Assembly (NCBI RefSeq): GCF_002532075.1 | Contig: NZ_LYXE01000072.1 | Span: forward strand, 1 to 64,000 | DNA: 64,000 nucleotides | Reading direction: 5' to 3' | From: Candidatus Chloroploca asiatica | Lineage (GTDB): Bacteria > Chloroflexota > Chloroflexia > Chloroflexales > Chloroflexaceae | Part shown: positions 1 through 64,000 of the stretch, piece after piece | How the letters are laid out: each line of letters begins with the position of its first letter | Position numbering within the stretch: position 1 is the stretch's first letter | Program-made: the position numbers and the translations under genes | The notes under the pieces: generated by a model | The model's database searches: none | Seen by the model: the letters and a program-made list of their open reading frames with translations, nothing else | What the model was told of the DNA's origin: nothing

Positions 1-77
1 GGCGGGTGCCCTGGCGGGTGCCCTGGCGGGTGCCCTGGCGGGTGCCCTGGCGGGTGCCCTGGCGGGTGCCCTGGCGG
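1..77. repeat. 12-bp tandem repeat, about 6.4 copies, cut by the window edge
   Basis: Six perfect copies of the unit GGCGGGTGCCCT followed by a partial copy (GGCGG). The array begins at base 1, so its true length is unknown. Read in one plus frame it would give a WRVP repeat, but no start, ribosome site or codon bias supports translation. Unit identity is complete, which suggests recent expansion by slippage. Confidence 0.95.
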
Positions 78-411
78 CACTCGTTGTTGCCGGGTGCAGC
101 CGTTTGCGCCGCTAGTTGCATGCACATGCTGCCAAATAGAGCGTATTTTTTATCCGGTTTCGCAAGATGCAATCGCCCTAGCGCCTTCAGCGATCTGCAT
201 TGACGCCTCTGGCGCAAAGTGTCATAATGACCCTGTACATTGCAATACTTTTGCGTCCCGCATCAGTAGTTTGTAACGTACGTTTCCTGGGGTTGTATCA
301 CCCTGAGTACTACATGGCCTTCAGACCTCACAGGTCTTGAAGACCTGTGAGGTCTGAAGGCCGGTTTTGTTGCTTCGACATGGTTTCAGGGTGTTGTAAT
401 AACGATTATAT
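78..411. other. Gene-free region upstream of the PASTA kinase
   Basis: I see no convincing coding sequence here. The stretch holds a 15-base segment (167-181) that recurs at 12361-12375 and in altered form at 17057-17070, and the nested palindrome at 316-362. The bases just before the kinase start are AT-rich, but there is no clear -35/-10 pair. Confidence 0.6.
316..362. repeat. Nested 47-bp perfect palindrome
   Basis: Two 23-base arms (316-338 and 340-362) are exact reverse complements around a single base at 339. Each arm is itself partly palindromic: AGACCT, three bases, AGGTCT. The DNA could therefore form one long hairpin or two short ones. Sequences with a CCTCACAGG...CCTGTGAGG core are familiar to me as dispersed repeats in several bacterial genomes, but I cannot search for this one. 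Confidence 0.9.
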
Positions 412-2223
412 ATGCATACACAAGTCCTTGATGGGCGTTACGAGCTTGAGCAAAAGATCGGTGAAGGAGGAATGGCCCGTATTTATCTGGGCCTTGATCG
501 TCGTCTCAATCGACGCGTGGCGATCAAAATCCCGCATCGCCATTTTCTCAGTGAAAAGGATTTTCTTGAACGCTTTCGCCACGAGGCGCAAGCAGCAGCT
601 ATGCTCGCGCACCCCAATATTGTGGACATCTATGATGTCGGCCAGGATGGTGATGTTCACTATATTGTGATGGAATATGTGGATGGCACGGATCTCAAGA
701 CGATTATTCTGCGCGAAGGACCGCTGCCAGTCGCCAAAGCCATTGATCTCGCCACCCAGATTGCCCGTGGTCTCCAGGCCGCACATCGTGCCGGGATGGT
801 CCATCGCGATATCAAACCCCAGAATGTGATCGTCACCCACGATGGTCAGGCCCACGTCACTGATTTTGGCGTCGCCAAAAGCCATCTCTCGACCGCCCTC
901 ACCGAGACCGGAATCTCGTTTGGGACAGTCGATTACCTGTCACCTGAGCAGGCCCAGGGGCGCCCGGCAACCATCCAGTCTGATATCTATGCGCTTGGCA
1001 TTGTGCTCTACGAGATGGTGACCGGGCGTCTGCCTTTTAGCGGCGATAACGCGGTGGCCGTCGCGATGAAACATGTCTCTGAGCCACCGGTTCCGCCACG
1101 TCGTTTGAATCCGGCGATCCCGCCTGGTCTTGAGGCCCTAATCTTGCGCGCACTGGCGAAGGATCCCGCCCAACGCCCCCGCGACGCCCAGGAATTCATC
1201 AATCTCCTGAGCAACTACAGCCAGTCGGCCCAGCAAGAGACAACGGTGAATCCGTCGCTGGCGCAAACCACGATCGCCACCCCGCCAGTGCGTCCATCCT
1301 CAGGCACCAGTAGTTCTGGGCGTTTCCCGGTACCACCAGCACCGCGCTCGACACCAGCACGTGCCCCACGGCAGGAAGGCCCGGGCTGTGGAGTCTTTCT
1401 TGTTGGTATGCTCGTGCTTGGGATGCTCGTCGGGATGATCTATCTCTTCAGCAGTGGGATGTTTCAGGGTGTCATCGGTAGTCTTTGGGGCACAGGAGGC
1501 AATCGCCCAACGCCAACGGTACCATCAGCTGTCACGCCAACGAGTATGCCGGATGAGCCAACGCCAACAGTATCACTCGACGTGGGCATTCCGAATCTGA
1601 TCGGGCTCAGTGCCGAAGCTGCCGAAACATCGCTGCGTCAATTGCAACTTGAACCAGTTCGCCGTGAGACTTTTGATGCCACCGTCGCTGCCGGGCAGGT
1701 TGTGAGCCAGGAAATCGCCCCAGGCACCCTGGTAATGCCAGGCGAGCGGGTGACGTTTACCGTCAGTCTTGGCCCGCAACTTGTTGAAGTACCCGATGTG
1801 ATCCGCACCCCCGCTTCCAACGCTCGTTCACGTCTCACCGGGGCCGGCCTCGGCGTTGAAGTCGTCGAAACGCCAAGCACCACAATTGACGTGGGCTTTG
1901 TGATTCGCCAGACCCCTGGGCCCGGTCTCCGTATCCCCCAAGGCCAGGTTGTGGTGCTAACGGTGAGCCAGGGCGATGTCGTGCGTTTCCCTAATGTGAT
2001 CGGGTTGCAACGCGACCAAGCCGAGCAGATTCTCGGTGATGCACCGGGCCTTACGCTGATCTACGTCGATGAACAGGGGCGCGATCGGCTCATTGATTAT
2101 GATCGCTTCCGTGACAACGAAGTCGTGAGTGCGCAAATTGCCGATGGGCCACCAGTACGCAATGGCGACTTGCTTCCTCGCGGTAGCCGGGTGATCCTCG
2201 GGGTCAAAGCCCCCGGTGGCTAA
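412..2223 (+). CDS. Membrane Ser/Thr protein kinase with three PASTA domains
   Basis: A PknB/PrkC-type kinase of 603 residues. The kinase domain fills roughly residues 10-270, with glycine loop GEGGMARIY, ATP-binding Lys39 (VAIK), catalytic HRDIKPQN (Asp133), DFG (Asp151) and SPEQ in the activation segment, so it should be active. A Pro/Ser-rich linker leads to one membrane segment at about 326-347. Three PASTA repeats follow at about 391-456, 457-523 and 524-600. In this family PASTA domains sit outside the cell and bind peptidoglycan fragments or lipid II, coupling wall state to cytoplasmic phosphorylation. The gene stands alone, without the FtsI/RodA neighbours seen in Actinobacteria and Firmicutes, and ends at a strong hairpin. 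It is the only intact Ser/Thr kinase in the window and a possible partner for the PP2C/FHA cluster at 33.7-39.4 kb (inference). The ATG start has only a weak ribosome site. Confidence 0.96.
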   Translation: MHTQVLDGRYELEQKIGEGGMARIYLGLDRRLNRRVAIKIPHRHFLSEKDFLERFRHEAQAAAMLAHPNIVDIYDVGQDGDVHYIVMEYVDGTDLKTIILREGPLPVAKAIDLATQIARGLQAAHRAGMVHRDIKPQNVIVTHDGQAHVTDFGVAKSHLSTALTETGISFGTVDYLSPEQAQGRPATIQSDIYALGIVLYEMVTGRLPFSGDNAVAVAMKHVSEPPVPPRRLNPAIPPGLEALILRALAKDPAQRPRDAQEFINLLSNYSQSAQQETTVNPSLAQTTIATPPVRPSSGTSSSGRFPVPPAPRSTPARAPRQEGPGCGVFLVGMLVLGMLVGMIYLFSSGMFQGVIGSLWGTGGNRPTPTVPSAVTPTSMPDEPTPTVSLDVGIPNLIGLSAEAAETSLRQLQLEPVRRETFDATVAAGQVVSQEIAPGTLVMPGERVTFTVSLGPQLVEVPDVIRTPASNARSRLTGAGLGVEVVETPSTTIDVGFVIRQTPGPGLRIPQGQVVVLTVSQGDVVRFPNVIGLQRDQAEQILGDAPGLTLIYVDEQGRDRLIDYDRFRDNEVVSAQIADGPPVRNGDLLPRGSRVILGVKAPGG

Positions 2224-2224
2224 A

Positions 2225-2280
2225 CATTGATACGACAAAGAAACCGCCAGCAAAATTGGCGGTTTCTTCGTCGTATCAAT
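2225..2280. terminator. Bidirectional hairpin terminator
   Basis: A long stem (ATTGATACGAC...GTCGTATCAAT outside, AAGAAACCGCCA...TGGCGGTTTCTT inside) lies between the convergent kinase gene and the 64-residue gene. The AAGAAA/TTTCTT runs serve as weak U-tracts on either strand. Confidence 0.88.
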
Positions 2281-2291
2281 GGGCTCTACGT

Positions 2292-2486
2292 TTAGTCTTG
2301 CTGCGCCTCAACAGCCACCTTCTGCAGTTTTTCAGCCTCTTCGAGCAAGAGGCGGCGCTCAGAAACAGCAAATGTGCCATCAGCCTGCTTGCGCCATTCT
2401 GCATTAACTTCATACGCCCACTGACCAGCCGGTGTGCTGATCCAGCGAGGAGCCTTATAACGTCGTAGTTCCAGGGATGATGACAT
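2292..2486 (-). CDS. Small uncharacterised protein, 64 residues
   Basis: I do not recognise a family. Support for a real gene is the Shine-Dalgarno AAGGAG eight bases before the ATG, its own place between a terminator and a divergent gene, and an ordinary protein composition. It begins MSSSLELRRYKAPRW, has a central stretch with Trp and Tyr, and ends in a charged, probably helical segment (ERRLLLEEAEKLQKVAVEA). There is no signal peptide, membrane segment or cysteine. It is probably cytoplasmic and alpha/beta. No function is assigned. Confidence 0.65.
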   Translation of the reverse strand: MSSSLELRRYKAPRWISTPAGQWAYEVNAEWRKQADGTFAVSERRLLLEEAEKLQKVAVEAQQD

Positions 2487-2631
2487 GAACGGATCTCCTT
2501 ACCAAAGTTTGGTTGATAGTTCTACTTGATTGTAGCTAAAACAGTTACAGTAGGATAGAATCAAATATAGTATACCATTGCTTGATAACAAGGTGTTTGC
2601 AGGAATGTGCTCGCGAGGTAACAAAAGTCTT
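2487..2631. promoter_or_regulatory. Divergent promoter region
   Basis: This AT-rich gap separates the leftward 64-residue gene from the rightward desulfurase-like gene. It carries a TTGATT at 2526-2531 and several TATA-like hexamers near 2550-2575, none at ideal spacing. A promoter is expected here; the exact elements are uncertain. Confidence 0.45.
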
Positions 2632-3873
2632 ATGTACCTTTTTGATCCCCACCACGTACGCCCTTTGTTTCCTGCCCTGTCCGAGCTCGTTGCCGGTCGT
2701 CAGGCGGTCTTCTTTGATGCGCCCGGTGGTACCCAGGTGCCCCAGATGGTGATTGATGCCATCAGTGACTATTTGACCCGGCGCAATGCCAATACCCACG
2801 GGGCGTTTCTGACGAGCCAGCGTACCGATGAGACGCTTGCCGCTGCCCACGCAGCCATGGCCGATCTGCTCGGCTGTGCCCCCCACGAGACGGTCTTTGG
2901 GGCCAATATGACGAGTCTGACGTTTGCCCTGAGTCGCGCCCTCGGGCGTACCTGGGGGCCAGGTGATGAAATCATTGTGACCCGCCTCGACCATGATGCC
3001 AATGTGGCCCCCTGGCGTGCGCTCGAAGAGCGCGGCGTGACCATCCGTGAGGTCGATGTTGATGTCGAAGATTGTACCCTCGATATGGCAAGCTTCGCGG
3101 CCTTGCTCTCGCCGCGCACCAGGCTGGTCGCTGTGGGCTATGCCTCGAATGCCGTCGGAACAATCAATGATGTCGCTACGATCGTACGCCAGGCCCGTCA
3201 GGTCGGGGCACTCACCTTTGTTGATGCTGTGCATTATGCCCCCCACGGCCCCATTGATGTCCAGGCGCTTGACTGCGATTTCCTCGCCTGTAGTGTCTAT
3301 AAATTCTTTGGCCCCCACGTCGGGGTGCTCTATGGCAAAGCCGAACACCTCGAACGCCTGCAGCCCTACAAAGTGCGCCCCGCCGCCAACACCTCGCCCG
3401 AACGCTGGATGACCGGTACCCAGAACCACGAGGGGCTGGCAGGCACCGTGGCTGCCGTTGCTTACCTCGCTAGTCTTGCCCAACCAGACAGCGCCAATCG
3501 ACGCACCGCCATCCAAGAGGCAATGCAGAGCATCCAGGCCTACGAACGCACGCTGAGCGAGCGCCTGGTTAGCGGGTTACTCCAGATTCCCGGGCTCACC
3601 TTTTATGGCCTGCGCGAACCCGAGCGCTTTGCCGCACGCACACCCACCGTCTCTTTCCGGCTAGAAGGCTATACTCCACGTGCCATCACCGAGGCGTTGG
3701 CCGCCCGCGGCATCTTTGCCTGGGACGGCAACTACTATGCACTGAGCCTCAGTGAGCGCCTCGGCGTTGAAGCCCACGGGGGCATGGTGCGCATCGGTCT
3801 GGCCCACTATCACACCGTCGAAGAAGTCGAGTACCTGCTTGCCGAGCTCGAACAGTTAGCGACAACCCACTGA
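2632..3873 (+). CDS. Cysteine-desulfurase-like aminotransferase class V enzyme
   Basis: A PLP-dependent fold-type I protein of about 413 residues that matches the VC1184-type cysteine desulfurase-like group rather than IscS or SufS. Recognisable pieces are FFDAPGGTQVP near the N-terminus, NANTHGAF, TRLDHDANVAPW, the PLP-aspartate stretch FVDAVHYAPHG and the Schiff-base lysine in SVYKFFGPHVG. I do not see the mobile active-site cysteine loop of SufS/IscS, so the substrate is uncertain. I start it at ATG 2632 (MYLFDPHHVR), where family members begin; ATG 2605 or TTG 2578 would add 9 or 18 residues. The stop lies one base before the MFS start at 3875, so the two form an operon. Confidence 0.9.
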   Translation: MYLFDPHHVRPLFPALSELVAGRQAVFFDAPGGTQVPQMVIDAISDYLTRRNANTHGAFLTSQRTDETLAAAHAAMADLLGCAPHETVFGANMTSLTFALSRALGRTWGPGDEIIVTRLDHDANVAPWRALEERGVTIREVDVDVEDCTLDMASFAALLSPRTRLVAVGYASNAVGTINDVATIVRQARQVGALTFVDAVHYAPHGPIDVQALDCDFLACSVYKFFGPHVGVLYGKAEHLERLQPYKVRPAANTSPERWMTGTQNHEGLAGTVAAVAYLASLAQPDSANRRTAIQEAMQSIQAYERTLSERLVSGLLQIPGLTFYGLREPERFAARTPTVSFRLEGYTPRAITEALAARGIFAWDGNYYALSLSERLGVEAHGGMVRIGLAHYHTVEEVEYLLAELEQLATTH

Positions 3874-3874
3874 T

Positions 3875-5053
3875 ATGCAAAAATCACCCCTGCTGGCGAT
3901 CTTTCTGGTCGTCTTTATTGACATGCTCGGCTTTGGCATTATTCTGCCCCTTCTGCCGTTTTATGCCGAACACCTCGGGGCAAGTGAGGTGCAGGTTGGT
4001 TTGCTGCTGGTCACCTATGCCGCCGCGCAGTTTGTTGGCGCACCAATCATCGGGAGCCTGTCGGATCGGTTTGGACGCCGCCGCATTCTTGTCCTGAGCC
4101 AGGTTGGCACCGTCCTGGGCTTTGTGCTGCTTGGCCTGGCAACCTCGCTGCCGATGCTCTTTCTGGCCCGTTTTGTCGGCGGCATCATGGCCAGCAATAT
4201 CACCGTCGCCCAGGCCTACATCAGCGACGTCACCGACGAGAGCAATCGCGCCCGTGGCCTGGCGCTGATCGGGGCGGCATTTGGCCTGGGCTTCATCCTC
4301 GGGCCAGTCTTTGGCGGGATCCTTGCCACCTTTAGCTTTGCGATGCCTGCTTTTGCGGCGGCGGCCGTTGCTTTCGTGTCGCTGCTCGTCACGCTTACCG
4401 TCTTGCCAGAACCACCCCAGCGCCGCCGCAGTGGTCAGGGCGGTCCCATTGCAACCTTCAAGACGATCTTCAGGCTCAGCCAGCGCCCCGTGTTAAAGCC
4501 TCTCTATCTGACCGGGTTCCTGAGTGCGCTGGCCCTCATCTTTTTTCAGAGCTGTTTTGCCCTCTACGGTGAACGTCGCTACAGCTTTGGCCCGCGTGAG
4601 ATCGGCCTCTTGCTTGCCTATGTCGGCGTAATTACCGTCATTTTGCAAGCAGGCTTTACCGGACGCCTCGTCAAACACTTTGGCGAAGAACGCCTCATCA
4701 TCACCGGAACGATCTTGCTCTATGCATCGTTAATGATCACGGCGATCGCCTGGATCTGGCCGATCCTGCTCATCTCATTGATGCTTGTCGCCCTTGGCTC
4801 AGGACTGATTGGGCCAAGCCTGCAGAGCCTCTTGATCCGCACCAGCGAGGCCGACGAACGCGGTCAGGTGCTGGGGGTCTACACCTCACTCGATAGCCTG
4901 GCCCGCATGGTTGCGCCTATCCCCGCCACGTGGATGCTCGGTGCCGTTGCTCCGGGGGCGCCTCTCGTGCTCGGGGGCGTGCTCGCCGCGCTCGCGGGGG
5001 TCGTAGCCTACGGCGTCTACCGTCGGCGGCCCGTCCTCCCCCACGCCATCTGA
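3875..5053 (+). CDS. MFS transporter, TetA-like 12-TM family
   Basis: A 392-residue major facilitator with about 12 hydrophobic helices. The first loop carries motif A as GSLSDRFGRRR (residues 60-70), and the N-terminus has the D-x-x-G-x-G-I-I-x-P signature (IDMLGFGIILPLLPFY) of proton-coupled drug exporters of the TCR/Tet group. The reaction is probably H+-driven efflux of a small molecule across the inner membrane; nothing in the sequence identifies the substrate. It starts one base after the desulfurase-like stop, so the two are probably translated together. It ends before a perfect hairpin. Confidence 0.93.
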   Translation: MQKSPLLAIFLVVFIDMLGFGIILPLLPFYAEHLGASEVQVGLLLVTYAAAQFVGAPIIGSLSDRFGRRRILVLSQVGTVLGFVLLGLATSLPMLFLARFVGGIMASNITVAQAYISDVTDESNRARGLALIGAAFGLGFILGPVFGGILATFSFAMPAFAAAAVAFVSLLVTLTVLPEPPQRRRSGQGGPIATFKTIFRLSQRPVLKPLYLTGFLSALALIFFQSCFALYGERRYSFGPREIGLLLAYVGVITVILQAGFTGRLVKHFGEERLIITGTILLYASLMITAIAWIWPILLISLMLVALGSGLIGPSLQSLLIRTSEADERGQVLGVYTSLDSLARMVAPIPATWMLGAVAPGAPLVLGGVLAALAGVVAYGVYRRRPVLPHAI

Positions 5054-5074
5054 GCCTCAACGCAAACCAAACGA

Positions 5075-5119
5075 TGTGTGCGCACGAGGCCGAGCGACGC
5101 TCGGCCTCGTGCGCACACA
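5075..5119. terminator. Perfect 22-bp hairpin between convergent genes
   Basis: Arms 5075-5096 and 5098-5119 are exact complements around one central base. There is no T-tract. It sits between the MFS gene and the leftward GGDEF gene and probably ends both transcripts; it may be a dispersed palindrome reused as a terminator. Confidence 0.8.
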
Positions 5120-5122
5120 AGC

Positions 5123-6061
5123 TTACCCACTCACGACGCAATTGCGCCCCTGCGCCTTGGCCGCATACAAGGCCTGATCGACACGATCAATCACGTGCTC
5201 AATCGACTCGTCACTCGGCCGATGCTCAGCAACCCCAATGCTCACCGTCACCTTGATCACGCCACGCTCGGTCGCCACCTCAAGCTGGCTGATCTGCTCA
5301 CGTAACCGCTCGGCTGTCGTCGTTGCTGCGTCAAGCCCTGTATTGGGCAACAACACAATGAATTCTTCACCGCCATAACGCCCAATCACATCAGCCGACC
5401 GCATTTGTTCAATCGTAGCCCGCGCCACCTCTTGCAAGACCAGATCACCCGCAGGATGCCCAAAGCGGTCGTTCACCTGTTTGAAGTGATCAATATCAAA
5501 CATCATCAACGCGAGCGGACGGTGATAACGGACTGCGTTATTAAAATTGTGTACCGCCAGCGCAAAAAAATGACTCCGGTTGAGCACCCCCGTCAGCCAG
5601 TCGGTGCGCGCAAGATACTCCTGCCGCACCAGGGCCTCTTTCAATTCGCGATTGGCAACTTCGAGGGCTGAGCGCGCTTGTTCCAGCGCCAGGTGGGTGC
5701 GTACCCGCGCCAACACCTCTTCGGGGTGAAACGGCTTGGTAATATAGTCAACCCCACCCACCTGAAACGCTTTGAGCTTATCATCCGTATCGCCAAGGGC
5801 ACTCAGGAAAATAATCGGAATGCTGCGCGTCGCCTCGTCAGCTTTAAGTTGCTCGCATACGCTGTAACCATCAAGATCAGGCATACGAATATCAAGCAAA
5901 ATAAGATCAGGTGCTGAGGCACGTACCGCTGCCAGCGCTGCCGTGCCCTTGGTCACTGGGCGAACTTCATACTGATGGTCAGCCAGGAGTTGCGCAAGCA
6001 AGCGCAAGTTCGCGGGTGTATCATCAACGATCAAGATCGTTGGTAACTTTGGTGTTGTCAT
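5123..6061 (-). CDS. Response regulator with GGDEF domain (diguanylate cyclase)
   Basis: A PleD/WspR-like 312-residue protein. The receiver spans residues 1-125 with the acidic pair VDD, phospho-acceptor Asp57 (LILLDIRMPDLDGY) and Lys109 (ITKPF). A short coiled segment leads to a GGDEF domain (about 150-310) with intact active site GGEEF at 230-234. RSAD at 221-224, five residues upstream, is the RxxD inhibitory I-site. It should therefore make c-di-GMP from GTP when phosphorylated and be product-inhibited. Its ATG overlaps the stop of the upstream hybrid kinase by four bases, so that kinase is the likely phosphate donor. The HD-GYP protein at 41622 could oppose it. Confidence 0.96.
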   Translation of the reverse strand: MTTPKLPTILIVDDTPANLRLLAQLLADHQYEVRPVTKGTAALAAVRASAPDLILLDIRMPDLDGYSVCEQLKADEATRSIPIIFLSALGDTDDKLKAFQVGGVDYITKPFHPEEVLARVRTHLALEQARSALEVANRELKEALVRQEYLARTDWLTGVLNRSHFFALAVHNFNNAVRYHRPLALMMFDIDHFKQVNDRFGHPAGDLVLQEVARATIEQMRSADVIGRYGGEEFIVLLPNTGLDAATTTAERLREQISQLEVATERGVIKVTVSIGVAEHRPSDESIEHVIDRVDQALYAAKAQGRNCVVSG

Positions 6062-9000
6062 AGTGATTCTGACCCTGGCATCTCAAGCCAGGCAAGCAAG
6101 GTTTCATACGCAAAGTCATCGATCCAGGTTGCCATCTGCGTAGCTAAATCAGGATAGTTCACCTTTATCTGATCGATCAGCGCATGCATCTGGGCAACAT
6201 TGGCTTCAACGGCTGCCTGACGCAATTGGTCACGCCAGATCGGATCAAGGCTATACATTGCTCGATCTCCCGCAGACGGATGGGTGCCGTTAGTTGGCTG
6301 GGTTTCATAACAAAAGTGGGCACCCAGATACTGTTCGATCATCGACACAATTTCGTGCTCACGAAATGGTTTGGCAATGAAAGCATCGCAACCAGAAGCG
6401 AGAATGTGCGACTGAGCCTCGCCAAAGACACTCGCCGAAAGGGCAATAATCACCGGACGCAAGAGCGTCGGATCATCCTCGCAAGCCCGGAGGATATGCT
6501 GGGTTGCATCAATGCCATCCATCACCGGCATCCGTAGATCCATCCAGACGACGTGAGGCTGCCAGGCACGCCACCGCTCGACTGCTTCAGCGCCATTTGG
6601 CACACTCTCGGCTTCAAAGCCAAGTTGCTGCAATAGCGCCACTAGCAAGCGTGCATTTTCAGGACGATCATCGGCGATCAGCATACGGTAGTGGGGTTGA
6701 TCGGGCTCAAGCCCAGTTGCGCGCGCGTGGCTCGGCAGAGGCACAACCGACTCAGTTGCGGAACTTTCCACCTGCAACGGCAGTGTCAGGGTAAAGACCG
6801 AGCCTTCACCCAGAATTCCGCTACTTGCCGCAATCAAATCTCCGCCCAGCAACTGCGCAAACTCATGACTGATCGTCAAGCCAAGCCCAGTGCCTTCGCG
6901 CATTTTGTTGGATGTCGATGACTGAATGAACGGGTTGAAGATCGACTCCAGATCATCAGGCTCAATGCCAGTCCCTGTATCCTGCACCTCGAAGATGAGT
7001 TGCGGAACCGGTAAGATCGCGGTGCGTACCCGCAGGCTCACCTGACCAACGGTGGTGAATTTGATCGCATTGCCCAGCAGGTTGATCAAGATTTGCCGCA
7101 ATTTGGCCTCGTCGGTGATCACCAGCGTTGGAACAGTCGGTGCCGCCTCGATGTTCAGGGCCAACCCTTTGCTCTCGGCACGCAGCCGAAAGAGGATCCG
7201 CAGGTCGTCAAGCAGCCGCTTGACGACAACCGGGCCAGCCAGCAACGAGTGGCGACCAGCCTCGATCTTCGCCATATCGAGCACGTCGTTGATGATATGC
7301 AACAGATGCTCACCACTACGGTTAATCGTATCAAGATTCTCGTGCTGCGCCGGGGTCAGGTTGGGATCACGCGTCATTAATTGCGAAAACCCGAGAATCG
7401 CATTGAGCGGCGTGCGCAATTCGTGGCTCATATTGGCAAGAAAGACGCTCTTGGCATGATTGGCTGCTTCGGCCTGCTGCTTGGCAACCAGCAATGCCTC
7501 TTCAACGCGCTTGCGTTCGGTGATATCCTGGCCCTGCGCAATCGTCGCCAGCGGCGTCACCCCGTCCGCCTCAAACAGCGTCGCCGAGTTCCAGAGCACC
7601 GTCCGCAGCGACCCATCACGATGCTGGATCTTGATCTCCACGGTTTCCCAACGCTCACCGGTCAGCGTTTTGCGAATGAGCATCATTGATGGTTCGGCAA
7701 GGTCTAGCGGAAAGAGCAACGACAGGAATTGCCCTTTGATCTCGGTTTCACGCCAACCAGTCAGGTCTTCAAAGGCGCGATTGAAGCGCGTCACGCGAAA
7801 CTGTGGATCCCAGACGATGATCGGCGCATTGGCATAGTTGATCAGGTTCTCGAGATAGGCGTTAGTCTCACGTACCGCCATTTCACTCCGTTTACGCTCA
7901 GTGACATCACGCGTTACGCCCAGAATTTCGACCTCACCCTGTTGGTTTCGTACGTAGGTTGTCACGACCTCAGTATGGATGATATGGCCGTCTTTGTGCG
8001 GTTGATCAATCTCGTTGATCCGTGCGATCGTTCCTTCAGGCAAGGCCAGAAATGCATCCAGGTGCTGGCGCAGTTCCTCCTCCACCAGACGTCGCGACTC
8101 CTCGGTCAGGGCTGCCGTCACCGGCTCGACCATGATCTCTTCGGGGGTGTAGCCACGTAGCTTCTGCACCGACGGACTCACGTAGTTAAAACGACCACTC
8201 AATGGATCCATCAGCCAGATCACATCCTGGGTATTTTCTGAGATCAGCCGATAGCGTGCCTCGCTCTGTTGGAGTGCCTGCTCGATCCGTTTGCGCTCGC
8301 TGATATCATACGCCACCGTGATCATATGGGGAACACCTTGCAACGAGATGACCTTGACCGAAATCACTGCCGTAAATTCAGTTCCATCTTTACGCAAGAG
8401 TTCTACCTCAACATTTTGACAAAACCCTTGCGTCTGGATCAGATCGAGAATCTGATTGCGATCTTGTGGGTTCTTCCAGATTTTGATCGTACCCGCATTC
8501 TTGCCAATCACATCCTCTGGGGTAAAACCAGTGAGGCCAGTAAAACCTTCATTGATTTTGACAACATACCCGCCTTCTACATAGGTAATGATTACGGCCT
8601 CAAAGCGCGCATTAAAAATGGCCTCCAGGTTTTCACGTGCTTCACGGTTTTCATTATGCAACTGCTGATTGACCAGTAGAATGAAGCCGAAAGTCCAGAG
8701 GGTGGTGGTGCCAAGCGCGAGCAGATAGGTCACAGTTTCCATCGGCGAAAGCTCAAGCCTCGCCGCATCCATGCTGTACACCAACGGCTCAAAGCCACGT
8801 AAGCCAAAGAAGATGCCATTGGCCAGAAAAATAAACGCCAGAAAAGAGGACGCGCTCGGTAGGACCGTACCTCTGTTGCGCCACAACGTCCAGGCGATCA
8901 AACCTGAGAAGAGCACCACGCTGAACGAGAAGAGGATGCGGCGGGCAACCAGGCTATCAAGACCATAGATCAGGGCGACAAGGGCCAGCAGAAAGCTCGC

Positions 9001-9303
9001 CCAAAAGGCAAGCAGAAACCCACGCTGCTCACGCTCACCAAAAAACCGCACGACACCAATGTAGAGCCCCGTGATGCCTGCCAGAAAAAAGATGTTGCTG
9101 GCAAAAATAGTAACGGTGCCAAGAATGCGCTGCTGAGACAAGGCGTAGGTCACAAAACCCAGGGTGAGCGCCCCCATACCTAGCGCCCACCAGCCCACGC
9201 CAGGGCGACTCTGGTTGACCCAGGTGAGACCAGTAAGCGCTACCACTTGCAGCAGGTTAGCGATGATCAAGGTGATCGAGAGGGTGAGTGCGTCAATATT
9301 CAT
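6058..9303 (-). CDS. Hybrid sensor histidine kinase with seven-helix membrane domain and three PAS domains
   Basis: About 1081 residues. The first 215 form roughly seven membrane helices with short loops, like an integral membrane sensor. Three PAS domains follow (about 225-340, 350-470, 480-600), each ending in a PAC-type D-I-S/T-E-R-K. HisKA carries His627 in SHELRTPLN; the ATPase domain has its N box (NLLGNAIKF), D-T-G-T-G-I and GTGLGL; a receiver has Asp922 (WMDLRMPVMDG) and the conserved Lys. About 75 further C-terminal residues look helical, but an HPt His motif is not evident. ATG 9303 is preferred over TTG 9309; the start region contains a direct repeat of ATGAATATTGA. It overlaps the REC-GGDEF gene by four bases, so signal goes from PAS/membrane input by phosphorelay to c-di-GMP synthesis. 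Confidence 0.95.
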   Translation of the reverse strand: MNIDALTLSITLIIANLLQVVALTGLTWVNQSRPGVGWWALGMGALTLGFVTYALSQQRILGTVTIFASNIFFLAGITGLYIGVVRFFGEREQRGFLLAFWASFLLALVALIYGLDSLVARRILFSFSVVLFSGLIAWTLWRNRGTVLPSASSFLAFIFLANGIFFGLRGFEPLVYSMDAARLELSPMETVTYLLALGTTTLWTFGFILLVNQQLHNENREARENLEAIFNARFEAVIITYVEGGYVVKINEGFTGLTGFTPEDVIGKNAGTIKIWKNPQDRNQILDLIQTQGFCQNVEVELLRKDGTEFTAVISVKVISLQGVPHMITVAYDISERKRIEQALQQSEARYRLISENTQDVIWLMDPLSGRFNYVSPSVQKLRGYTPEEIMVEPVTAALTEESRRLVEEELRQHLDAFLALPEGTIARINEIDQPHKDGHIIHTEVVTTYVRNQQGEVEILGVTRDVTERKRSEMAVRETNAYLENLINYANAPIIVWDPQFRVTRFNRAFEDLTGWRETEIKGQFLSLLFPLDLAEPSMMLIRKTLTGERWETVEIKIQHRDGSLRTVLWNSATLFEADGVTPLATIAQGQDITERKRVEEALLVAKQQAEAANHAKSVFLANMSHELRTPLNAILGFSQLMTRDPNLTPAQHENLDTINRSGEHLLHIINDVLDMAKIEAGRHSLLAGPVVVKRLLDDLRILFRLRAESKGLALNIEAAPTVPTLVITDEAKLRQILINLLGNAIKFTTVGQVSLRVRTAILPVPQLIFEVQDTGTGIEPDDLESIFNPFIQSSTSNKMREGTGLGLTISHEFAQLLGGDLIAASSGILGEGSVFTLTLPLQVESSATESVVPLPSHARATGLEPDQPHYRMLIADDRPENARLLVALLQQLGFEAESVPNGAEAVERWRAWQPHVVWMDLRMPVMDGIDATQHILRACEDDPTLLRPVIIALSASVFGEAQSHILASGCDAFIAKPFREHEIVSMIEQYLGAHFCYETQPTNGTHPSAGDRAMYSLDPIWRDQLRQAAVEANVAQMHALIDQIKVNYPDLATQMATWIDDFAYETLLAWLEMPGSESL

Positions 9304-9534
9304 AATCAATATTCATAGATGCTTCGCTGCGCTCCTAAGCAACAAAACCTTATGGTCGGAGCGCAACGGCTCCACGGTCATTCCGAACGGAGCCGCAGGC
9401 GCAGTGAGGAATCTTCACGGATCTGCATGGAAGACCCCTCACGTTCGTTCGGGGTGACCGTGCAGACTACGTATATGCCATGAAAAGTCATATAATTAAG
9501 TATAAATATATGTACGCACGTTGTCCATCAGTAC
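9304..9534. other. Intergenic region with a dispersed-repeat-like segment
   Basis: No gene is seen. Roughly 9375-9465 contains CATTCCGAACGGAG...GTGAGGAATCTT and CGTTCGGGGTGACC, a pattern I know as a dispersed element in several bacterial phyla. The 9480-9530 part is very AT-rich and lies after the leftward nuclease stop. Confidence 0.5.
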
Positions 9535-12123
9535 TCATACGGATGCATCCGTAAGATTCGCGCCACGTACGGTCAAGAGCCATCCCGTCTGTTCACGCAC
9601 ACGCGTGACGGCCTCGGTCAATTCAGCCCTGCTACACGCGCCCTGAACCCGCACAACCACCTCGCAGGTGGCATTCTGCAAGGCCGGCGAACTTTGCGCC
9701 GTCAGGCCTGGTGGCAAGGCTTCACGCGCCGCTCGCATCAGCGCCTCCTGGTGAGGTTGCGGCCAGAGGCGTACGGTCCAGCCGATAAACGCTGCCAACT
9801 CAGCGAGTTGTGCTGTATAGGATGAACGAGCAACCAGGGGAAAATAGAACCGCAGCGTGATGACCCGCGTTTGCTGGTCAGCACTCGCTTTGTAGCAACC
9901 GCTCGCGGGGCCAAACCAGGTACGCGCAGTGCTCAGGGCAAAGTTGAGTTCGCTTGGCACAGCCCCTTCAGGCGGCGCAAAACTCGCCTCATCCACCACC
10001 GCGGGCACTTCAGCCGCCTGCGGCACCCCGGGCACTCTGAGCGTCAGACGTAGCCCAGTCCGCTGCTGAAAGGCCGCTTCAACCGCAGCAATGGTTGCCG
10101 GATCGACGCTACCCTGACAACGCACTTCAACCCTTCCTTCATCCTGGTAGATCGCCGGGCTCCGCTCGGCCTGCAAGCCATCAGGGAGCAATTCGAGCGC
10201 CAGGGCGGCGAGTTGCGCCTGGTGCGGATACGGCCAGACCGTGACGGGGACACCTGCTTCGGCAGCGATCTGCGTGATCGCCGCAGCATCACGTTCCGCA
10301 GCGACCACCGGAAAGAAGTAGCGGAGCATCACCGCCCCGGTCTCGGCATCAATGCTGCGCTGGTAGAGATCGGGGGCAGACCCAAGATGCTGATCAATGA
10401 TCGCCTGGATGCCCGCACTATTGATCCGTGGCCCGGTGCGACGACCACCACCCGCCGCCAGCGCCCGGCGCACCTCGGCAGGGGCAGGCAAGCGCCACAA
10501 ACCCGGAGCAAGGGGCAACGGCATAAAATAGGCGCTGCCAGCTTCCAGGATCGCCCCGGCCTGCGCTTCCTGCTCACTGGTAACCTCTGGGCCATACCAG
10601 ACCCGCGCAAGCTCACGTACACTCATCGTCTGCATGCCCGAACCATCACGCAGCGCCGTCCAGAGCCGTTCGAGTCCGGCGGTCTCAAGCGCGTCACCGT
10701 TGCCCAGGGTATGGGCAGACTCGGCAGGTTCGGGCGAAGGGGGAAGCACCACACGTCGTCCCCCTCGCGCGGACGGCGCAACCGTCAACGTCTGACCATC
10801 CTGAGGGGAAACCAACTCGGCTAGGTCAGTGAGGCGTGCCGCCAGCGCCGCACGCGCCTCGGGATCGCCATGCACCAGCGCAACGGTACGCGGCTTGAGC
10901 GTACGCACCAGCGCAGCCAGTTCGTCGCCATCGGCATGCGCACTAAGCCCATAACGCCCGATCTGGCAGGCCACCCGCACCGTACGCGCTCCAAACGTCA
11001 TCTGGCGCCGCTCAGGCTGCGCATCAGCCAAATCAAGCAAGCGACGCCCCGGTGCCTCCTCGTCGAGGTAGCCACTAAAGAAGATCGCCGCCTGCGGCTG
11101 CTCGGCGAGGCGCTCGGCATACCAGACCGACGGGCCGCCGGTGAGCATCCCCGATGAGGCAATGATCGCAGCGGGCGGCCCGGTCAACACACGTTCACGC
11201 TGGATCTGATTCTCGACGGGCTGAATCCGACTGCTAAAAAAGGGCCGCCCGCCGCCCAACACATAACGACGGAGCGCGGGGCCAAGCGCATCAGGAAACG
11301 CGGCGTAGGCCGCACAGACCGAACGAACCAGTCCATCAACGGCAATGGGAAACGGCGGAATCACGCCATCGCGCTGAGCGGCGCGCAGAATCAGAATCAC
11401 CTCTTGCGCCCGCCCGAGCGCAAAGGCCGGAATCAAACAGTGGCCGCCCCGTTCGATCACCTCGGCCACCGCCTCGGCCAAGCGGCGCTCTTCGATCGCC
11501 CGATTAGGATGCAACCGCGCCCCATAGGTACTCTCGAGCACCAGCAAATCCGGGCGTAGCGGTGCAGGTGTCGCCGCCCCCAGGATCGTCCGTTGCGGCG
11601 TGATGCTGACATCGCCGCTGATCACCAGACGCCCATCCTGGGCCTCAAAGCCGAGGCTCACAGCCCCGGCAATATGGCCAGCACGCTGCGCATAGATCAG
11701 TACATCGGGCAACTCGGGCAAGCGCTGCTCACCCATGGCAAGCGGACGGAGGCGGCGCAACGTCGCGGCAACCAGCGCATCGTCATACAGAGGCAACTCA
11801 AGTTCGTCGGCGGCACGGCGGGCCATCACCCGCACAGCATCACCGAGCATCACCTCCATCAAGCGCAGGGTCGCCGCCGTCGCATAGATCGGCACCCCCG
11901 GAAAGCGATCAGCCACCAGGGGCAAAGCACCAATATGGTCAGCATGGGCGTGCGTCACCAAAATAGCATCAAGGTGAATTCCATCGAGGGCAGCCAGATC
12001 AGGCAAACGATCGCCGCCATCCATACGCACCCCGGCATCAACCAGCACATGCCGCCCCCCAAGCGCAACCAGTTGGCAGGTCGCACCCACGCCACTCGCA
12101 CCACCAAGAAACTGGATCTGCAT
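9535..12123 (-). CDS. Metallo-beta-lactamase/beta-CASP ribonuclease-like protein with duplicated C-terminal module
   Basis: The N-terminal 430 residues are a CPSF/RNase J-like nuclease: HAHADHIGALP supplies the HxHxDH zinc motif, SGDVS the bridging Asp, then a beta-CASP insert (EVILILRAAQ, ASSGMLTGG), GLSAHADGDEL and a closing VHGDPEA motif. The likely reaction is Zn-dependent RNA hydrolysis in the cytoplasm. The last 430 residues are unusual. Two related blocks of about 140 residues each contain L-R-(Y/F)-(F/Y)-F-P, a W-P-x-P-H-Q motif and L-P-x-G-L before a beta-rich end. I do not recognise this module. ATG 12123 has AGGTGA just upstream and is preferred; GTG 12132 is the alternative. It is monocistronic. 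Confidence 0.88.
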   Translation of the reverse strand: MQIQFLGGASGVGATCQLVALGGRHVLVDAGVRMDGGDRLPDLAALDGIHLDAILVTHAHADHIGALPLVADRFPGVPIYATAATLRLMEVMLGDAVRVMARRAADELELPLYDDALVAATLRRLRPLAMGEQRLPELPDVLIYAQRAGHIAGAVSLGFEAQDGRLVISGDVSITPQRTILGAATPAPLRPDLLVLESTYGARLHPNRAIEERRLAEAVAEVIERGGHCLIPAFALGRAQEVILILRAAQRDGVIPPFPIAVDGLVRSVCAAYAAFPDALGPALRRYVLGGGRPFFSSRIQPVENQIQRERVLTGPPAAIIASSGMLTGGPSVWYAERLAEQPQAAIFFSGYLDEEAPGRRLLDLADAQPERRQMTFGARTVRVACQIGRYGLSAHADGDELAALVRTLKPRTVALVHGDPEARAALAARLTDLAELVSPQDGQTLTVAPSARGGRRVVLPPSPEPAESAHTLGNGDALETAGLERLWTALRDGSGMQTMSVRELARVWYGPEVTSEQEAQAGAILEAGSAYFMPLPLAPGLWRLPAPAEVRRALAAGGGRRTGPRINSAGIQAIIDQHLGSAPDLYQRSIDAETGAVMLRYFFPVVAAERDAAAITQIAAEAGVPVTVWPYPHQAQLAALALELLPDGLQAERSPAIYQDEGRVEVRCQGSVDPATIAAVEAAFQQRTGLRLTLRVPGVPQAAEVPAVVDEASFAPPEGAVPSELNFALSTARTWFGPASGCYKASADQQTRVITLRFYFPLVARSSYTAQLAELAAFIGWTVRLWPQPHQEALMRAAREALPPGLTAQSSPALQNATCEVVVRVQGACSRAELTEAVTRVREQTGWLLTVRGANLTDASV

Positions 12124-12434
12124 ATCATTCACCTGCTGTCAGCTACGCTGGCAGCGTGCGCCAGCAAAAGAGTCGTTCCTTCGCGGAAGAAACCAGGAGG
12201 GAGTGCCGACTTCAGTCGGCACTCCGGTACGCCCGATGGAATGGGTAAAACCCAGAACGCCTCGGCGACGGGCTGCAAAGCCTGCCTGCGCCGACTCGCT
12301 CAGGCCATGCAGGTGGCCTTTGCAAACCAAAAGCCGCGCCGTTCACGGCGACGGAAGAAAATGCAATCGCCCTAGGGCGACGCCGCTCTAGCAGAAAAGC
12401 CCGCTGCAAGCATGTTACAATACCATAAGAAGAT
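12124..12434. other. Intergenic region with hairpin and short repeats
   Basis: Between the divergent nuclease and Nudix genes there is a 12-bp perfect stem with a two-base loop at 12200-12225 (GGAGTGCCGACT/AGTCGGCACTCC). A 15-base segment at 12361-12375 also occurs at 167-181. No coding sequence is evident. The promoter for the Nudix gene probably lies at 12400-12434, but I cannot place it. Confidence 0.55.
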
Positions 12435-13133
12435 ATGGCTGAGGAAGATATGAGCCCAGAATTATCCCAGGGTGTTGCCCCTGCAACACCTCTGCTAACG
12501 ATGCAACGTGAGGTCGTGCGCCAGGCCATGAGCCGGTCGTTTGCGCTGACCATGGACGAGTTGCTGATTCTACGCGACCTCGATGGTCAACCAATGCGCC
12601 CGATGCAACCACCGCCCGGTGTCACACCCCGCGCCTCAGCAGCCCTGCTCTTGCTCTATCCGAGTGAGGGTGAACTCTGGCTCCCCCTGACCGTACGCTC
12701 GGCCCGCCTTACCACCCATCGCGGCGAGGTCTCGCTACCAGGAGGACGGACTGACCCGGAGGACGATGGCCCTATCGGAACCGCCCTCCGCGAAGCCTGG
12801 GAGGAACTGGGCATCAGGACGAGTTATGTCGAGCCACTCGGTACGCTGACACCTTTTTATATCCCCCCAAGCAATAGCCGACTCACCCCGGTGGTCGGCC
12901 TCAGCCTCGTTGAACCTGACCTCCATCCTAACCCCGACGAGGTTGAGGCTGCCTTCAGTGTGCCGCTCAGATGCCTCTTTGACCCAGCGATAGTCCAGGA
13001 GGAGATCTGGGAACGGGGCCAGACACGCATGCGGGTGCCCTTTTTTGCCCTCGAAGGCTATAAAGTCTGGGGGGCCACCGCGCTCTTGTTAAGCGAATTG
13101 CTAGCCCGCATGCGCCGAGTCGGTTTCAGTTGA
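12435..13133 (+). CDS. Nudix hydrolase, CoA pyrophosphatase type
   Basis: A 232-residue Nudix protein. The segment VRSARLTTHRGEVSLPGG matches the CoA-pyrophosphatase signature that precedes the Nudix box in NudL/Pcd1/NUDT7 proteins, and the box reads GGRTDPEDDG...LREAWEELGI with the catalytic REAWEE. Members split CoA or oxidised CoA to 3',5'-ADP and 4'-phosphopantetheine. About 60 N-terminal residues are extra relative to NudL and may form a helical cap. The next gene's promoter overlaps this gene's stop codon, so tatA is separately controlled. Confidence 0.92.
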   Translation: MAEEDMSPELSQGVAPATPLLTMQREVVRQAMSRSFALTMDELLILRDLDGQPMRPMQPPPGVTPRASAALLLLYPSEGELWLPLTVRSARLTTHRGEVSLPGGRTDPEDDGPIGTALREAWEELGIRTSYVEPLGTLTPFYIPPSNSRLTPVVGLSLVEPDLHPNPDEVEAAFSVPLRCLFDPAIVQEEIWERGQTRMRVPFFALEGYKVWGATALLLSELLARMRRVGFS

Positions 13134-13157
13134 CACACCCCCCGGCTAGGGTATAAT
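13130..13157 (+). promoter_or_regulatory. Consensus sigma-70-type promoter for tatA
   Basis: TTGACA at 13130-13135 and TATAAT at 13152-13157 are both perfect consensus, separated by 16 bases. The -35 overlaps the TGA stop of the Nudix gene. The predicted start is near 13164, giving a leader of about 85 bases before tatA. Confidence 0.85.
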
Positions 13158-13250
13158 GAACCTACATCAAGCATCCGTACAAGGTACCTTGCTATGCCAT
13201 GCGCTCTCATCAGAGGGTTGTTCAGGCAAAGATAGCAAAAGGAGTGAATC

Positions 13251-13445
13251 ATGTTAGGACTGGGATGGGGCGAATTAATTGTTATTCTGGTGATTGTGAT
13301 TGCCATATTTGGTGCCGGACGCCTTGCTGGCCTCGGGAGCGCCCTTGGGGGCAGCATCCGTGAGTTCAAGAACGCCGTGAAAGACGATGATGCAGCACCA
13401 ACCACGACAACTGAGACCAAAGCCGAGCGCGAAAGCAAGGTGTAA
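13251..13445 (+). CDS. tatA: Twin-arginine translocase subunit TatA/TatE
   Basis: A 64-residue TatA-type protein. It has a short periplasmic N-terminus with the conserved polar residue before the helix (GWGELIVIL), one membrane helix at residues 7-21, the F-G hinge ([11 protein letters not shown]), an amphipathic helix, then a polar Lys/Glu/Thr tail. TatA oligomers form the pore for folded Tat substrates together with TatC. No tatC is adjacent. The Shine-Dalgarno AAGGAG lies seven bases before the ATG. It has its own consensus promoter and a terminator downstream, so it is monocistronic. Confidence 0.94.
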
Positions 13446-13504
13446 CATCCACACCGATGATGGGCTGTTGGCCTGACCAGACACGTTGTTGGCTTGCATA
13501 GTGT

Positions 13505-13557
13505 GGGGCATCAGAGAGGCGTGAATCTCCGCTGCTCTGTTGCCCCTTTCTTTTTTG
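13505..13557 (+). terminator. Rho-independent terminator after tatA
   Basis: Stem GGGGCATCAGAG with CTCTGTTGCCCC (11 of 12 pairs) encloses a loop with a smaller internal stem and is followed by TTTCTTTTTT. It lies 60 bases after tatA and before the obg start at 13604. Confidence 0.8.
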
Positions 13558-13603
13558 TGCCGGTTGCTCATCAGATGAACCGAACTTTTTGTGGAACAAA
13601 AAC

Positions 13604-14914
13604 ATGGCAGTTGATTATTTTGACCAGGCAACCATCCAGGTACAGGCCGGCACAGGCGGATCTGGCGCAGCAACCTTTCGCCGTGAAAAATTCGTCCCCC
13701 GCGGTGGGCCCAATGGCGGCGATGGTGGCCGTGGAGGGCACATCTATCTGTTCGCCGACCCGAATCTCAATACGTTGCTCAGTTTCCGTTACGAGCGCTC
13801 GTTTCGTGCCGAGTCAGGTGGCAATGGGCAGAAAAATAAGATGTATGGGCGTCAGGGCAATGATCTGGTGATCAATGTCCCGCCAGGGACGGTTGTCCGT
13901 GCCATGATCGATGGTCAAACCTACGAGGTTGACCTCGCACGCCCCGGGCAGCGCTTGCTTGTTGCGCGTGGTGGGCGCGGGGGCCTTGGCAATGTTCACT
14001 TTACCTCATCGGTGCGCCAGGCACCGCGTATCGCTGAACTCGGTGAGCCAGGGCAAAAGCTGACCATCGAGCTCGAATTGAAGCTCATTGCGGATGTTGG
14101 TCTCGTTGGCTTTCCCAATGCCGGCAAGTCAACGCTGCTCTCGGTCATCAGTGCCGCTCGCCCCAAGATTGCGAATTACCCTTTTACGACGCTCCAACCC
14201 AATCTCGGCATGGTTGATGTGGGGGAATATGATCGTTTTGTGGTTGCCGATATCCCCGGTTTGATCGAGGGTGCCCACGCAGGTGTCGGCCTGGGGCACG
14301 CTTTTTTGCGCCACGTCGAGCGTACCCGCGTGCTTATTCATATCATTGATGCCGCCGGGGTCGACGGGCGCGATCCAGTCACCGATTTCCATCAGATCAA
14401 CGAAGAATTGCGGCTCTATGAGCCTGAACTGGCCCAACGCCCCCAGGTCGTTGCCTTCAATAAGGTTGATCTGCCCGAGGCCCGCGCAAATCTCGCCCGT
14501 CTGCAGCACGAGCTTGGCCTTGACCCCGAAGATTGTTTTGCGATCTCAGCGGCAACACAGCAGGGCGTTGACCACCTGTTACGCCGCGTAGCAACCCACC
14601 TGCGGGCTATGCCAGTCTCTCATCTGGAACCGGTTGAACCCGATGAGCCACCCCTCACCTGGCCGATACCTGAGGTCGAAGAGAATGCCTTCTCGGTTGA
14701 ACCCGAAGGCGATGGCTGGCGCGTGCGCGGCATCAAGATCGAACGGCTGCTCAAGATGACCAATTTTGACCAGATCGAGGCCGTTGATCGCGTACAACGC
14801 GTCTTTGAGGCGACCGGGATCAGTCAGGCCCTCCTTGAGGCTGGCCTCCACGAGGGCGATATGGTCTATATTGGTGATATCGAGCTCGAATGGGATAGCC
14901 AGCGCTTTGAGTGA
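13604..14914 (+). CDS. obg: GTPase Obg/CgtA
   Basis: A 436-residue Obg protein. The glycine-rich Obg fold covers residues 1-155 ([24 protein letters not shown]). The G domain has G1 [10 protein letters not shown]3 DIPGLIEGA and G4 NKVD, and a C-terminal OCT domain is present. Obg binds the 50S subunit late in assembly and acts as a ppGpp-sensitive GTPase. ATG 13604 (MAVDYFDQA) fits the family start. Twelve bases separate its stop from the SpoIIE-type phosphatase, so they probably share a transcript. That is notable because Bacillus subtilis Obg interacts with Rsb regulators of sigma-B. Confidence 0.97.
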
Positions 14915-14926
14915 GCCCAACGCACG

Positions 14927-16957
14927 ATGACACAGGCAGATCCTCCCAACCGCCTGTCCAGGATCATTGTTCGTCTCTGGCCACAGGCCGTCAACCTGCC
15001 ACTCCGCGATTTTACCATCTTGCAACGCGAGGTGGTAGGCACCCTCTATGGGATGGTGCTCTTTGCGTGTATGCTTGGCTGGCTCACCCTCGCCACTGAT
15101 CGCGCTGACGTGCGGGCCAACTGGCTGCTGATGCTCAGCGGGATCATCTTTATCGTCATTATCAATCAGTTGAGTTTCTTCTGGATTCTCCGCCAGCCTG
15201 ATGGCGAGACCGAGATGATCAGTGGCAATCTGAGTGTCTTGATCGGCCTGGCAACGCTGCTGATTGTCGGCCCCGGCCTGATCTGGATGCTGTTGCTCGC
15301 CCATCTCTTCGAGCTCGCCCACCGTCTCTGGCAGTATCGTCTCTTTGTCCAGCGCTGGAATGTAATCCGCAATTCGCTCGTCTCGCAAAGTACCCTCGGG
15401 CTGAGCTACCTGAGTTGCTACTATGCGTTCACGATGCTCGGGGGTAGCCGCCCCCCGAACGATCTTGGCCTGACAACGCTTGGCGCGATGCTCGGGGCTT
15501 TGCTTGTCTTTAGCGCGGTGTTGCTCGGTTGTTTTGCCATGCTCTTTCTCCTGCAGATCGTGCTCAAGCAAACCGCAGGACGGCGCATGGGCATGCAGTA
15601 CCTCACTCGTTTTATTGGGTTGACGATCCTGCCCCCGCTGCCGTTTGCCCTGCTCGGGGCGGTTGTCTACAGCGCCTATGCCCTGATCGGCTATCTCTTC
15701 TGGTGTACAAGTGTCGTGATGATCAACCTGATCGCCCACTGGCTCAGCAAATCGGTCGCCGCAAGCGATCAGCGCCGCGAAGAACTGGCGCGCCTCGAAG
15801 CGCTCGGGCGCAGTATTTTGTCCAGCCCGCCCGAGCTTGCTGCACTCCCCACGTTACTTGCACAGCACGTTGCCGGCATGTTCCGCGAGCGGCGGATCTG
15901 CATTGGGCTCTTTGATGGTCAGATCTTGCTGCGACGGCCTGCCGATGAGCCAGTTGATCCGAACTTGCTCGCCTGGCTCGCAGCGCATCCGGTCGAGCGG
16001 ATCTGGCAACCGCATGAAACCCCACCCTGGCCCGGGGCCGAAGGCCGCTTTGTACGCGTCACCGTGCCGATCCGTGCCGTCGAGAACGAACCAGCCATCG
16101 GCATGATCTTTCTTGAACTCGGCACGCTCGAAGGCGATCCCGAAAGTATGTTGCCCGCCCTACAAACCCTGGGCGCAACGATTGTTTCGGCGATCCATCG
16201 GGTTGACGAACACCGCCGCACGCTGCGGCTCCATCGGTTTGATCAAGAACTGGCGATGGCCGGGCAGATCCAGGCCAGCTTTTTGCCCACAAGCATCCCC
16301 GACATTCCCGGCTGGCAACTCGCCGCAACCCTCCGCCCTGCCCGCGAGACCTCCGGCGACTTCTACGATCTCCTGCTGCTTCCCGGCGGCTGTCTCGGGC
16401 TCATTATCGCTGATGTCGCCGACAAAGGTACCGGGGCCGCCCTCTTTATGGCGCTCTCACGGACGCTGCTTCGTACGTATGCGTTTGAGTATCGCGATGA
16501 TCCCTCGTCGGTCTTGCGTGCCGCCAACGAACGCATCCTGATTGATACTGACAGCACCATGTTTGTGACGGTCTTTTACGGCATCCTCGACCCGGCAACC
16601 GGAGCCTTGCGCTACGCGAATGCCGGCCACAATCCGCCTTTTTTGCTGCGTCACGATGGCTCACTTGCCACCCTGACCAATACCGGCGTTCCTCTCGGCA
16701 TTGATCACGAACGCGCCTGGGCAACCCGCGACCTCACCCTTGCGCAGGGTGATGTGCTCGTCATTTATACCGATGGCATCACCGAAGCCCAGAACGAGCA
16801 CGAAGAGATGTTTGAAACCAGACGGTTGCTCACCGTTGCCCGCACCACCACCGACGCCCATCAACTGCAAGAGCACATTCTGGATGCGGTGACGACCTTC
16901 GCCGGCAACGCCGCACAATCCGATGATATTGCCCTGTTGATCCTCGCCCGCCACTAG
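14927..16957 (+). CDS. Membrane PP2C/SpoIIE-type (RsbU-like) serine phosphatase
   Basis: A 676-residue protein. The first 270 residues hold about seven membrane helices. A divergent GAF-like region follows at about 280-425, then a short helix and a SpoIIE phosphatase domain at about 440-675 with RETSGDFYD, ADVADKGTGAALFM, NAGHNPP, YTDGITEAQ and C-terminal SDDIALLIL. The metal-binding Asp residues are present, so it should be active. RsbU-like enzymes dephosphorylate anti-sigma-factor antagonists (STAS proteins). No STAS or RsbW partner is found in the window. It follows obg by 12 bases, suggesting one transcript. The membrane part points to direct sensing of membrane or external conditions. 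Confidence 0.93.
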   Translation: MTQADPPNRLSRIIVRLWPQAVNLPLRDFTILQREVVGTLYGMVLFACMLGWLTLATDRADVRANWLLMLSGIIFIVIINQLSFFWILRQPDGETEMISGNLSVLIGLATLLIVGPGLIWMLLLAHLFELAHRLWQYRLFVQRWNVIRNSLVSQSTLGLSYLSCYYAFTMLGGSRPPNDLGLTTLGAMLGALLVFSAVLLGCFAMLFLLQIVLKQTAGRRMGMQYLTRFIGLTILPPLPFALLGAVVYSAYALIGYLFWCTSVVMINLIAHWLSKSVAASDQRREELARLEALGRSILSSPPELAALPTLLAQHVAGMFRERRICIGLFDGQILLRRPADEPVDPNLLAWLAAHPVERIWQPHETPPWPGAEGRFVRVTVPIRAVENEPAIGMIFLELGTLEGDPESMLPALQTLGATIVSAIHRVDEHRRTLRLHRFDQELAMAGQIQASFLPTSIPDIPGWQLAATLRPARETSGDFYDLLLLPGGCLGLIIADVADKGTGAALFMALSRTLLRTYAFEYRDDPSSVLRAANERILIDTDSTMFVTVFYGILDPATGALRYANAGHNPPFLLRHDGSLATLTNTGVPLGIDHERAWATRDLTLAQGDVLVIYTDGITEAQNEHEEMFETRRLLTVARTTTDAHQLQEHILDAVTTFAGNAAQSDDIALLILARH

Positions 16958-17066
16958 AAAACCATGTCGTTCCCGCGCACGCGGGAACCCAAGTCTCGGC
17001 ACAATACCTTGCAAAGAAGGCGGTTGTTTTGACGCAAAGGCGCAAAGGCGCAAAGCTGCAATCGCA
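16958..17066. repeat. Short dispersed-repeat cluster between convergent genes
   Basis: Two repeat types lie here. GTTCCCGCG/CGCGGGAAC around 16971-16990 is a small hairpin of the kind often seen as dispersed repeats. Then 28 bases at 17028-17055, made of AAGGCGC-type units, are identical to 26497-26524 inside the hox operon. A TGCAATCGC segment follows at 17057. The hairpin may act as terminator for the phosphatase gene. Confidence 0.7.
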
Positions 17067-18275
17067 CTAGGTACCGCCCGGCCACAAGGCTACCAGTTCT
17101 TGCCAGAGATAGACAAAAAACTCGGGTAGGCGGGCAAAGAAGCCGGGATCAAAAACAAAGATCAGCGTCAAACCTACAACAAGAGCCAGCACGATTGCCA
17201 GCATGACGATGAAGCGACGCGAGATCGTACGCGGCATAGCGATGCCCCCGAGAGCCGGCGGCGGTTCGCTGATTTCAACATAGTGCAAACGCCGAAACTC
17301 GTCCATGATTTCTGGCGTCTCAAGCCCCAGGTAGCTCAGGTACAAACGGAACATCTGCAATGCAGCCGGGCCACGCGGCAAGAGCGTGAACTTCTCGTCT
17401 TCAATCGCCTGCAGATAGGACATCCGGATTTTGAGTTCGTTCTCGATCTGCACCAGGGTCAAATGCCGACGCTGACGCTCGTGTCGGATCCGTGCTCCGA
17501 TGCCCGCGTGCTCATCAAGATCAGGGGCAAGGGTCGTTTTGGATCCACCCGAAGCAGCAGGCGGCATGCGGAGCATCGCCATCTCTTCGGCTTCCGTCAT
17601 AAAGACGCGATCCTCATCAGGAGGGGTGCGTTGTGGGCCGGGGGCAACCGGTGGCGCATCAACCGAGGCTGGGCGCACCAACGCTGGCGCACTCGCAGGC
17701 TGGGTAGGCGTTGTCGCAACCGAAGCCGCTGGGGAGGTCATCGACGGTTCGCGCTTTGACGTAGCAACAGACGCCGGCTCAACGAGAGGAGGCGGGGTTG
17801 TCGCAACAGAACCAGCAGCCGCACTTGCACCACTGCTCATCTTCCCCGTCGCACCTGGGGCTGGAGCCTGGGCAGGCGCAACCGTATCTGGGGGAGCCAT
17901 CCCAACTGAGCGAGTCTTCGTCGCTACGGCGGCCACACGCGCACGCAACCGTGCCACCAGTTCGGCGGACCGGTAGGGTTTGCTCACATAATCAACCGCA
18001 CCCAACGTAAAGGCACGAACCACATCCTCTTCACGCGAAGCAGCACTGAGCACAATCACTTGGGCACGGCCACCCAGCCGTTCAAGTACGTCCCAGCCAG
18101 CCTCGTTCCCCGAACGAACCTCGATCATCACCAGATCGGGCTTGTGTTTATGAAAGAGTTGCTCGCCATAGACCAGATCACTGCTGTTGATAACTTCAAA
18201 ATCAGCAAGTTCAAGCTGGATGCTCAGGCGCGTCAACAAAGTCACATCATCGTCTATAATCAGAATAGAAGGCAA
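17067..18275 (-). CDS. Receiver-like domain fused to RodZ-type HTH and one membrane helix
   Basis: About 402 residues. Residues 1-115 have a CheY-like fold with acidic triplet IIDDD and a late Lys (VSKPY), but the phospho-acceptor position is Glu52 (LVMIEVRSG) instead of Asp, so it may be locked in a phosphorylated-like state. A long Ala/Pro/Thr linker (about 120-245) leads to a RodZ/HTH_25-type helix-turn-helix (IGARIRHERQRRHLTL...QAIEDEKFTLLP), then one membrane helix near 356-378 and a short tail. RodZ proteins link MreB to the membrane in rod-shape control. No MreB gene is adjacent. I chose TTG 18275 because GTGAGGAG lies seven bases upstream; GTG 18314 would add 13 residues. The gene is divergent from mnmG. 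Confidence 0.85.
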   Translation of the reverse strand: MPSILIIDDDVTLLTRLSIQLELADFEVINSSDLVYGEQLFHKHKPDLVMIEVRSGNEAGWDVLERLGGRAQVIVLSAASREEDVVRAFTLGAVDYVSKPYRSAELVARLRARVAAVATKTRSVGMAPPDTVAPAQAPAPGATGKMSSGASAAAGSVATTPPPLVEPASVATSKREPSMTSPAASVATTPTQPASAPALVRPASVDAPPVAPGPQRTPPDEDRVFMTEAEEMAMLRMPPAASGGSKTTLAPDLDEHAGIGARIRHERQRRHLTLVQIENELKIRMSYLQAIEDEKFTLLPRGPAALQMFRLYLSYLGLETPEIMDEFRRLHYVEISEPPPALGGIAMPRTISRRFIVMLAIVLALVVGLTLIFVFDPGFFARLPEFFVYLWQELVALWPGGT

Positions 18276-18347
18276 GCCATCGCTCCTCACCGGTTTCAGC
18301 AGACGGTGATACACTTATCCGGTCGTGGCGATTATACCATAGTAACT

Positions 18348-20312
18348 ATGCAACACTTATATGATGTCATTGTCATCGGTGCCGGTCACGCCGGGTGTGA
18401 AGCGGCCAATGCAGCGGCACGCCTCGGCTGCCGCACCCTGCTCCTCACGATTGATCTCGATAAACTGGCCCATATGTCGTGCAATCCAAGCATCGGCGGG
18501 CCAGCCAAAGGTCATCTCGTGCGCGAGCTTGATGCCATGGGCGGGCTGATTGCCCGTGTGACCGACCAGACGGCCATTCAGATTCGCCTGCTCAACGAGA
18601 GCAAAGGGCCAGCCGTGCAGTCACTACGTGCGCAGTGCGACAAGCGGCTCTATGCCCAGGTGATGAAAGAGACGCTTGAACGCATGCCCGGGCTTGATCT
18701 GCGCCAGGCGATGGTCGAGCAGATTATCCCCCTGCAGCCCACTGACCCGACCGATCCCAGAGCGGCACGTTTTACCGTTGTCACCCACACCGGCTGGCAG
18801 TACCAGGCACGGGCGCTCGTGCTGACCACCGGAACCTTTCTGCGTGGCCGTGCTGTCACGGGCCAGGCGGCATGGGGGGCCGGGCGTGCAGGCGAAGCAC
18901 CGGCCATGGCGCTCGGCAATGATCTCGCCTCACTCGGCTTTCCGCTGGTACGCCTCAAAACCGGCACACCTCCACGGATCGATGCCCGCACCATTGATTT
19001 TAGCCAGACCGAGATCCAGCACGGCAGCCGCGTACCCTACTATTTTGGGCACTATTATGCCGATCTCGAAGCCCCTCCCGCCCCAGCGTACCACGGCGAG
19101 CCAGCCGCCATCTATCCTGCTGCCCTGCGCGAAGGGTGGCGGCCCCAACTCCCGTGTTATCAGGTCTATACCGGGGCGGACTTTCATCGCCTGATCCGCG
19201 CGAATCTCGACCGTGCGCCCCTCTTTAGCGGGGTCATCGAAGGCGTTGGCCCGCGCTATTGCCCCAGCATTGAAGACAAGATCGTCCGTTTTGCCGACAA
19301 AGAACGTCACGGGTTCTTTCTTGAGCCTGAAGGCTGGAAGACCCACGAAGTCTATGTGCAGGGGTGCAATACCTCGTTACCCGAAGATGTGCAGTGGGCC
19401 ATGTTGCGCACTATTCCGGCCCTACGCAAGGTAGAGTTGATGCGCATTGGCTATGCAATTGAGTATGATGCCGTGAGTACCGGCGAGGTCGGGGCCGATC
19501 TTCAAACGCGGCGCCTTGCCGGACTCTTTCTGGCGGGGCAGATCAATGGTACCACCGGCTACGAAGAGGCGGCTGCACAGGGTCTGATGGCGGGGATCAA
19601 TGCGGCTCGTTTCGCACAGCAGGCCCCAGCACTTATCCTGCGCCGTGACCAGGCCTACATCGGGGTGCTCATTGATGACCTCGTCACCAAAGAGATCCAC
19701 GAACCCTATCGCATGTTTACGAGTCGGGCCGAACATCGTCTGTTGTTGCGTCAGGATAACGCCGATCTGCGGCTGAGCCCGCTGGCCCACGAACTGGGGC
19801 TGATCGACGCTGCCCGCGCCGCCGCCGTTGAACGCCGCCGCGCCGCCGCTGAAGCCCTCTACACAACGCTCAGCGAGCGCCGGATTTTCCCATCTGCTGA
19901 CACCAATGCCCGACTCACCGCCGCAGGGATTGGAACCCTGAACAATCCGGCCAGTGCCGCCGACGTGCTTGCCCGGCCTCATGTCAGCTATCCGCAATTG
20001 CGCACCGCGCTGGATCTGCCTGAGGCAGCACGGGAGATCGAGGAACTGGTCGAAGTCACATGCAAATATGGAGGCTACATCGAACGGCAACAACGTGAAG
20101 TCGAACGGATGCATAAAATGGAAAACCGGCGCATCCCTGACACCTTTGATTACCACGGGCTCAACGGGCTTCGCAACGAAGCGCGCCAGGTCTTGCTACG
20201 GTTCCGTCCAGCAACGCTTGGGCAAGCGAGTCGTCTCGCAGGCATCAACCCTTCTGATGTCGCCATTTTGCTCTTTGCCCTCGAACGCCGCACCTCTGAA
20301 AGTAGACTGTAA
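18348..20312 (+). CDS. mnmG: tRNA uridine-34 modification enzyme MnmG (GidA)
   Basis: A 654-residue FAD protein. It opens with the dinucleotide-binding motif VIGAGHAGCEAA, followed by CNPSIGGPAKGH and the C-terminal GTTGYEEAAAQG typical of MnmG. With MnmE it adds the (carboxymethyl)aminomethyl group to wobble U34 of certain tRNAs using methylene-THF, FADH2 and GTP. ATG 18348 (MQHLYDVIVIGAG) fits the family start. It is followed 86 bases later by the thioesterase gene. Neither mnmE nor rsmG is adjacent. Confidence 0.98.
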   Translation: MQHLYDVIVIGAGHAGCEAANAAARLGCRTLLLTIDLDKLAHMSCNPSIGGPAKGHLVRELDAMGGLIARVTDQTAIQIRLLNESKGPAVQSLRAQCDKRLYAQVMKETLERMPGLDLRQAMVEQIIPLQPTDPTDPRAARFTVVTHTGWQYQARALVLTTGTFLRGRAVTGQAAWGAGRAGEAPAMALGNDLASLGFPLVRLKTGTPPRIDARTIDFSQTEIQHGSRVPYYFGHYYADLEAPPAPAYHGEPAAIYPAALREGWRPQLPCYQVYTGADFHRLIRANLDRAPLFSGVIEGVGPRYCPSIEDKIVRFADKERHGFFLEPEGWKTHEVYVQGCNTSLPEDVQWAMLRTIPALRKVELMRIGYAIEYDAVSTGEVGADLQTRRLAGLFLAGQINGTTGYEEAAAQGLMAGINAARFAQQAPALILRRDQAYIGVLIDDLVTKEIHEPYRMFTSRAEHRLLLRQDNADLRLSPLAHELGLIDAARAAAVERRRAAAEALYTTLSERRIFPSADTNARLTAAGIGTLNNPASAADVLARPHVSYPQLRTALDLPEAAREIEELVEVTCKYGGYIERQQREVERMHKMENRRIPDTFDYHGLNGLRNEARQVLLRFRPATLGQASRLAGINPSDVAILLFALERRTSESRL

Positions 20313-20398
20313 CCAGTCGATCTATACTAAAGGGGAAGGGCAACATCAAACCCTTCTGTATGGTCGCATCTTCCAGAGCCAAGCCAAGGAGCGCTCGT

Positions 20399-20935
20399 AT
20401 GCAGAGCCCGAACAGTGTCGCCGGGCAATTTCGCACCCTCGAGATGACGGTGCTTATGACACCGGATACGGCAAACTTCTCAGGCAACGTCCACGGTGGG
20501 CATCTGCTCAAGCTACTCGATCAAGTTGCTTTTGCCTGTGCCTCGCGCTATGCAGGATCGTACGTTGTCACGGTCTCAGTTGACCAGGTGGTGTTTCACG
20601 AACGAGTTCATGTTGGGGAACTGGTCACCTTCATTGCCTCGGTCAATTACACCGGCAAAACGTCGATGGAGATCGGGATTCGGGTTGTTTCGGAAAATAT
20701 CACCGAGCGTTCCATTCGCCACGTGCTGACCTGCTATTTCAACATGGTGTCGGTTGATGAAGAGGGCAATCCACGCCCCATTCCATCCGTGCCCATCGAA
20801 AATGCCGAACAGCGTCGCCGCTGGGCAGCGGCCAAGCTCCGTCGCGATCTCCGCAAAGAGATCGAAGCACGCAGCCTGGAGATTCGCCAGCACCCCGAAG
20901 ATATGCTCAGTGAACTGAGCCCTGAGTCAGCTTGA
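20399..20935 (+). CDS. Hot-dog fold acyl-CoA thioesterase
   Basis: A 178-residue YciA/BACH-type single hot-dog protein. The active-site stretch GNVHGGHLLKLLDQVA matches the N-x-H-G-G-x-L-L-x-x-x-D signature, and a second strand reads SVDQVVFHERVHVGELV. It hydrolyses acyl-CoA to free acid and CoA in the cytoplasm. ATG 20399 has AAGGAG seven bases upstream and is preferred over 20360. The C-terminal 45 residues are extra and probably helical (RRRWAAAKLRRDLRKEIEA). It ends at a strong hairpin. Confidence 0.93.
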   Translation: MQSPNSVAGQFRTLEMTVLMTPDTANFSGNVHGGHLLKLLDQVAFACASRYAGSYVVTVSVDQVVFHERVHVGELVTFIASVNYTGKTSMEIGIRVVSENITERSIRHVLTCYFNMVSVDEEGNPRPIPSVPIENAEQRRRWAAAKLRRDLRKEIEARSLEIRQHPEDMLSELSPESA

Positions 20936-20963
20936 GTCGTGCTTGCCTGACCGCACCACAACG

Positions 20964-20997
20964 AAAAAAGACGGCAACCAATTGGTTGCCGTCTTTT
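20964..20997 (+). terminator. Intrinsic terminator after the thioesterase gene
   Basis: A-rich perfect hairpin (AAAAGACGGCAACC/GGTTGCCGTCTTTT) with an AATT loop, 28 bases after the stop. It can work on either strand. Confidence 0.9.
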
Positions 20998-21088
20998 CTG
21001 TCCCGAAGCAGAGCGAAGGCATGCAAAAGACCTGCCATCCAAACCCACCGTGATGACAGGTCTCCTCACTTGTCAGGGGCATATCGTC

Positions 21089-21520
21089 CTAGTTCATCCG
21101 AATATCGTCGCAAATCAACTCGACACTTTCAATCCGGCGACGCCGATCACCCACAGCACCCCCACTCTCGAGATGCTCGGGCCACGCCCCGTGGAAGCGC
21201 CAGCGTGCGCAGGGGCGACCAAACTCATCAATCGCAACAATCGAACCATCGTGGCGCTCGACATGACCTTCGGCATTCGCATGTTCCCATTCCGGCAGCA
21301 TGTCATCGAGCGCGATTCCCTCAGCCAGTATCACTCGCTCCTCGTGATTGGGAGAGTAGACATCGAAGAGATCAATGGCATCAGGGCCAAAGTAGAACTC
21401 GACATGGCGATGCTCAACTTCAAGACCACTGCAAGAGCCAAAGACACCCCGTGGAACACCATCAACCTCGACAAGGTAGCGAACATTGGCAAAGGGATTG
21501 GGCAACTTTCTGTACGCCAT
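21089..21520 (-). CDS. Phage/eCIS tail-tube-like protein (T4 gp19 family), standing alone
   Basis: A 143-residue protein starting at ATG 21520 behind GGGAGGT, a very strong ribosome site. It matches the inner-tube family of contractile tails and extracellular injection systems along its whole length. Near the N-terminus are NVRYLVEVDGVPRG and SCSGLEVEHRHVEFY. In the second half are ERHDGSIVAIDEFGRPCARW, WRFHGAWPEHL and RRRIESVELICDDI, the order seen in the TIGR02241 group. The central loop is altered (DAIDLFDVYSPNHEERV) where family members usually have a KLPG-type segment. No sheath, baseplate, spike, AAA+ ATPase or terminase gene lies nearby; its neighbours are the thioesterase and bchE. 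It could be a remnant, a domesticated protein, or part of a machine encoded elsewhere. Confidence 0.85.
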   Translation of the reverse strand: MAYRKLPNPFANVRYLVEVDGVPRGVFGSCSGLEVEHRHVEFYFGPDAIDLFDVYSPNHEERVILAEGIALDDMLPEWEHANAEGHVERHDGSIVAIDEFGRPCARWRFHGAWPEHLESGGAVGDRRRRIESVELICDDIRMN

Positions 21521-21780
21521 GGTTACCTCCCTCTTAAACATAGTCCTGTCAACAGATCCTACAAGACCCTGTCTATCGAACCTCTTCCCGCTGTGAACAA
21601 AACGACACATCCCCTGTCCCATGCAGTATAACCCCACAGGCACAGCTGTAGGGTGGTAAGATGCATCCTAAGAGTTAAGAGAGCATTACAGGGATGTCAA
21701 GGGGCGTGAATGAGGAACAGGCAACCAGCGCCACACAGCCCCCACGACCAGCACAACTGGTCGTGGGGGCCACCAAGAAC
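21521..21780. promoter_or_regulatory. Gap between bchE and the tail-tube-like gene, with the bchE terminator
   Basis: No further gene is seen. The bchE terminator is at 21738-21770. The rest, on the minus strand, should contain the promoter for the strongly translated tail-tube-like gene, but no clear hexamer pair was found. Confidence 0.45.
21738..21770 (-). terminator. Terminator downstream of bchE
   Basis: A 14-bp perfect stem (GCCCCCACGACCAG/CTGGTCGTGGGGGC) with a five-base loop, 11 bases beyond the bchE stop. There is no long T-tract. Confidence 0.8.
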
Positions 21781-23415
21781 CTAACATCCAACCTGCTTAT
21801 TCTCGTCACGCAGAGGGGTATTGAGGGTATTCTCAGACTGGTGACGGATTTCTTCGGGGTCAAAGCCACGAGGAATAGCCCCACCGAAGGTGATATCGGC
21901 CACCAATTCGGGGTGATCTTCCTTCAGCGTACTCAACTGCTCCATCGTAAAGACACGCGACTCATCAAAGGCCAGGTCGACTTCCATCTGTGTCCCATTC
22001 ATATGGACACGTCCGAGGTCATAGAAGCGCTTGGTGACGGTCGTCTTCATAAAGGCACGCAGACAACCGAGCATATATTTGCGCTTGACGGGATCTTTGA
22101 TGAAGGGGTATTCAAAGAAGGCCTTGCGCATATAAAACCGAGCATAGTTGCGCAACACACCCTTGAGCACATCTTCACGATCCATTGCCTCGGGCTTCAT
22201 GATCGGGGTGACAAAGTTGTACTTGCTATAGTCACGAACCTCGACCTTATCACCCAGTTCCTCGAAGAGTTCGGCAAATGGCCACGGCGTATACATATTC
22301 CAGTTCGCCATGTCGGGCTTCCAGTCCTGCGAGAGGCGGTAGGTCTCTTCGATCGTCTCAGGGGTCTCGTTCTCCATGCCCATGATGAACTGCGCTTCGG
22401 CAACCATCCCGTGGGACTGGATCATCTTGATCGCCCGCTTGTTCTGCTCAATCGTCGTCTGCTTGCGGAAGCGGTCAAGGTTCATCTGGGCGGCAGCCTC
22501 GGTGCCAAGCGAGATATGCATCAACCCGGCCTTGCGCCAGAGGGGCAGCAGGGCTTCGTCACGCATAATGTCGGTCACACGGGTATTGATCCCCCAGAGC
22601 ACGGGCAGCTTGCGACGCGCCAATTCTTCGCAGAGCGCCGTAAATTTCTTGCGGTTGAGGGTCGGCTCTTCATCGGCAAGAATAAAGAAGCCCACGTTGT
22701 AATCGCGAACCAGCGTCTCGACCTCATCAACAAACTTGAGCGGGCTGCGCGAACGATATTTGCGCCAGAACTTCCACTGCGAGCAGAAACGACAGGTAAA
22801 GGGGCACCCACGGGCAAAGTTGGGCACGGCGACCCGCACATTCATCGGAACATAAATGTACTTGTCCCACTCGAGCAGGCTCCAGTCAGGCGTCAGGGTA
22901 TCAAGATCAGCAATCGGATCACGTGCAGGCGTCGCCACAACCTTCTCGTTCTCGAGATAGGCAATGCCCTGGATCGTCGCCCGATCTTTGAGATCACTCC
23001 CAGCCTCAATGCTCTTGAGCAACTCAACAATGATCTCTTCACCCTCACCACGCACGATGTAGTCAATCCACGGTGCCTCAGACAAGACCTGAGCATACAT
23101 GAAGGTTGGATGGACACCACCGAGGATGAGCTTGGTGTTGGGCAACAACTCACGCGCCATCTTCAGGGTTTCCTGGGCCTTGATGATCATTGGGGTGATC
23201 GCTGTTGCCAGAATCACGTCAGGCCGGTTGCGCTCGATGATGACCCGCAATTGATCATTGGGAATATCAAGCGTCATGGCGTCAATGAAACGAACATTGT
23301 CGAATCCGGCCGTTTTGAGCGCCCCGCCGATGTAGGCGACCCAGCTCGGCGGCCAACTACCGGCAATTTCAGCTCCGCCCGCGTGGTAATTGGGCTGGAT
23401 CATCATGATCCGCAT
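21781..23415 (-). CDS. bchE: Anaerobic Mg-protoporphyrin IX monomethyl ester oxidative cyclase BchE
   Basis: A 544-residue B12-binding radical-SAM protein. The N-terminus MRIMMIQPNYHAGGAEIAG is characteristic of BchE and opens the cobalamin-binding domain (1-160; GGVHPTFMY, YIVRGEGEEI). The radical-SAM cluster motif is ARGCPFTCRFCSQW (C-x3-C-x2-C), and the HiPIP-like C-terminal region is present. BchE forms the isocyclic E ring of bacteriochlorophyll using water-derived oxygen, so pigment is made without O2. The ribosome site GGGAGA is well placed. bchJ lies directly upstream on the same strand with 109 bases between, so transcription runs bchJ-bchE. This is the clearest evidence for anoxygenic phototrophy. 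Confidence 0.97.
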   Translation of the reverse strand: MRIMMIQPNYHAGGAEIAGSWPPSWVAYIGGALKTAGFDNVRFIDAMTLDIPNDQLRVIIERNRPDVILATAITPMIIKAQETLKMARELLPNTKLILGGVHPTFMYAQVLSEAPWIDYIVRGEGEEIIVELLKSIEAGSDLKDRATIQGIAYLENEKVVATPARDPIADLDTLTPDWSLLEWDKYIYVPMNVRVAVPNFARGCPFTCRFCSQWKFWRKYRSRSPLKFVDEVETLVRDYNVGFFILADEEPTLNRKKFTALCEELARRKLPVLWGINTRVTDIMRDEALLPLWRKAGLMHISLGTEAAAQMNLDRFRKQTTIEQNKRAIKMIQSHGMVAEAQFIMGMENETPETIEETYRLSQDWKPDMANWNMYTPWPFAELFEELGDKVEVRDYSKYNFVTPIMKPEAMDREDVLKGVLRNYARFYMRKAFFEYPFIKDPVKRKYMLGCLRAFMKTTVTKRFYDLGRVHMNGTQMEVDLAFDESRVFTMEQLSTLKEDHPELVADITFGGAIPRGFDPEEIRHQSENTLNTPLRDENKQVGC

Positions 23416-23524
23416 AGCGGTCTCCCTTGTTGATGGGGCCGTGATGGCCCTGCGACTGACAACAGACTCTGTACTACAAAAACCTGCGAGAACGGAGGCC
23501 AGTGCCTCCGGCGAACGCCCCTTG

Positions 23525-24136
23525 TCAGGGGATGGTCACCTCGAACGTACACGCATCAGCACCCATCGCGCCACATGCCGTTTCACGAACCATGAGCTGC
23601 GGGTTGATCAAGGGACGCAAGAGAGTTTGAAAACAGTGGGTGTAGTAGTGGCACAACGGGGCATCGGTTGCGATGCCACGACACTCGGGGCTGTCGGCCA
23701 GACAAATAGTAGCGCCGCGCCGCCCCACAACGTAGCTAAAACGGCCGCTCCCGGCGAATGTCCAGGCATGACCAGCGATCGCCTTCAAAAAGATGCGCAG
23801 GCCGAATGAAGCGGGCAACCATGGTAAAAGGATCCGGATCGGCGCAGGAATACGGTTGGCGAGCAAATAGTCGGCAGTGCGTTCGCCTGAACGGGCAAGC
23901 ACCTTGCCAGTCGCCTCAAGACCGAGATCGGTACGCAAGGCGTTGATCAGCGCCATAAACGCTTGCTCATCAACCATGTCGGTCGGCAATTGCTCGTTCA
24001 ACGCGCTGTGCCCAATCCGCTCCAGGATCGCCCGGGCAGCCTCGGCACCATACAACTCGTTGAGCGCCCCCACCGTCTGGATAATCGAGTTAGGGCCGAT
24101 GCGCACAACACCTGCCGGCGCGTATGTTGTGTGCAT
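23525..24136 (-). CDS. bchJ: BchJ, V4R-domain bacteriochlorophyll synthesis protein
   Basis: A 203-residue protein starting at ATG 24136 (MHTTYAPAGVVRIG) with AAAGG upstream. The V4R (4-vinyl reductase) domain fills the C-terminal half, with conserved cysteines in RETACGAMGADACTFEV and CLADSPECRG. BchJ was named as 8-vinyl reductase, but later work gives that activity to BciA/BciB; BchJ is now seen more as a carrier or chaperone of porphyrin intermediates. It lies upstream of bchE in the same orientation. A GGAGGC/GCCTCC mini-hairpin (23493-23508) sits in the gap. A second V4R protein is at 52210. Confidence 0.9.
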   Translation of the reverse strand: MHTTYAPAGVVRIGPNSIIQTVGALNELYGAEAARAILERIGHSALNEQLPTDMVDEQAFMALINALRTDLGLEATGKVLARSGERTADYLLANRIPAPIRILLPWLPASFGLRIFLKAIAGHAWTFAGSGRFSYVVGRRGATICLADSPECRGIATDAPLCHYYTHCFQTLLRPLINPQLMVRETACGAMGADACTFEVTIP

Positions 24137-24332
24137 AACAGAACCTTTCACCATGAAAACAATCCCATGACATTTCATATCATGATAGCCCGCGAAAAGT
24201 CTACCACGCAGGCTCGGGTCAAAGGGTAATGATCGCTCAACACTACGTAAGGTTTTCTTCTCTGATTAGGATGAGCCAGGATGCTACCATGAGACAATAT
24301 GAGCGTCATTGTTGACGAGATAGGGGCTACGT
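24137..24332. promoter_or_regulatory. Shared divergent control region of bchJE and hoxEFUYH
   Basis: About 196 bases separate the starts of leftward bchJ and rightward hoxE, so both operons are probably driven from here. A 10-base palindrome TATCATGATA lies at 24178-24187 and could be an operator. No convincing consensus -35/-10 pair is present on either strand, which fits activator-dependent promoters. Confidence 0.55.
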
Positions 24333-24842
24333 ATGGCTACTGCCTCTCCCCCAAGGTCACCCGCTGACCAGGCGAATGACAAACGCCTCAAGATCCTTGA
24401 GGCGACCATGAAACGCCACCAGTACCGCGCCGATGCGTTGATCGAGGTTTTGCATAAAGCGCAAGAATTGTATGGGCACCTGACCGAAGATCGGTTACTG
24501 GCGATTGCCCATAGCCTCCACCTTCCTCCCAGTCGCGTCTATGGGGTGGCGACGTTTTACCACTTCTTTAGCCTGACCCCGCAAGGCGAGCACAGCTGTA
24601 CCGTCTGTCTTGGGACAGCCTGTTATGTCAAAGGGGCGATGGAGCTGCTCGCGACGCTCGAAACCGAGAGTGGCCTGCGGGCCGGGTCAACCTCCGCCGA
24701 TGGCAAGCTTTCGCTGTTGACCGCTCGCTGCCTCGGGGCGTGCGGCATTGCGCCTGCGGTGATCGTGGATGGCAATGTGGCCGGCCATGCCGATCCCGAA
24801 GTGATGCGAGCACGGGTGCGTGCGTTGCTCGATGAGGATTGA
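24333..24842 (+). CDS. hoxE: Bidirectional [NiFe] hydrogenase diaphorase subunit HoxE
   Basis: A 169-residue NuoE-like thioredoxin-fold protein. The [2Fe-2S] ligands are Cys92, Cys97 (VCLGTACYVKG), Cys133 and Cys137 (CLGACGIAP). Together with HoxF and HoxU it forms the diaphorase module that passes electrons between NAD(P)H and the hydrogenase module HoxYH. It is the first gene of hoxEFUYH, and its stop lies nine bases before hoxF. Presence of hoxE places the enzyme with cyanobacterial-type Hox rather than the four-subunit Ralstonia enzyme. Confidence 0.95.
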   Translation: MATASPPRSPADQANDKRLKILEATMKRHQYRADALIEVLHKAQELYGHLTEDRLLAIAHSLHLPPSRVYGVATFYHFFSLTPQGEHSCTVCLGTACYVKGAMELLATLETESGLRAGSTSADGKLSLLTARCLGACGIAPAVIVDGNVAGHADPEVMRARVRALLDED

Positions 24843-24851
24843 GGGGGTGTG

Positions 24852-26468
24852 ATGGAATTTCAAGATCTTCAGATCATGGCCGAGCAGGAGCGAAGCCGCC
24901 GGAAGGCGATTCGGATCCACTGCTGTACCTCCTCGGGATGCCAGGCTTCGGGGGCGCTTGAGCTCTTTCATCAGTTGCAAGCGGCGGTTGAGGCGGCAGG
25001 ACAGAGTGAGCGGGTTGACATCGTTGGCGTCGGGTGTATGGGCTTTTGCGGCCAGGGGCCGATGGTGAGTGTCGAAGCTGATGGGGTGCTCTTTGAACAT
25101 GTGCGCCCTGAACAGGCCCCCGAAATTATTGCTTCACTTGATGGCGGGCCATGTAACGTCAAACAGGGCGACCACGCCCATCCGTTTTTTGCCCGTCAAT
25201 TGCATATTGTGCGGCGTAATGGCGGCGTGATCGATCCCGAACGGATCGAAGAGTATATTGCGGTCGGTGGCTATCAGGCGCTCTATCATGTGCTCCACGA
25301 GATGAGCCCGGCTGAGGTGATTGATGCGATCACCCGCAGTGGTCTGCGCGGACGAGGCGGGGCCGGCTATCCAACGGGCCTGAAATGGGCGACGGTCGCG
25401 AAGAGTCCCGGTGAACGCAAATTTGTCATCTGCAATGGCGATGAGGGCGATCCCGGGGCTTTTATGGATCGCAGTATCCTCGAAAGCGACCCGCATCTTA
25501 TCCTTGAAGGGATGAGTATTGCGGCCTATGCGGTCGGCGCCGATCAGGGTTACCTCTATGTGCGCGGTGAGTATCCGCTCGCAATTGCGCGCCTGCAGAA
25601 GGCCATTGCCCAGGCGAGAAAACATGATCTGCTCGGGAGCCAGATCTTTGATACGAGTTTCAACTTCCGGGTTGATATTCGGGTTGGGGCCGGCGCGTTT
25701 GTCTGTGGTGAAGAGACGGCCCTGATCGCGAGTATCGAAGGCCGCCGCGGCCAACCGCGGCCCCGGCCTCCGTATCCCGCTGAACACGGCCTCTGGGGCT
25801 ATCCCACGCTGATCAATAATGTCGAGACCTTTGGCAATATTGCCCCGATTATCACCAATGGCGCCGATTGGTACGCCGGCATTGGGACAGAACGCAGCAA
25901 AGGCACTAAGGTCTTTGCCCTGACTGGCAAGGTCCGCAATACCGGCTTGATCGAGGTGCCGATGGGTATGACCATCCGCGAGATTGTCGAAGAGCTCGGC
26001 GGCGGTACCCCCGATGGAACCCCGGTCAAAGGGGTGCAGACCGGCGGCCCCTCGGGGGGATGTATTCCCGAAGCCCTCTTTGATACGCCCGTTGATTACG
26101 AGTCGCTCGCCGAGGTTGGCTCGATTATGGGCTCGGGGGGCATGGTCGTGATGGATGCCACGACCAACATGGTGGAAATTGCCCGTTTTTACATGGAATT
26201 TTGCATGGATGAGTCATGCGGCAAGTGCGTTCCATGTCGCACAGGGACGGTACAAATGTATCGCCTGCTGAGCAAAATCAGTGCTGGGCAAGCCACAGCA
26301 GCCGATCTGGCGACCCTGGAACAACTCTGCCACCTGCTGCGCGAGACGAGTCTCTGTGGCCTGGGCCAGTCTGCGCCTAATCCCGTGCAGAGTACGCTGC
26401 GTTATTTTCGTGAAGAGTATGAACGGCTGCTACGCAAACGGGTGACGATCAATTTGACCAGTCGCTGA
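24852..26468 (+). CDS. hoxF: Bidirectional hydrogenase diaphorase subunit HoxF
   Basis: A 538-residue NuoF-like flavoprotein with an N-terminal thioredoxin-like [2Fe-2S] domain (Cys25, Cys30, Cys62, Cys66), FMN/NAD-binding region ([17 protein letters not shown], then [13 protein letters not shown]), SLBB segment and C-terminal [4Fe-4S] motif [11 protein letters not shown] plus SLCGLG. It oxidises or reduces NAD(H) at FMN. ATG 24852 is chosen; the overlapping GTG 24849 is possible. The gap of about 100 bases to hoxU contains a dispersed repeat, unlike the tight junctions elsewhere in the operon. Confidence 0.96.
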
Positions 26469-26569
26469 GTAGGGTGTGAAGTGAGTTTTTTGATGATTTG
26501 ACGCAAAGGCGCAAAGGCGCAAAGGGTGTTGAGACCGCCCCCGCCGCCTAGCGCCAAAGGAATGATGGC
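26469..26569 (+). repeat. Dispersed repeat inside the hox operon, between hoxF and hoxU
   Basis: Positions 26497-26524 are identical (28 bases) to 17028-17055 and consist of AAGGCGC-type units. The surrounding gap has no gene. It is probably transcribed within hoxEFUYH and may affect processing or relative expression of the hoxUYH half. Confidence 0.8.
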
Positions 26570-27277
26570 ATGGCCGCAAGAACCTTGACAATTAATGGAA
26601 CGCTGATCAGTGCCCGCTCGAATGAGACGGTGCTGGAAGCAGCACGTGAGGCCGGGATCAGCATCCCGACGCTTTGCCACCTGGATGGCCTCTCTGAAGT
26701 AGGTGCCTGTCGGCTCTGTCTGGTTGAGATCGCTGGCTCGGCCAAACTGCAACCCGCCTGTCATACCACCGTCACCGAGGGAATGGAGGTGCAGACGGAT
26801 ACGCCCCGCCTCAAGGCTCACCGCCGAGCGATCGTCGAACTGCTCTTTGCTGAACGCAACCATATCTGTGCCGTCTGCGTCGCCTCGGGACACTGTGAAT
26901 TGCAACAACTGGCCGTCGAAGTTGGGATGAGCCATGTGCGCTACGAGTATCTCTCGCCAGATTGCAGCGTTGATATCAGCCACGCCCGCTTTGGCATTGA
27001 CCATAATCGCTGTGTGCTCTGTACCCGCTGTGTGCGTGCGTGCGACGAGGTCGAAGGCGTGCATACCTGGGATATTGCAGGACGCGGAACGAATGCACGG
27101 CTGATTACTGATCTCAATGTGCCATGGGGCGAGGCGACGAGTTGTACCTCCTGTGGCAAGTGCCTCCTGGCATGTCCGACCGGGGCCATCTTTAGTCGGG
27201 GCAGCACCGTGGCTGAGCTTGAACGCGATGCCAGTCGCATTGCCACGATTGTGGCAGCCCGCAATGAACGCTGGTGA
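26570..27277 (+). CDS. hoxU: Bidirectional hydrogenase diaphorase subunit HoxU
   Basis: A 235-residue NuoG N-terminal-like iron-sulfur protein. A plant-type [2Fe-2S] domain comes first ([18 protein letters not shown]...PACHT), then the His/Cys-ligated cluster region ([15 protein letters not shown]), then two [4Fe-4S] sets ([11 protein letters not shown] and [14 protein letters not shown]). It bridges electrons from HoxF to HoxY. It lies 3' of a repeat-containing gap and is followed by hoxY. Confidence 0.95.
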
Positions 27278-27297
27278 CACCGAAATGGAGAGCCTAT

Positions 27298-27831
27298 ATG
27301 AACCGTCTGAAACTTGCGACTGTCTGGTTGGGAGGGTGCTCGGGCTGCCATATGTCGCTCCTCGATCTTGATGAATGGTTGATCGATCTTGCTGCCCACG
27401 TCGAACTGGTCTATAGCCCGATTGCCGATCAGAAGACTTTTCCCGAAGGTGTCGATCTGGCCCTGGTCGAGGGCGCGATTGCCAATGAAGAGCATCTCGA
27501 ATTGATCCAGGATGTCCGTGAGCGGAGCCGCATGGTCATTGCGCTCGGTGATTGCGCCGTCACCGGCAATGTGACCGCGCTGCGCAACCCGCTCGGCGAG
27601 GCGCGTAGCATCCTGCAGCAGGTCTATATTGAACACGGCGATCCACGCGGGATCCTGCCGAGTACGCCAGGGATTGTCCCGATCCTGCTTGATCAGGTCG
27701 TCCCGATCCATATGATCATCCCCGTTGACCTCTTCCTAGCAGGTTGTCCTCCTTCTGGCCCACGCATTCGCGCCGTGCTCGAAGCCTTGCTGGCAGGTAC
27801 ACCTCCTGAACTAGCCGGAGGGTTCGGGTAA
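27298..27831 (+). CDS. hoxY: [NiFe] hydrogenase small subunit HoxY
   Basis: A 177-residue short small subunit. Proximal cluster ligands are in [28 protein letters not shown] and [10 protein letters not shown]. It lacks the Tat signal and long C-terminal cluster domain of uptake hydrogenases, as expected for a cytoplasmic Hox enzyme. ATG 27298 with GGAG seven bases upstream is preferred to the GTG at 27274 that overlaps the hoxU stop. hoxH follows after 67 bases. Confidence 0.95.
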
Positions 27832-27898
27832 GCGCGACACCCAAGCAACGCACTTGGACGCATATGGCCCTCGCCAGAGGCCTATAGAGGAACGACCA

Positions 27899-29323
27899 AT
27901 GACACAGACAATCGTGATCGATCCTGTCACCCGTATTGAGGGACACGCAAAGATCAGCATCTATCTCGACAATGACGGGTCGGTGCGCGATGCCCAGTTT
28001 CACGTCACCGAGTTTCGTGGCTTTGAGCGCTTTTGCATCGGGCGGCCCTTCTGGGAAATGCCGGCGATTACGGCCCGCATCTGCGGTATCTGCCCAATTA
28101 GCCACATCCTGGCATCGGCCAAGGCAGGCGACGCCTTACTGGCTGTCGAGATTCCGCCGGCTGCCGATAAGTTGCGGCGGCTGATGAATCTCGGCCAGAT
28201 TATTCAATCGCACGCGCTCAGTTTCTTTCATCTCAGCGGCCCCGACCTGTTTCTTGGCTATGAGAGTGATCCGGCGAAACGCAATATCTTTGGACTAATT
28301 GCGGCTGAACCAGACTTTGCCCGTGGGGGCATTCGGCTCCGCCAGTTTGGGCAGGAGATCATTGAGGCGCTCGGCGGGCGCAAGATCCACCCCGCCTGGG
28401 CGGTGCCCGGCGGTGTCCGTTCGGGGATAAGTGCAGAGGTGCGGGCGGCCTTTCGCCAGCGTTTGCCCGAAGCAATGGATGTCACCCGCAAGGCGATGGC
28501 TCGCTTCAAGACCGTGCTTGATGCCAGTGACGAAGAAGTTCGCAGCTATGGCTTCTTCCCTAGCCTTTTTGCGGGCATGGTGACGCCCGAAGGCAACTGG
28601 GAACATCACGGCGGCAAACTGCGCGTGCGTGATGCCGAAGGCCAGATCCTGGCCGACCAGGTCAAAGCTGACGCCTATCAGCAACTCTTTGGCGAAGCAT
28701 CGGAAGCCTGGAGCTACCTAAAATTCCCGTATTATCAACCCCTCGGCTATCCCGACGGCATTTATCGGGTGGGGCCATTGGCGCGCCTCAACGTGTGCGA
28801 CCAGGTAGGGACACCGCTCGCCGACGCAGAACTGACCGAGATGCGCCAGCGTGCTGGGCACCGGATGGTCACGGCAAGTTTCTACTACCACTATGCACGG
28901 CTGATCGAGATCCTCGCGGCGCTTGAACTGGTTACTCAGTTGCTCGACGACCCCGACCTGGGTTCGAGCGTATTGCGCGCCGATGCCGGGGTCAATCATC
29001 TCGAAGCCGTCGGATGTAGCGAAGCACCACGGGGGAGCCTCTTCCATCATTATCAGGTCGACAAGAATGGCCTGATCACCTATCTGAACCTGATCATCGC
29101 GACAGGGCAGAACAACCTGGCGATGAACCAGACCGTCGCGCAGATCGCCCGCCATTACCTGCGCGGGGATCGCCTCGAAGAAGGTTTGCTCAATCGGGTC
29201 GAGGCTGGCATCAGAGCATATGATCCGTGCCTGAGCTGCTCGACCCACGCAGTAGGCCAGGCGGCCTTTGCAATCAGCCTGATCGGCCCCGATGGGCGGG
29301 TGGTGGATCACGCGGTGCGGTAG
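27899..29323 (+). CDS. hoxH: [NiFe] hydrogenase large subunit HoxH
   Basis: A 474-residue catalytic subunit. Nickel-iron ligands are in [11 protein letters not shown] (N-terminal pair) and DPCLSCSTH (C-terminal pair). About 24 residues follow the final His and should be removed by a HoxW-type protease during maturation, so this is a precursor form with the full set of ligands. It catalyses reversible H2 oxidation coupled to NAD(P)H. ATG 27899 has GAGG eight bases upstream and gives the family start [16 protein letters not shown]. No hyp or hoxW genes are in the window, so maturation genes must lie elsewhere. Confidence 0.96.
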
Positions 29324-29356
29324 GGTTTGGCAGCCTGCGGCCCCAAGAATCGCCAC

Positions 29357-29405
29357 GTGTGCTGGCGAAAACGGCCAACGAAGTTGGCCGTTTTCGCCAG
29401 CACAC
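29357..29405. repeat. Palindromic repeat element, copy 1, after hoxH
   Basis: Two 23-base arms (29357-29379, 29383-29405) pair perfectly around GAA. Flanking GCGGCC/GGCCGC segments extend the symmetry to about 29330-29430. The core is nearly identical to copy 2 at 58968-59020, including GGCGAAAACGGCCA and the GAA loop. It lies 33 bases after the hoxH stop and could end the hox transcript, but has no T-tract. Confidence 0.92.
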
Positions 29406-29462
29406 GGAAGGTTTTTAGGGCCGCAGCCCTAATCCCCACGAAGCACGTACGCAGTTCTATGC

Positions 29463-29468
29463 TATAAT
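29463..29468 (+). promoter_or_regulatory. Possible -10 box for dnaN
   Basis: TATAAT is perfect, about 140 bases before dnaN. No good -35 lies 16-18 bases upstream, so it is only a candidate. Confidence 0.4.
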
Positions 29469-29609
29469 TGGGCCACACAATAAAGCTACATCGCAACGCC
29501 TGTGGTCAGGTATCGAGGAAGAAGCCAGGAGCGCCTGCGCCTTCCTTGCCACGGGTTCGTTTTGTACCCGAGGAAAACAGCTTTTCTATATTAAAGGCAA
29601 GCACGTCGT

Positions 29610-30743
29610 ATGAAGTTGACCTGTCTGCAAGATAACCTCAAACGTGGCCTCGCCACAGTCAGCCACGCGGTCGCCGGCAAAAGCACCCTGCCTGTCCTCT
29701 CTAATGTGTTGCTTGCCACCGACGAAGGTCGGCTGAAACTCGCGGCAACGAATCTCGAAGTTGGCATTACGCACTGGATCGGGGCGCAAATCCAGGAAGA
29801 AGGTGCCGTGACAGTGCCAGCAAAATTGCTGGCAGATGTGATTGGGAGCCTGCCCAATGACCGGGTGACATTGACCCTTGATGCCCGTACGCAGACACTC
29901 AAGGTCGAATGTGGCCGTTTCACAAGCAATATCAAGGGTATCGAGGCCGACGAGTTTCCGACGATTCCGTCGATCACCGGGCAAGAGCCCCTCACCTCGC
30001 TGCCCCCTGATGTGCTGCGGGAAGCGATTGACCAGGTCGTCTTCGCGGCTGCAACCGATGAGTCGCGCCCTGTGCTTGCCGGTGTGCTCGTGCGGTTGAA
30101 CGATACACGTCTCTTTTTCGCCGCTGCCGATGGCTTCCGCCTAGCAACACGGATTGTGCCCCTGCCTGAACCCGTCACGCGCCAGAGCGAATTCATTGTG
30201 CCTGCCCGTACGCTCGCCGAGTTGGCACGGATCGCCAGTGAAACCCAGGGCCAGGTGAGTATCACCGTCGCCACCGGGGGCAGCCAGGTGCTCTTCCATA
30301 CCGAAACGACCGAACTTGTCTCGCGGCTCATTGATGGACGCTTCCCCGATGTCGAGCGCATCATTCCCCAGCAGCACACGACCCGTTCGGTGCTCGAAAC
30401 GAGTGAGCTCGCGAAGGCGGTCAAACTTGCCTCGTATTTCGCTACGGCGAGTCAGAACGTCGTGAAATTGACGATGGAACCCGGCGGCGAACTTGGGCCA
30501 GGACGGGTGATCATCAGTGCAAATGCCGCCGAAGTTGGTGATAATACCGGCGAAATTGATGGTATGATTCAGGGTGAGGGCGGGCAGATTGCCCTCAACG
30601 TCAAGTATTTGACGGAATTGCTCGGGGCCATTAAGAGTGCCCAAATCACCTTCGAGACCCAATCGCCCCAGAGTCCCGGGGTCTTTAAGCCGGTTGGGCA
30701 AGATGGCTATATCCATATTATTATGCCCATGAGCATTCGCTAG
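29610..30743 (+). CDS. dnaN: DNA polymerase III beta sliding clamp
   Basis: A 377-residue clamp with three repeated domains (about 1-120, 128-245, 250-377). It begins MKLTCLQDNLKRGLATVSHA, carries NVLLATDEGRLKLAATNLEVG, and ends in the peptide-binding region and the terminal PMSIR segment typical of beta clamps. It tethers polymerase III to DNA. It is not next to dnaA, recF or gyrB, so it does not mark the origin here. Upstream is a 190-base gap following a palindromic repeat; downstream is an unrelated response regulator. Confidence 0.97.
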   Translation: MKLTCLQDNLKRGLATVSHAVAGKSTLPVLSNVLLATDEGRLKLAATNLEVGITHWIGAQIQEEGAVTVPAKLLADVIGSLPNDRVTLTLDARTQTLKVECGRFTSNIKGIEADEFPTIPSITGQEPLTSLPPDVLREAIDQVVFAAATDESRPVLAGVLVRLNDTRLFFAAADGFRLATRIVPLPEPVTRQSEFIVPARTLAELARIASETQGQVSITVATGGSQVLFHTETTELVSRLIDGRFPDVERIIPQQHTTRSVLETSELAKAVKLASYFATASQNVVKLTMEPGGELGPGRVIISANAAEVGDNTGEIDGMIQGEGGQIALNVKYLTELLGAIKSAQITFETQSPQSPGVFKPVGQDGYIHIIMPMSIR

Positions 30744-30744
30744 G

Positions 30745-30773
30745 TTGTCGAAGGACAATCCATCAGCTATACT
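30745..30773 (+). promoter_or_regulatory. Putative sigma-70-type promoter for the response regulator-lipoprotein pair
   Basis: TTGTCG (30745-30750), 17-base spacer, TATACT (30768-30773), immediately after the dnaN stop. It gives a leader of about 95 bases before the start at 30875. Confidence 0.55.
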
Positions 30774-30874
30774 ATATGAGTCAGTTCTGGGAAATGTAGC
30801 ATCGTAACGCTAGGCATAGCTCGTCGCGATTTACGTGCTCGTGCGCACTCTTGATCAGTGCAAGGGAGCCGTTC

Positions 30875-31561
30875 TTGAGTATCACTTCGATTGTACTTGT
30901 ACATGCCCATGCAATTTTCCGCGAAGGTCTCCGCCATCACATCATGGCCTTGCCTGATACCATCATCGTTGGGGAAGCAGGGCATGGTCAGCAGGCGATC
31001 CAGCTTGTTGATCTTAGCAACCCTGATCTGGTGTTGATGGATGTTGATCTGCCCGGGGTCAATGGGCTTGAGGTGTCACGGGCGCTGAAACGCACCCACC
31101 CGCAAACGGGCATTATCCTCTTTAACACCTCAATGGAGGGTAGTTCGGTGGTGAAGGCAATCCGGGCCGGGGTATCAGCCTATGTGCCACGGAATATTGC
31201 CTGGCCCAATTTGCTTGAGTTGATCAACGAGGTGCGCAATGGAGGCTATCCGATTAACGATCTGGTGCTCTCACTGCCCGAAGTCGCCGCGCAGGTGATT
31301 GCTGCGTTTCGCCAGATGGTTGTTGATGAAGATACGCAGAGTATCTATTCGCCACTTTCGCCCCGAGAGCTTGAAGTGATCGAATTGGTGGCCGCCGGTC
31401 ATACAAACAGAGAAATTGCGTCCAGGCTGGATATTAGCAATCAGACGGTTAAAAACCATGTCTCTTCGATCCTGCGCAAGCTTGCCGTTAATGACCGAAC
31501 GCAGGCGGTCGTCTATGCGATGCGCCGCGGCTGGATCAAGGTGGTGCTTCCTGGTGATTGA
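30875..31561 (+). CDS. NarL/LuxR-family response regulator with atypical receiver
   Basis: A 228-residue regulator. Start TTG 30875 has AGGGAG six bases upstream. The receiver keeps the phospho-Asp56 (PDLVLMDVDLPG), but the acidic pair of the family (D-D-H) reads H-A-H (VLVHAHAIFREG), and the conserved Lys near 108 is Arg (YVPRN). Mg2+-dependent phosphorylation is therefore doubtful. The LuxR HTH at about 160-225 is complete (SPRELEVIELVAAGHTNREI, NQTVKNHVSSILRKL) and should bind DNA. It lies three bases before the lipoprotein gene and is probably co-transcribed with it. No partner kinase is adjacent. Confidence 0.92.
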   Translation: MSITSIVLVHAHAIFREGLRHHIMALPDTIIVGEAGHGQQAIQLVDLSNPDLVLMDVDLPGVNGLEVSRALKRTHPQTGIILFNTSMEGSSVVKAIRAGVSAYVPRNIAWPNLLELINEVRNGGYPINDLVLSLPEVAAQVIAAFRQMVVDEDTQSIYSPLSPRELEVIELVAAGHTNREIASRLDISNQTVKNHVSSILRKLAVNDRTQAVVYAMRRGWIKVVLPGD

Positions 31562-31564
31562 TCA

Positions 31565-33640
31565 ATGACTCTAAACCGCTTCTCGCGCGCTCTGCTCGCG
31601 CTTCCACTGATGCTGATGTTGCTGCTCGCCAGTTGTGATTTGACCACGGCTGGGGAACGCGAAGAGATCGCTGGGATCGAGACGATCCTGGCTCTGACGC
31701 CCTCGCCAACTCCGACCGCCAGCAGTACACCCGCGCCAACCAGTACGCCGACGATCACGCCTACCCCTAGCCCGACTCAACCACCCACGCTCACTCCGTT
31801 GCCAACGAGTACGCCGTTGCCCCCAACCCCTACGCCGAATCCTGCGCTCGTCGGGTTTGGCTTCTGCGATCAATTCGTTGGTGATGTGCGCGGTCTTTTT
31901 TCGGCCCGCCTCGTGGCCGTCGAAATCAGTGGCAATCCGGCCTACGAAGAGGTGGTGCTGAATTTTGAACCGGGCGCTGAAACGAGGTCCATTGGTGCGC
32001 TCGCGTCGTGTGTGAGTACCAACGACAATGATCAGACGCTCCATCAGCTTGAGGTCTACCTCCCCGGTTGGATCAGGGATGCCCGTTTCGAGGAGTCGGT
32101 CGCGGCACTCACTGAAGTTGTGACCACTACACGGACGCTTGCCGGAGTACAGCTTGGGCCTGCCGATGATGGTGAGACCGGGGCGGTGGTGAAACTCACG
32201 TTGAACGAGCCACTGCCGTTTCGGCTGAACCTCAGTGGCGATCCGACCAGGCTCACGATCGCGGTCGCCCGTACGTCGTCGCTGACCAGTGCCAATGATG
32301 CGTTGGCCCTCGGCGTTGATGCTGCCCGTGCCAAACTTGCGGCCCCCCTCTTTATGCTGCTTGATGGCGATATCTGGCGCATCGAGCACGGAATTGAGGC
32401 CGCTACCGATGCGATCAGGGCCGATAATGCCGGGGCCGTCAATTTGACCGACTCACCCGAGACCGAGACGCATCTGGCGGTCAGTCACGATGGCTCGCTC
32501 GTGGCGTTCTGTCGCGCTTTGCCCGGGCTTGATCCTGCCGAGACCGAGCTCCCTGTACCAAGTACGCTCTGGTTGATGGAAGCAGATGGCACGAATCAGC
32601 GCCCCATCGCCCAGATTGGCGTCAGTTGTGCCGATCCGGCTTTTAGCCTTGATGATAAGAGCATTGCCTTTGCCGTAGATGAGACCGGGGCGATGCCGAT
32701 CCAACGCGCTATTTATAGTGTGCCTGCCACCGCGAATACGCCCCCACGGCGCATGCACGAAGGTGTGGATGAGTGGGGTCGCACGAGTCCTCAGTGGCTC
32801 GATAACGGTGAGATGGTGATCGCGGCTACTTCACAAGATGGGCGGAGTACGCTCTTTTTGCGGCGCGCCAATGGTACGGTCGTTGATGTTGGGGCAGCCA
32901 TTCTCGTACGCGATGATGGCGAGACTCCTTATAGCGCGCTCGGGCAGCCACTTGTGGCCCCTGATGGCAAACGTTTTGCGGTTGAAGCATGGCGCAACGA
33001 TGAGCGTGGTGCCGACCTGGTGGTGCTCGATGCCGCCGGTACGATCCTTGATATCATCGGTACAGAAACCTCGATCGATATCACGCCTGGGCCCAGGCTT
33101 ACCCCAACTATCAGGCCCACCAGTACCGCAGTACCAACGGTGACACCGACGAGTCTCCCCACCGAGCCAGTCACCACCACCACGACCGCCGAGCCAACGC
33201 TCACACCAACGGCTACGGACGAGCCAACACAAACGGTGACGCCAACCACGATACCGACACCAACGGCCACGCCGATACTCGAACCGGTGCGCGATGGGCC
33301 TTTCTGGACGAGAGCCCTTGGCTGGGATGATCGCGGGCATTTGGTCTATCTCACGACGCTCTGCGCAAGTCAGGCGGTACACGATTACCAGATCTACCGA
33401 TGGAACGGTGCGCAACGTACCGAACTGATCCTGGCGGGCCAGCGTACAGGTGGCATTGGTCAGGCAGTGATGCAAGGCGATCAACTTGCCTATGTGCTGA
33501 CCACCGCACCGACAGGGCAGCGTGGGCCAGTTGCGCTCACTCCGCGCAACCCGGTTGAACTCTGGCTCTGGGATCTTGCCGAGGGGACGCGTGGACAGTT
33601 GCTCGTGACCGAGCGTGGGATGGCTGGGTTGGAACGCTAA
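31565..33640 (+). CDS. Lipoprotein with Thr/Pro-rich linkers and TolB-like beta-propeller repeats
   Basis: A 691-residue exported protein. The signal peptide ends in the lipobox LLLAS-C24, so it is lipid-anchored. Residues 45-95 are a Thr/Pro/Ser-rich linker (TPTP repeats). A globular beta region follows (about 95-250), then PD40/WD40-like repeats (SHDGSLVAFCR, SLDDKSIAFAVDETG, SPQWLDNGEMVIAA, APDGKRFAVEAW). A second Thr/Pro linker lies near 505-575, and a last propeller part follows. The function is unknown; such proteins usually bind partners or ligands on the outer face of the membrane. It sits three bases after the atypical response regulator. A clean bidirectional terminator follows. Confidence 0.82.
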   Translation: MTLNRFSRALLALPLMLMLLLASCDLTTAGEREEIAGIETILALTPSPTPTASSTPAPTSTPTITPTPSPTQPPTLTPLPTSTPLPPTPTPNPALVGFGFCDQFVGDVRGLFSARLVAVEISGNPAYEEVVLNFEPGAETRSIGALASCVSTNDNDQTLHQLEVYLPGWIRDARFEESVAALTEVVTTTRTLAGVQLGPADDGETGAVVKLTLNEPLPFRLNLSGDPTRLTIAVARTSSLTSANDALALGVDAARAKLAAPLFMLLDGDIWRIEHGIEAATDAIRADNAGAVNLTDSPETETHLAVSHDGSLVAFCRALPGLDPAETELPVPSTLWLMEADGTNQRPIAQIGVSCADPAFSLDDKSIAFAVDETGAMPIQRAIYSVPATANTPPRRMHEGVDEWGRTSPQWLDNGEMVIAATSQDGRSTLFLRRANGTVVDVGAAILVRDDGETPYSALGQPLVAPDGKRFAVEAWRNDERGADLVVLDAAGTILDIIGTETSIDITPGPRLTPTIRPTSTAVPTVTPTSLPTEPVTTTTTAEPTLTPTATDEPTQTVTPTTIPTPTATPILEPVRDGPFWTRALGWDDRGHLVYLTTLCASQAVHDYQIYRWNGAQRTELILAGQRTGGIGQAVMQGDQLAYVLTTAPTGQRGPVALTPRNPVELWLWDLAEGTRGQLLVTERGMAGLER

Positions 33641-33657
33641 CTACCGGTGTTATAGTG

Positions 33658-33700
33658 ATGCATGAAAAAAAGCCAGCTATGCTGGCTTTTTTTCATGCAT
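33658..33700. terminator. Bidirectional intrinsic terminator
   Basis: Perfect 20-bp stem with TAT loop; the AAAAAAA/TTTTTTT arms give U-tracts in both directions. It serves the lipoprotein gene and the convergent FHA gene. Confidence 0.95.
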
Positions 33701-33716
33701 GATCAAGCGTCAACGA

Positions 33717-35243
33717 TCAGGCGTGAAAGGTTACGACGACTTTCCCAAACTGGACTTTCGCCTGGTCGGGGAGTGGGGTTGGGACGTTGGGGAGCAAGCG
33801 CTCGCCATTGATCCGCGTGTGGTTGGTGCTATCGAGATCGGTCAGCATCCACTGACCGTCTTTGTGCGTGATCCGTGCATGCTTGCGGCTGACGCCACCT
33901 GTTTCACCGCCAAATGAGGTAAGGTCAATCTCGGGAAAGATACTACTCACCGGATCTTCGCGGCCGACGATGATTTCGGCCCGATCAGTGGGCAAGGTCA
34001 GCATTTGCCCGCCGTCAGCGATGACAAAATGCGGACCGAGCGGCGGCGGGGCGACCGGGGCCGGCGGGGCGACCGGGGCCGGGGGCGCTACCGGGGCCAC
34101 CGCAACCGGGGCCGGGGGCGCTACCGGGGCCACCGCAACCGGAGCTGCATCTGGAGCAAGGCCGAGTTTGTTCAATTCATCCTGAGCACGGCTCAACACC
34201 TCACGCGCTTCGGCGAGACCAGCCGAGACGGCCGCAGGTGTTGCTGCCCCAAACGTGGCCTGCATTTGCTCGAACTGACTGATGATCTGTTGCTGGCGGG
34301 CCACGGTTGCCTGCAGGGCACTGACCACCGCAGGGTCAACGGTCGGTGCGGGAGGTACAAGCGCTGCCAGCGAAGCCTCGATACGCGTATAGGCCTCACG
34401 TGCCTCGGCCAGACCAGCGAGAACTGCAGCGGGCGTATCGGCCCCAAAGGTGGCTTGCATCTGTTCAAACTGAATGATGATCTGCGCCTGGCGGGCAAGC
34501 TCGGCCTCGAGTTCGTTGCGCTGTGCTTCGTAGCTCGCGACATCCACTGGCGCAGGGGCGACCGGCGCGGACGCGCTTACGCTTGGCTCGGCCTCTAGCG
34601 CTGGTGCAGGGGCAACTGGCTCAGCCACGATGGGCATGGCAGACGCTGGTTCGGCCTCGGGCTCAGATACAATCGGCACTGCCTCCATCACGGGCGCAGG
34701 AGCCACCGGCTCGGCTTCGACCGGCGCAGGGGCCACCGGCTCGGCTTCGACCAGCGCAGGGGCCACCGGCTCGGCTTCGACCGGCGCAGGGGCCACCGGC
34801 TCAGGCGCGACGAGTTCGGCCTCGGGTTCAGATACAATCGGCACTGCCTCCATCACGGGCGCAGGGGCCACCGGCTCGGTCTCGACGGGGGCAGGAACGG
34901 TCAGTTCGGGCAGCGTTGGTGGTGACTCAGGGGCAGCGGGAACCTCAAGGGGAACCTGAGCGGACGAAGGAGGTGACCCTGGGTGCGCCGAAGCCGCGGC
35001 AAGTTGCTGCCAGAGCATCTGCAGATCGGCGCCACAATTGTCACAAAATGCCTCACCGGGCAACACCGAGGCGCCGCAACTCGGGCACACCGGTGCCGTC
35101 GTCAAGACCGGGGCAGGGGCAGCAGTCACCGCCACGGGGGGCGGAGGCGAGGCCGGCAGATCATTGGTCAAACGAGCGCCACACTGGTCACAAAAGCGAT
35201 TGGCTGGATCATTCAGCGCACCGCACGAGGGACAGGTAATCAT
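33717..35243 (-). CDS. Zinc-ribbon and FHA-domain adaptor protein
   Basis: About 508 residues. The N-terminus carries two zinc ribbons (CPSCGALNDPANRFCDQCG and CPSCGASVLPGEAFCDNCG). A long Ala/Pro/Glu/Val-rich linker with repeated APVEAEPVAP units follows. Two nearly identical helical repeats of about 40 residues (Q-I-I-x-Q-F-E-Q-M-Q-A-T-F-G-A) come next. The C-terminal FHA domain has IIVGRED, VSRKHARI, STNHTRINGERL. FHA domains bind phosphothreonine, so this is likely the reader of the local PP2C/kinase system. ATG 35243 lies five bases after AGGAG; the Shine-Dalgarno site is just upstream of the VWA stop, so the four genes form one unit. Confidence 0.93.
   Translation of the reverse strand: MITCPSCGALNDPANRFCDQCGARLTNDLPASPPPPVAVTAAPAPVLTTAPVCPSCGASVLPGEAFCDNCGADLQMLWQQLAAASAHPGSPPSSAQVPLEVPAAPESPPTLPELTVPAPVETEPVAPAPVMEAVPIVSEPEAELVAPEPVAPAPVEAEPVAPALVEAEPVAPAPVEAEPVAPAPVMEAVPIVSEPEAEPASAMPIVAEPVAPAPALEAEPSVSASAPVAPAPVDVASYEAQRNELEAELARQAQIIIQFEQMQATFGADTPAAVLAGLAEAREAYTRIEASLAALVPPAPTVDPAVVSALQATVARQQQIISQFEQMQATFGAATPAAVSAGLAEAREVLSRAQDELNKLGLAPDAAPVAVAPVAPPAPVAVAPVAPPAPVAPPAPVAPPPLGPHFVIADGGQMLTLPTDRAEIIVGREDPVSSIFPEIDLTSFGGETGGVSRKHARITHKDGQWMLTDLDSTNHTRINGERLLPNVPTPLPDQAKVQFGKVVVTFHA
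34190..34480. repeat. Intragenic duplication within the FHA protein gene
   Basis: Two DNA copies of about 120 bases (near 34190-34290 and 34390-34480) encode the near-identical helical repeats, and a further array at about 34690-34800 repeats a 30-base unit encoding APVEAEPV. The identity at DNA level points to recent duplication. Confidence 0.8.
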
Positions 35244-35253
35244 CATGACTCCT

Positions 35254-36510
35254 TCACACATCTGCTTCATCCAATTTCTGGGTCAACCGGCGGGTCGCAT
35301 AGCGCAACTCTTTCTGGCCTTCAGCACTCAACCCACTCCCCTGTTCAAGCTGATCGGCCTGAGCGGTCGTCTTCGCCGCAAGATCTAGTTCGCCGAGGTC
35401 AAGCAAGCGCGTTGCGGCAGCACGAAGTTTCTGCGTTGCCCCAGAGAGATTGCCAAGCTCTGCCTCAGCGAGCGCCCGGGTCTGCAGCTTGAAGGCAGTG
35501 ACTTTCTCGACAAGATTCATCACCCGTGGGTCATAGACAGGGGCCGCAGCCTCGGTAGTGAAGGACAACAACAGATCCTGTTTCACCACCTCAGGCCCAG
35601 ATGCACCGGGAAGGGTAGCGTGCAATTCGGCCTGGGCAATACGGAAGGTACCAGCGGAACGTACGGGAACCATCAGATCGAGCACGACACTATTGACCTG
35701 TCCATGGACGAGATCGCCGAGTTTAACGGCAACTTCGCTCTCGCCAATGGGCTGATAACCAAGATTGGCGATAGTTGGGGTTGCACGATGCACAGCGCGG
35801 GGAACAACTTCTTTGACGAGCCGGAGCAAGAGACGGGCATCCGTAGCGGCTGTGCCCTGCGCACTACGGAGCGCACGCTGAAAGAAGGTTGCAATCTGTG
35901 CCGGTTCAGCGATATAGTCAGAGACCCCGCCAGTCGCGTCAGCGAGATCATCAAGCAACTTCTCATTCCACTCGACCCCAAGGCCCAAGGCGGTTATGCG
36001 AACCCCGGCCTGCCCGAGGTCATTGGCAAGAGTACGACAGAGATCCTCATCACCCCAGGTTTGCCCATCAGTGAGGAGCACGAGATAACTGAGGCGGTCG
36101 GGGCCAAGGTATTTTTGCAACTCGGCCTGGCCGGCTTGCAGACCAAGGGACATCGCGGTACCACCCGACTCGGTAATCGTATTGACCGCCGCAAGGAGAG
36201 CCGCAGGATCAGTTGCGGGCGTCGCTGGCACCAGGGTCTGCACCGTATCATCAAAGATGACAATTGAAACCACATCCGCCGGGGTCAACGTCTCGATAAC
36301 GCGGCTTGTAGCGGCCTTCATACTCTCAAGCTTGGCACCCTGCATCGAACCCGAGCGGTCAAGCACAAAACAGAAATTGAGTGGCACGGGCACCGAGGGT
36401 TGGGTCGCGGGGGTAGCCTCGACAAGCAGATAGGCTACCTGGGGCGTACCGGTCACAGGTAGGGGCGCCCGCCCCCATGTACATGTCAACGTGACGGCAT
36501 CAGCCATCAT
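35254..36510 (-). CDS. VWA-domain protein with intact MIDAS metal site
   Basis: A 418-residue protein with a von Willebrand A domain at about 40-215. The MIDAS residues are present: DRSGSM (Asp51, Ser53, Ser55), Thr in SGGTAMSLGL and Asp in LLTDGQTWGD. A beta-sandwich-like region and a helical C-terminal tail rich in Ala/Leu follow (TQKLRAAATRLLDLGELDLA). There is no signal peptide or membrane helix, so it is probably cytoplasmic. Its ATG overlaps the stop of the pseudokinase-phosphatase gene (ATGA), indicating translational coupling. VWA proteins often act as scaffolds with phosphatases or MoxR ATPases; no MoxR gene is here. Confidence 0.93.
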   Translation of the reverse strand: MMADAVTLTCTWGRAPLPVTGTPQVAYLLVEATPATQPSVPVPLNFCFVLDRSGSMQGAKLESMKAATSRVIETLTPADVVSIVIFDDTVQTLVPATPATDPAALLAAVNTITESGGTAMSLGLQAGQAELQKYLGPDRLSYLVLLTDGQTWGDEDLCRTLANDLGQAGVRITALGLGVEWNEKLLDDLADATGGVSDYIAEPAQIATFFQRALRSAQGTAATDARLLLRLVKEVVPRAVHRATPTIANLGYQPIGESEVAVKLGDLVHGQVNSVVLDLMVPVRSAGTFRIAQAELHATLPGASGPEVVKQDLLLSFTTEAAAPVYDPRVMNLVEKVTAFKLQTRALAEAELGNLSGATQKLRAAATRLLDLGELDLAAKTTAQADQLEQGSGLSAEGQKELRYATRRLTQKLDEADV

Positions 36511-38066
36511 ATGCCTCCGGGAATATCAGCAAAACGGACAAGAATCGACGCAATATTATCTTCGCCGCCGGCACGATTCGCCGCAGCGATCAGGCGCTCA
36601 CAGATCACGTGGGGATCATCATCAGCGGCCAGCAACAGTTCCATCTCGGGATCGTGGGTCATCTCCCACTGCCCATCAGAGCAGAGGAGCAGGGCATCAC
36701 CAGCGCGGACGCGCTCGTGAAAGATATCAACTTCAACTTCACGGCGATCGCCGAGCGAACGCAACACGGCATTGCGTTGAGGATGGGTATAAATATCTTG
36801 ATCGGCAATCTGACCAAGATCAACCAAGCGTTGCACCAGCGAATGGTCTTTGCTGATCCTGATGAGGCGCCCCTCGTGATAGCGATAGGTACGACTATCA
36901 CCAACATTGCCGACGGTCACCCGATCACCAACAACCAGCGCCATCGTAAGGGTCGCGCCCATATCATTGCCCTGGGCACGGGCCTCGTTGACCACCGCCT
37001 CATTCGCGGCCAGCACTGCACGGCGGACAAGTTCCCCGACTTCCACCTGGTTATAGCCGTGCTCAGGATCAAGCGCCTGGGCCAGGTACGCCTGCATCAC
37101 GAGTTGCGCCGCAGCCCGCATCGCGAGGCCACTGGCGAGCTCACCTGCCGCGTGGCCGCCCATGCCATCCGAGACAAGATAGAGGCCGATAGCCTGGAAG
37201 GAGCTATTATTATTTGCGGCGAGTTGCAAGGTCAGGTAACTATCTTCATTATGGTCACGCACGATCCCAACATGCGTTGCGGCCCCAACGATCTGGCGCA
37301 AACAAACCGGCAAGGCACGTTCAGCCCGCATCGCTTCGAGACGCGTGAGCAGCGTGAGCGCATTGGTACACTCACCAGTACGTACCTGACGCAACAACAG
37401 AGGCAAACCCGGCTGTTCAGCCTCTGCAGCGGCGGCAGCCTCTTCACTCAAGCGTCGGGTTGTACGCGGCGTGACCGTCAACTGCTCGAGCAATTCAGCA
37501 AGGGCCATCAAATCGGTGCGCACCGCCGCCGAGGCCTGGTCAGCCTCAACCCGACGCAAACCGGCAGCATCACGGAGACGCACGCGACCACTGGGCATCA
37601 CCTCAAGATCGGTCATTGCCAGCGAACCGAGCACCAGCGCGTGGTCGTGCAAATAGACGAGCAGCCGGGCGAGCGTCATACCAAGATCAAGCGCCGCAAA
37701 TTCATCAAGCGGGGCGGCGAGCGTCGTTGGCCCGTGATCGTGCAAGAGCGTCAGGACGAGATCATCCTCGGCAACCTGGGCGACAACCTCGGGCAAAAGG
37801 AGGCGCACCTCTTCAGCATCAATCGTCGGCACCAGGGCCGGGCCAATGAGGGCATCGGGCGTGGTCAGGGTGGCCCGATAGCTCCGCTCATCAAGGGCTG
37901 CGCCACAGTCATTGCAAAACGCATCACCAGCCTCATTAGAGAGCGAGCCACAGGCCCAGCAGCGTTGCCAGGGCATCGTATCGACGACACTGATCGTACC
38001 AGAGCGATCGCCCTCGGGGAGCACATAGCGGTCGGCAAACAGATTGGGGGCTGACTGGTTCATCAT
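36507..38066 (-). CDS. Zinc-ribbon pseudokinase fused to PP2C phosphatase
   Basis: A 519-residue protein. The C-terminal 255 residues are an active-looking PP2C: DHNEDSY, VSDGMGGHAAGE, GNVGDSRTYRY, DHSLVQRLVDLGQI, LLCSDGQWEM and GGEDNI. The N-terminal 240 residues resemble a Ser/Thr kinase that lost catalysis. LHDHALVLGSLAMTDLEV lies where LHxxGIVHxDLKPxN is expected, with Ser148 in place of the catalytic Asp. RVRLRDAAGL takes the place of KLxDFGL, and TDLMALAELLEQL the place of the F helix. A C-x2-C...C-x2-C zinc ribbon (36-54) is inserted in the would-be N-lobe. ATG 38066 or 38063 both follow AGGAG. It overlaps the VWA gene by four bases. Confidence 0.9.
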   Translation of the reverse strand: MMNQSAPNLFADRYVLPEGDRSGTISVVDTMPWQRCWACGSLSNEAGDAFCNDCGAALDERSYRATLTTPDALIGPALVPTIDAEEVRLLLPEVVAQVAEDDLVLTLLHDHGPTTLAAPLDEFAALDLGMTLARLLVYLHDHALVLGSLAMTDLEVMPSGRVRLRDAAGLRRVEADQASAAVRTDLMALAELLEQLTVTPRTTRRLSEEAAAAAEAEQPGLPLLLRQVRTGECTNALTLLTRLEAMRAERALPVCLRQIVGAATHVGIVRDHNEDSYLTLQLAANNNSSFQAIGLYLVSDGMGGHAAGELASGLAMRAAAQLVMQAYLAQALDPEHGYNQVEVGELVRRAVLAANEAVVNEARAQGNDMGATLTMALVVGDRVTVGNVGDSRTYRYHEGRLIRISKDHSLVQRLVDLGQIADQDIYTHPQRNAVLRSLGDRREVEVDIFHERVRAGDALLLCSDGQWEMTHDPEMELLLAADDDPHVICERLIAAANRAGGEDNIASILVRFADIPGGI

Positions 38067-38102
38067 CTTCTCCTGGAGGCCTCGCGGAACTTCACCACAC
38101 GA

Positions 38103-39356
38103 TCAGACCACACGGGCCATCACAACCGTAATATTATCCTTGCCCCCGCCCTCGTTGGCGCGAGCGACTAACTGCGCACACGCCTGAGCAACCGAGGAAG
38201 CATTGAGTACCATACGAGCGAGTTCTTCATCCTCAACATGGTTGACCAGGCCATCCGAGCAGAGCAAAAGTGTATCACCGGGAGCCAGCGCATGGCTACG
38301 CGTATCGACCTCTAGGGTCGGATCACCACCAAGCGAACGATAGACCACATTGCGTTGCGGATGCATACGCGCCTGGGCGGGCGTGATCTGCCCAATATCA
38401 ACCAGGCGAGCCACCAGGCTATGGTCAGTCGTCAGTTGCACCCAGGGCAAGCCCTCGTTGACCACCCCAGCCGGATTAATCAGATAGGCACGACTATCGC
38501 CAACGTGCCCAAGATGCACGCGCCGACCGACAACTAGCGCAACGGTCATGGTTGTGCCCATGCCCTGCTGATTAGCATGGGTCTGGGCGTGCTGGTAGAC
38601 GATCTGATTCGCCTGCAAAACTGCCCGTTGCAACAATTCATGCCAGCCAGCATCAGTGGTGGGCACACCATAGCTCAACGCTTTGACCAGATAGGTTTTC
38701 AGGGTCGTTGTCGCCAGAGTCGACGCCACATCGCCCGCCTGATGCCCACCCATCCCATCGGCGACGATCAGCAACGTACCAATTGTATCATCAGCCGTCG
38801 TAAATTCACCAGTATAAAACGTATCTTCATTGACTGGTCGCACCATCCCGATATCAGTACGTGAAGCGATCTGCAACCGTGGTAAGGGCGACACGCGGGG
38901 CACCGTCTGAAGATCAGGCCGCAGCGGGGTTCCACAGGCAATGCAATACCTAGCGCTGGCGCGATTACCTCGGCCACAGATAGCGCATGGGAGCGGGAAG
39001 AGACGCTGGGCGGGCAAACACCCAGTCACCTGCACCGTCTCACGCCCGAGCGCGATCTGGGTCGCCAGACTATCAAGGATCTGCGAGAGATCCTTAATGG
39101 CTGCGGCGGCGGTTGCACGCGCGACCCCATCCGTCGACGCAAGGCGTTGCCGCCAGAACGTCACCCCCGACTCAACGACAGCCAGAAGCTCAGGCAAACT
39201 AAGGGTATCAGGAGCTAAGTGGAGGCGGCGGCCCCCTGACAAGGCGATCTCTTCGGGTTCATCGCCCACAACGGCACCGCAGCGGGTGCAGTAGCGTGCC
39301 CCCGGGCTAAGGCTTGTCCCACAGACAGAACAGGATCGGGAACCCACAGCGGTCAC
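38103..39356 (-). CDS. PP2C-family phosphatase with two zinc ribbons
   Basis: A 417-residue protein. Zinc ribbons lie at about 8-28 (CSVCGTSLSPGARYCTRCG) and 122-142 (CAICGRGNRASARYCIACG), separated by a helical segment of about 85 residues. The PP2C domain follows with VNEDTFYT, ADGMGGHQAGD, GHVGDSRAYL, DHSLVARLVDIGQI, LLCSDGL and GGKDNITVVM, all metal ligands present. It removes phosphate from Ser/Thr in the cytoplasm. The GTG start has AAAGGGG eight bases upstream. It is the first gene of the PP2C / pseudokinase-PP2C / VWA / FHA unit, 36 bases ahead of the next. Confidence 0.94.
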   Translation of the reverse strand: MTAVGSRSCSVCGTSLSPGARYCTRCGAVVGDEPEEIALSGGRRLHLAPDTLSLPELLAVVESGVTFWRQRLASTDGVARATAAAAIKDLSQILDSLATQIALGRETVQVTGCLPAQRLFPLPCAICGRGNRASARYCIACGTPLRPDLQTVPRVSPLPRLQIASRTDIGMVRPVNEDTFYTGEFTTADDTIGTLLIVADGMGGHQAGDVASTLATTTLKTYLVKALSYGVPTTDAGWHELLQRAVLQANQIVYQHAQTHANQQGMGTTMTVALVVGRRVHLGHVGDSRAYLINPAGVVNEGLPWVQLTTDHSLVARLVDIGQITPAQARMHPQRNVVYRSLGGDPTLEVDTRSHALAPGDTLLLCSDGLVNHVEDEELARMVLNASSVAQACAQLVARANEGGGKDNITVVMARVV

Positions 39357-39605
39357 TGGTTACGCCCCTTTGAGCTTGCACATCGCACTGAGTAGGACGT
39401 TGGGCAGGGTAAAAAGGATGCAGCCTGAAGCTATGCTGATTATAGCATACCCGCCATAGTATCTTCTGGGTATTGACTTGAAAACCAGGCGTTATTGTCT
39501 ATAGTTCAAGATGATGCGCATAGGCCCTTTGCAAAAATGCAAGTAGAGAGCCCGAAAAAGCCATTATGATGCCAAATACACAAACAGGAAGGGGTGTGCA
39601 CATCC

Positions 39606-39634
39606 TTGACAGGCCAATTTTCTTTACGTATAAT
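39606..39634 (+). promoter_or_regulatory. Perfect sigma-70 consensus promoter for the XRE-cupin regulator
   Basis: TTGACA (39606-39611), 17-base spacer, TATAAT (39629-39634): consensus in all three features. Transcription should begin near 39641, leaving about 80 bases of leader before ATG 39720. Confidence 0.93.
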
Positions 39635-39719
39635 ACATAAAGGCTCTAGAAAGGTACCTAAGCATAGTACCAGCCAAAGCCCTTCAAAACCATCCACTAG
39701 CCTCGGAAGGCGGTACACG

Positions 39720-40265
39720 ATGTCGCTCGGACAAAAAATCGGTCGGCTCCGCCAGGAGCGTGGACTGACCCTGCAGGAAGTTTCAGAAGGTTCCGGGCTG
39801 ACGCCTTCATTTCTCAGCCGCCTGGAACGGGACAAAGTCAATATTTCGGTAGCTAATCTGCGCAAACTAGCACAGTTTTTCAGTGTGCAGATGACCCATT
39901 TTTTTGAAGGTGAAGATAATCAACAGGTTGGGCAAATGATGCGCACCAGTGAGCGCATCAGGCTGAGCCTCGATGAGGCGCCTGTCCAAGTCTTTGCGCT
40001 GCTCCCACCTAATAGTGATCTTGAGGCTCGCTTGATCGAAGCTAGACCCGGCAGTGGGCAACAGAGTTTCTCGAGCCGGGGCAGCCAGATGGTGCTGGTA
40101 CTTGAGGGGGTCTTGAACTTTACCCTCGGTGATGAAGAGTATGCGCTCAATACAGGTGATACGCTCTTCTATCGCGACGATGTACCCAATAGCTGGGTCA
40201 ATACGGGGACAACGATAGCACACGTTTTAACGATTAGTGTCCTCAGTGGACGCGAGGATCGGTAG
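39720..40265 (+). CDS. XRE-family regulator with C-terminal cupin domain
   Basis: A 181-residue protein. An XRE helix-turn-helix at about 5-60 (IGRLRQERGLTLQEVSEGSG, SFLSRLERDKVNISVANL) is followed by a linker and a cupin barrel at about 105-178 (QMVLVLEGVLNFTLGDEEYA, NTGDTLFYRDDVPNSWVNTG). Such proteins bind DNA and sense a small ligand through the cupin. The regulated genes are unknown; it may control itself or the transporter 48 bases downstream. ATG 39720 follows GGAAGG and lies downstream of a perfect consensus promoter, so longer in-frame readings are not used. Confidence 0.93.
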   Translation: MSLGQKIGRLRQERGLTLQEVSEGSGLTPSFLSRLERDKVNISVANLRKLAQFFSVQMTHFFEGEDNQQVGQMMRTSERIRLSLDEAPVQVFALLPPNSDLEARLIEARPGSGQQSFSSRGSQMVLVLEGVLNFTLGDEEYALNTGDTLFYRDDVPNSWVNTGTTIAHVLTISVLSGREDR

Positions 40266-40313
40266 CGTAAAAACCCGGCCTATCATGCGCAGATAGCCTG
40301 CCCCAGGGATGGT

Positions 40314-41543
40314 ATGAGAACTTTTTTAGCTCGCTTTACAGCCCGCGATGTTTCGCGATGGGCGCTCGTGCTAGCTGCACTCTACATCGTTGGATGGATG
40401 ATCGTGCAGGCGATGTCAGCCCTGATCCCCTTTATCTTTGGGGCGATCCTTGCGTATCTCTTTCTTCCATTGGTGAATCAGTTCAACCCCCATATGCCGC
40501 GTTGGGCCGCCATCCTGCTAGTCTATCTGATTGTGCTTGGCTTCGTGGCAGCCTTCTTTGGCTTCCTGGTACCGCCGCTGGTTGATCAGGTTGGGCAACT
40601 TATTCGCGCCATCCCCGATATTCAGGTTATTCAACGCTGGGTCACAACCCTCATTGATGAGTACGAGCAGTTGCTCGCGAATCTGCCCGAAGGGATGCGC
40701 GAGGAGGTGCAAGGCTGGGTAACCGAGATTGTGGCCCAGGCGGCCAACACCTTACGTACCAACTTTATCGGTTATGTCCAGGATGTCGGTAATTTCCTGA
40801 TCGACAGCGTCTTCTCGGTTGTCAATACCGTCTCGTTTTTGCTTGGGTTCTTCTTGATCCCCTTCTGGCTCTTTTATGTATTGATGGATCAACAAGAAGG
40901 GCGCGATAAGCTTGATCGTTGGTTGCCCTCGTGGATCCGTACCGATTTCTGGACGGTGCTGACGATTATTGATTATGATTTCAGTGGCTACCTGCGTGGT
41001 CAGTTGTTGCTCGGGGCAGCCGTGGGCAGCGCGGCCGGAGTCGGTTTGCTGGTGCTGAATCTCGTGGGTTTTGAGGTTCCCTATGTGCTGCTGCTCGCCG
41101 TGATTGCCGGTGTCACCGAACTTGTTCCGATCATCGGGCCGATTCTTGGCTCGATTCCGGCGATTTTGCTCGGTTTTCTCGATTCGCCAACGACGGGCAT
41201 CGCGGTCTTGATCCTCTATGTGGTCATTCAGCAACTCGAGAACAATTTCCTGGTGCCGCGCATTGTCGGTGAGAGCGTGGGGCTCCATCCGGCAATCCTG
41301 ATGATCCTGCTGGTTGTGGGGGCGCAAGTCTTTGGCATTATCGGCGCAATCTTGTCGGCCCCGGTTGGGGCTGTGGCCCGTGACACCTTCAGCTATCTCT
41401 ATGGTCGGCTGCAAGAACCGCCGCGTGAGGCCGGGCTGCTTCCCAAACGAATGCACCTCGCCGGGATGCCTCTGCTGGTGATTGGGTCTCAGCCCAAGAG
41501 TGTGCCTGAGCAAGAGGCTGCGGAGGATGATAAAGAGGCGTAG
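40314..41543 (+). CDS. AI-2E (PerM/YhhT) family transporter
   Basis: A 409-residue membrane protein with about seven or eight helices. Family marks are the N-terminal hairpin (FIFGAILAYLFLPLVNQF), a long extracytoplasmic loop at about 95-165, the C-terminal block ELVPIIGPILGSIPAILLGF and QQLENNFLVPRIVGESVGLHP. The family includes the proposed AI-2 exporter TqsA and Na+/H+ antiporters; the substrate cannot be read from sequence. It follows the XRE-cupin gene by 48 bases, so co-transcription is likely. It ends at a long compound hairpin. Confidence 0.95.
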   Translation: MRTFLARFTARDVSRWALVLAALYIVGWMIVQAMSALIPFIFGAILAYLFLPLVNQFNPHMPRWAAILLVYLIVLGFVAAFFGFLVPPLVDQVGQLIRAIPDIQVIQRWVTTLIDEYEQLLANLPEGMREEVQGWVTEIVAQAANTLRTNFIGYVQDVGNFLIDSVFSVVNTVSFLLGFFLIPFWLFYVLMDQQEGRDKLDRWLPSWIRTDFWTVLTIIDYDFSGYLRGQLLLGAAVGSAAGVGLLVLNLVGFEVPYVLLLAVIAGVTELVPIIGPILGSIPAILLGFLDSPTTGIAVLILYVVIQQLENNFLVPRIVGESVGLHPAILMILLVVGAQVFGIIGAILSAPVGAVARDTFSYLYGRLQEPPREAGLLPKRMHLAGMPLLVIGSQPKSVPEQEAAEDDKEA

Positions 41544-41544
41544 G

Positions 41545-41605
41545 TTTTAACGCAGAGGCGCAGAGAGGTAGACCAGCTCTGCGCCTCTGAGTCTCTGCGT
41601 TAAAA
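41545..41605. terminator. Compound palindrome between convergent genes
   Basis: An inner 13-bp stem (CAGAGGCGCAGAG/CTCTGCGCCTCTG) is nested within outer arms TTTTAACGCAGAG/CTCTGCGTTAAAA. It resembles a dispersed CGCAGAGGCGCAGAG-type repeat and, with AAAA/TTTT ends, could terminate both flanking genes. Confidence 0.85.
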
Positions 41606-41621
41606 AGCAGGGCCGCCGAGG

Positions 41622-44600
41622 TCAGGCTTCTTCGTTGAGGATCCGGAAGAAGAGCTCGACGACCTGCGGATCAAAGTGCGTGGCTGAGAGGCTCGCGAGA
41701 TGCTCGCGCACGCGGTCTTCAGGCCATGCCTTGCGGTAGGGGCGATCCGAGCGGAGGGCATCCCAGACATCAACAATCGCAAAGAGGCGTGCTGCCAGCG
41801 GGATCGCTTCACCCTTGAGGCCCCGAGGGTAGCCTGTGCCGTCCCATTTTTCGTGGTGGCAATAAGGGATAGCGAGGGCCGGGCGCAAATAGGTAATGGG
41901 CGAGAGCAACTCATAGGCATAGGTCGGGTGGCGCTTCATAATCTCCCACTCTTCGGGGGTCAGCGGCCCAGGTTTGAGCAAGATCGCATCGGGAATACCC
42001 ATTTTGCCAATATCGTGGAGCAACGCACCCCGGCGAATATGGACAAGTTCCGCATCGCTCATCCCGACGGCACGGGCCAGGTGCAGGGTCAATTCAGTGA
42101 CCCGCAGCGAATGGCCTTCCGTCTCTTTATCACGTAAATCAAGGGCATATGACCAACCCTCGATCGTCTTATCGTAGGCAAGGGCAAGTTCCGTGTTGGC
42201 CCGTTGCAGATTTTCAAACATCGTCGCATTATCAATAGCAATTGCCGACTGACCGGCAATCACCTCAAGGAAGTTCATCCAGTTCTGATCTTCGGGGATC
42301 GGCTTGCGGTCAAAAATCTCGAGCACGCCTTGCACCTGACCTTTGGCGAGCAGCGGCAACGCCAGGTAATGCGTAAAGCCTTCACGCTCGTAGAAACGGT
42401 CACCGACCCAGTTCGTGCCGATCTCCTCGGCACTATAGGCACGCACAGGGCGCTGCTCGAGTGCAGCCGTGCCCGAGAGTCCGCTCCCAACCTTGACGAG
42501 CGAATGTTTGACCGCATTGGTACGAAAACCATATCCTGCCGCAAAGCGCAGTTCATGGGAATGGGACTGGAGCAGCAACATAGTTGCCGCAGCGACATCT
42601 TGCAGCGCCGTGACCCGGTTGAGGATGAGATCAAGCGTAATGCTGAGATCCATACTCGATGTAATCGCCATATCAATCATGCGCAGGGCTTGCTGCTGCT
42701 CGATCTTCTTGAGCGTTTCGCGGAAGAGTTCCGCATTATGCAGCGCAATTGCCGTCGTATTGGCAACCCAGGTCAGCAATTCAGCATCGGTCTCGCCAAA
42801 ACGATTGACCTGACGATCCTGCAGCGCCAGCACACCAACAACGGCATCCTTGGCGAGCATGGGCACAAAGATGGCTGACTGGATCAGTTCAGCACCTGTA
42901 TCAGAGAGCGGGGCGTGGATGCGCCTGAGAGCCTTTTGATAATGAGGAAGAATCACCGGTCGCCGGGTATGGATCGCCTCGCTATGGGTACCCCAACCAG
43001 GTGGCTCAAGGGCAACGGAAGGAACGTGCGTGAGATCTTCCGTTTGACCATCATGGTAGATATGCGCCGGGATGATGATGCGGCTCTCGGCATCATAGCG
43101 ACTCAACAGAATAGCTTCGACATCAGGAAAGAGTTTCTGGACGGTCGCCCTGACCGTCGCATAGATCGTCGGCAGATCAAACGTACTCGAGAGATCGCGA
43201 CCGAGTTGATTGATCAGTGCAAGGTGTTCAGCGCGCATCTGCGCATCCTGCTGGAGGCGCACCCGATGCAACGAATTGCCAAAAATATCGAGCAAGGTCG
43301 CAAAGAGATGGGGGCTATAAGAGGATCCGCCAGAGACAATTGGTGTTGCAAGGACAAGCACACCCTCAATCAGATTGCTCGACTCGACGACAGCGCAGAC
43401 ACCCCGCCAGCCTGCGGGCATCTGGTGGCGCAACGAAGCAGCAAGGCGCGGATCGGTCTGAAAATCTTCGACCAGGAGAATCTCGCCAGCATTGATCAAG
43501 GTTTCCACGACCTCTTCACCCCGTTCAAGGGAAGTCAACGGCACATCAGCAAAGTCACCTGACATTGCCATGGGGATGAGTTGATGCGCGTTGAGATCGC
43601 GCCAGAGGAAGAAACTGGCCGTAAAACCCAAGATCGTGCGTGATTTTTCCAGAAAGAGAGCGAGCAACTCACGGTAGGTAGGGACGACGCGAAGCGAACG
43701 AACAATCGCATAGACTGCTTCGAGTTCATCGAGGCGCTGGCGGGTCACTTTGAGCAACCAGTCTTGCTCAACCACTCCTGCAATCATCTGGTTAATCTGG
43801 AGCAATACAGCTTCATCGTCAACGCTAAACTCACCTGAAGAAGGACGCGAGAGCATAACACAACCCAGAGACGCGCCATTATTGCCAGGCAGCAAAGAAG
43901 CAAGCAGGCCATCCAAGAGCGGACACGGCGCAGTGTGGCTAACTAGTTGACGCAAGGTCGAGAACTGCTCAAGCTCGGCGTGCGTCAAGCGCACGAGATG
44001 GTGATGCGACTTCAAATGAGTCATTACAACTGTGGCGAGCTCAACCTGATCTGTCTGTTGACACTGTGCATAGTCAGGAGCGAAGGATGACATAAGCAGA
44101 GGATGCGTCAGACTGCGCTGGGCAGCGAGAAACGTCAGCGCAATCTGGGCACCAATGGCCTCACGGAGCCCATCCGTCAGGATCTGCAATTTCTCTTCCA
44201 GAGCCATGGGCGCAGAAATTTCCACACTCAGGCGGGCAAGAATCTGATTACGCCGGGCATTTTCGGCAATGCGCTGCTCATCTTGTTTGCGTCTGGTAAT
44301 ATCCATCAAGCTCACCAGCACCGTGCCAGTGTCACTGTCGAGCGAAGGAAAGACCATCGTCTGCAAGACATAGAGGCGTTCGAGGGAAGCTGTCGAGAGC
44401 ATCATCTCCGTTGCAAAGACGGTCTCGCCATTAGCAAGGGCGAGTAACTGCTGCACAAAGCCTGGCATGGTTTCGGGGAGGGCAAACTTGGGCGCAATCG
44501 ACTTGAGCATCTGCGATTTCGACTGCGCCTTAAAGATCTTGAGGGTTGCATCATTGACATCAAGGACACGAATCTGATGCAGCGCCTCGTTGACACGGTC

Positions 44601-45362
44601 GGGATGCTGAGCAAAGTAGGCCTGGAAATCAGTAACCCCAGCCTGGCGCAACGCTCTAATCATCGCGATGACTGACGTCCAATCTTCTTCCCAAATCGAA
44701 ACCGGGACAAACTGAAAGATCGACTGGTAGCGTGAGCGGATGCGCTTCTGGTCTTCGAGCAGGCTCAGGAGCGTGCGCCGGGCACGTTCGGACTGTTCCA
44801 GTTCAACGTGCGCCTGATGTTCCACTTCGCGGGAGAGTCGATGGCGTTGTTGTTCCGTCAGATCCGTTGCAATGACACAAAACAGGTGCTCGCCATCAGC
44901 CAGTTGCACCTCACTCGACGAGAGCAACACCGGCAACTTCACATCGCCATAGCCTTCGAGGAGAAACTCACCACGGCCGCCGCCATAGAGCAGAGACTGA
45001 AAGAACTTGCGACTCGTAGGAGTCACCCAATCTTGCAGGCGTGAAGCCGTTACCCGTTCGGGAAGAGTCATCAGCATCTCGGCGAAACGCCGATTGCAAT
45101 AGATCACAATGCCTTGCGCACTCACCAAGAGGGCACCCTCACTCATCGCCTCAATGAGCGTGCGGTAGGTCTGATCGGCTGTTCTGGCAGTAAAGATCTG
45201 CTTGCCCCAGGCTCCACTCATCACCAGGGCATCAACCTTGCGGTCACGAACCGCGCCAATAACCTCTTCGAGTTCAAGCAGACGAGCACGCAGATCGGCA
45301 TTTTCGTGTTGTAATTGAGCAACGGAATCGGCATCAGTGCTCGTGAGGGGCTTATCTTCCAT
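41622..45362 (-). CDS. Multi-sensor HD-GYP c-di-GMP phosphodiesterase
   Basis: A 1246-residue cytoplasmic protein. After a short N-terminal coiled coil (residues 14-45) come two PAS-like regions (about 60-170 and 215-365) and about four GAF domains (about 390-545, 555-710, 735-890, 905-1055). The C-terminal HD-GYP domain has HDIGKMGIPD (His1116, Asp1117) and HHEKWDGTGYP, with all metal ligands seen. HD-GYP enzymes hydrolyse c-di-GMP to pGpG or GMP. The upstream PAS-KaiB gene lies 21 bases away on the same strand, so the two are one operon. It is a likely counterpart of the GGDEF protein at 5123. Confidence 0.94.
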   Translation of the reverse strand: MEDKPLTSTDADSVAQLQHENADLRARLLELEEVIGAVRDRKVDALVMSGAWGKQIFTARTADQTYRTLIEAMSEGALLVSAQGIVIYCNRRFAEMLMTLPERVTASRLQDWVTPTSRKFFQSLLYGGGRGEFLLEGYGDVKLPVLLSSSEVQLADGEHLFCVIATDLTEQQRHRLSREVEHQAHVELEQSERARRTLLSLLEDQKRIRSRYQSIFQFVPVSIWEEDWTSVIAMIRALRQAGVTDFQAYFAQHPDRVNEALHQIRVLDVNDATLKIFKAQSKSQMLKSIAPKFALPETMPGFVQQLLALANGETVFATEMMLSTASLERLYVLQTMVFPSLDSDTGTVLVSLMDITRRKQDEQRIAENARRNQILARLSVEISAPMALEEKLQILTDGLREAIGAQIALTFLAAQRSLTHPLLMSSFAPDYAQCQQTDQVELATVVMTHLKSHHHLVRLTHAELEQFSTLRQLVSHTAPCPLLDGLLASLLPGNNGASLGCVMLSRPSSGEFSVDDEAVLLQINQMIAGVVEQDWLLKVTRQRLDELEAVYAIVRSLRVVPTYRELLALFLEKSRTILGFTASFFLWRDLNAHQLIPMAMSGDFADVPLTSLERGEEVVETLINAGEILLVEDFQTDPRLAASLRHQMPAGWRGVCAVVESSNLIEGVLVLATPIVSGGSSYSPHLFATLLDIFGNSLHRVRLQQDAQMRAEHLALINQLGRDLSSTFDLPTIYATVRATVQKLFPDVEAILLSRYDAESRIIIPAHIYHDGQTEDLTHVPSVALEPPGWGTHSEAIHTRRPVILPHYQKALRRIHAPLSDTGAELIQSAIFVPMLAKDAVVGVLALQDRQVNRFGETDAELLTWVANTTAIALHNAELFRETLKKIEQQQALRMIDMAITSSMDLSITLDLILNRVTALQDVAAATMLLLQSHSHELRFAAGYGFRTNAVKHSLVKVGSGLSGTAALEQRPVRAYSAEEIGTNWVGDRFYEREGFTHYLALPLLAKGQVQGVLEIFDRKPIPEDQNWMNFLEVIAGQSAIAIDNATMFENLQRANTELALAYDKTIEGWSYALDLRDKETEGHSLRVTELTLHLARAVGMSDAELVHIRRGALLHDIGKMGIPDAILLKPGPLTPEEWEIMKRHPTYAYELLSPITYLRPALAIPYCHHEKWDGTGYPRGLKGEAIPLAARLFAIVDVWDALRSDRPYRKAWPEDRVREHLASLSATHFDPQVVELFFRILNEEA

Positions 45363-45383
45363 GATAGTCTCAGATTCCGTGGG

Positions 45384-47057
45384 TTAGAGATCGAGGGCAA
45401 TGAGCACACGTGCCGTATCAGAGAGATCACCAACAATGCGACAGGCAGGCAGCGGTTGCTGACGCACCAGCGTCGGTACCGCAATGATACGCTCTTTTTC
45501 GGCAAGCTGAGGTTGCTGATAGAGATCAATAATCTCTAATTCATAGCGTCCCTTGAGATATTCTTCACAGATCGCTGTAATATTGGTCACCGCACGGAAG
45601 GAATGGGTCGTCATCCCGGTAATATAGAGACAGAGGATATACTTCTCGTGCTCTTGCGCAACCACAGAGTGGAGATCGACACTTGCATAGCGAGGGGCTT
45701 TGCCGGTATCTTGCAGCAGATAGTTGATTTCACGCTTGAGAGCGATGATGCGCTCTTCATTATCGAGGGTCAACAGATGCCAGCGTTGCAACTCGTCCAA
45801 CTGGTTACGCTGTTGTTCCTCGGCCTTCCGGCGCTCGCTGATATCCTGGAACGCCCCATGCACCAGGATAATCGTACCATCAGCATCGCGGACAGCCTCA
45901 CCAATAGTGCGCACCCAGACCCGGCGACCTTTGGAGGTGATAATCTGCAATTCTTCATCGTAGGGCGTCCCATCGCGGGCGCAGGCCCCGAAGACTTCGG
46001 CAATGCGCTCGCGATATTCGGGGGCGTAATAGTTGAGGCCCTGATCGACCGAAGGTGAAATCCCAAGGGGTTCTTCGTGGATGAAAGCAACCTCGTCGGA
46101 CCAGACCACCCGATTATCGCGCAGATCCACCGACCAGCCACCGAGACGAGCCATCCGTCCCGCGATGTGCAGGAGGAGGTTCCGATGATACAGATCCGCC
46201 TCAGCCTGTTTGCGTTCGGTGATATCGCGAAAATTAATCAAGAGTGCAGCCACACTCGGCTCGGCAAGGAGATTGGTAAAAGTCGTCTCGATCCAGCGCC
46301 ACGATCCATCACGGTGCTGAGCGCGATACTCAATGGTCGGGTGAAGCTCAGGATGGTTGAGCGCCTGGGTACGTGCCTCAACGACACGGGGCAGATCATC
46401 AGGATGCGTCGCCTGGATGGGTTTGAAGTCAAGCGGTTCAGCTTCACCATAGCCAAAGGTGCGCCAAGCTGAAGGGCTGGCAAAGATCAACGTACCATCT
46501 TCTTGGACTAGCACAATACCATCAACCGCGTGCTCGATCAACGCACGAAAGTGATTTTCACGCAACGCAAGCTGGAGACTGCTCGCCTCGACATAGGCAA
46601 GATACGCTTGCTGCGCATCCTCCCGTGCCTGTTCAGCCAGGATCTGCTGAGTAATATTTTCGTGCGCGGTAATAAGGTGACTACCATCAATAAACCGGGT
46701 CACACGCAAACGAAACCAGCGCAACTCGGTGGGCGAATGGCACGGATAGACGTGGATAAACTCGTCAAGTTCACCTGCGATGACCTCGCGAATACCTTGG
46801 GGGATCGTCTCATCACATGCATCGGTGAGGTTGTAAATATGCGGATCAGGCCGGGATTCGCAGATCGCAAAGTAGTTTGCCCCCAGCCCATAGTTGACTG
46901 GAACCGGCGGATTTTCATCGGCGAAGGTACACCAGGCCTTATTGACGGCGACAATATTGCCGTTCAGATCCAGGACAGCAATATGGGCGGAAAGACCGTC
47001 CAGAGCAGCTTGAATGAAGTCCTGGCCCTCTGTTGTCACCGAAGATGTCGTGCGCAT
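45384..47057 (-). CDS. PAS sensor with C-terminal KaiB domain
   Basis: A 557-residue protein. Three PAS/PAC units lie at about 10-140, 165-290 and 300-420, each ending in an N/D-I-T/S-E-R-type stretch. A conserved helical linker (LDELQRWHLLTLDNEERIIA) follows. Residues 471-557 match KaiB: KYILCLYITGMTTHSFRAV, LEIIDLYQQPQLAEKERIIA, VPTLVR and RIVGDLSDTARVLIALDL. KaiB is a thioredoxin-like clock protein that binds KaiC; SasA kinases carry a related domain at their N-terminus. Here it replaces the histidine kinase as the output. The Shine-Dalgarno GGGAGG is well placed. It is co-transcribed with the HD-GYP gene. No kaiC or kaiA gene is in the window. Confidence 0.92.
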   Translation of the reverse strand: MRTTSSVTTEGQDFIQAALDGLSAHIAVLDLNGNIVAVNKAWCTFADENPPVPVNYGLGANYFAICESRPDPHIYNLTDACDETIPQGIREVIAGELDEFIHVYPCHSPTELRWFRLRVTRFIDGSHLITAHENITQQILAEQAREDAQQAYLAYVEASSLQLALRENHFRALIEHAVDGIVLVQEDGTLIFASPSAWRTFGYGEAEPLDFKPIQATHPDDLPRVVEARTQALNHPELHPTIEYRAQHRDGSWRWIETTFTNLLAEPSVAALLINFRDITERKQAEADLYHRNLLLHIAGRMARLGGWSVDLRDNRVVWSDEVAFIHEEPLGISPSVDQGLNYYAPEYRERIAEVFGACARDGTPYDEELQIITSKGRRVWVRTIGEAVRDADGTIILVHGAFQDISERRKAEEQQRNQLDELQRWHLLTLDNEERIIALKREINYLLQDTGKAPRYASVDLHSVVAQEHEKYILCLYITGMTTHSFRAVTNITAICEEYLKGRYELEIIDLYQQPQLAEKERIIAVPTLVRQQPLPACRIVGDLSDTARVLIALDL

Positions 47058-47159
47058 CCGAGCCTCCCCACCAGCGTCTATAGCTATCTATTATACGTCA
47101 GGTGAGTAACGGATGCTAGGGGCATAGCTTGTGGTGCTTGAGGCTTATATTGGGAGGAA

Positions 47160-47194
47160 GCATAGTTTGCGGGCCAATGGCCCGCAAACTATGC
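47160..47194 (-). terminator. Hairpin after the 143-residue membrane protein gene
   Basis: 16-bp perfect stem (GCATAGTTTGCGGGCC/GGCCCGCAAACTATGC) with AAT loop, six bases beyond the leftward stop at 47200. Confidence 0.85.
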
Positions 47195-47199
47195 GCATC

Positions 47200-47631
47200 T
47201 CACCGGCGATTGAGCAGTTCGTAGCTCGTAATTGTCAACAGATAGAAGATGGCATCGGCAGCCAGTTTACCAATAATCGTGCCGAATAAAGGCGAGGGGA
47301 AAATCACGAGGGCAAGCGCAAGTACCGCAGGTCCTACCACTAAGCTGTCAAACAGTTCCGCAGGGCCAAATTCAACCAGCATCGCAGTGAACGTAGCACG
47401 CAAAGATCGCCATGACAATCCGCCGCGACGCCGGAGATCACGCCAGAAGATGACACTATAAAAACCAAGACTCTCGGCCCAGGTACCAACTAGTGCCGCA
47501 AGCAGAACACTGCCACTCCATTCGAGGGCAAGCAGCGTGCCAATCACGGTTGCAAGAAGGCCAACAGCCTCAGCTGGAAGGTAGCGGTGTAGCCAGACAC
47601 GTGGTCGGCCGGTCATCTCCATCAGTGCCAT
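47200..47631 (-). CDS. Uncharacterised four-helix membrane protein
   Basis: About 143 residues with four predicted membrane helices (near 17-37, 43-58, 93-112, 118-138). A central motif VGTWAESLGFYSVIFWRDLR and ending SYELLNRR are distinctive, but I do not know the family's function. ATG 47631 follows GGGGAG by four bases; ATG 47643 would add four residues. It is monocistronic and ends at a hairpin. Confidence 0.75.
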   Translation of the reverse strand: MALMEMTGRPRVWLHRYLPAEAVGLLATVIGTLLALEWSGSVLLAALVGTWAESLGFYSVIFWRDLRRRGGLSWRSLRATFTAMLVEFGPAELFDSLVVGPAVLALALVIFPSPLFGTIIGKLAADAIFYLLTITSYELLNRR

Positions 47632-47837
47632 AGGTCTCCCCAATGCATTCCAGGTGCGTCACAACAAGGTATGCACTGAGTATAGCTAGCCAGCGACTGA
47701 TGCGTGTCCCAAACGAGCGCACTTTCTTCCCAGGTTTGCGTGAGGAAATAGCGGCTGGGTACGCATGACAAGGTTGGGCCGCACAATGGCAGCGTTGCTG
47801 CCATCGTGCGACCCAACCTCGTCAAAGAACCGAGAAC
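47632..47837. other. Gap with a hairpin terminator
   Basis: No gene is seen. It should contain the promoter of the membrane protein gene; the right part is the 49-base hairpin at 47771-47819. Confidence 0.5.
47771..47819 (-). terminator. Long hairpin after the P-type ATPase operon
   Basis: Stem of 23 bp around a three-base loop with two non-Watson-Crick positions. These are A-C mismatches in plus-strand RNA but G-U pairs in minus-strand RNA, so the structure is more stable in the transcript of the leftward genes ending at 47838. Confidence 0.82.
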
Positions 47838-48059
47838 CTACTCCGCTCGCTTACGCCCAAAGCGCAGATACGCCAGTGGGCCCACAAAGCTCACGAATGA
47901 GGCCAGTGCCCACGCCCAGCGCGGGCCGTTGACCTGCTCGGGCGGGCGGAAGAAGAGGTCCACCAGCGCGGTCGCCAACAGGCTCAACTGAAGACTCGCG
48001 AGTGCGAGAAGGATGCCCCGTTGTTTGGGCGAAAGGTCGCTCCAAGCCACTTTTTTCAT
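47838..48059 (-). CDS. Small PLDc_N-type two-helix membrane protein
   Basis: A 73-residue protein of the phospholipase-D N-terminal (PLDc_N) type: a cytoplasmic start, two membrane helices (about 14-36 and 46-65), R-P-x-x-x-V-x-G-x-x-W-x-W between them, and FVGPLAYLRFGRKR at the end. No PLD catalytic HKD motif is present. Its ATG overlaps the P-type ATPase stop by four bases, with GGAGG just upstream, so it is translationally coupled and may be an accessory subunit of the pump (inference). Confidence 0.85.
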   Translation of the reverse strand: MKKVAWSDLSPKQRGILLALASLQLSLLATALVDLFFRPPEQVNGPRWAWALASFVSFVGPLAYLRFGRKRAE

Positions 48060-50881
48060 GATCGCCTCCGTTGGATCAGTTTTTCAACCTCGATCAAAAT
48101 AAAGAGGAGCAAGCCCAGGCCCACACAGATCAGCATGTCGTTGAGGGTCAAGGGTAGTAAACCAAGGAAAAGACCCAGTGGGCTAAAGAGGGCGAGCACC
48201 TGTAACCCGACCACCAGGATAATGATACCCCACATGACACGATTCGAGAAGACCCCGATGGTGAGAATAGACTCGGTATTCGAGCGGGTCGCCAGGGCTT
48301 GAAAAACCTGCAAGAGGGTCAGGCTCACCACCATCATCGTCTGCCATTGCGCCAGGCCGGCCTGGTAATACCAGAAACCCACCCCCAGGGCGAGCACGCC
48401 AATCACGCCCCCAACCCACGTCACCTGCCAACCCATACCACCCGCAAAGATGCCTTCGGTCGAAGAGTGGGGCGGGCGATGCATCACATGCCGCTCGGCA
48501 GGCTCCATGCCCATGCTCAAGCCGAGCAGTCCGTCCGTCATTAGGTTGAGCCAGAGCAACTGCAGGGGCAAGAGCGCGACGGCGGACTGCGTTGGCATAC
48601 CTACGACAAAAAAGAGTAACGGCCAGAGCAGCATCACCAGCACTTTGCCGATATTGCCCGCGACCGCGAACTTGACAAAGCGGCGCAGATTATCATAGAT
48701 CACTCGACCTTCTTCGACGGCAGCAACGATCGTGGCAAAGTTGTCGTCGCGCAGCACCATCGCCGACGCTTCTTTGGAGACATCGGTGCCAGTGATGCCC
48801 ATGGCCACGCCGATATCGGCTTTTTTCAAGGCTGGCGCGTCGTTGACTCCGTCGCCCGTCATCGCAACAACGTGCCCCTGGCGTTGCAGTGAGGCGACAA
48901 TCCTGAGTTTGTGCTCGGGGCTGACCCGTGCAAAGACGGCGGTCGAGGCCGTCGCTTGCACAAGTTGCGCATCACTCATCGCGCTCAGTTCGCTACCGGT
49001 GACGACGGTTTCGTCAGTGGCAATGCCAAGCGTCCGCGCAATATAGCTCGCGGTCAACGGATGGTCACCGGTAATCATCACTGGCCGAATACCAGCCTCG
49101 CGGCAGGTTGCAACGGCTGCACGCACCTCGGCGCGCGGTGGGTCGATCATGCCAAGAAGACCGAGGAAGATCAAATCGCGCTCGACCTCGTGGATCCGTT
49201 CGGTCGAAGCGAGAGGTCGAAAAGCCACCCCGAGTACCCGGATCCCATTGCGGGCCAGCCGTTCATTATCGGTCAAAATCGCCTGACGCCACGTCTCGGT
49301 CAGCGGCTCAGGCCCACCTTCAGTCCAGACCTGACTTGTGATTTCCAGCAAGCCATCGGCAGCCCCTTTGGTCACCGCAATATAGGCCATCTCAGGCGCA
49401 TACCCCTCAACGCCCCAAATCGCACCAAGGTGGGCCTCAATCATCTTCTGGGGGCGGTAATGAACCGTGGTCATGCGCTTGCGGTCGCTATCAAAGGGCA
49501 ACTCGGCGACTCGAGGCATCGCATGCTCAAGATCATGCTTGAGCAACTGACCATTGGCAGCCGCCACCAGCAACGAGCTCTCAGTTGGATCACCCACCAG
49601 TTTATACTGATCCGTAGCGGGATCAAGGCTCAGCGTTGCATCATTGCAGAGCGCTGCTCCGGCAAGCAAGAGCGCCGAGCCGACAGGTTTCTGGGTGCGC
49701 AGTTCCTGCATAGCCGCATCAGGATTCAAGAGCGCAACTGGGCCGTGGTGACCATTCTTTAGCTCAACCAGCATCCCCGGCAGCACGACCATTGTCACGG
49801 TCATCCGGTTCTCGGTGAGCGTCCCGGTCTTATCCGAACAAATCGTCGTCACCGAGCCAAGCGTCTCCACCGCAGGCAACTTGCGAATCAGCGCATTGCG
49901 TTTGAGCATCCGCTGGGCACCAAGCGCCAGCGTAAACGTGACCACAGCCGGCAGACCCTCGGGGATCACCGCGACGGCCAGCGAGACGGCGGTAAGCAGC
50001 ATGATCGTCACCTGCTCACCCATCCAGAGGCCAATACCAAAAATAAGCACCGCCACAATCACGCCCGCAACGGCCAGTTGCTTGCCAACCATATCGAGGC
50101 GCACCTGAAGTGGCGTTGCCTCGTGAGGTACGGCCTGCAGCAGATCGGCAATCGTGCCAAGCTCGGTCTGCATACCCGTTGCCACCACCAGCGCACTCCC
50201 CCGACCATAGGTCACCGTCGTACCAAGGTAGGCCATATTGCGACGATCCGCGAGGGGCACCTCGGCGCGGGTCAGCGCTTCGGTAACTTTCTCAACCGGT
50301 TCCGACTCACCAGTAAGGGCCGACTCTTGAATGCGCAGGTTAATGCTCTCGATAATGCGCACATCGGCGGGCACCAGATTGCCCGCTTCGAGCACGATCA
50401 CATCGCCGGGCACCAGTTCACGTGCGGGCAACTCAAGCAGTTTGCCATTGCGATAGGCACGCACACTGGGCACAGCAAGTTTCTTGAGCGCTGCAATCGC
50501 CTTCTCGGCGCGGTACTCTTGAAAAAAGCCGAGCACCGCAAAGAGCACCACAATCGCCAGAATCGCCCCCGCCTCAAGGAATTTGCCAAGGAAGAGCGAA
50601 AGCACCGACGCAGCAATCAGGATCAGCACCATCACATTGGTAAACTGTTCCCACAGGATCCTGGCGGGATGCTTACCTCCGTGTTCAATTAATTCATTGG
50701 CACCATACTGCGTCAGACGAACCTGAGCTTCGCCCTGATCCAGGCCCGTGGAGGCACTTGTCAACCGTTGCAGCGCAACCTTGGGCGGCAGCGCATACCA
50801 GGCCACCGCCTGTGGCGTCGCAGACAGTGTTTCATTGGCAGGATCACGCTGCTCAGGTGAAGAAGGGAGCGTAACTTTCAT
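48056..50881 (-). CDS. P2-type cation-transporting ATPase, probably Mn2+ (or Ca2+)
   Basis: A 941-residue P-type ATPase of the SERCA/PMR1-like P2 class. Motifs: TGES (actuator), PEGLPA in M4, SDKTGTLTENRMTV (phosphorylated Asp), MITGDHPLTA, MTGDGVNDAPALKKADIGVAMG and NLMTDG in M6. About ten membrane helices are present, without N-terminal heavy-metal domains. The yybP-ykoY riboswitch in its leader indicates Mn2+ control; the Lactococcus P-type ATPase YoaB is a known precedent. It probably moves Mn2+ (or Ca2+) out of the cytoplasm. It overlaps the PLDc_N gene by four bases. GAGG lies seven bases before ATG. Confidence 0.95.
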   Translation of the reverse strand: MKVTLPSSPEQRDPANETLSATPQAVAWYALPPKVALQRLTSASTGLDQGEAQVRLTQYGANELIEHGGKHPARILWEQFTNVMVLILIAASVLSLFLGKFLEAGAILAIVVLFAVLGFFQEYRAEKAIAALKKLAVPSVRAYRNGKLLELPARELVPGDVIVLEAGNLVPADVRIIESINLRIQESALTGESEPVEKVTEALTRAEVPLADRRNMAYLGTTVTYGRGSALVVATGMQTELGTIADLLQAVPHEATPLQVRLDMVGKQLAVAGVIVAVLIFGIGLWMGEQVTIMLLTAVSLAVAVIPEGLPAVVTFTLALGAQRMLKRNALIRKLPAVETLGSVTTICSDKTGTLTENRMTVTMVVLPGMLVELKNGHHGPVALLNPDAAMQELRTQKPVGSALLLAGAALCNDATLSLDPATDQYKLVGDPTESSLLVAAANGQLLKHDLEHAMPRVAELPFDSDRKRMTTVHYRPQKMIEAHLGAIWGVEGYAPEMAYIAVTKGAADGLLEITSQVWTEGGPEPLTETWRQAILTDNERLARNGIRVLGVAFRPLASTERIHEVERDLIFLGLLGMIDPPRAEVRAAVATCREAGIRPVMITGDHPLTASYIARTLGIATDETVVTGSELSAMSDAQLVQATASTAVFARVSPEHKLRIVASLQRQGHVVAMTGDGVNDAPALKKADIGVAMGITGTDVSKEASAMVLRDDNFATIVAAVEEGRVIYDNLRRFVKFAVAGNIGKVLVMLLWPLLFFVVGMPTQSAVALLPLQLLWLNLMTDGLLGLSMGMEPAERHVMHRPPHSSTEGIFAGGMGWQVTWVGGVIGVLALGVGFWYYQAGLAQWQTMMVVSLTLLQVFQALATRSNTESILTIGVFSNRVMWGIIILVVGLQVLALFSPLGLFLGLLPLTLNDMLICVGLGLLLFILIEVEKLIQRRRS

Positions 50882-50926
50882 TGGGGAACCTCATCACTAC
50901 AGGTGATGGTGTGCAGAATCATGCAC

Positions 50927-50960
50927 AAAAACCACCACGATACCTTGTTATCGTGGTGGT
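50927..50960 (-). terminator. Riboswitch expression platform: intrinsic terminator in the ATPase leader
   Basis: In the minus-strand RNA, a 12-bp stem ACCACCACGAUA/UAUCGUGGUGGU with a six-base loop is followed by UUUU, 46 bases before the ATPase start. Its first bases overlap the 3' strand of aptamer helix P1 (50958-50961). This fits Mn2+-dependent antitermination: ligand-stabilised P1 would block the terminator. Confidence 0.9.
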
Positions 50961-51056
50961 CTTGCCAATCGTGTTGAAACACGAATCGATTGCCGAGCGG
51001 GGGCACCGCTGTCTTGACGACAATCGAACCTGCGAACAGGTGGCTACTCCCCAACC
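50958..51056 (-). ncRNA. yybP-ykoY manganese riboswitch aptamer
   Basis: Read 5'-3' on the minus strand: P1 5' strand GGUU (51056-51053), conserved GGGGAGUAG (51052-51044), P2 hairpin ACCUG-UUCG-CAGGU (51041-51028), helix UCGAUUG (51027-51021) with CAAUCGA (50992-50986), conserved GUCGUCAA (51021-51014), CGGC (50995-50992), hairpin UCGUGUUUCAACACGA (50984-50969), then GCAAGACC (50965-50958) closing P1. The order and loop sequences match the Mn2+-sensing class, whose two docked loops (AGUAG and CGUCA) bind Mn2+. It is followed by a terminator and a P-type ATPase gene. Confidence 0.92.
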
Positions 51057-51140
51057 AGGATCTAACAGCCCTCATAGACAGTATACCTCATTGGATCATT
51101 GTTGATCTAGAGGCGAAGATCTTCACCATACGTTATGGAA

Positions 51141-51189
51141 TCTTCTCTGCGGGGGATGCCAACTGCGTTGGCATCCCCCGCAGAGAAGA
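51141..51189 (-). terminator. 23-bp perfect hairpin after the 84-residue gene
   Basis: Arms 51141-51163 and 51167-51189 pair exactly around TGC, 16 bases beyond the leftward stop at 51206. It isolates the small gene from the riboswitch-ATPase operon. Confidence 0.85.
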
Positions 51190-51205
51190 TAATCTTTTTG
51201 ACGGC

Positions 51206-51460
51206 TCAGGCAATCAGGCAGAGTGAAGCTTTATCAGGGCGCGGAGGTTTGCGTGCGCCTGAGAAGGTTGTGGCAAGTTCGAGTGACATATGATGGCCGG
51301 CGATATGGTGCAAAGTGGCATCATCAACCAGCATTTGCTCGGGGCAACCCCGACGTGTAGCACGTTGATGCCGCCAGACACACAGATGGGCATAAATGGT
51401 CTGTTCGAGAACGACGGATGGCGAAGCAGTGGGCATCTGATAATGGGTAGCGATGGACAT
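51206..51460 (-). CDS. Small uncharacterised protein, 84 residues
   Basis: I do not recognise a family. A strong ribosome site GGGAG six bases before ATG and a 23-bp terminator after the stop support a real gene. It starts MSIATHYQMPTASPSVV, is rich in His (TLHHIAGHHMSLEL) and has three Cys. The His/Cys content could mean metal binding, which would suit its place next to a Mn2+-controlled pump, but this is a guess. No membrane segment or signal peptide is present. Confidence 0.55.
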   Translation of the reverse strand: MSIATHYQMPTASPSVVLEQTIYAHLCVWRHQRATRRGCPEQMLVDDATLHHIAGHHMSLELATTFSGARKPPRPDKASLCLIA

Positions 51461-51672
51461 AACAACTCCCTGGCCCTGTGAACGTCAGCGCACGATCCAG
51501 CGATCAGGGCTATGCTTTCACAGAGCTTCCACCAAGACGAAGTGTACAGTGAGTGAACCGTACCAACCCGCCAAAAGTTACGGGTCATAGCATGGGCAAA
51601 GCCGCATTTTGCCCCTCCTGTGTTTGTGGTACCATCCTTGATACAATGTTGCAAAACAGAAACGAGGAGACG

Positions 51673-52188
51673 ATGGGACACCAGGAACATGAAGCCCAGG
51701 CACAGCGCGAAGGCCCGCTAACGATTCGGTGTGGGGTGCTGACAATCAGCGATACGCGCACACCTGACAATGACACCAGTGGAAGCACCATTCGCACGGC
51801 ACTCACTCAGGCAGGGCATGATGTGGTAAGATATAGCGTAGTTCCCGATGAACCTGACCAGATCATCACACTGGTACGCAGCTATGCCGCTGACGGTTGC
51901 AAGCTGATCATCACCAACGGTGGCACAGGCATTGCCCGTCGCGATAGTACGGTTGACGCCATTGACACGCTGCTCGAGAAACGTCTGCCAGGGTTTGGCG
52001 AGTTGTTTCGCATGCTTTCGTACGACGATATCGGCGCGGCGGCAATGCTCTCACGGGCTATCGCGGGTGTCTATGGGGGGGCGCTGATCTTCTGTCTCCC
52101 TGGCTCAACTGCAGCCGTCAAGCTCGCGCTTGATAAGCTAATCATTCCACAGACAGCCCATCTGATCTGGGAGACAGTACGCCAGTGA
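51673..52188 (+). CDS. moaB: MoaB/MogA-type molybdenum cofactor protein
   Basis: A 171-residue MoCF-fold protein with CGVLTISDTRTPDNDTSG at the N-terminus and TNGGTGIARRDSTVDAI and FGELFRMLSYDDIGAAAML in the core, the molybdopterin-binding signature of MoaB/Mog. It adenylylates or binds molybdopterin during Moco synthesis. ATG 51673 follows GAGGAG closely; ATG 51646 would add nine residues. It stands upstream of the V4R gene (21 bases), with no other moa/moe gene nearby. Confidence 0.93.
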   Translation: MGHQEHEAQAQREGPLTIRCGVLTISDTRTPDNDTSGSTIRTALTQAGHDVVRYSVVPDEPDQIITLVRSYAADGCKLIITNGGTGIARRDSTVDAIDTLLEKRLPGFGELFRMLSYDDIGAAAMLSRAIAGVYGGALIFCLPGSTAAVKLALDKLIIPQTAHLIWETVRQ

Positions 52189-52209
52189 TGCGAAGGAGCA
52201 CGCACGCCA

Positions 52210-52845
52210 ATGACCTCGGTAGATGCTTTTCGTAATATGCATTATCCTAATCGCATCGGTCGTCTCTGCTTTCTGTCATTGGAAGAGGTGATGGGCGAAA
52301 ACGGGGTCAAGGCGTTGCTGCGCCTCGCCGATCTCCATCAATATATTGATGCGTATCCGCCCAATGACCTGAAACGCGAGTTCCCCTTCGAGGCTATTGC
52401 GGCCTATTCGGTGGCGCTTGGCACCATGTATGGGCCGCGTGGCGCACGTGGCCTAGAGTTACGGGCCGGGCGCGTCGCGTTTTCGTTGGGCCTTAAAGAG
52501 TTTGGGCCGTTGCTCGGGATGGCTGATCTGGCGCTCAAGTTGATGCCGGTCACCATGAAATTGAAGATTGTGCTCAATGCCACGGCCCAGACGTTCGACC
52601 GCTTCAGTGACCAGTCAAGCCATGTCGAAGAAGAGCGCGGCCAGTTTAGTTACCATATCACCCGCTGCTCGAATTGTCTTGACCGCCCCGAACCAGGGCC
52701 GGTCTTCTATATTGCCCGTGGCATCATTGAAGAGGCGACGTTCTGGGTCTCGGGTGGGCGTCATTTTGCCGTGGAACAGTGTAGTTGCATCGCTCAGGGC
52801 GCTCCATCGTGTCGTTTTACCATTAGCAAGGAGCCGCTTGAATAG
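52210..52845 (+). CDS. V4R-domain protein (BchJ-like)
   Basis: A 211-residue cytoplasmic protein with a C-terminal V4R domain: [49 protein letters not shown]. The cysteine set resembles that of V4R proteins that bind tetrapyrroles or other small molecules. The N-terminal part (about 1-110) is helical and not closely related to bchJ at 23525. In phototrophic Chloroflexota it may act in bacteriochlorophyll metabolism, but V4R also occurs in non-phototrophs. It lies one base before yidD. Confidence 0.85.
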
Positions 52846-52846
52846 T

Positions 52847-53059
52847 ATGATCCGCTGGTTATTGCTGAAATTGATTCGCTTTTATCAGCTCGCCATTTCA
52901 CCGTGGCTTCCTCCAAGTTGCATCTATCAGCCAACCTGTTCGCAGTATGGCCTCGAGGCGATCAGCAAGTATGGTGCCGTACGTGGGGGCTGGATGGCAA
53001 TCAAACGCATTTCGCGCTGCCACCCCTGGGGTCCAGGTGGGCACGATCCTGTCCCATAA
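52847..53059 (+). CDS. yidD: Membrane protein insertion efficiency factor YidD
   Basis: A 70-residue protein that starts one base after the V4R stop. The family signature is complete: [50 protein letters not shown]. YidD is a small peripheral membrane protein that assists YidC-dependent insertion. It is usually next to rnpA/yidC, which are absent here. Confidence 0.96.
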
Positions 53060-53235
53060 CCAGCAGAGACTGCAACTTTTGACCCAGGTCGTACGTCCTA
53101 CTTTGTGACGGGAACCCTCCAACCAAAGTTGGGGCCCGCACTCTGTCGCATGAGCGATGCCCGTTGGCCATAGTTGTGCGATACTCTCTCTAGCACAATC
53201 AGCGACGGCGCATACGCGCCAGGGAAAGGTGTACG
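53060..53235. promoter_or_regulatory. Leader of the ECF sigma-factor operon
   Basis: There is no gene. An inverted repeat CCAAC-CAAA-GTTGG lies near 53118-53131, just after GGGAACCC, which resembles the GGAAC -35 motif of some ECF promoters, and TTGTGC/GCACAA pairs lie near 53175-53200. Autoregulation is possible but unproven. Confidence 0.35.
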
Positions 53236-53907
53236 GTGGCTGAACCATCTCGTGAGTTGATTGCACAGGCCCAGCAGGGCGACCCGCAAGCCTTGACACA
53301 ACTGGTGCTGACTCAGCAACATTATGTCTATAGCATTGCGATGAGTGTCCTGAAACATCCCGAGGATGCGGCCGATCTCACACAAGAGGCTTTTATCCGG
53401 CTGTTTCGGGCGCTGCCACAATATAATGGTGAGAGCAGGTTTACCACCTGGCTCTACCGGCTCGTCGTTAATCTGGGCCGCGATGAGTTGCGACGGCGCG
53501 GGCGGCAGGTACCTCTGACCCCACCCGCACTCGAAGAAGACGAGGCTGACCAATTGGCAAGTGTGGCTGATGATGACCGCTGGACGAGTCCCGAGCAAGC
53601 CCTTGATTCGCAAGAGGTGCGCAGCCAGGTACGGCGTGCGCTTGATCAACTTGAAGAACACTATCGCCTGGTCTTAACGCTCTACTATTTCGATGATCTG
53701 AAGTATGCTGATATTTCCGAGATCCTCGATATTCCGCTCAACACCGTCAAGAGCCATATTCGCCGGGGCAAGGATCGTCTGGCCGCCATCCTGGAAGCAG
53801 AAGAGCAACCCCCTCCTGCCCAGGCTGTGCCACGCCAGCCGCGCCATGATGCCGATGGCCCGCGAACAGGTGCGGTGCCGGTGCGTTTGATGTTTGGCGG
53901 TGCATAG
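53236..53907 (+). CDS. ECF (group IV) RNA polymerase sigma factor
   Basis: A 223-residue RpoE/SigW-like protein. Sigma region 2 (about 24-92: DAADLTQEAFIRLFRALPQY, WLYRLVVNLGRDELRRRGR) and region 4 (about 130-185: LEEHYRLVLTLYYFDDLKYA, LDIPLNTVKSHIRRGKDRL) are complete. A Pro-rich C-terminal tail of about 35 residues is extra. The GTG start has AAAGGTG upstream. The membrane protein starting ten bases downstream is its likely anti-sigma partner. Confidence 0.95.
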   Translation: MAEPSRELIAQAQQGDPQALTQLVLTQQHYVYSIAMSVLKHPEDAADLTQEAFIRLFRALPQYNGESRFTTWLYRLVVNLGRDELRRRGRQVPLTPPALEEDEADQLASVADDDRWTSPEQALDSQEVRSQVRRALDQLEEHYRLVLTLYYFDDLKYADISEILDIPLNTVKSHIRRGKDRLAAILEAEEQPPPAQAVPRQPRHDADGPRTGAVPVRLMFGGA

Positions 53908-53917
53908 AGGTGAACAG

Positions 53918-54385
53918 ATGAACGATCTGATGAAAACTCCTTCCCGTGACCCTGACGACCGCCTCGATGCGGTGTTACGTCAAGAGTTGCACTGGGAAAC
54001 GCCTCCCGAGGTCTCAGCACGCCTGCTGGCGCTGGTGCCTGGCAACCAGGTGCCCGCTCCGGCTGTGCCAGCACCGCCGCGTCCGCAGTCGTGGTATAGC
54101 ATGCTCGTGCTGGTGTTGACGGCAGCGGCGGTTGGCCTGTCGCTGGGGGTTGCCTGGCAGTTTTATGGTACGGTTGGGGCTGAACTCGGGCTGATCGCGA
54201 TGTTTGATCAGTTGCGCTACGCACCACTGATCGGGTTGCAACGGCTCTACGATGCGTTGCCTGCCTCGCGTCAGGTAGTAGCAATCCTGCTGGTGATCCG
54301 CGACCAGATCCATTGGCTCCTCCTGGCGATTATGCTCTGGCTCGCTTTTGACCAGCAACCCCAACGTCAAACAGTACGGAATTGA
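53918..54385 (+). CDS. Membrane protein, probable anti-sigma factor
   Basis: A 155-residue protein starting at ATG 53918 after GAGGTG. The first 60 residues are cytoplasmic and acidic/Pro-rich (DPDDRLDAVLRQELHWETPP), then come a helix at about 61-82 and a second near 125-145. The usual zinc-binding H-x3-C-x2-C anti-sigma motif is absent. The evidence for an anti-sigma role is its position ten bases after the ECF gene and its topology. It ends at a strong terminator. Confidence 0.7.
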   Translation: MNDLMKTPSRDPDDRLDAVLRQELHWETPPEVSARLLALVPGNQVPAPAVPAPPRPQSWYSMLVLVLTAAAVGLSLGVAWQFYGTVGAELGLIAMFDQLRYAPLIGLQRLYDALPASRQVVAILLVIRDQIHWLLLAIMLWLAFDQQPQRQTVRN

Positions 54386-54400
54386 GTCGTAGCTCAACCA

Positions 54401-54430
54401 AAAAGGCCGCCCCCTTGGGGGCGGCCTTTT
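54401..54430. terminator. Bidirectional intrinsic terminator
   Basis: Perfect 14-bp stem AAAAGGCCGCCCCC/GGGGGCGGCCTTTT with a TT loop, serving the sigma-factor operon and the convergent decarboxylase gene. Confidence 0.95.
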
Positions 54431-54460
54431 GATTGTTCGGATCTAGACGCACAAGGATGC

Positions 54461-55984
54461 TTATTCCATCTGGGCGCTCGCACGCGCCTGACGTGACGGG
54501 CGTTGCGCCAGACGCCGCCGTGCCATGACGGGAACCGGCGTACGACGCTCGATCTCTAGCGGAACGGGGAAGCGTTGGGGTTGATAGCCAAGCAACTCCA
54601 TGATTGACGCCTGATCCTGCTGCGGGACATACCGGGTCTGCAAGCGCCCATCAAGCTCGCTGATAATGACCCGCCCCGGCTCGGGGCTGAGGCAATGATG
54701 CGCCCCGCCACGCCCCGAGATCATCTGCTGATAGGCACCGACACCACAAATGGCAAGCACTAGGCCCGCCCCGGTGTCGGGCAACATCAACGGGGGAGCG
54801 TCGGGTCGCGGGTAGACATCGTCGCTATCGCAAGTACGCCGCCCAGCCAGGCGCACCGGGCGCACCGGGCGATCCCAATCGGTCAAGGGAAAGATGACAA
54901 ACTCCTGACCTTCGACCAGCAATGCATCGGGCAAGGTCACCATCATGCTTCCGTTGATCAGGTACCAGTCAGGCTCACCCGGCTGACCAGCTTTGACGGC
55001 CCCAACTTCGAGCAGGTAGACACTGTGCGTTGCCACCGTATAGCGGCCAAACTCACCAATCAGATCGGGCGGTGGAACATCGTAGGCGGCACAGGTCGCC
55101 TTGATTTCATGCATCAAACGCGTGAGAAAACCGGCATAATCAAACGCAAAATCGAGACGATAGCCAGCGGTTGGGATGCCACCACCGAAATTGAAATAGC
55201 GCAGACTCGGCACCCGACGGCGCAACCGACAATAGCCAGCCACCGACTCGCGCAGCGTCGCCAGGAAATGCGCCTCGTCCTCGATCTGGCTCCCAACCAT
55301 CGCATGGTAGAGCACAAGATCGTGCTGGCTGTTGGCGATCCGCTCAGCGGCAACCTCGATCTCCGCACTGGTCAAGCCAAAGCGATCATTGCCAGGATGA
55401 CGGCCATCACGATTACCGGCGGCACGCTCACGCACGCCAAAGCGCAGCGGGGCCGACGTGTCGAGCAGCGCCTCTAGTTCGGCAAGATCATCGAGTACCG
55501 GGATCACATTGGTACAGCCATCAAGCCGCAGACCACGAATAGCCTCAAGATAGTTTGGTTCTTTCGAGCCATTGCAGCAGATCAAGCGATCAGTTGGCAG
55601 CAACCCCTGACGGTAGAGACTGCGCGCAATGGTCACATCGGCCGCCGCCGATGTCTCATAGTGAACCCCAGCCCGCAACGCTGTCTCGACGGCCTCGGCA
55701 GCAAAATTGGCCTTGGTCGCATAGGCGTACAGAAACCGACCGGGATAGGCACTGCTTGCCCGTGCCTGGGCCGCCCATGCTTGCATCCGGGAAACCTGAG
55801 TCGTAATCTGGGGCGTATAGACGACCTCTAAGGGAGCGCCATACTGCTGCGCCAGCACATTCAAATTGACCCGGCCACCCAACATAAGCTCGCCACGTTG
55901 ACGCGTCATAAAACTAGTCAACGCACCATCACCATCAAGATCGAACTGATTCTGAAGATAGGTGGTATATGTCTGCTGCTTCAA
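54461..55984 (-). CDS. PLP-dependent fold-III decarboxylase (arginine/DAP decarboxylase-like)
   Basis: A 507-residue member of the Orn/Lys/Arg/DAP decarboxylase group 2. The PLP lysine lies in YAYATKANFAAE; GGGIPTAGY binds phosphate; GEFGRY and the C-terminal CDSDD motif complete the active site. The layout, with CNGSKEPNYL and a long central insertion, is closer to SpeA-type arginine decarboxylases than to LysA. The product may be a polyamine precursor such as agmatine. The TTG start follows AAGGAGG by about 12 bases. A basic C-terminal tail (MARRRLAQRPSRQARA) is unusual. Confidence 0.85.
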   Translation of the reverse strand: MKQQTYTTYLQNQFDLDGDGALTSFMTRQRGELMLGGRVNLNVLAQQYGAPLEVVYTPQITTQVSRMQAWAAQARASSAYPGRFLYAYATKANFAAEAVETALRAGVHYETSAAADVTIARSLYRQGLLPTDRLICCNGSKEPNYLEAIRGLRLDGCTNVIPVLDDLAELEALLDTSAPLRFGVRERAAGNRDGRHPGNDRFGLTSAEIEVAAERIANSQHDLVLYHAMVGSQIEDEAHFLATLRESVAGYCRLRRRVPSLRYFNFGGGIPTAGYRLDFAFDYAGFLTRLMHEIKATCAAYDVPPPDLIGEFGRYTVATHSVYLLEVGAVKAGQPGEPDWYLINGSMMVTLPDALLVEGQEFVIFPLTDWDRPVRPVRLAGRRTCDSDDVYPRPDAPPLMLPDTGAGLVLAICGVGAYQQMISGRGGAHHCLSPEPGRVIISELDGRLQTRYVPQQDQASIMELLGYQPQRFPVPLEIERRTPVPVMARRRLAQRPSRQARASAQME

Positions 55985-56501
55985 TTGTACCAGAACCCTC
56001 CTTCGGGATAAAGATCAAGACGCAACGAGTCAGACCGTGGGGCATTCAGGCCCTCACGGCTTGCGAACAAGCATGGGAAACGACACAATGGGGAGGCAAA
56101 AAAAAACCCTGCACCAATGGCAGGAGTCGTTGGGGGGAGAGGCGTTCGTCAGGACGCCTCAGAAGCGCGTCATGACATTACCAGGGTAGGCAAAGAGGCC
56201 AGCCCCCAGCGATCTGCAGATCGGTGCGATCAACTTTTTTATGCCGCACATTGGTGCGTACATTGTCACTACCGTCCATAGACCCTCACCATAGCCCACT
56301 CGGCACCCTGGAAACAGAAGAACCCACCGACACTGGTGATACTTCTCAGAGCGACATCCGTTTCGTGTTCGATGTTGCGTGTTGCGCAGTGCCGGGTGCC
56401 TTCCCGGAACGCGAAACCCGTCACCAAAACGTAACGAGGGGCGCGAATAAACTGGCTGGTTGGCCCAGCCTTGTGAATTATACACCCATCAGTACCCTGT
56501 G
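55985..56501. other. Long gene-free region with repeats and a minus-strand terminator
   Basis: About 515 bases between the decarboxylase start and the glycosylphosphotransferase stop. I find no gene. A segment near 56360-56410 resembles the dispersed CGTGTT-type repeat. CGATCTGCAGATCG near 56210-56223 is a palindrome, and GAGGCGT/ACGCCTC lies near 56141-56162. The hairpin with T9 at 56098-56124 would stop leftward transcripts. A small RNA or leader cannot be ruled out. Confidence 0.5.
56098..56124 (-). terminator. Short hairpin with T9 tract on the minus strand
   Basis: In minus-strand RNA a CCUGC/GCAGG stem with a seven-base loop is followed by G and nine U. It lies about 115 bases upstream of the decarboxylase start and so is either the end of the transcript from 56502-58836 or an attenuator. 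Confidence 0.6.
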
Positions 56502-57986
56502 TCAATACGCGTTTTCCTGCTTGCCAGTGAGGAAATTCGCGATTGTGCGCAGAATAATTTTGAGATCAAAGAGGAGCGACCAGTTCTCGATATAGTAGAG
56601 GTCATAGCGGGTACGTTCTTTGATGCTAGTATCACCGCGGAGACCATTGACCTGAGCCCATCCAGTGAGGCCAGCCTTCTCTTTATGGCGTCGCATATAG
56701 CGCGGGATCTCCTGGCTAAACTGTTCAACCCAGCGCGGCTGTTCGGGGCGGGGGCCAACGATGCTCATTTCGCCGATCAGCACATTGATCAACTGGGGCA
56801 ACTCATCAAGGCTCGTGCGGCGCAGAAAACGGCCCACGCGGGTGACACGGGGATCATTTTCGGTTGTCCATGTGCCCAGCAACTCGGCATCGGGGCGCAT
56901 CGTGCGGAACTTGATCATCCAGAAGGGCTGTTTATCCATCCCGACCCGCTCCTGGAGAAAAAAGACCGGACCTGGCGACTCGAGACGGATCGCGAGCGCA
57001 ATAAGCATGAAGATCGGTGCGCCAAAGAGGAGGATAAGCGACGCCACCACCAGATCAAGGGTACGTTTCAAGATCCGGTTCCACGGATTATCAAGGGCTG
57101 CATTTTTGACACTGACGAGAGGGAGGGCACTGAGATCGCCAATCGAGAGCTCGTTATTGGTAATCAACTGAAACGTATCGGGATAGACCTTAATCGTGAC
57201 CGCCTCATCCTCTGCCAGCGCAATAATTTCCATCAGATCCTGGGTGGAGCGAGCAGAAAGCGCAATAATGACCTCGTCGGCACGAGTTGCCCGCACGACT
57301 CGCCCGAGTTGAGGCGTACGACCGAGCACCGGCAGATCGAGCACCATGCTCCCAATCGGGGCACTATCCGAGACAAAGCCCTGCACCCGATAGCCTAGTT
57401 CGGGACGGTGGCGAATAATATTCCAGACGAGTTGGCCAGGATCGCGGGCACCCACAATCACGACGCGCCGAGTGTCAATCCCGTGGTGACGCAGCCAGAT
57501 CACGACTGAGCGATGGAACGCCCGCAGCAACACACATGCCGCAATCGCCATCGTCCAACTCCAGGCCAGCACATCGCGGGTAAAGGGCAACTCATCAGCC
57601 CCAATCTGGGGCAAGAGCGTATTGATTACAATCGCACCGATAGCGACCAGTGAGATCGCGGTAAAGACCTTGAACGCCTCATCGACCCGTGACGCCCCAC
57701 GGCGCATCTCGTAGAGGCCATTGAAGGTAAAGACCGCAAGCGCCATCAGATTAAAAAAGAGCAAGAAGCGGGCAACCACAACTGGATCAGAGGGCATAAT
57801 GGCCCCCGAAGTCTCGATTGCGGGCGCAAAGAAACGATAGGTGCCAATCAACGCACCATTCAGGGCGAGCAGATCGCCAGCGATCAACATCAAAAGCAGC
57901 AACGCCCGCCAGGTGCGTGATCGCAAGTGTGGACGCACCTTAGCCGACGCGGCGTGCGGCTGGGGGGAGGAGGAGATTGCGGCCAA
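56502..57986 (-). CDS. Polyprenyl glycosylphosphotransferase (WbaP/WcaJ-like)
   Basis: A 494-residue initiating enzyme of exopolysaccharide synthesis. About four N-terminal membrane helices (25-155) and a CoA-binding-like domain with VVIVGARDPGQLVWNIIRHR (about 172-300) precede the catalytic domain. This begins KRTLDLVVASLILLFGAP and includes FRTMRPDAE, RRTSLDELPQLINVL, MSIVGPRPEQP and KAGLTGWAQVNG. It moves a sugar-1-phosphate to undecaprenyl phosphate at the inner membrane. The TTG start lies ten bases after AAGGAG, inside the end of the upstream glycosyltransferase gene (47-base overlap). Confidence 0.95.
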   Translation of the reverse strand: MAAISSSPQPHAASAKVRPHLRSRTWRALLLLMLIAGDLLALNGALIGTYRFFAPAIETSGAIMPSDPVVVARFLLFFNLMALAVFTFNGLYEMRRGASRVDEAFKVFTAISLVAIGAIVINTLLPQIGADELPFTRDVLAWSWTMAIAACVLLRAFHRSVVIWLRHHGIDTRRVVIVGARDPGQLVWNIIRHRPELGYRVQGFVSDSAPIGSMVLDLPVLGRTPQLGRVVRATRADEVIIALSARSTQDLMEIIALAEDEAVTIKVYPDTFQLITNNELSIGDLSALPLVSVKNAALDNPWNRILKRTLDLVVASLILLFGAPIFMLIALAIRLESPGPVFFLQERVGMDKQPFWMIKFRTMRPDAELLGTWTTENDPRVTRVGRFLRRTSLDELPQLINVLIGEMSIVGPRPEQPRWVEQFSQEIPRYMRRHKEKAGLTGWAQVNGLRGDTSIKERTRYDLYYIENWSLLFDLKIILRTIANFLTGKQENAY

Positions 57987-58836
57987 GTGCCATGAACTCC
58001 TTCAAACTAATACCAACTTCAATCAAGAGATTGAGTGGAGCAGCGGTCGTAGCCGCGTAATGTTTGCGATGAAAAATGCGCATCGCATCATAAAAAGCAC
58101 GGATCGACGGGATGGCGCGGCGGGTACTCGAAGCCCGCTTGTAGTGATGAACGATCACCTGCGGATAATAGACAATGCGCCAACCATACGCTTTGATGCG
58201 ATAACACCAGTCAAGATCCTCACCATACATAAAAAACTGTTCGTCAAGCAACCCGACCTCATCAATCACCGACGCCCGCAAGAGCATGCACGCCCCAACA
58301 ACCGCATCAACCTCGGTTTCACGGGCCGGATCAAGATAGGTGAGGTTATAGCGCCCGAAACGGCGACTACGGGGAAAGAGCGCTGCCAGCCCTGACATGC
58401 GATAAAAGGAGATCGCGGGACTGGGAAAGCTGCGCCGACAGGCCAGATCAAGGCTGCCATCGGGCAAGAGCAAGCGCGGCCCGACGACCGCCACCTCAGG
58501 ATGAGCGACAAGATAATCGACCAGACCATCGAGGGCACCTGCCGGCACAACCGTATCATTGTTGAGCAGCAACACATAATCAGCCGACTGCTCAGCACTG
58601 ATCGCCCGTAAGGCCAGGTTATTGCCATACGAAAAGCCGCCATTAATCGGGCTGACGATCAGACGGGCCTGAGGAAAGCGGTCGCGCACGACTGCGACAC
58701 TTGCATCACTGGAATGATTGTCCACCACCCAGACTGTCAGGTCGCAACGGGGAGGAGCAACATAGAGCGAAGCTAAGCAATCAGCCAGCAAGTCAGCCCG
58801 ATTATAATTCAGAATGACAACCGCTAGGCGCGACAT
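57940..58836 (-). CDS. Family 2 glycosyltransferase
   Basis: A 298-residue GT-A enzyme (rhamnosyltransferase-like). It begins MSRLAVVILNYNRADLLADC; the nucleotide-sugar site includes VVDNHSSD and LLLNNDTVVP, and the acceptor-side acid is in GEDLDWCYRI. It adds a sugar to a polysaccharide repeat unit in the cytoplasm. ATG 58836 has GGAG six bases upstream; longer in-frame readings run into the palindromic repeat and are not used. It overlaps the glycosylphosphotransferase gene by 47 bases, so the two are one operon. Confidence 0.95.
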   Translation of the reverse strand: MSRLAVVILNYNRADLLADCLASLYVAPPRCDLTVWVVDNHSSDASVAVVRDRFPQARLIVSPINGGFSYGNNLALRAISAEQSADYVLLLNNDTVVPAGALDGLVDYLVAHPEVAVVGPRLLLPDGSLDLACRRSFPSPAISFYRMSGLAALFPRSRRFGRYNLTYLDPARETEVDAVVGACMLLRASVIDEVGLLDEQFFMYGEDLDWCYRIKAYGWRIVYYPQVIVHHYKRASSTRRAIPSIRAFYDAMRIFHRKHYAATTAAPLNLLIEVGISLKEFMALGRNLLLPPAARRVG

Positions 58837-58967
58837 AGCTTGCTCCAGGGCAACAGGGCCAGCAATCAAAAAGCGTGTATAGTATACCATACTGGCTTTG
58901 CTCGCAACAAAGCCAGAGAGTTTGCCTCCGGCGGTGGGGTTTGGGGCCTGCGGCCCCCAAGAATCTC

Positions 58968-59020
58968 GCTTGTGCTGGCGAAAACGGCCAGCGAAGTTGG
59001 CCGTTTTCGCCAGCACAAGC
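58968..59020. repeat. Palindromic repeat element, copy 2
   Basis: Long hairpin with GAA loop, nearly identical at its core to copy 1 at 29357-29405, and also preceded by a GGGGTTTGG...GCGGCCC segment (about 58935-58958). It lies between divergent genes, so it is not simply a terminator here. Both arms are open in several frames, which produces spurious peptides with VLAKTA. Confidence 0.9.
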
Positions 59021-59083
59021 ATGGGTTTTGAGGGAACCAACTCAGGCCAGTATGCCTGGTGACACGCTGAAAGAAGAGGGTGT

Positions 59084-59626
59084 ATGGGTTCATCGCTTGC
59101 CCGCTTGATTGTCTATGCGTGCCCGTTGGGGCCAATGGCCGAGCAGATCGCGGCGTTTTACGATGCCAGTCGTGCCCAGTTTGGGCCAAACAAGGCGCAC
59201 GCTTACCCTCCACATATTACGCTGACGGGCTTTTTTCAGGATGAGGCCACGGCGCTTCCTATCTATACCAGCGCCCTCACGGCGGCCTGGACAACAGCGA
59301 TGGCGCAACGACCAGATCAGCCAGTCATCGTCACGGAACTGGCCTGTACCGAGGCTTTTCACGGCCTCTTGATCGTTTCGCCGTGGCTCGAGAACCTGGC
59401 CGCCAACTTTGCGGCGCGGGCGGTGTCGCCAAGCAGACGCGAGACCATCCGGCTCAAAAGCCAGCTGCATCTGAGTCTGGCCTATGGGTTCAACGCCACC
59501 GAAGGCCCAGCACTTGGGGGCATGGCCCAGGCCATGGTCGATCCAGCAGCACCAGTGCAATGGGATCTGCGGCTGTATGAGCAAGGTGAGACGTGGAAGA
59601 TACACGGACTGGCCCACGGCTTGTAA
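59084..59626 (+). CDS. 2H phosphoesterase-like protein (2'-5' RNA ligase fold)
   Basis: A 180-residue protein with the two H-x-T/S motifs of the 2H superfamily: PPHITLTGFF (about residue 43) and LHLSLAYGF (about 128). Such enzymes open 2',3'-cyclic phosphates or act as RNA ligases. The specific substrate is unknown. ATG 59084 with GAGGG upstream. It may share a promoter region with nothing else; the next gene starts 114 bases on. Confidence 0.8.
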   Translation: MGSSLARLIVYACPLGPMAEQIAAFYDASRAQFGPNKAHAYPPHITLTGFFQDEATALPIYTSALTAAWTTAMAQRPDQPVIVTELACTEAFHGLLIVSPWLENLAANFAARAVSPSRRETIRLKSQLHLSLAYGFNATEGPALGGMAQAMVDPAAPVQWDLRLYEQGETWKIHGLAHGL

Positions 59627-59661
59627 TACGATGCACGTGATATCAACGAAACTGGGGCCTG

Positions 59662-59667
59662 TATAAT
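59662..59667 (+). promoter_or_regulatory. Possible -10 box for the acyl-CoA synthetase
   Basis: Perfect TATAAT 74 bases before the synthetase start. The matching -35 is poor. Confidence 0.4.
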
Positions 59668-59740
59668 AGGAATGGATCGGCTTGTTTTATGAGCCGTCCC
59701 GTTGACAACCAGTTTCGTTGCCCCTCTCAGTGAGCAGGTT

Positions 59741-61306
59741 ATGAGCAGACAGTTCCAGATGTACCTTGGTGACTGGCTTGGACGGCGAGCGCAACTCTCG
59801 CCCGAACGTACGGCACTCTACGACGCTCAGAGTGATATGCGCCAGATCAGTTACGATGAGTGGAATGCGACCGCGACGCGTACGGCAGCTTTGCTCCGCT
59901 CGCTCGGGGTTGAACGGGGCGATCGCGTGGCCGTGCTGGCCCACAACAGCCTCGCGTTTCTCGATCTCTGGTTTGCATGTGGCAAGCTTGGGGCGATTAT
60001 GCAGCCGTTGAACTGGCGCTTGACTCCGGCTGAATTGGCTGGTCTGATTGATGACGCGAACCCTTGCATTTTTGCCTATGGGCCAGAATTTGCGGCCACA
60101 ACGCTCACGCTACGTACCACGGCTACGTCGGTACGCCATTGGATCGCCATCGAGGCAGCGACCGTGGCGCATGCCGCTGATGTGCCTTTGATGGCCCGCG
60201 ATGAGCACCACGAACCCGTTCCGCCAATCGAGCTTGGGTTTGATGATCCGTGGGTGATCTGTTATACCGGCGGTACCACCGGGCTGCCCAAAGGGGCGAT
60301 TTTGACCCACGGCAATCTGACCTTCAATGCGGTCAATACCGTGATGAGCTGGGGGCTCAATGCCGATGATACGACGATCCTGAATATGCCCCTCTTTCAT
60401 ACTGGTGGCCTCAATGTCTTTACCGCACCCCTGGCCATGATAGGCGGGGCTTCGATTGTCTGCAAGAGTGTTGATGTCAATCAGATCTTTGATTTGATCG
60501 GCAGTCGGCTCGTCAGCATCTTTTTTAGTGTGCCGACGATCTTTCTCGCTCTGCAACAACACGAGCGCTGGAACCAGGTTGATTTTAGCCCCTTGAAACT
60601 GGTAATCAGTGGCGGCGCACCTTGCCCGCAGCCCGTGTTTGAAGAATTCTGGCGGCGTGGGGTTGATTTCAAGACAGGCTATGGGCTCACCGAGGCTGGC
60701 CCCAATACGTTCTGGCTCCCCCCCGAAGATGTGCGGCGCAAGCCGGGTTCTGTCGGTTTTCCGCTCCTTTTCATTGACATACGCATTACCAACGAACAAG
60801 GGAGCGCATGTGAACCCGATGAGGTCGGTGAACTCTGGGTACGCGGTCCTCATGTGTGCCGTGGATACTGGGGCCGACCTGAAGAGACCGCCCGGGCCAT
60901 TACGCCCGATGGGTGGCTACGGACAGGGGATCTCGCCCGCTGCGATGCCGAAGGGTACTATACCATCGTCGGGCGGCTGAAAGATGTGATTATTTCAGGG
61001 GGCGAGAATATTTATCCTGCTGAGGTCGAGAGTGTGCTCGCGGCCCATCCGGCGGTCGCCGAGACGGCCCTGGTTGCCGTACCTGACCCACACTGGGGCG
61101 AAGTCGGTTGGGCAGTGGCTGTGCCCCGGAAAGGATGTCATTTGCAGGGCCATGACTTGCTAGACTTTGCCGGAACCCGTCTCGCCCGCTATAAATTGCC
61201 CCGTCAGGTGATTATCCAGGCTGAACCGTTGCCTAAAACAGCGGCAGGCAAAGTTGATAAGCATGCGCTGCTCCGTACCTATCTACACAATGATGTGCAT
61301 CAGTAA
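59741..61306 (+). CDS. Acyl-CoA synthetase (AMP-forming)
   Basis: A 521-residue ANL-superfamily ligase. Motifs: P-loop-like CYTGGTTGLPKGA, YGLTEAGPN, GWLRTGDLARCDAEGYY, LKDVIISGGENIYPAEVE and the catalytic lysine in LPKTAAGKVDK. It activates a carboxylic (probably fatty or aromatic) acid with ATP to an acyl-AMP, then to acyl-CoA. Start ATG 59741 (MSRQFQMYLGDWL) fits the family; TTG 59702 would add 13 residues. An alpha/beta hydrolase gene follows after 123 bases on the same strand. Confidence 0.95.
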   Translation: MSRQFQMYLGDWLGRRAQLSPERTALYDAQSDMRQISYDEWNATATRTAALLRSLGVERGDRVAVLAHNSLAFLDLWFACGKLGAIMQPLNWRLTPAELAGLIDDANPCIFAYGPEFAATTLTLRTTATSVRHWIAIEAATVAHAADVPLMARDEHHEPVPPIELGFDDPWVICYTGGTTGLPKGAILTHGNLTFNAVNTVMSWGLNADDTTILNMPLFHTGGLNVFTAPLAMIGGASIVCKSVDVNQIFDLIGSRLVSIFFSVPTIFLALQQHERWNQVDFSPLKLVISGGAPCPQPVFEEFWRRGVDFKTGYGLTEAGPNTFWLPPEDVRRKPGSVGFPLLFIDIRITNEQGSACEPDEVGELWVRGPHVCRGYWGRPEETARAITPDGWLRTGDLARCDAEGYYTIVGRLKDVIISGGENIYPAEVESVLAAHPAVAETALVAVPDPHWGEVGWAVAVPRKGCHLQGHDLLDFAGTRLARYKLPRQVIIQAEPLPKTAAGKVDKHALLRTYLHNDVHQ

Positions 61307-61429
61307 GGTGCTACCCGGTGTGTGTGTGGCAGCAATGGTTGCGTCACCAAGAGGCAACCCCCTGCTGACGTGTTCACTACGCACGCAGATGCCGGATTGA
61401 ATAGAAACCCTATCTGGAAAGGTTGTCCG

Positions 61430-62497
61430 ATGATCAAGCTCCCCACTATGCCGGGCATAACAACTCAGCAGGTCGCCACCAGTCGTCTGCTCCAACACGT
61501 CCGCCTGAGCGGCCCTGAGTCCGGCGAGCCGGTGATCTTCATTCATGGCAATGTGTCGTCCGGCACATTCTGGGAAGAGACGATGCTGGCGTTGCCCGAG
61601 GGTTTTCGCGGAATCGCCCCCGATTTGCGAGGGTACGGCGAGAGTGAGTTCAAGCCCGTCGACGCGACCCGTGGCCTCGGTGATTTTGCTGATGATGTTC
61701 TGGCCCTTGCTGATGCGCTGGGGTGTGACCGTTTCCATGTTGTTGGTCATTCGATGGGTGGCTCGGTCGCTTTCCAGGTGTTGGCGACGGCACCTGAACG
61801 CCTGCAGACGATCACGCTCGCCGCGCCTGGTTCACCGTATGGATTTGGGGGCACCAAGGATCTCGATGGGACACCATGCTGGCCTGATTTTGCCGGCTCG
61901 GGGGGTGGTCTGGTGAGTCCTGAGTTTGCTGGCCTTTTGGCAGTGCAAGACCGTGGCATTGACAATCCCCGCGCCTCGCCCCGCCTGGTGATGAATAGTT
62001 TCTATTGGAAGGTGCCGTTCCGCCCTGCCCGCGAAGAGGAACTGCTGTCGAGCATGTTCACGATTCGCGTGAAGGAAGATCACTATCCCGGCGATATGGT
62101 CAAATCAGCCAATTGGCCCGGGGTCGGGCCAGGCGTGATTGGTCCGAATAATGCGTTGTCACCCAAGTATGTGGGCGATATGGTCGAACGCATTCTCGCC
62201 GCTGACCATAAACCGCCAATCCTCTGGATCCACGGGGCCGATGATCAGATCGTAAGCGATATGAGCTTCTTTGATCTCGGGACGCTCGGCAAGATCCAGG
62301 CTGTCCCTGACTGGCCCGGCGAAGAGGCCTTTCCACCTCAGCCAATGAAGGGGCAGACGCGCCGTGTCTTGCAACGTTATATCGAAGCCGGTGGCTATTT
62401 CCACGAGATCGAATTGGCCGATTGTGGGCATAGTCCCTACCTCGAAAAGCCCAAGGCGTTTAATAACGCATTCCACGCACTCTTGCACAAGAAGTGA
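61430..62497 (+). CDS. Alpha/beta hydrolase
   Basis: A 355-residue cytoplasmic hydrolase. The oxyanion-hole region FIHGNVSSGTFW, nucleophile elbow GHSMGGSV (Ser), an acid in WIHGADDQIVSD and the His in DCGHSPYLEKP form a complete triad. A large lid insertion (about 150-235) is present. The substrate is unknown; an ester or lactone linked to the neighbouring acyl-CoA synthetase is possible. ATG 61430 follows AAAGG by seven bases. Confidence 0.92.
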   Translation: MIKLPTMPGITTQQVATSRLLQHVRLSGPESGEPVIFIHGNVSSGTFWEETMLALPEGFRGIAPDLRGYGESEFKPVDATRGLGDFADDVLALADALGCDRFHVVGHSMGGSVAFQVLATAPERLQTITLAAPGSPYGFGGTKDLDGTPCWPDFAGSGGGLVSPEFAGLLAVQDRGIDNPRASPRLVMNSFYWKVPFRPAREEELLSSMFTIRVKEDHYPGDMVKSANWPGVGPGVIGPNNALSPKYVGDMVERILAADHKPPILWIHGADDQIVSDMSFFDLGTLGKIQAVPDWPGEEAFPPQPMKGQTRRVLQRYIEAGGYFHEIELADCGHSPYLEKPKAFNNAFHALLHKK

Positions 62498-62570
62498 GCG
62501 GTGTGCGTGCCTTTGCCGTGCCAAGAGCCAGCAAGACTGGCTGTTGGCACGGCGGTTAGGGCTAACGCCC

Positions 62571-63749
62571 TCAAACCCGACTTGCACGCTGCCACATCAC
62601 CTTATCCCAGTAAATCGGCGTACCATTGCGGATCGTTCCCCGCATGCGCGGCAAGCGACCGTCTTCGACCAGGCAAAGATCGGCACGCAGGCCGGGGGCA
62701 ATGCGTCCGTGTTCGGCCATATTGAGGGCAGCAGCAGGCCCGGCAGTCACCAGGCCAATACTGGTGGGGAGATCAGTGATGCCCTCGCGGGCAAGACCAA
62801 AGGCCGCATGGATGAGCGTGCCGGGGTGATAGTCGGTCGCCAGACAATCGACAAGACCCGCGGCAACAGCTTCACGGGCACTCAGATTTCCCGAATGCGA
62901 GACGCCGCGCAGCGCATTGGGGCCACCCATCACGATCGACATGCCACGGAGGCGGGCCTCCTGGGCAGCCTCGAGTGTCACAGGAAACTCGGCGATGGTC
63001 GCGCCGAGGGTGGCGACGAGATCAACTTTCGCCGACGTATCGTCGTCGTGCGAAGCAATAGGCAGGCCCATTTCTGCGGCCAGCGCCGCAATGTCACGCG
63101 CCAGCGCCCAGCGTTCTTCCAGGCTTCCCGCCTGCGCAAGGCGTTGCCCTAATTCCTCTTCGACATGATCACGCGGAATGCGTCGCCATTGCGACATCGA
63201 CGTGACATAGCGCTCGATGTTACGGTACTGCCCCTGCCCCGGCGTGTGATCCATCAGCGAGAGTAACTCGATCTGTCCGGTCTCAAGCAGATCGCCAAGC
63301 ATTGGCGAAACAACCGGCGTTGAGACTTCAAAACGTGCATGCACACGTAGATCAATCAACAATTGTGGTCGCAACTGGTGAATATGTTCTGTCATCAGGC
63401 GCACGGTATCGAGGCGACGGGTATTATCGTGGCTATCATGATCCCAGAATGAGAGGGCCGCGTAGGCGGTGGTAATGCCTGCCGCAGCAAGGCGCTTGTC
63501 GAGTTCAAAGATCGCCATATCAATCGGGAAATCGGCCCCGAGACGCGGTTCGATCTCACGCTCGAGCATATCGCCGTGGATGTCGATCATGCCAGGGATG
63601 AGCGTCAACCCACGCCCCTCAACAATTGGCATAGCGCCAACAACGGCGTCACCTTCAGCAAACGCCGCGATCTGCTCGCCCTCAATCAGAAGCCAGCCAC
63701 GCTCAATGACCATCGTAGGGAGGACGATACGAACATTCGTAATCAACAT
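62571..63749 (-). CDS. phnM: Alpha-D-ribose 1-methylphosphonate 5-triphosphate diphosphatase PhnM
   Basis: A 392-residue amidohydrolase. PGMIDIHGDMLEREIEPR, FPIDMAIFELDKRLAAAGITT, SHDDDT and CLATDYHPGTL match PhnM of the carbon-phosphorus lyase pathway, with metal-binding His/Asp. It removes pyrophosphate from ribose 1-methylphosphonate 5-triphosphate. AGAGGAG lies ten bases before ATG. No other phn gene lies in the window; more could lie beyond 64000, but the 250 bases after the start show no gene. Confidence 0.95.
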   Translation of the reverse strand: MLITNVRIVLPTMVIERGWLLIEGEQIAAFAEGDAVVGAMPIVEGRGLTLIPGMIDIHGDMLEREIEPRLGADFPIDMAIFELDKRLAAAGITTAYAALSFWDHDSHDNTRRLDTVRLMTEHIHQLRPQLLIDLRVHARFEVSTPVVSPMLGDLLETGQIELLSLMDHTPGQGQYRNIERYVTSMSQWRRIPRDHVEEELGQRLAQAGSLEERWALARDIAALAAEMGLPIASHDDDTSAKVDLVATLGATIAEFPVTLEAAQEARLRGMSIVMGGPNALRGVSHSGNLSAREAVAAGLVDCLATDYHPGTLIHAAFGLAREGITDLPTSIGLVTAGPAAALNMAEHGRIAPGLRADLCLVEDGRLPRMRGTIRNGTPIYWDKVMWQRASRV

Positions 63750-64000
63750 AGACCGCTTGCTCCTCTAGGACAATTACAGCTTTTGCCGTTTGCACACATC
63801 ATTGGTCTGTAACAAAAGTTTTCTGCTCTCGGTATTGGCTTCGACAAGCTCAGCCAACGGTGGACGATGGGCGGTGCGAACGGACGGAGGCTGAGCCTGT
63901 CGAAGCTCCCGCTGGGATCAAGAAACGTAGGTTACACACTAATCATGCTACATGAAATTCTACATCGATCAATCCTGCGATATCTTCGGGGTGATGGAAG
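63750..64000. other. Gene-free end of the window with an inverted repeat
   Basis: No gene is seen. GGCTTCGACAAGCTCAGCC (63837-63855) is the near-complement of GGCTGAGCCTGTCGAAGC (63889-63906), a pattern like the common dispersed CTTCGACAGGCTCAGCC repeat. The phnM promoter should lie in 63750-63830 on the minus strand. Confidence 0.6.

Follow-up and report, generated by a model that had tools for sequence, protein, structure and literature searches.

A probable phospho-switch operon of the ArnA-ArnB type in the bacterium Candidatus Chloroploca asiatica

We analysed a stretch of 64,000 nucleotides from Candidatus Chloroploca asiatica ("the window") and propose that four of its genes probably form a bacterial phospho-switch operon of the ArnA-ArnB type. 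ArnA and ArnB of Sulfolobus acidocaldarius make up an experimentally studied archaeal phospho-switch, together with ArnC/ArnD and PP2A. To our knowledge, no other FHA-VWA phospho-switch of prokaryotes has been studied as well as this one, which was investigated in a single archaeal order. Profile comparisons make the homology of the window's VWA and FHA proteins to ArnB and ArnA, respectively, well supported. A photosynthetic bacterium would thus have a bacterial cousin of the archaeal switch, plus its own phosphatases, in a single operon. A preliminary description of this DNA compared the genes with TerY-P and type VI secretion (T6SS) sets and overlooked ArnA-ArnB, the closest counterpart.

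All four open reading frames are present and intact on the minus strand, with the overlaps and short gaps that the preliminary description gave them. The first gene (38103..39356) encodes a PP2C protein of 417 amino acids, in which a helical stretch between two zinc ribbons is followed by a Stp1-type PP2C domain. The second gene (36507..38066), 36 nt away, encodes a protein of 519 amino acids with a zinc ribbon, a degenerate kinase C-lobe (the pseudokinase stretch, amino acids 91-196, 37479..37796, which was located by profile comparison), and another PP2C domain (amino acids 264-510, 36537..37277). This gene has a 4-nt stop/start overlap (36507..36510) with the VWA gene (35254..36510), whose 418-amino-acid product is the predicted ArnB-like hub: a beta-sandwich with an inserted vWA domain (amino acids 47-195, 35926..36372), followed by a C-terminal helix bundle and tail (amino acids 328-416, 35263..35529). 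The adjacent FHA gene (33717..35270) overlaps the VWA gene by 17 nt and encodes the putative ArnA-like reader of 517 amino acids. It has two N-terminal zinc ribbons (amino acids 10-34, 35169..35243, and 62-83, 35022..35087), an Ala/Pro-rich linker with two coiled repeats, and a C-terminal FHA domain (amino acids 434-509, 33744..33971) with the phosphothreonine-binding G-R, S-R-x-H, and N residues. As had been described, every protein of the set except the VWA protein has at least one zinc ribbon.

The gene order, which the preliminary description suggested checking, is kept in the family and in other relatives, and our literature searches found no named bacterial system for this gene set. The set is kept more often than chance would allow: the VWA protein is present in 39 of 41 family genomes (E ≤ 1e-100) and the FHA protein in 38 of 41 (E ≤ 1e-25).

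The VWA protein matches PF00092, and its MIDAS, described earlier as intact, is indeed so: an alignment of 18 VWAs shows no variation at D51, S53, S55, T118, or D148. When we searched the PDB with a profile of the VWA family (38 sequences), the top match was ArnB from Sulfolobus (8s05_A, E = 3.1e-34), and the alignment, of positions 45-406 to positions 40-381 of the ArnB chain, reaches the C-terminal helix bundle. The VWA protein has no Pfam match to ArnB_C (IPR040929) at E ≤ 0.1, but the family-profile alignment does cover the ArnB_C region. The predicted structure of the VWA protein (pLDDT 92.3, pTM 0.88) aligns to ArnB with Z = 32.9 over 371 residues (rmsd 4.0), at an identity of only about 18%. 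Its alignment to 5a8j, a paralogue of ArnB, has Z = 27.2. The closest fold is that of 4fx5, a VWA protein from Catenulispora (Z = 38.6, 396 residues). Because this bacterial protein ranks above ArnB, both in the fold search and in a single-sequence search, the tripartite fold does not by itself identify a protein of the ArnB type.

The FHA protein matches PF00498, and across 17 sequences, G436, R462, H464, and N483 are invariant and S461 is nearly so. The best PDB matches of the family profile (A5, the same number of sequences) were to ArnA (8s05_C, 3.4e-18, and 5a8i, 4.3e-17), and the alignment covers both the zinc ribbon and the FHA domain. ArnA's top rank may partly arise because few solved chains combine these two domains, and ArnA was not among the matches of a single-sequence search. 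These results support the earlier view of this protein as the reader in a Ser/Thr phospho-module. The protein scores 39.8 bits against the mycobacterial FhaB/FipA-type equivalog NF049868 (cut-off 125).

In Sulfolobus, arnA and arnB are also adjacent (PMC6509490). The zinc finger of ArnA binds unphosphorylated ArnB and its FHA domain binds the phosphorylated C-terminal bundle of ArnB (PMC12852372); the complex accelerates both the phosphorylation and the dephosphorylation of ArnB (PMC7472852). The resemblance to the window pair includes neighboring genes, one protein built of zinc ribbon, linker, and FHA domain, and another that combines a MIDAS with the vWA-sandwich-helix-bundle layout; each Arn protein is the top PDB profile match of its counterpart; and ArnA-ArnB is acted on by Ser/Thr kinases and a phosphatase, as we propose for the window pair. 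In contrast, the Sulfolobus system is archaeal, controls the archaellum, and uses PP2A as its phosphatase, while the window operon is bacterial, both of its phosphatases are PP2Cs, and it has a pseudokinase, several zinc ribbons, and, in relatives, a kinase within the operon. As far as we know, the Sulfolobus kinases and phosphatase are not in a single operon with arnAB.

By analogy, we propose that the VWA protein would be the hub and main substrate, with its C-terminal bundle and tail offering conserved threonines. Some kinase and the PP2Cs would set the phosphorylation of these threonines, which the FHA partner would read. The reader would be loosely held to the hub through its zinc ribbon until contact between the FHA domain and a phosphothreonine locks it onto the phosphorylated hub, and both PP2Cs would remove the mark. 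From this computational analysis, we infer which proteins interact, what is phosphorylated, in which direction the switch works, and which kinase writes the mark. The ArnA-ArnB counterpart offers a concrete reason for the recurrent clustering of VWA, PP2C, kinase, and FHA genes in bacteria, and it makes an under-studied type of bacterial signalling testable: writer (whose gene many relatives retain in the operon), eraser, pseudokinase, substrate, and reader could be studied together in one compact system.

The candidate phospho-acceptor in the window protein is T406, in YATRRLTQKL. Among non-redundant VWAs, 16 of 21 with a neighboring zinc-ribbon FHA gene and 4 of 27 without one have the TRxL tail, in statistics that ignore kinship; it is absent from 7 of 31 loci with this neighbor. 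For chosen rows, the conservation of the bundle and of the tail is 0.57 and 0.57 with the neighbor versus 0.45 and 0.39 without. The 17 rows with the neighbor exclude four A3 rows (L088, L122, L139, and L141) that also have it, and the tails of these four have no TRxL at the equivalent place. The conserved threonine is out of register with the known phosphothreonines of ArnB. We also looked for a zinc-ribbon docking surface on the VWA protein via conservation and saw no clear signal: the surfaces corresponding to those by which ArnB touches the zinc finger of ArnA are not clearly more conserved (0.43 vs. 0.35 for the loop and 0.35 vs. 0.40 for the linker).

Judging from their sequences, both PP2Cs are apparently active. 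The first scores 252 bits against the Stp1-type family NF033484, above the cut-off of 230, and with its two zinc ribbons it is a double-zinc-ribbon PP2C, as originally described. The second scores 213 bits, just under this cut-off, and its metal-site residues are invariant (15 aligned). The 50 PDB matches listed for the model of the second PP2C protein (mean pLDDT 82.4) are all PP2Cs. Its zinc ribbon is under the Pfam cut-off (18.6 vs. 27 bits), and the four cysteines are nearly invariant in 11 relatives. Pfam finds only a trace of a kinase (PF14531, E = 0.09). When a 10-sequence profile was compared to a profile of 12 kinases encoded in operons of this kind, residues 66-258 aligned with a probability of 95.8 and E = 8e-9 (for that single comparison), versus 1.6 and 0.5 for the PP2C and FHA control profiles. 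The RDxKxxN and DFG residues are missing, so the label of pseudokinase-PP2C holds, and the kinase-like C-lobe may be a non-catalytic regulatory or docking part. Profile comparison did not support an idea formed by eye, that the zinc ribbon lies within a degenerate N-lobe (E = 0.05 to 0.13).

The preliminary description also held that this set of genes has no active kinase. This is true of the window operon and of its genus, but it does not define the system: 16 of 35 readable family genomes encode a zinc-ribbon membrane kinase that looks active at the operon site, and Ktedonobacteria likewise have a kinase within the operon. (The other six family genomes are outside this count: in G167 and G168, the stretch seen holds the VWA-FHA pair only; G152 and G178 have contig ends; and G154 and G164 have no VWA match.) The relatives' gene lies between those for the pseudokinase-PP2C and the VWA protein, which is where the 4-nt overlap is in the window. 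These kinases have an N-terminal zinc ribbon and membrane segments, and VAxK, RDLKPxN, and DFG are present in 15 of the 16; the 16th is interrupted by a contig end. The 19 kinase-less genomes include all three of the window genus, so the absence of the kinase is a lineage trait. On a tree of the 35 rows, there were at least four changes, a count that fits gains and losses alike. Losses would be the simpler explanation, given that most of the earliest branches have the kinase, but at the outgroup loci (G110, G070, and G150) no kinase adjoins the pseudokinase-PP2C. In the part of the family that has the operon kinase, it would be the writer.

In the window genus, the most likely writer of the mark would be a sister module's kinase. 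Contig C175 of the window genome encodes a complete paralogous kinase-PP2C-VWA-FHA set with its own propeller kinase, and contig C79 encodes a kinase-zinc-ribbon-FHA fusion whose nearest relatives on the tree lie inside such operons elsewhere. With these two module-type kinases at hand, it seems very unlikely that the phosphate comes from the PASTA kinase at position 412, as first suggested. That protein, also encoded in the window, is a complete kinase of the Stk1 type, but it is 33 kb away on the opposite strand, is of the general PknB/Stk1 type, and ranks eighth among 22 kinase matches in the genome by similarity to a relative's operon kinase. We found nothing that links it to the operon, and the C175 and C79 kinases are better candidates. 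We also considered whether the operon kinase had been displaced within the genome. The best matches to the relatives' operon kinase are on contigs C79, C171, and C156, and none of them is the moved gene, because genomes with an operon kinase also encode counterparts of them at separate places (such as G061:C106 and G061:C24) and because they fall outside the operon-kinase clade.

The output of the operon might instead be an FHA-gated ABC exporter, as in the PknF-Rv1747 pair of Mycobacterium tuberculosis, in which we know of no VWA or PP2C protein; the window genus would then keep a residual circuit with another target. A gene for a ZnR-FHA-FHA-ABC transporter does divergently adjoin the operon in many relatives. 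It is present in all 16 kinase-bearing genomes, in 8 of the 19 kinase-less genomes, and in none of the 3 genomes of the window genus or the 5 of genus g4. These raw counts for the co-loss of kinase and exporter are striking (p = 2e-4, plain Fisher test, which ignores kinship), but on the tree, where just four pairs are independent, kinase and exporter show no significant association (median p = 1, sign test). PknF shares an operon with the double-FHA exporter Rv1747 (PMC3908365). The window genome has no exporter, and all four genes nonetheless persist there. We consider this reading unlikely.

If kinase and exporter were both lost, as their absence from all three genomes of the window genus would allow, then the operon could be a leftover without a switching function. 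This seems highly improbable given that all four reading frames are intact with identical overlaps in the three genomes, the VWA proteins of different species are 97% identical, and the MIDAS, PP2C, and FHA residues are intact.

The zinc ribbons might have a broader role within an ArnA-ArnB-type switch. A speculative extension, which we think is unlikely, is that the zinc ribbons are interchangeable docking tags for the ribbonless ArnB-like VWA protein, which would serve as their common dock. The ribboned partners would be the reader, both phosphatases, the relatives' operon kinase, the kinase-FHA fusion, and the FHA-ABC exporter. If so, the hub would still work after a ribboned protein was lost or swapped (as with the kinase and the exporter here), because it could borrow partners from sister modules in the same genome. 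The ArnA-ArnB counterpart in bacteria itself points to a role for the zinc ribbons that can be tested; a survey of bacterial PP2Cs from 2025 guessed that they bind DNA (PMC12088040).

Lastly, the operon could be a divergent TerY-P-like triad (VWA, PP2C, and zinc-ribbon kinase) with an added FHA protein, for stress response or phage defence. The domain set does match that of TerY-P as given in PMC11090510, if the kinase of the relatives is counted, and Kaur et al. (2020) describe a zinc-ribbon kinase, a PP2C, and a standalone vWA protein beside GTPase conflict systems (PMC7159879), which also counts in its favor. Nevertheless, the window operon has no kinase, and the relatives' kinase has its ribbon at the N-terminus, with membrane segments, rather than at the C-terminus; the FHA reader and the pseudokinase-PP2C set the operon apart from TerY-P as PMC11090510 presents it. 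There are no TerD matches in the whole genome, which agrees with the earlier statement that ter genes are lacking. Neither the VWA protein (E ≤ 0.01) nor the FHA protein has a match in PADLOC-DB, a library that may hold no TerY model. As for T6SS, from which the set had also been said to differ, the FHA protein scores 28.9 bits against the TagH-type model TIGR03354, far under the cut-off of 120.25. On the features tested, the operon is not a member of TerY-P or T6SS, and we regard a TerY-P-like role as quite unlikely. Unlike a patchy defence cassette, the operon occupies one place in almost every family genome.

The minus-strand genes encoding a PP2C (38103-39356), a pseudokinase-PP2C (36507-38066), a VWA protein (35254-36510), and a zinc-ribbon FHA protein (33717-35270) are present as first described, and Pfam and NCBIfam searches bore out the domain assignments. 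They form a real, conserved phosphosignalling operon that is built round a bacterial pair of the ArnA-ArnB type. (ArnA and ArnB are the FHA and VWA partners of a phospho-switch in Sulfolobus.) The PP2C metal-site residues and the phosphothreonine-binding residues of the FHA domain are intact, as is the MIDAS motif of the VWA protein, as had been claimed. The pseudokinase assignment also held: in a profile comparison with active kinases from such operons, residues 91-196 of the 519-amino-acid protein align with the C-lobe, and the catalytic residues are gone from this kinase-like stretch. In the linker of the FHA protein (33717-35270, minus strand), a coiled repeat of about 50 residues (RQxQIIxQFEQMQATFGA...) occurs twice in nearly identical form, and both repeats are also found in the corresponding readers of relatives.

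With a family profile, the VWA protein matched ArnB best among all PDB chains (3.1e-34), followed by 4fx5 (9.3e-29); the single sequence found 4fx5 first and ArnB second. Structure alignment of the VWA model by VIA-align gave 4fx5 (Z = 38.6, 396 residues), then ArnB (8s05_A; Z = 32.9, 371 residues) and an ArnB paralogue (5a8j; Z = 27.2, 351 residues), and Foldseek gave the same top order. The family profile of the FHA protein placed ArnA first and second (3.4e-18 and 4.3e-17) and FHA-only chains from 4.4e-13, with the caveat that the sequences behind this profile are zinc-ribbon FHA proteins and that ArnA likewise combines a zinc ribbon with an FHA domain. ArnA was not among the matches listed for the single FHA sequence. 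Because ArnB and ArnA came first in the profile searches, the best profile matches of the adjacent VWA and FHA genes are the two members of a single solved complex.

According to three sources (PMC6509490, PMC12852372, and PMC7472852), unphosphorylated ArnB is held by the zinc finger of ArnA; the kinase ArnC phosphorylates the C-terminal bundle of ArnB, after which the FHA domain of ArnA binds tightly; PP2A reverses this; and both reactions are faster in the complex. ArnA is also described as a DNA-damage repressor (PMC10470591), in work that counts among the literature nearest to this gene set. ArnB-like folds occur in bacterial proteins (Catenulispora, YfbK) as well as in other lineages, and the parts consulted of the 2026 paper that reports this (PMC12852372) mention no bacterial ArnA-ArnB pair.

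By analogy, it is moderately likely that the operon uses an ArnA-ArnB-type mechanism. For a putative transfer of the Arn mechanism to this system, the C-terminal bundle and tail of the VWA protein stand out by their conservation. The mean share of the top residue in bundle and tail was 0.57 and 0.57 in 17 chosen VWA proteins with a zinc-ribbon FHA neighbour, versus 0.45 and 0.39 in 14 without one. T406, R407, and L409 are identical across those 17, from which four further VWA proteins with this neighbour, lacking the motif at that place, were left out. Among named loci from the best 80 of 490 VWA relatives, a TRxL tail was found in 24/31 with the neighbour and 10/49 without, or 16/21 versus 4/27 after thinning at 60% identity (Fisher test, P = 2.5e-5, ignoring kinship). 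The VWA surfaces corresponding to the ArnA zinc-finger contacts gave no comparable conservation signal. In Armatimonadota (loci L120, L121, L127, L130, L132, L145, and L155), two FHA genes directly precede a VWA gene whose tail motif is EKTLxGT, not TRxL; these loci may work in the same way through a different threonine motif.

The gene order (PP2C, pseudokinase-PP2C, sometimes a kinase, VWA, zinc-ribbon FHA) is conserved across the readable loci of the window's family, and our searches of an open-access library found no description of the set as a named bacterial system. The nearest known systems are TerY-P (PMC11090510) and a set, found next to GTPase systems, that combines a zinc-ribbon kinase, PP2C, and vWA (PMC7159879); work on kinase domain architectures (PMC1262709) is also close, and a PP2C survey reports zinc-ribbon PP2Cs in Chloroflexota (PMC12088040). 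Of the 41 family genomes, 39 contain the VWA protein and 38 contain the FHA protein. In a draw of 151 genomes from the phylum, full-length matches to the pseudokinase-PP2C were listed in 17 genomes from the window's taxonomic order, its own among them. The nearest named relative, Candidatus Chloroploca sp. Khr17 (VWA 97% identical), carries these four genes too and likewise lacks the kinase. For the best 80 of the 490 VWA relatives from named genomes, a zinc-ribbon FHA gene lies within 1.5 kb in 31, a PP2C nearby in 29, and an active-looking kinase within 4.5 kb in 24; all three are present in 19. These loci are mostly from Chloroflexota, and isolated ones bear the labels Armatimonadota, Myxococcota, or Nitrospirota. 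Dictyobacter and Thermogemmatispora have the order PP2C, kinase, PP2C, VWA, zinc-ribbon FHA, and in the stretches read from Herpetosiphon-like genomes only the pseudokinase-PP2C and VWA genes are kept. Two contigs of 7-8 kb, labelled Deltaproteobacteria (L087) and Nitrospiria (L093), share an unusual order (PP2C, VWA with a TRKLTQ tail, zinc-ribbon FHA, FHA-VWA-FHA-Zn, kinase), from either transfer or mis-binning.

The absence of an active kinase holds for the window's operon and its genus (3/3) but not as a general trait: at the site after the pseudokinase-PP2C, readable in 35 family genomes, 16 carry a kinase (two of these, G159 and G181, are on contigs that stop short of the VWA gene). The 19 without it include 5/5 of another genus, g4. 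The 15 operon kinases that could be read completely all show VAVK, RDLKPxN, and DFG motifs and begin with a zinc ribbon in their N-terminal part; a simple hydropathy window finds two to four hydrophobic stretches towards the C-terminus of each. In a quick tree they group as a single clade together with one Roseiflexus-labelled locus (SH-aLRT 100). Kinase presence requires at least 4 changes on the tree of the 35 family rows. The window carries a lineage variant of the operon that lacks the kinase.

In many relatives, a zinc-ribbon-FHA-FHA-ABC transporter lies divergently beside the operon. This exporter occurs in 29/41 family genomes (16/16 with the kinase and 8/19 without), and its link to the kinase was not significant on the tree. 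The copies in G155 and G165, two of the eight kinase-less genomes with the exporter, are 57% identical and may be paralogues. The exporter was not found in genomes of the window's genus; the window genome gave only generic ABC ATPase matches.

The window genome holds two candidates for the missing writer. Contig C175 carries a complete sister set: a zinc-ribbon FHA protein (167 amino acids), a VWA protein (420), a PP2C (268), and an active-looking kinase with a beta-propeller (754). The other candidate, a kinase-zinc-ribbon-FHA fusion on contig C79, groups in a quick kinase tree (SH-aLRT 93, long branch) with the fusions of loci L066 and L084, which directly precede zinc-ribbon PP2C, VWA, and zinc-ribbon FHA genes. 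A further phosphosignalling cluster of the same genome (L211, G000:C109:108000-124000) encodes VWA-FHA fusions, PP2Cs, an FHA-kinase-FHA protein, and a stand-alone kinase.

Elsewhere in the window, a minus-strand gene (45384-47057) encodes a protein with several PAS domains whose C-terminal domain is KaiB-like (PF07689, E = 1.7e-23), and adjoins a gene for a PAS/GAF/HD-GYP protein (41622-45362). On the plus strand, 24333-29323 is a run of genes of the NADH-linked [NiFe] hydrogenase type (2Fe-2S thioredoxin-like, Nuo51-like, NADH-G-like, and a Vhu/Frh-type large subunit).
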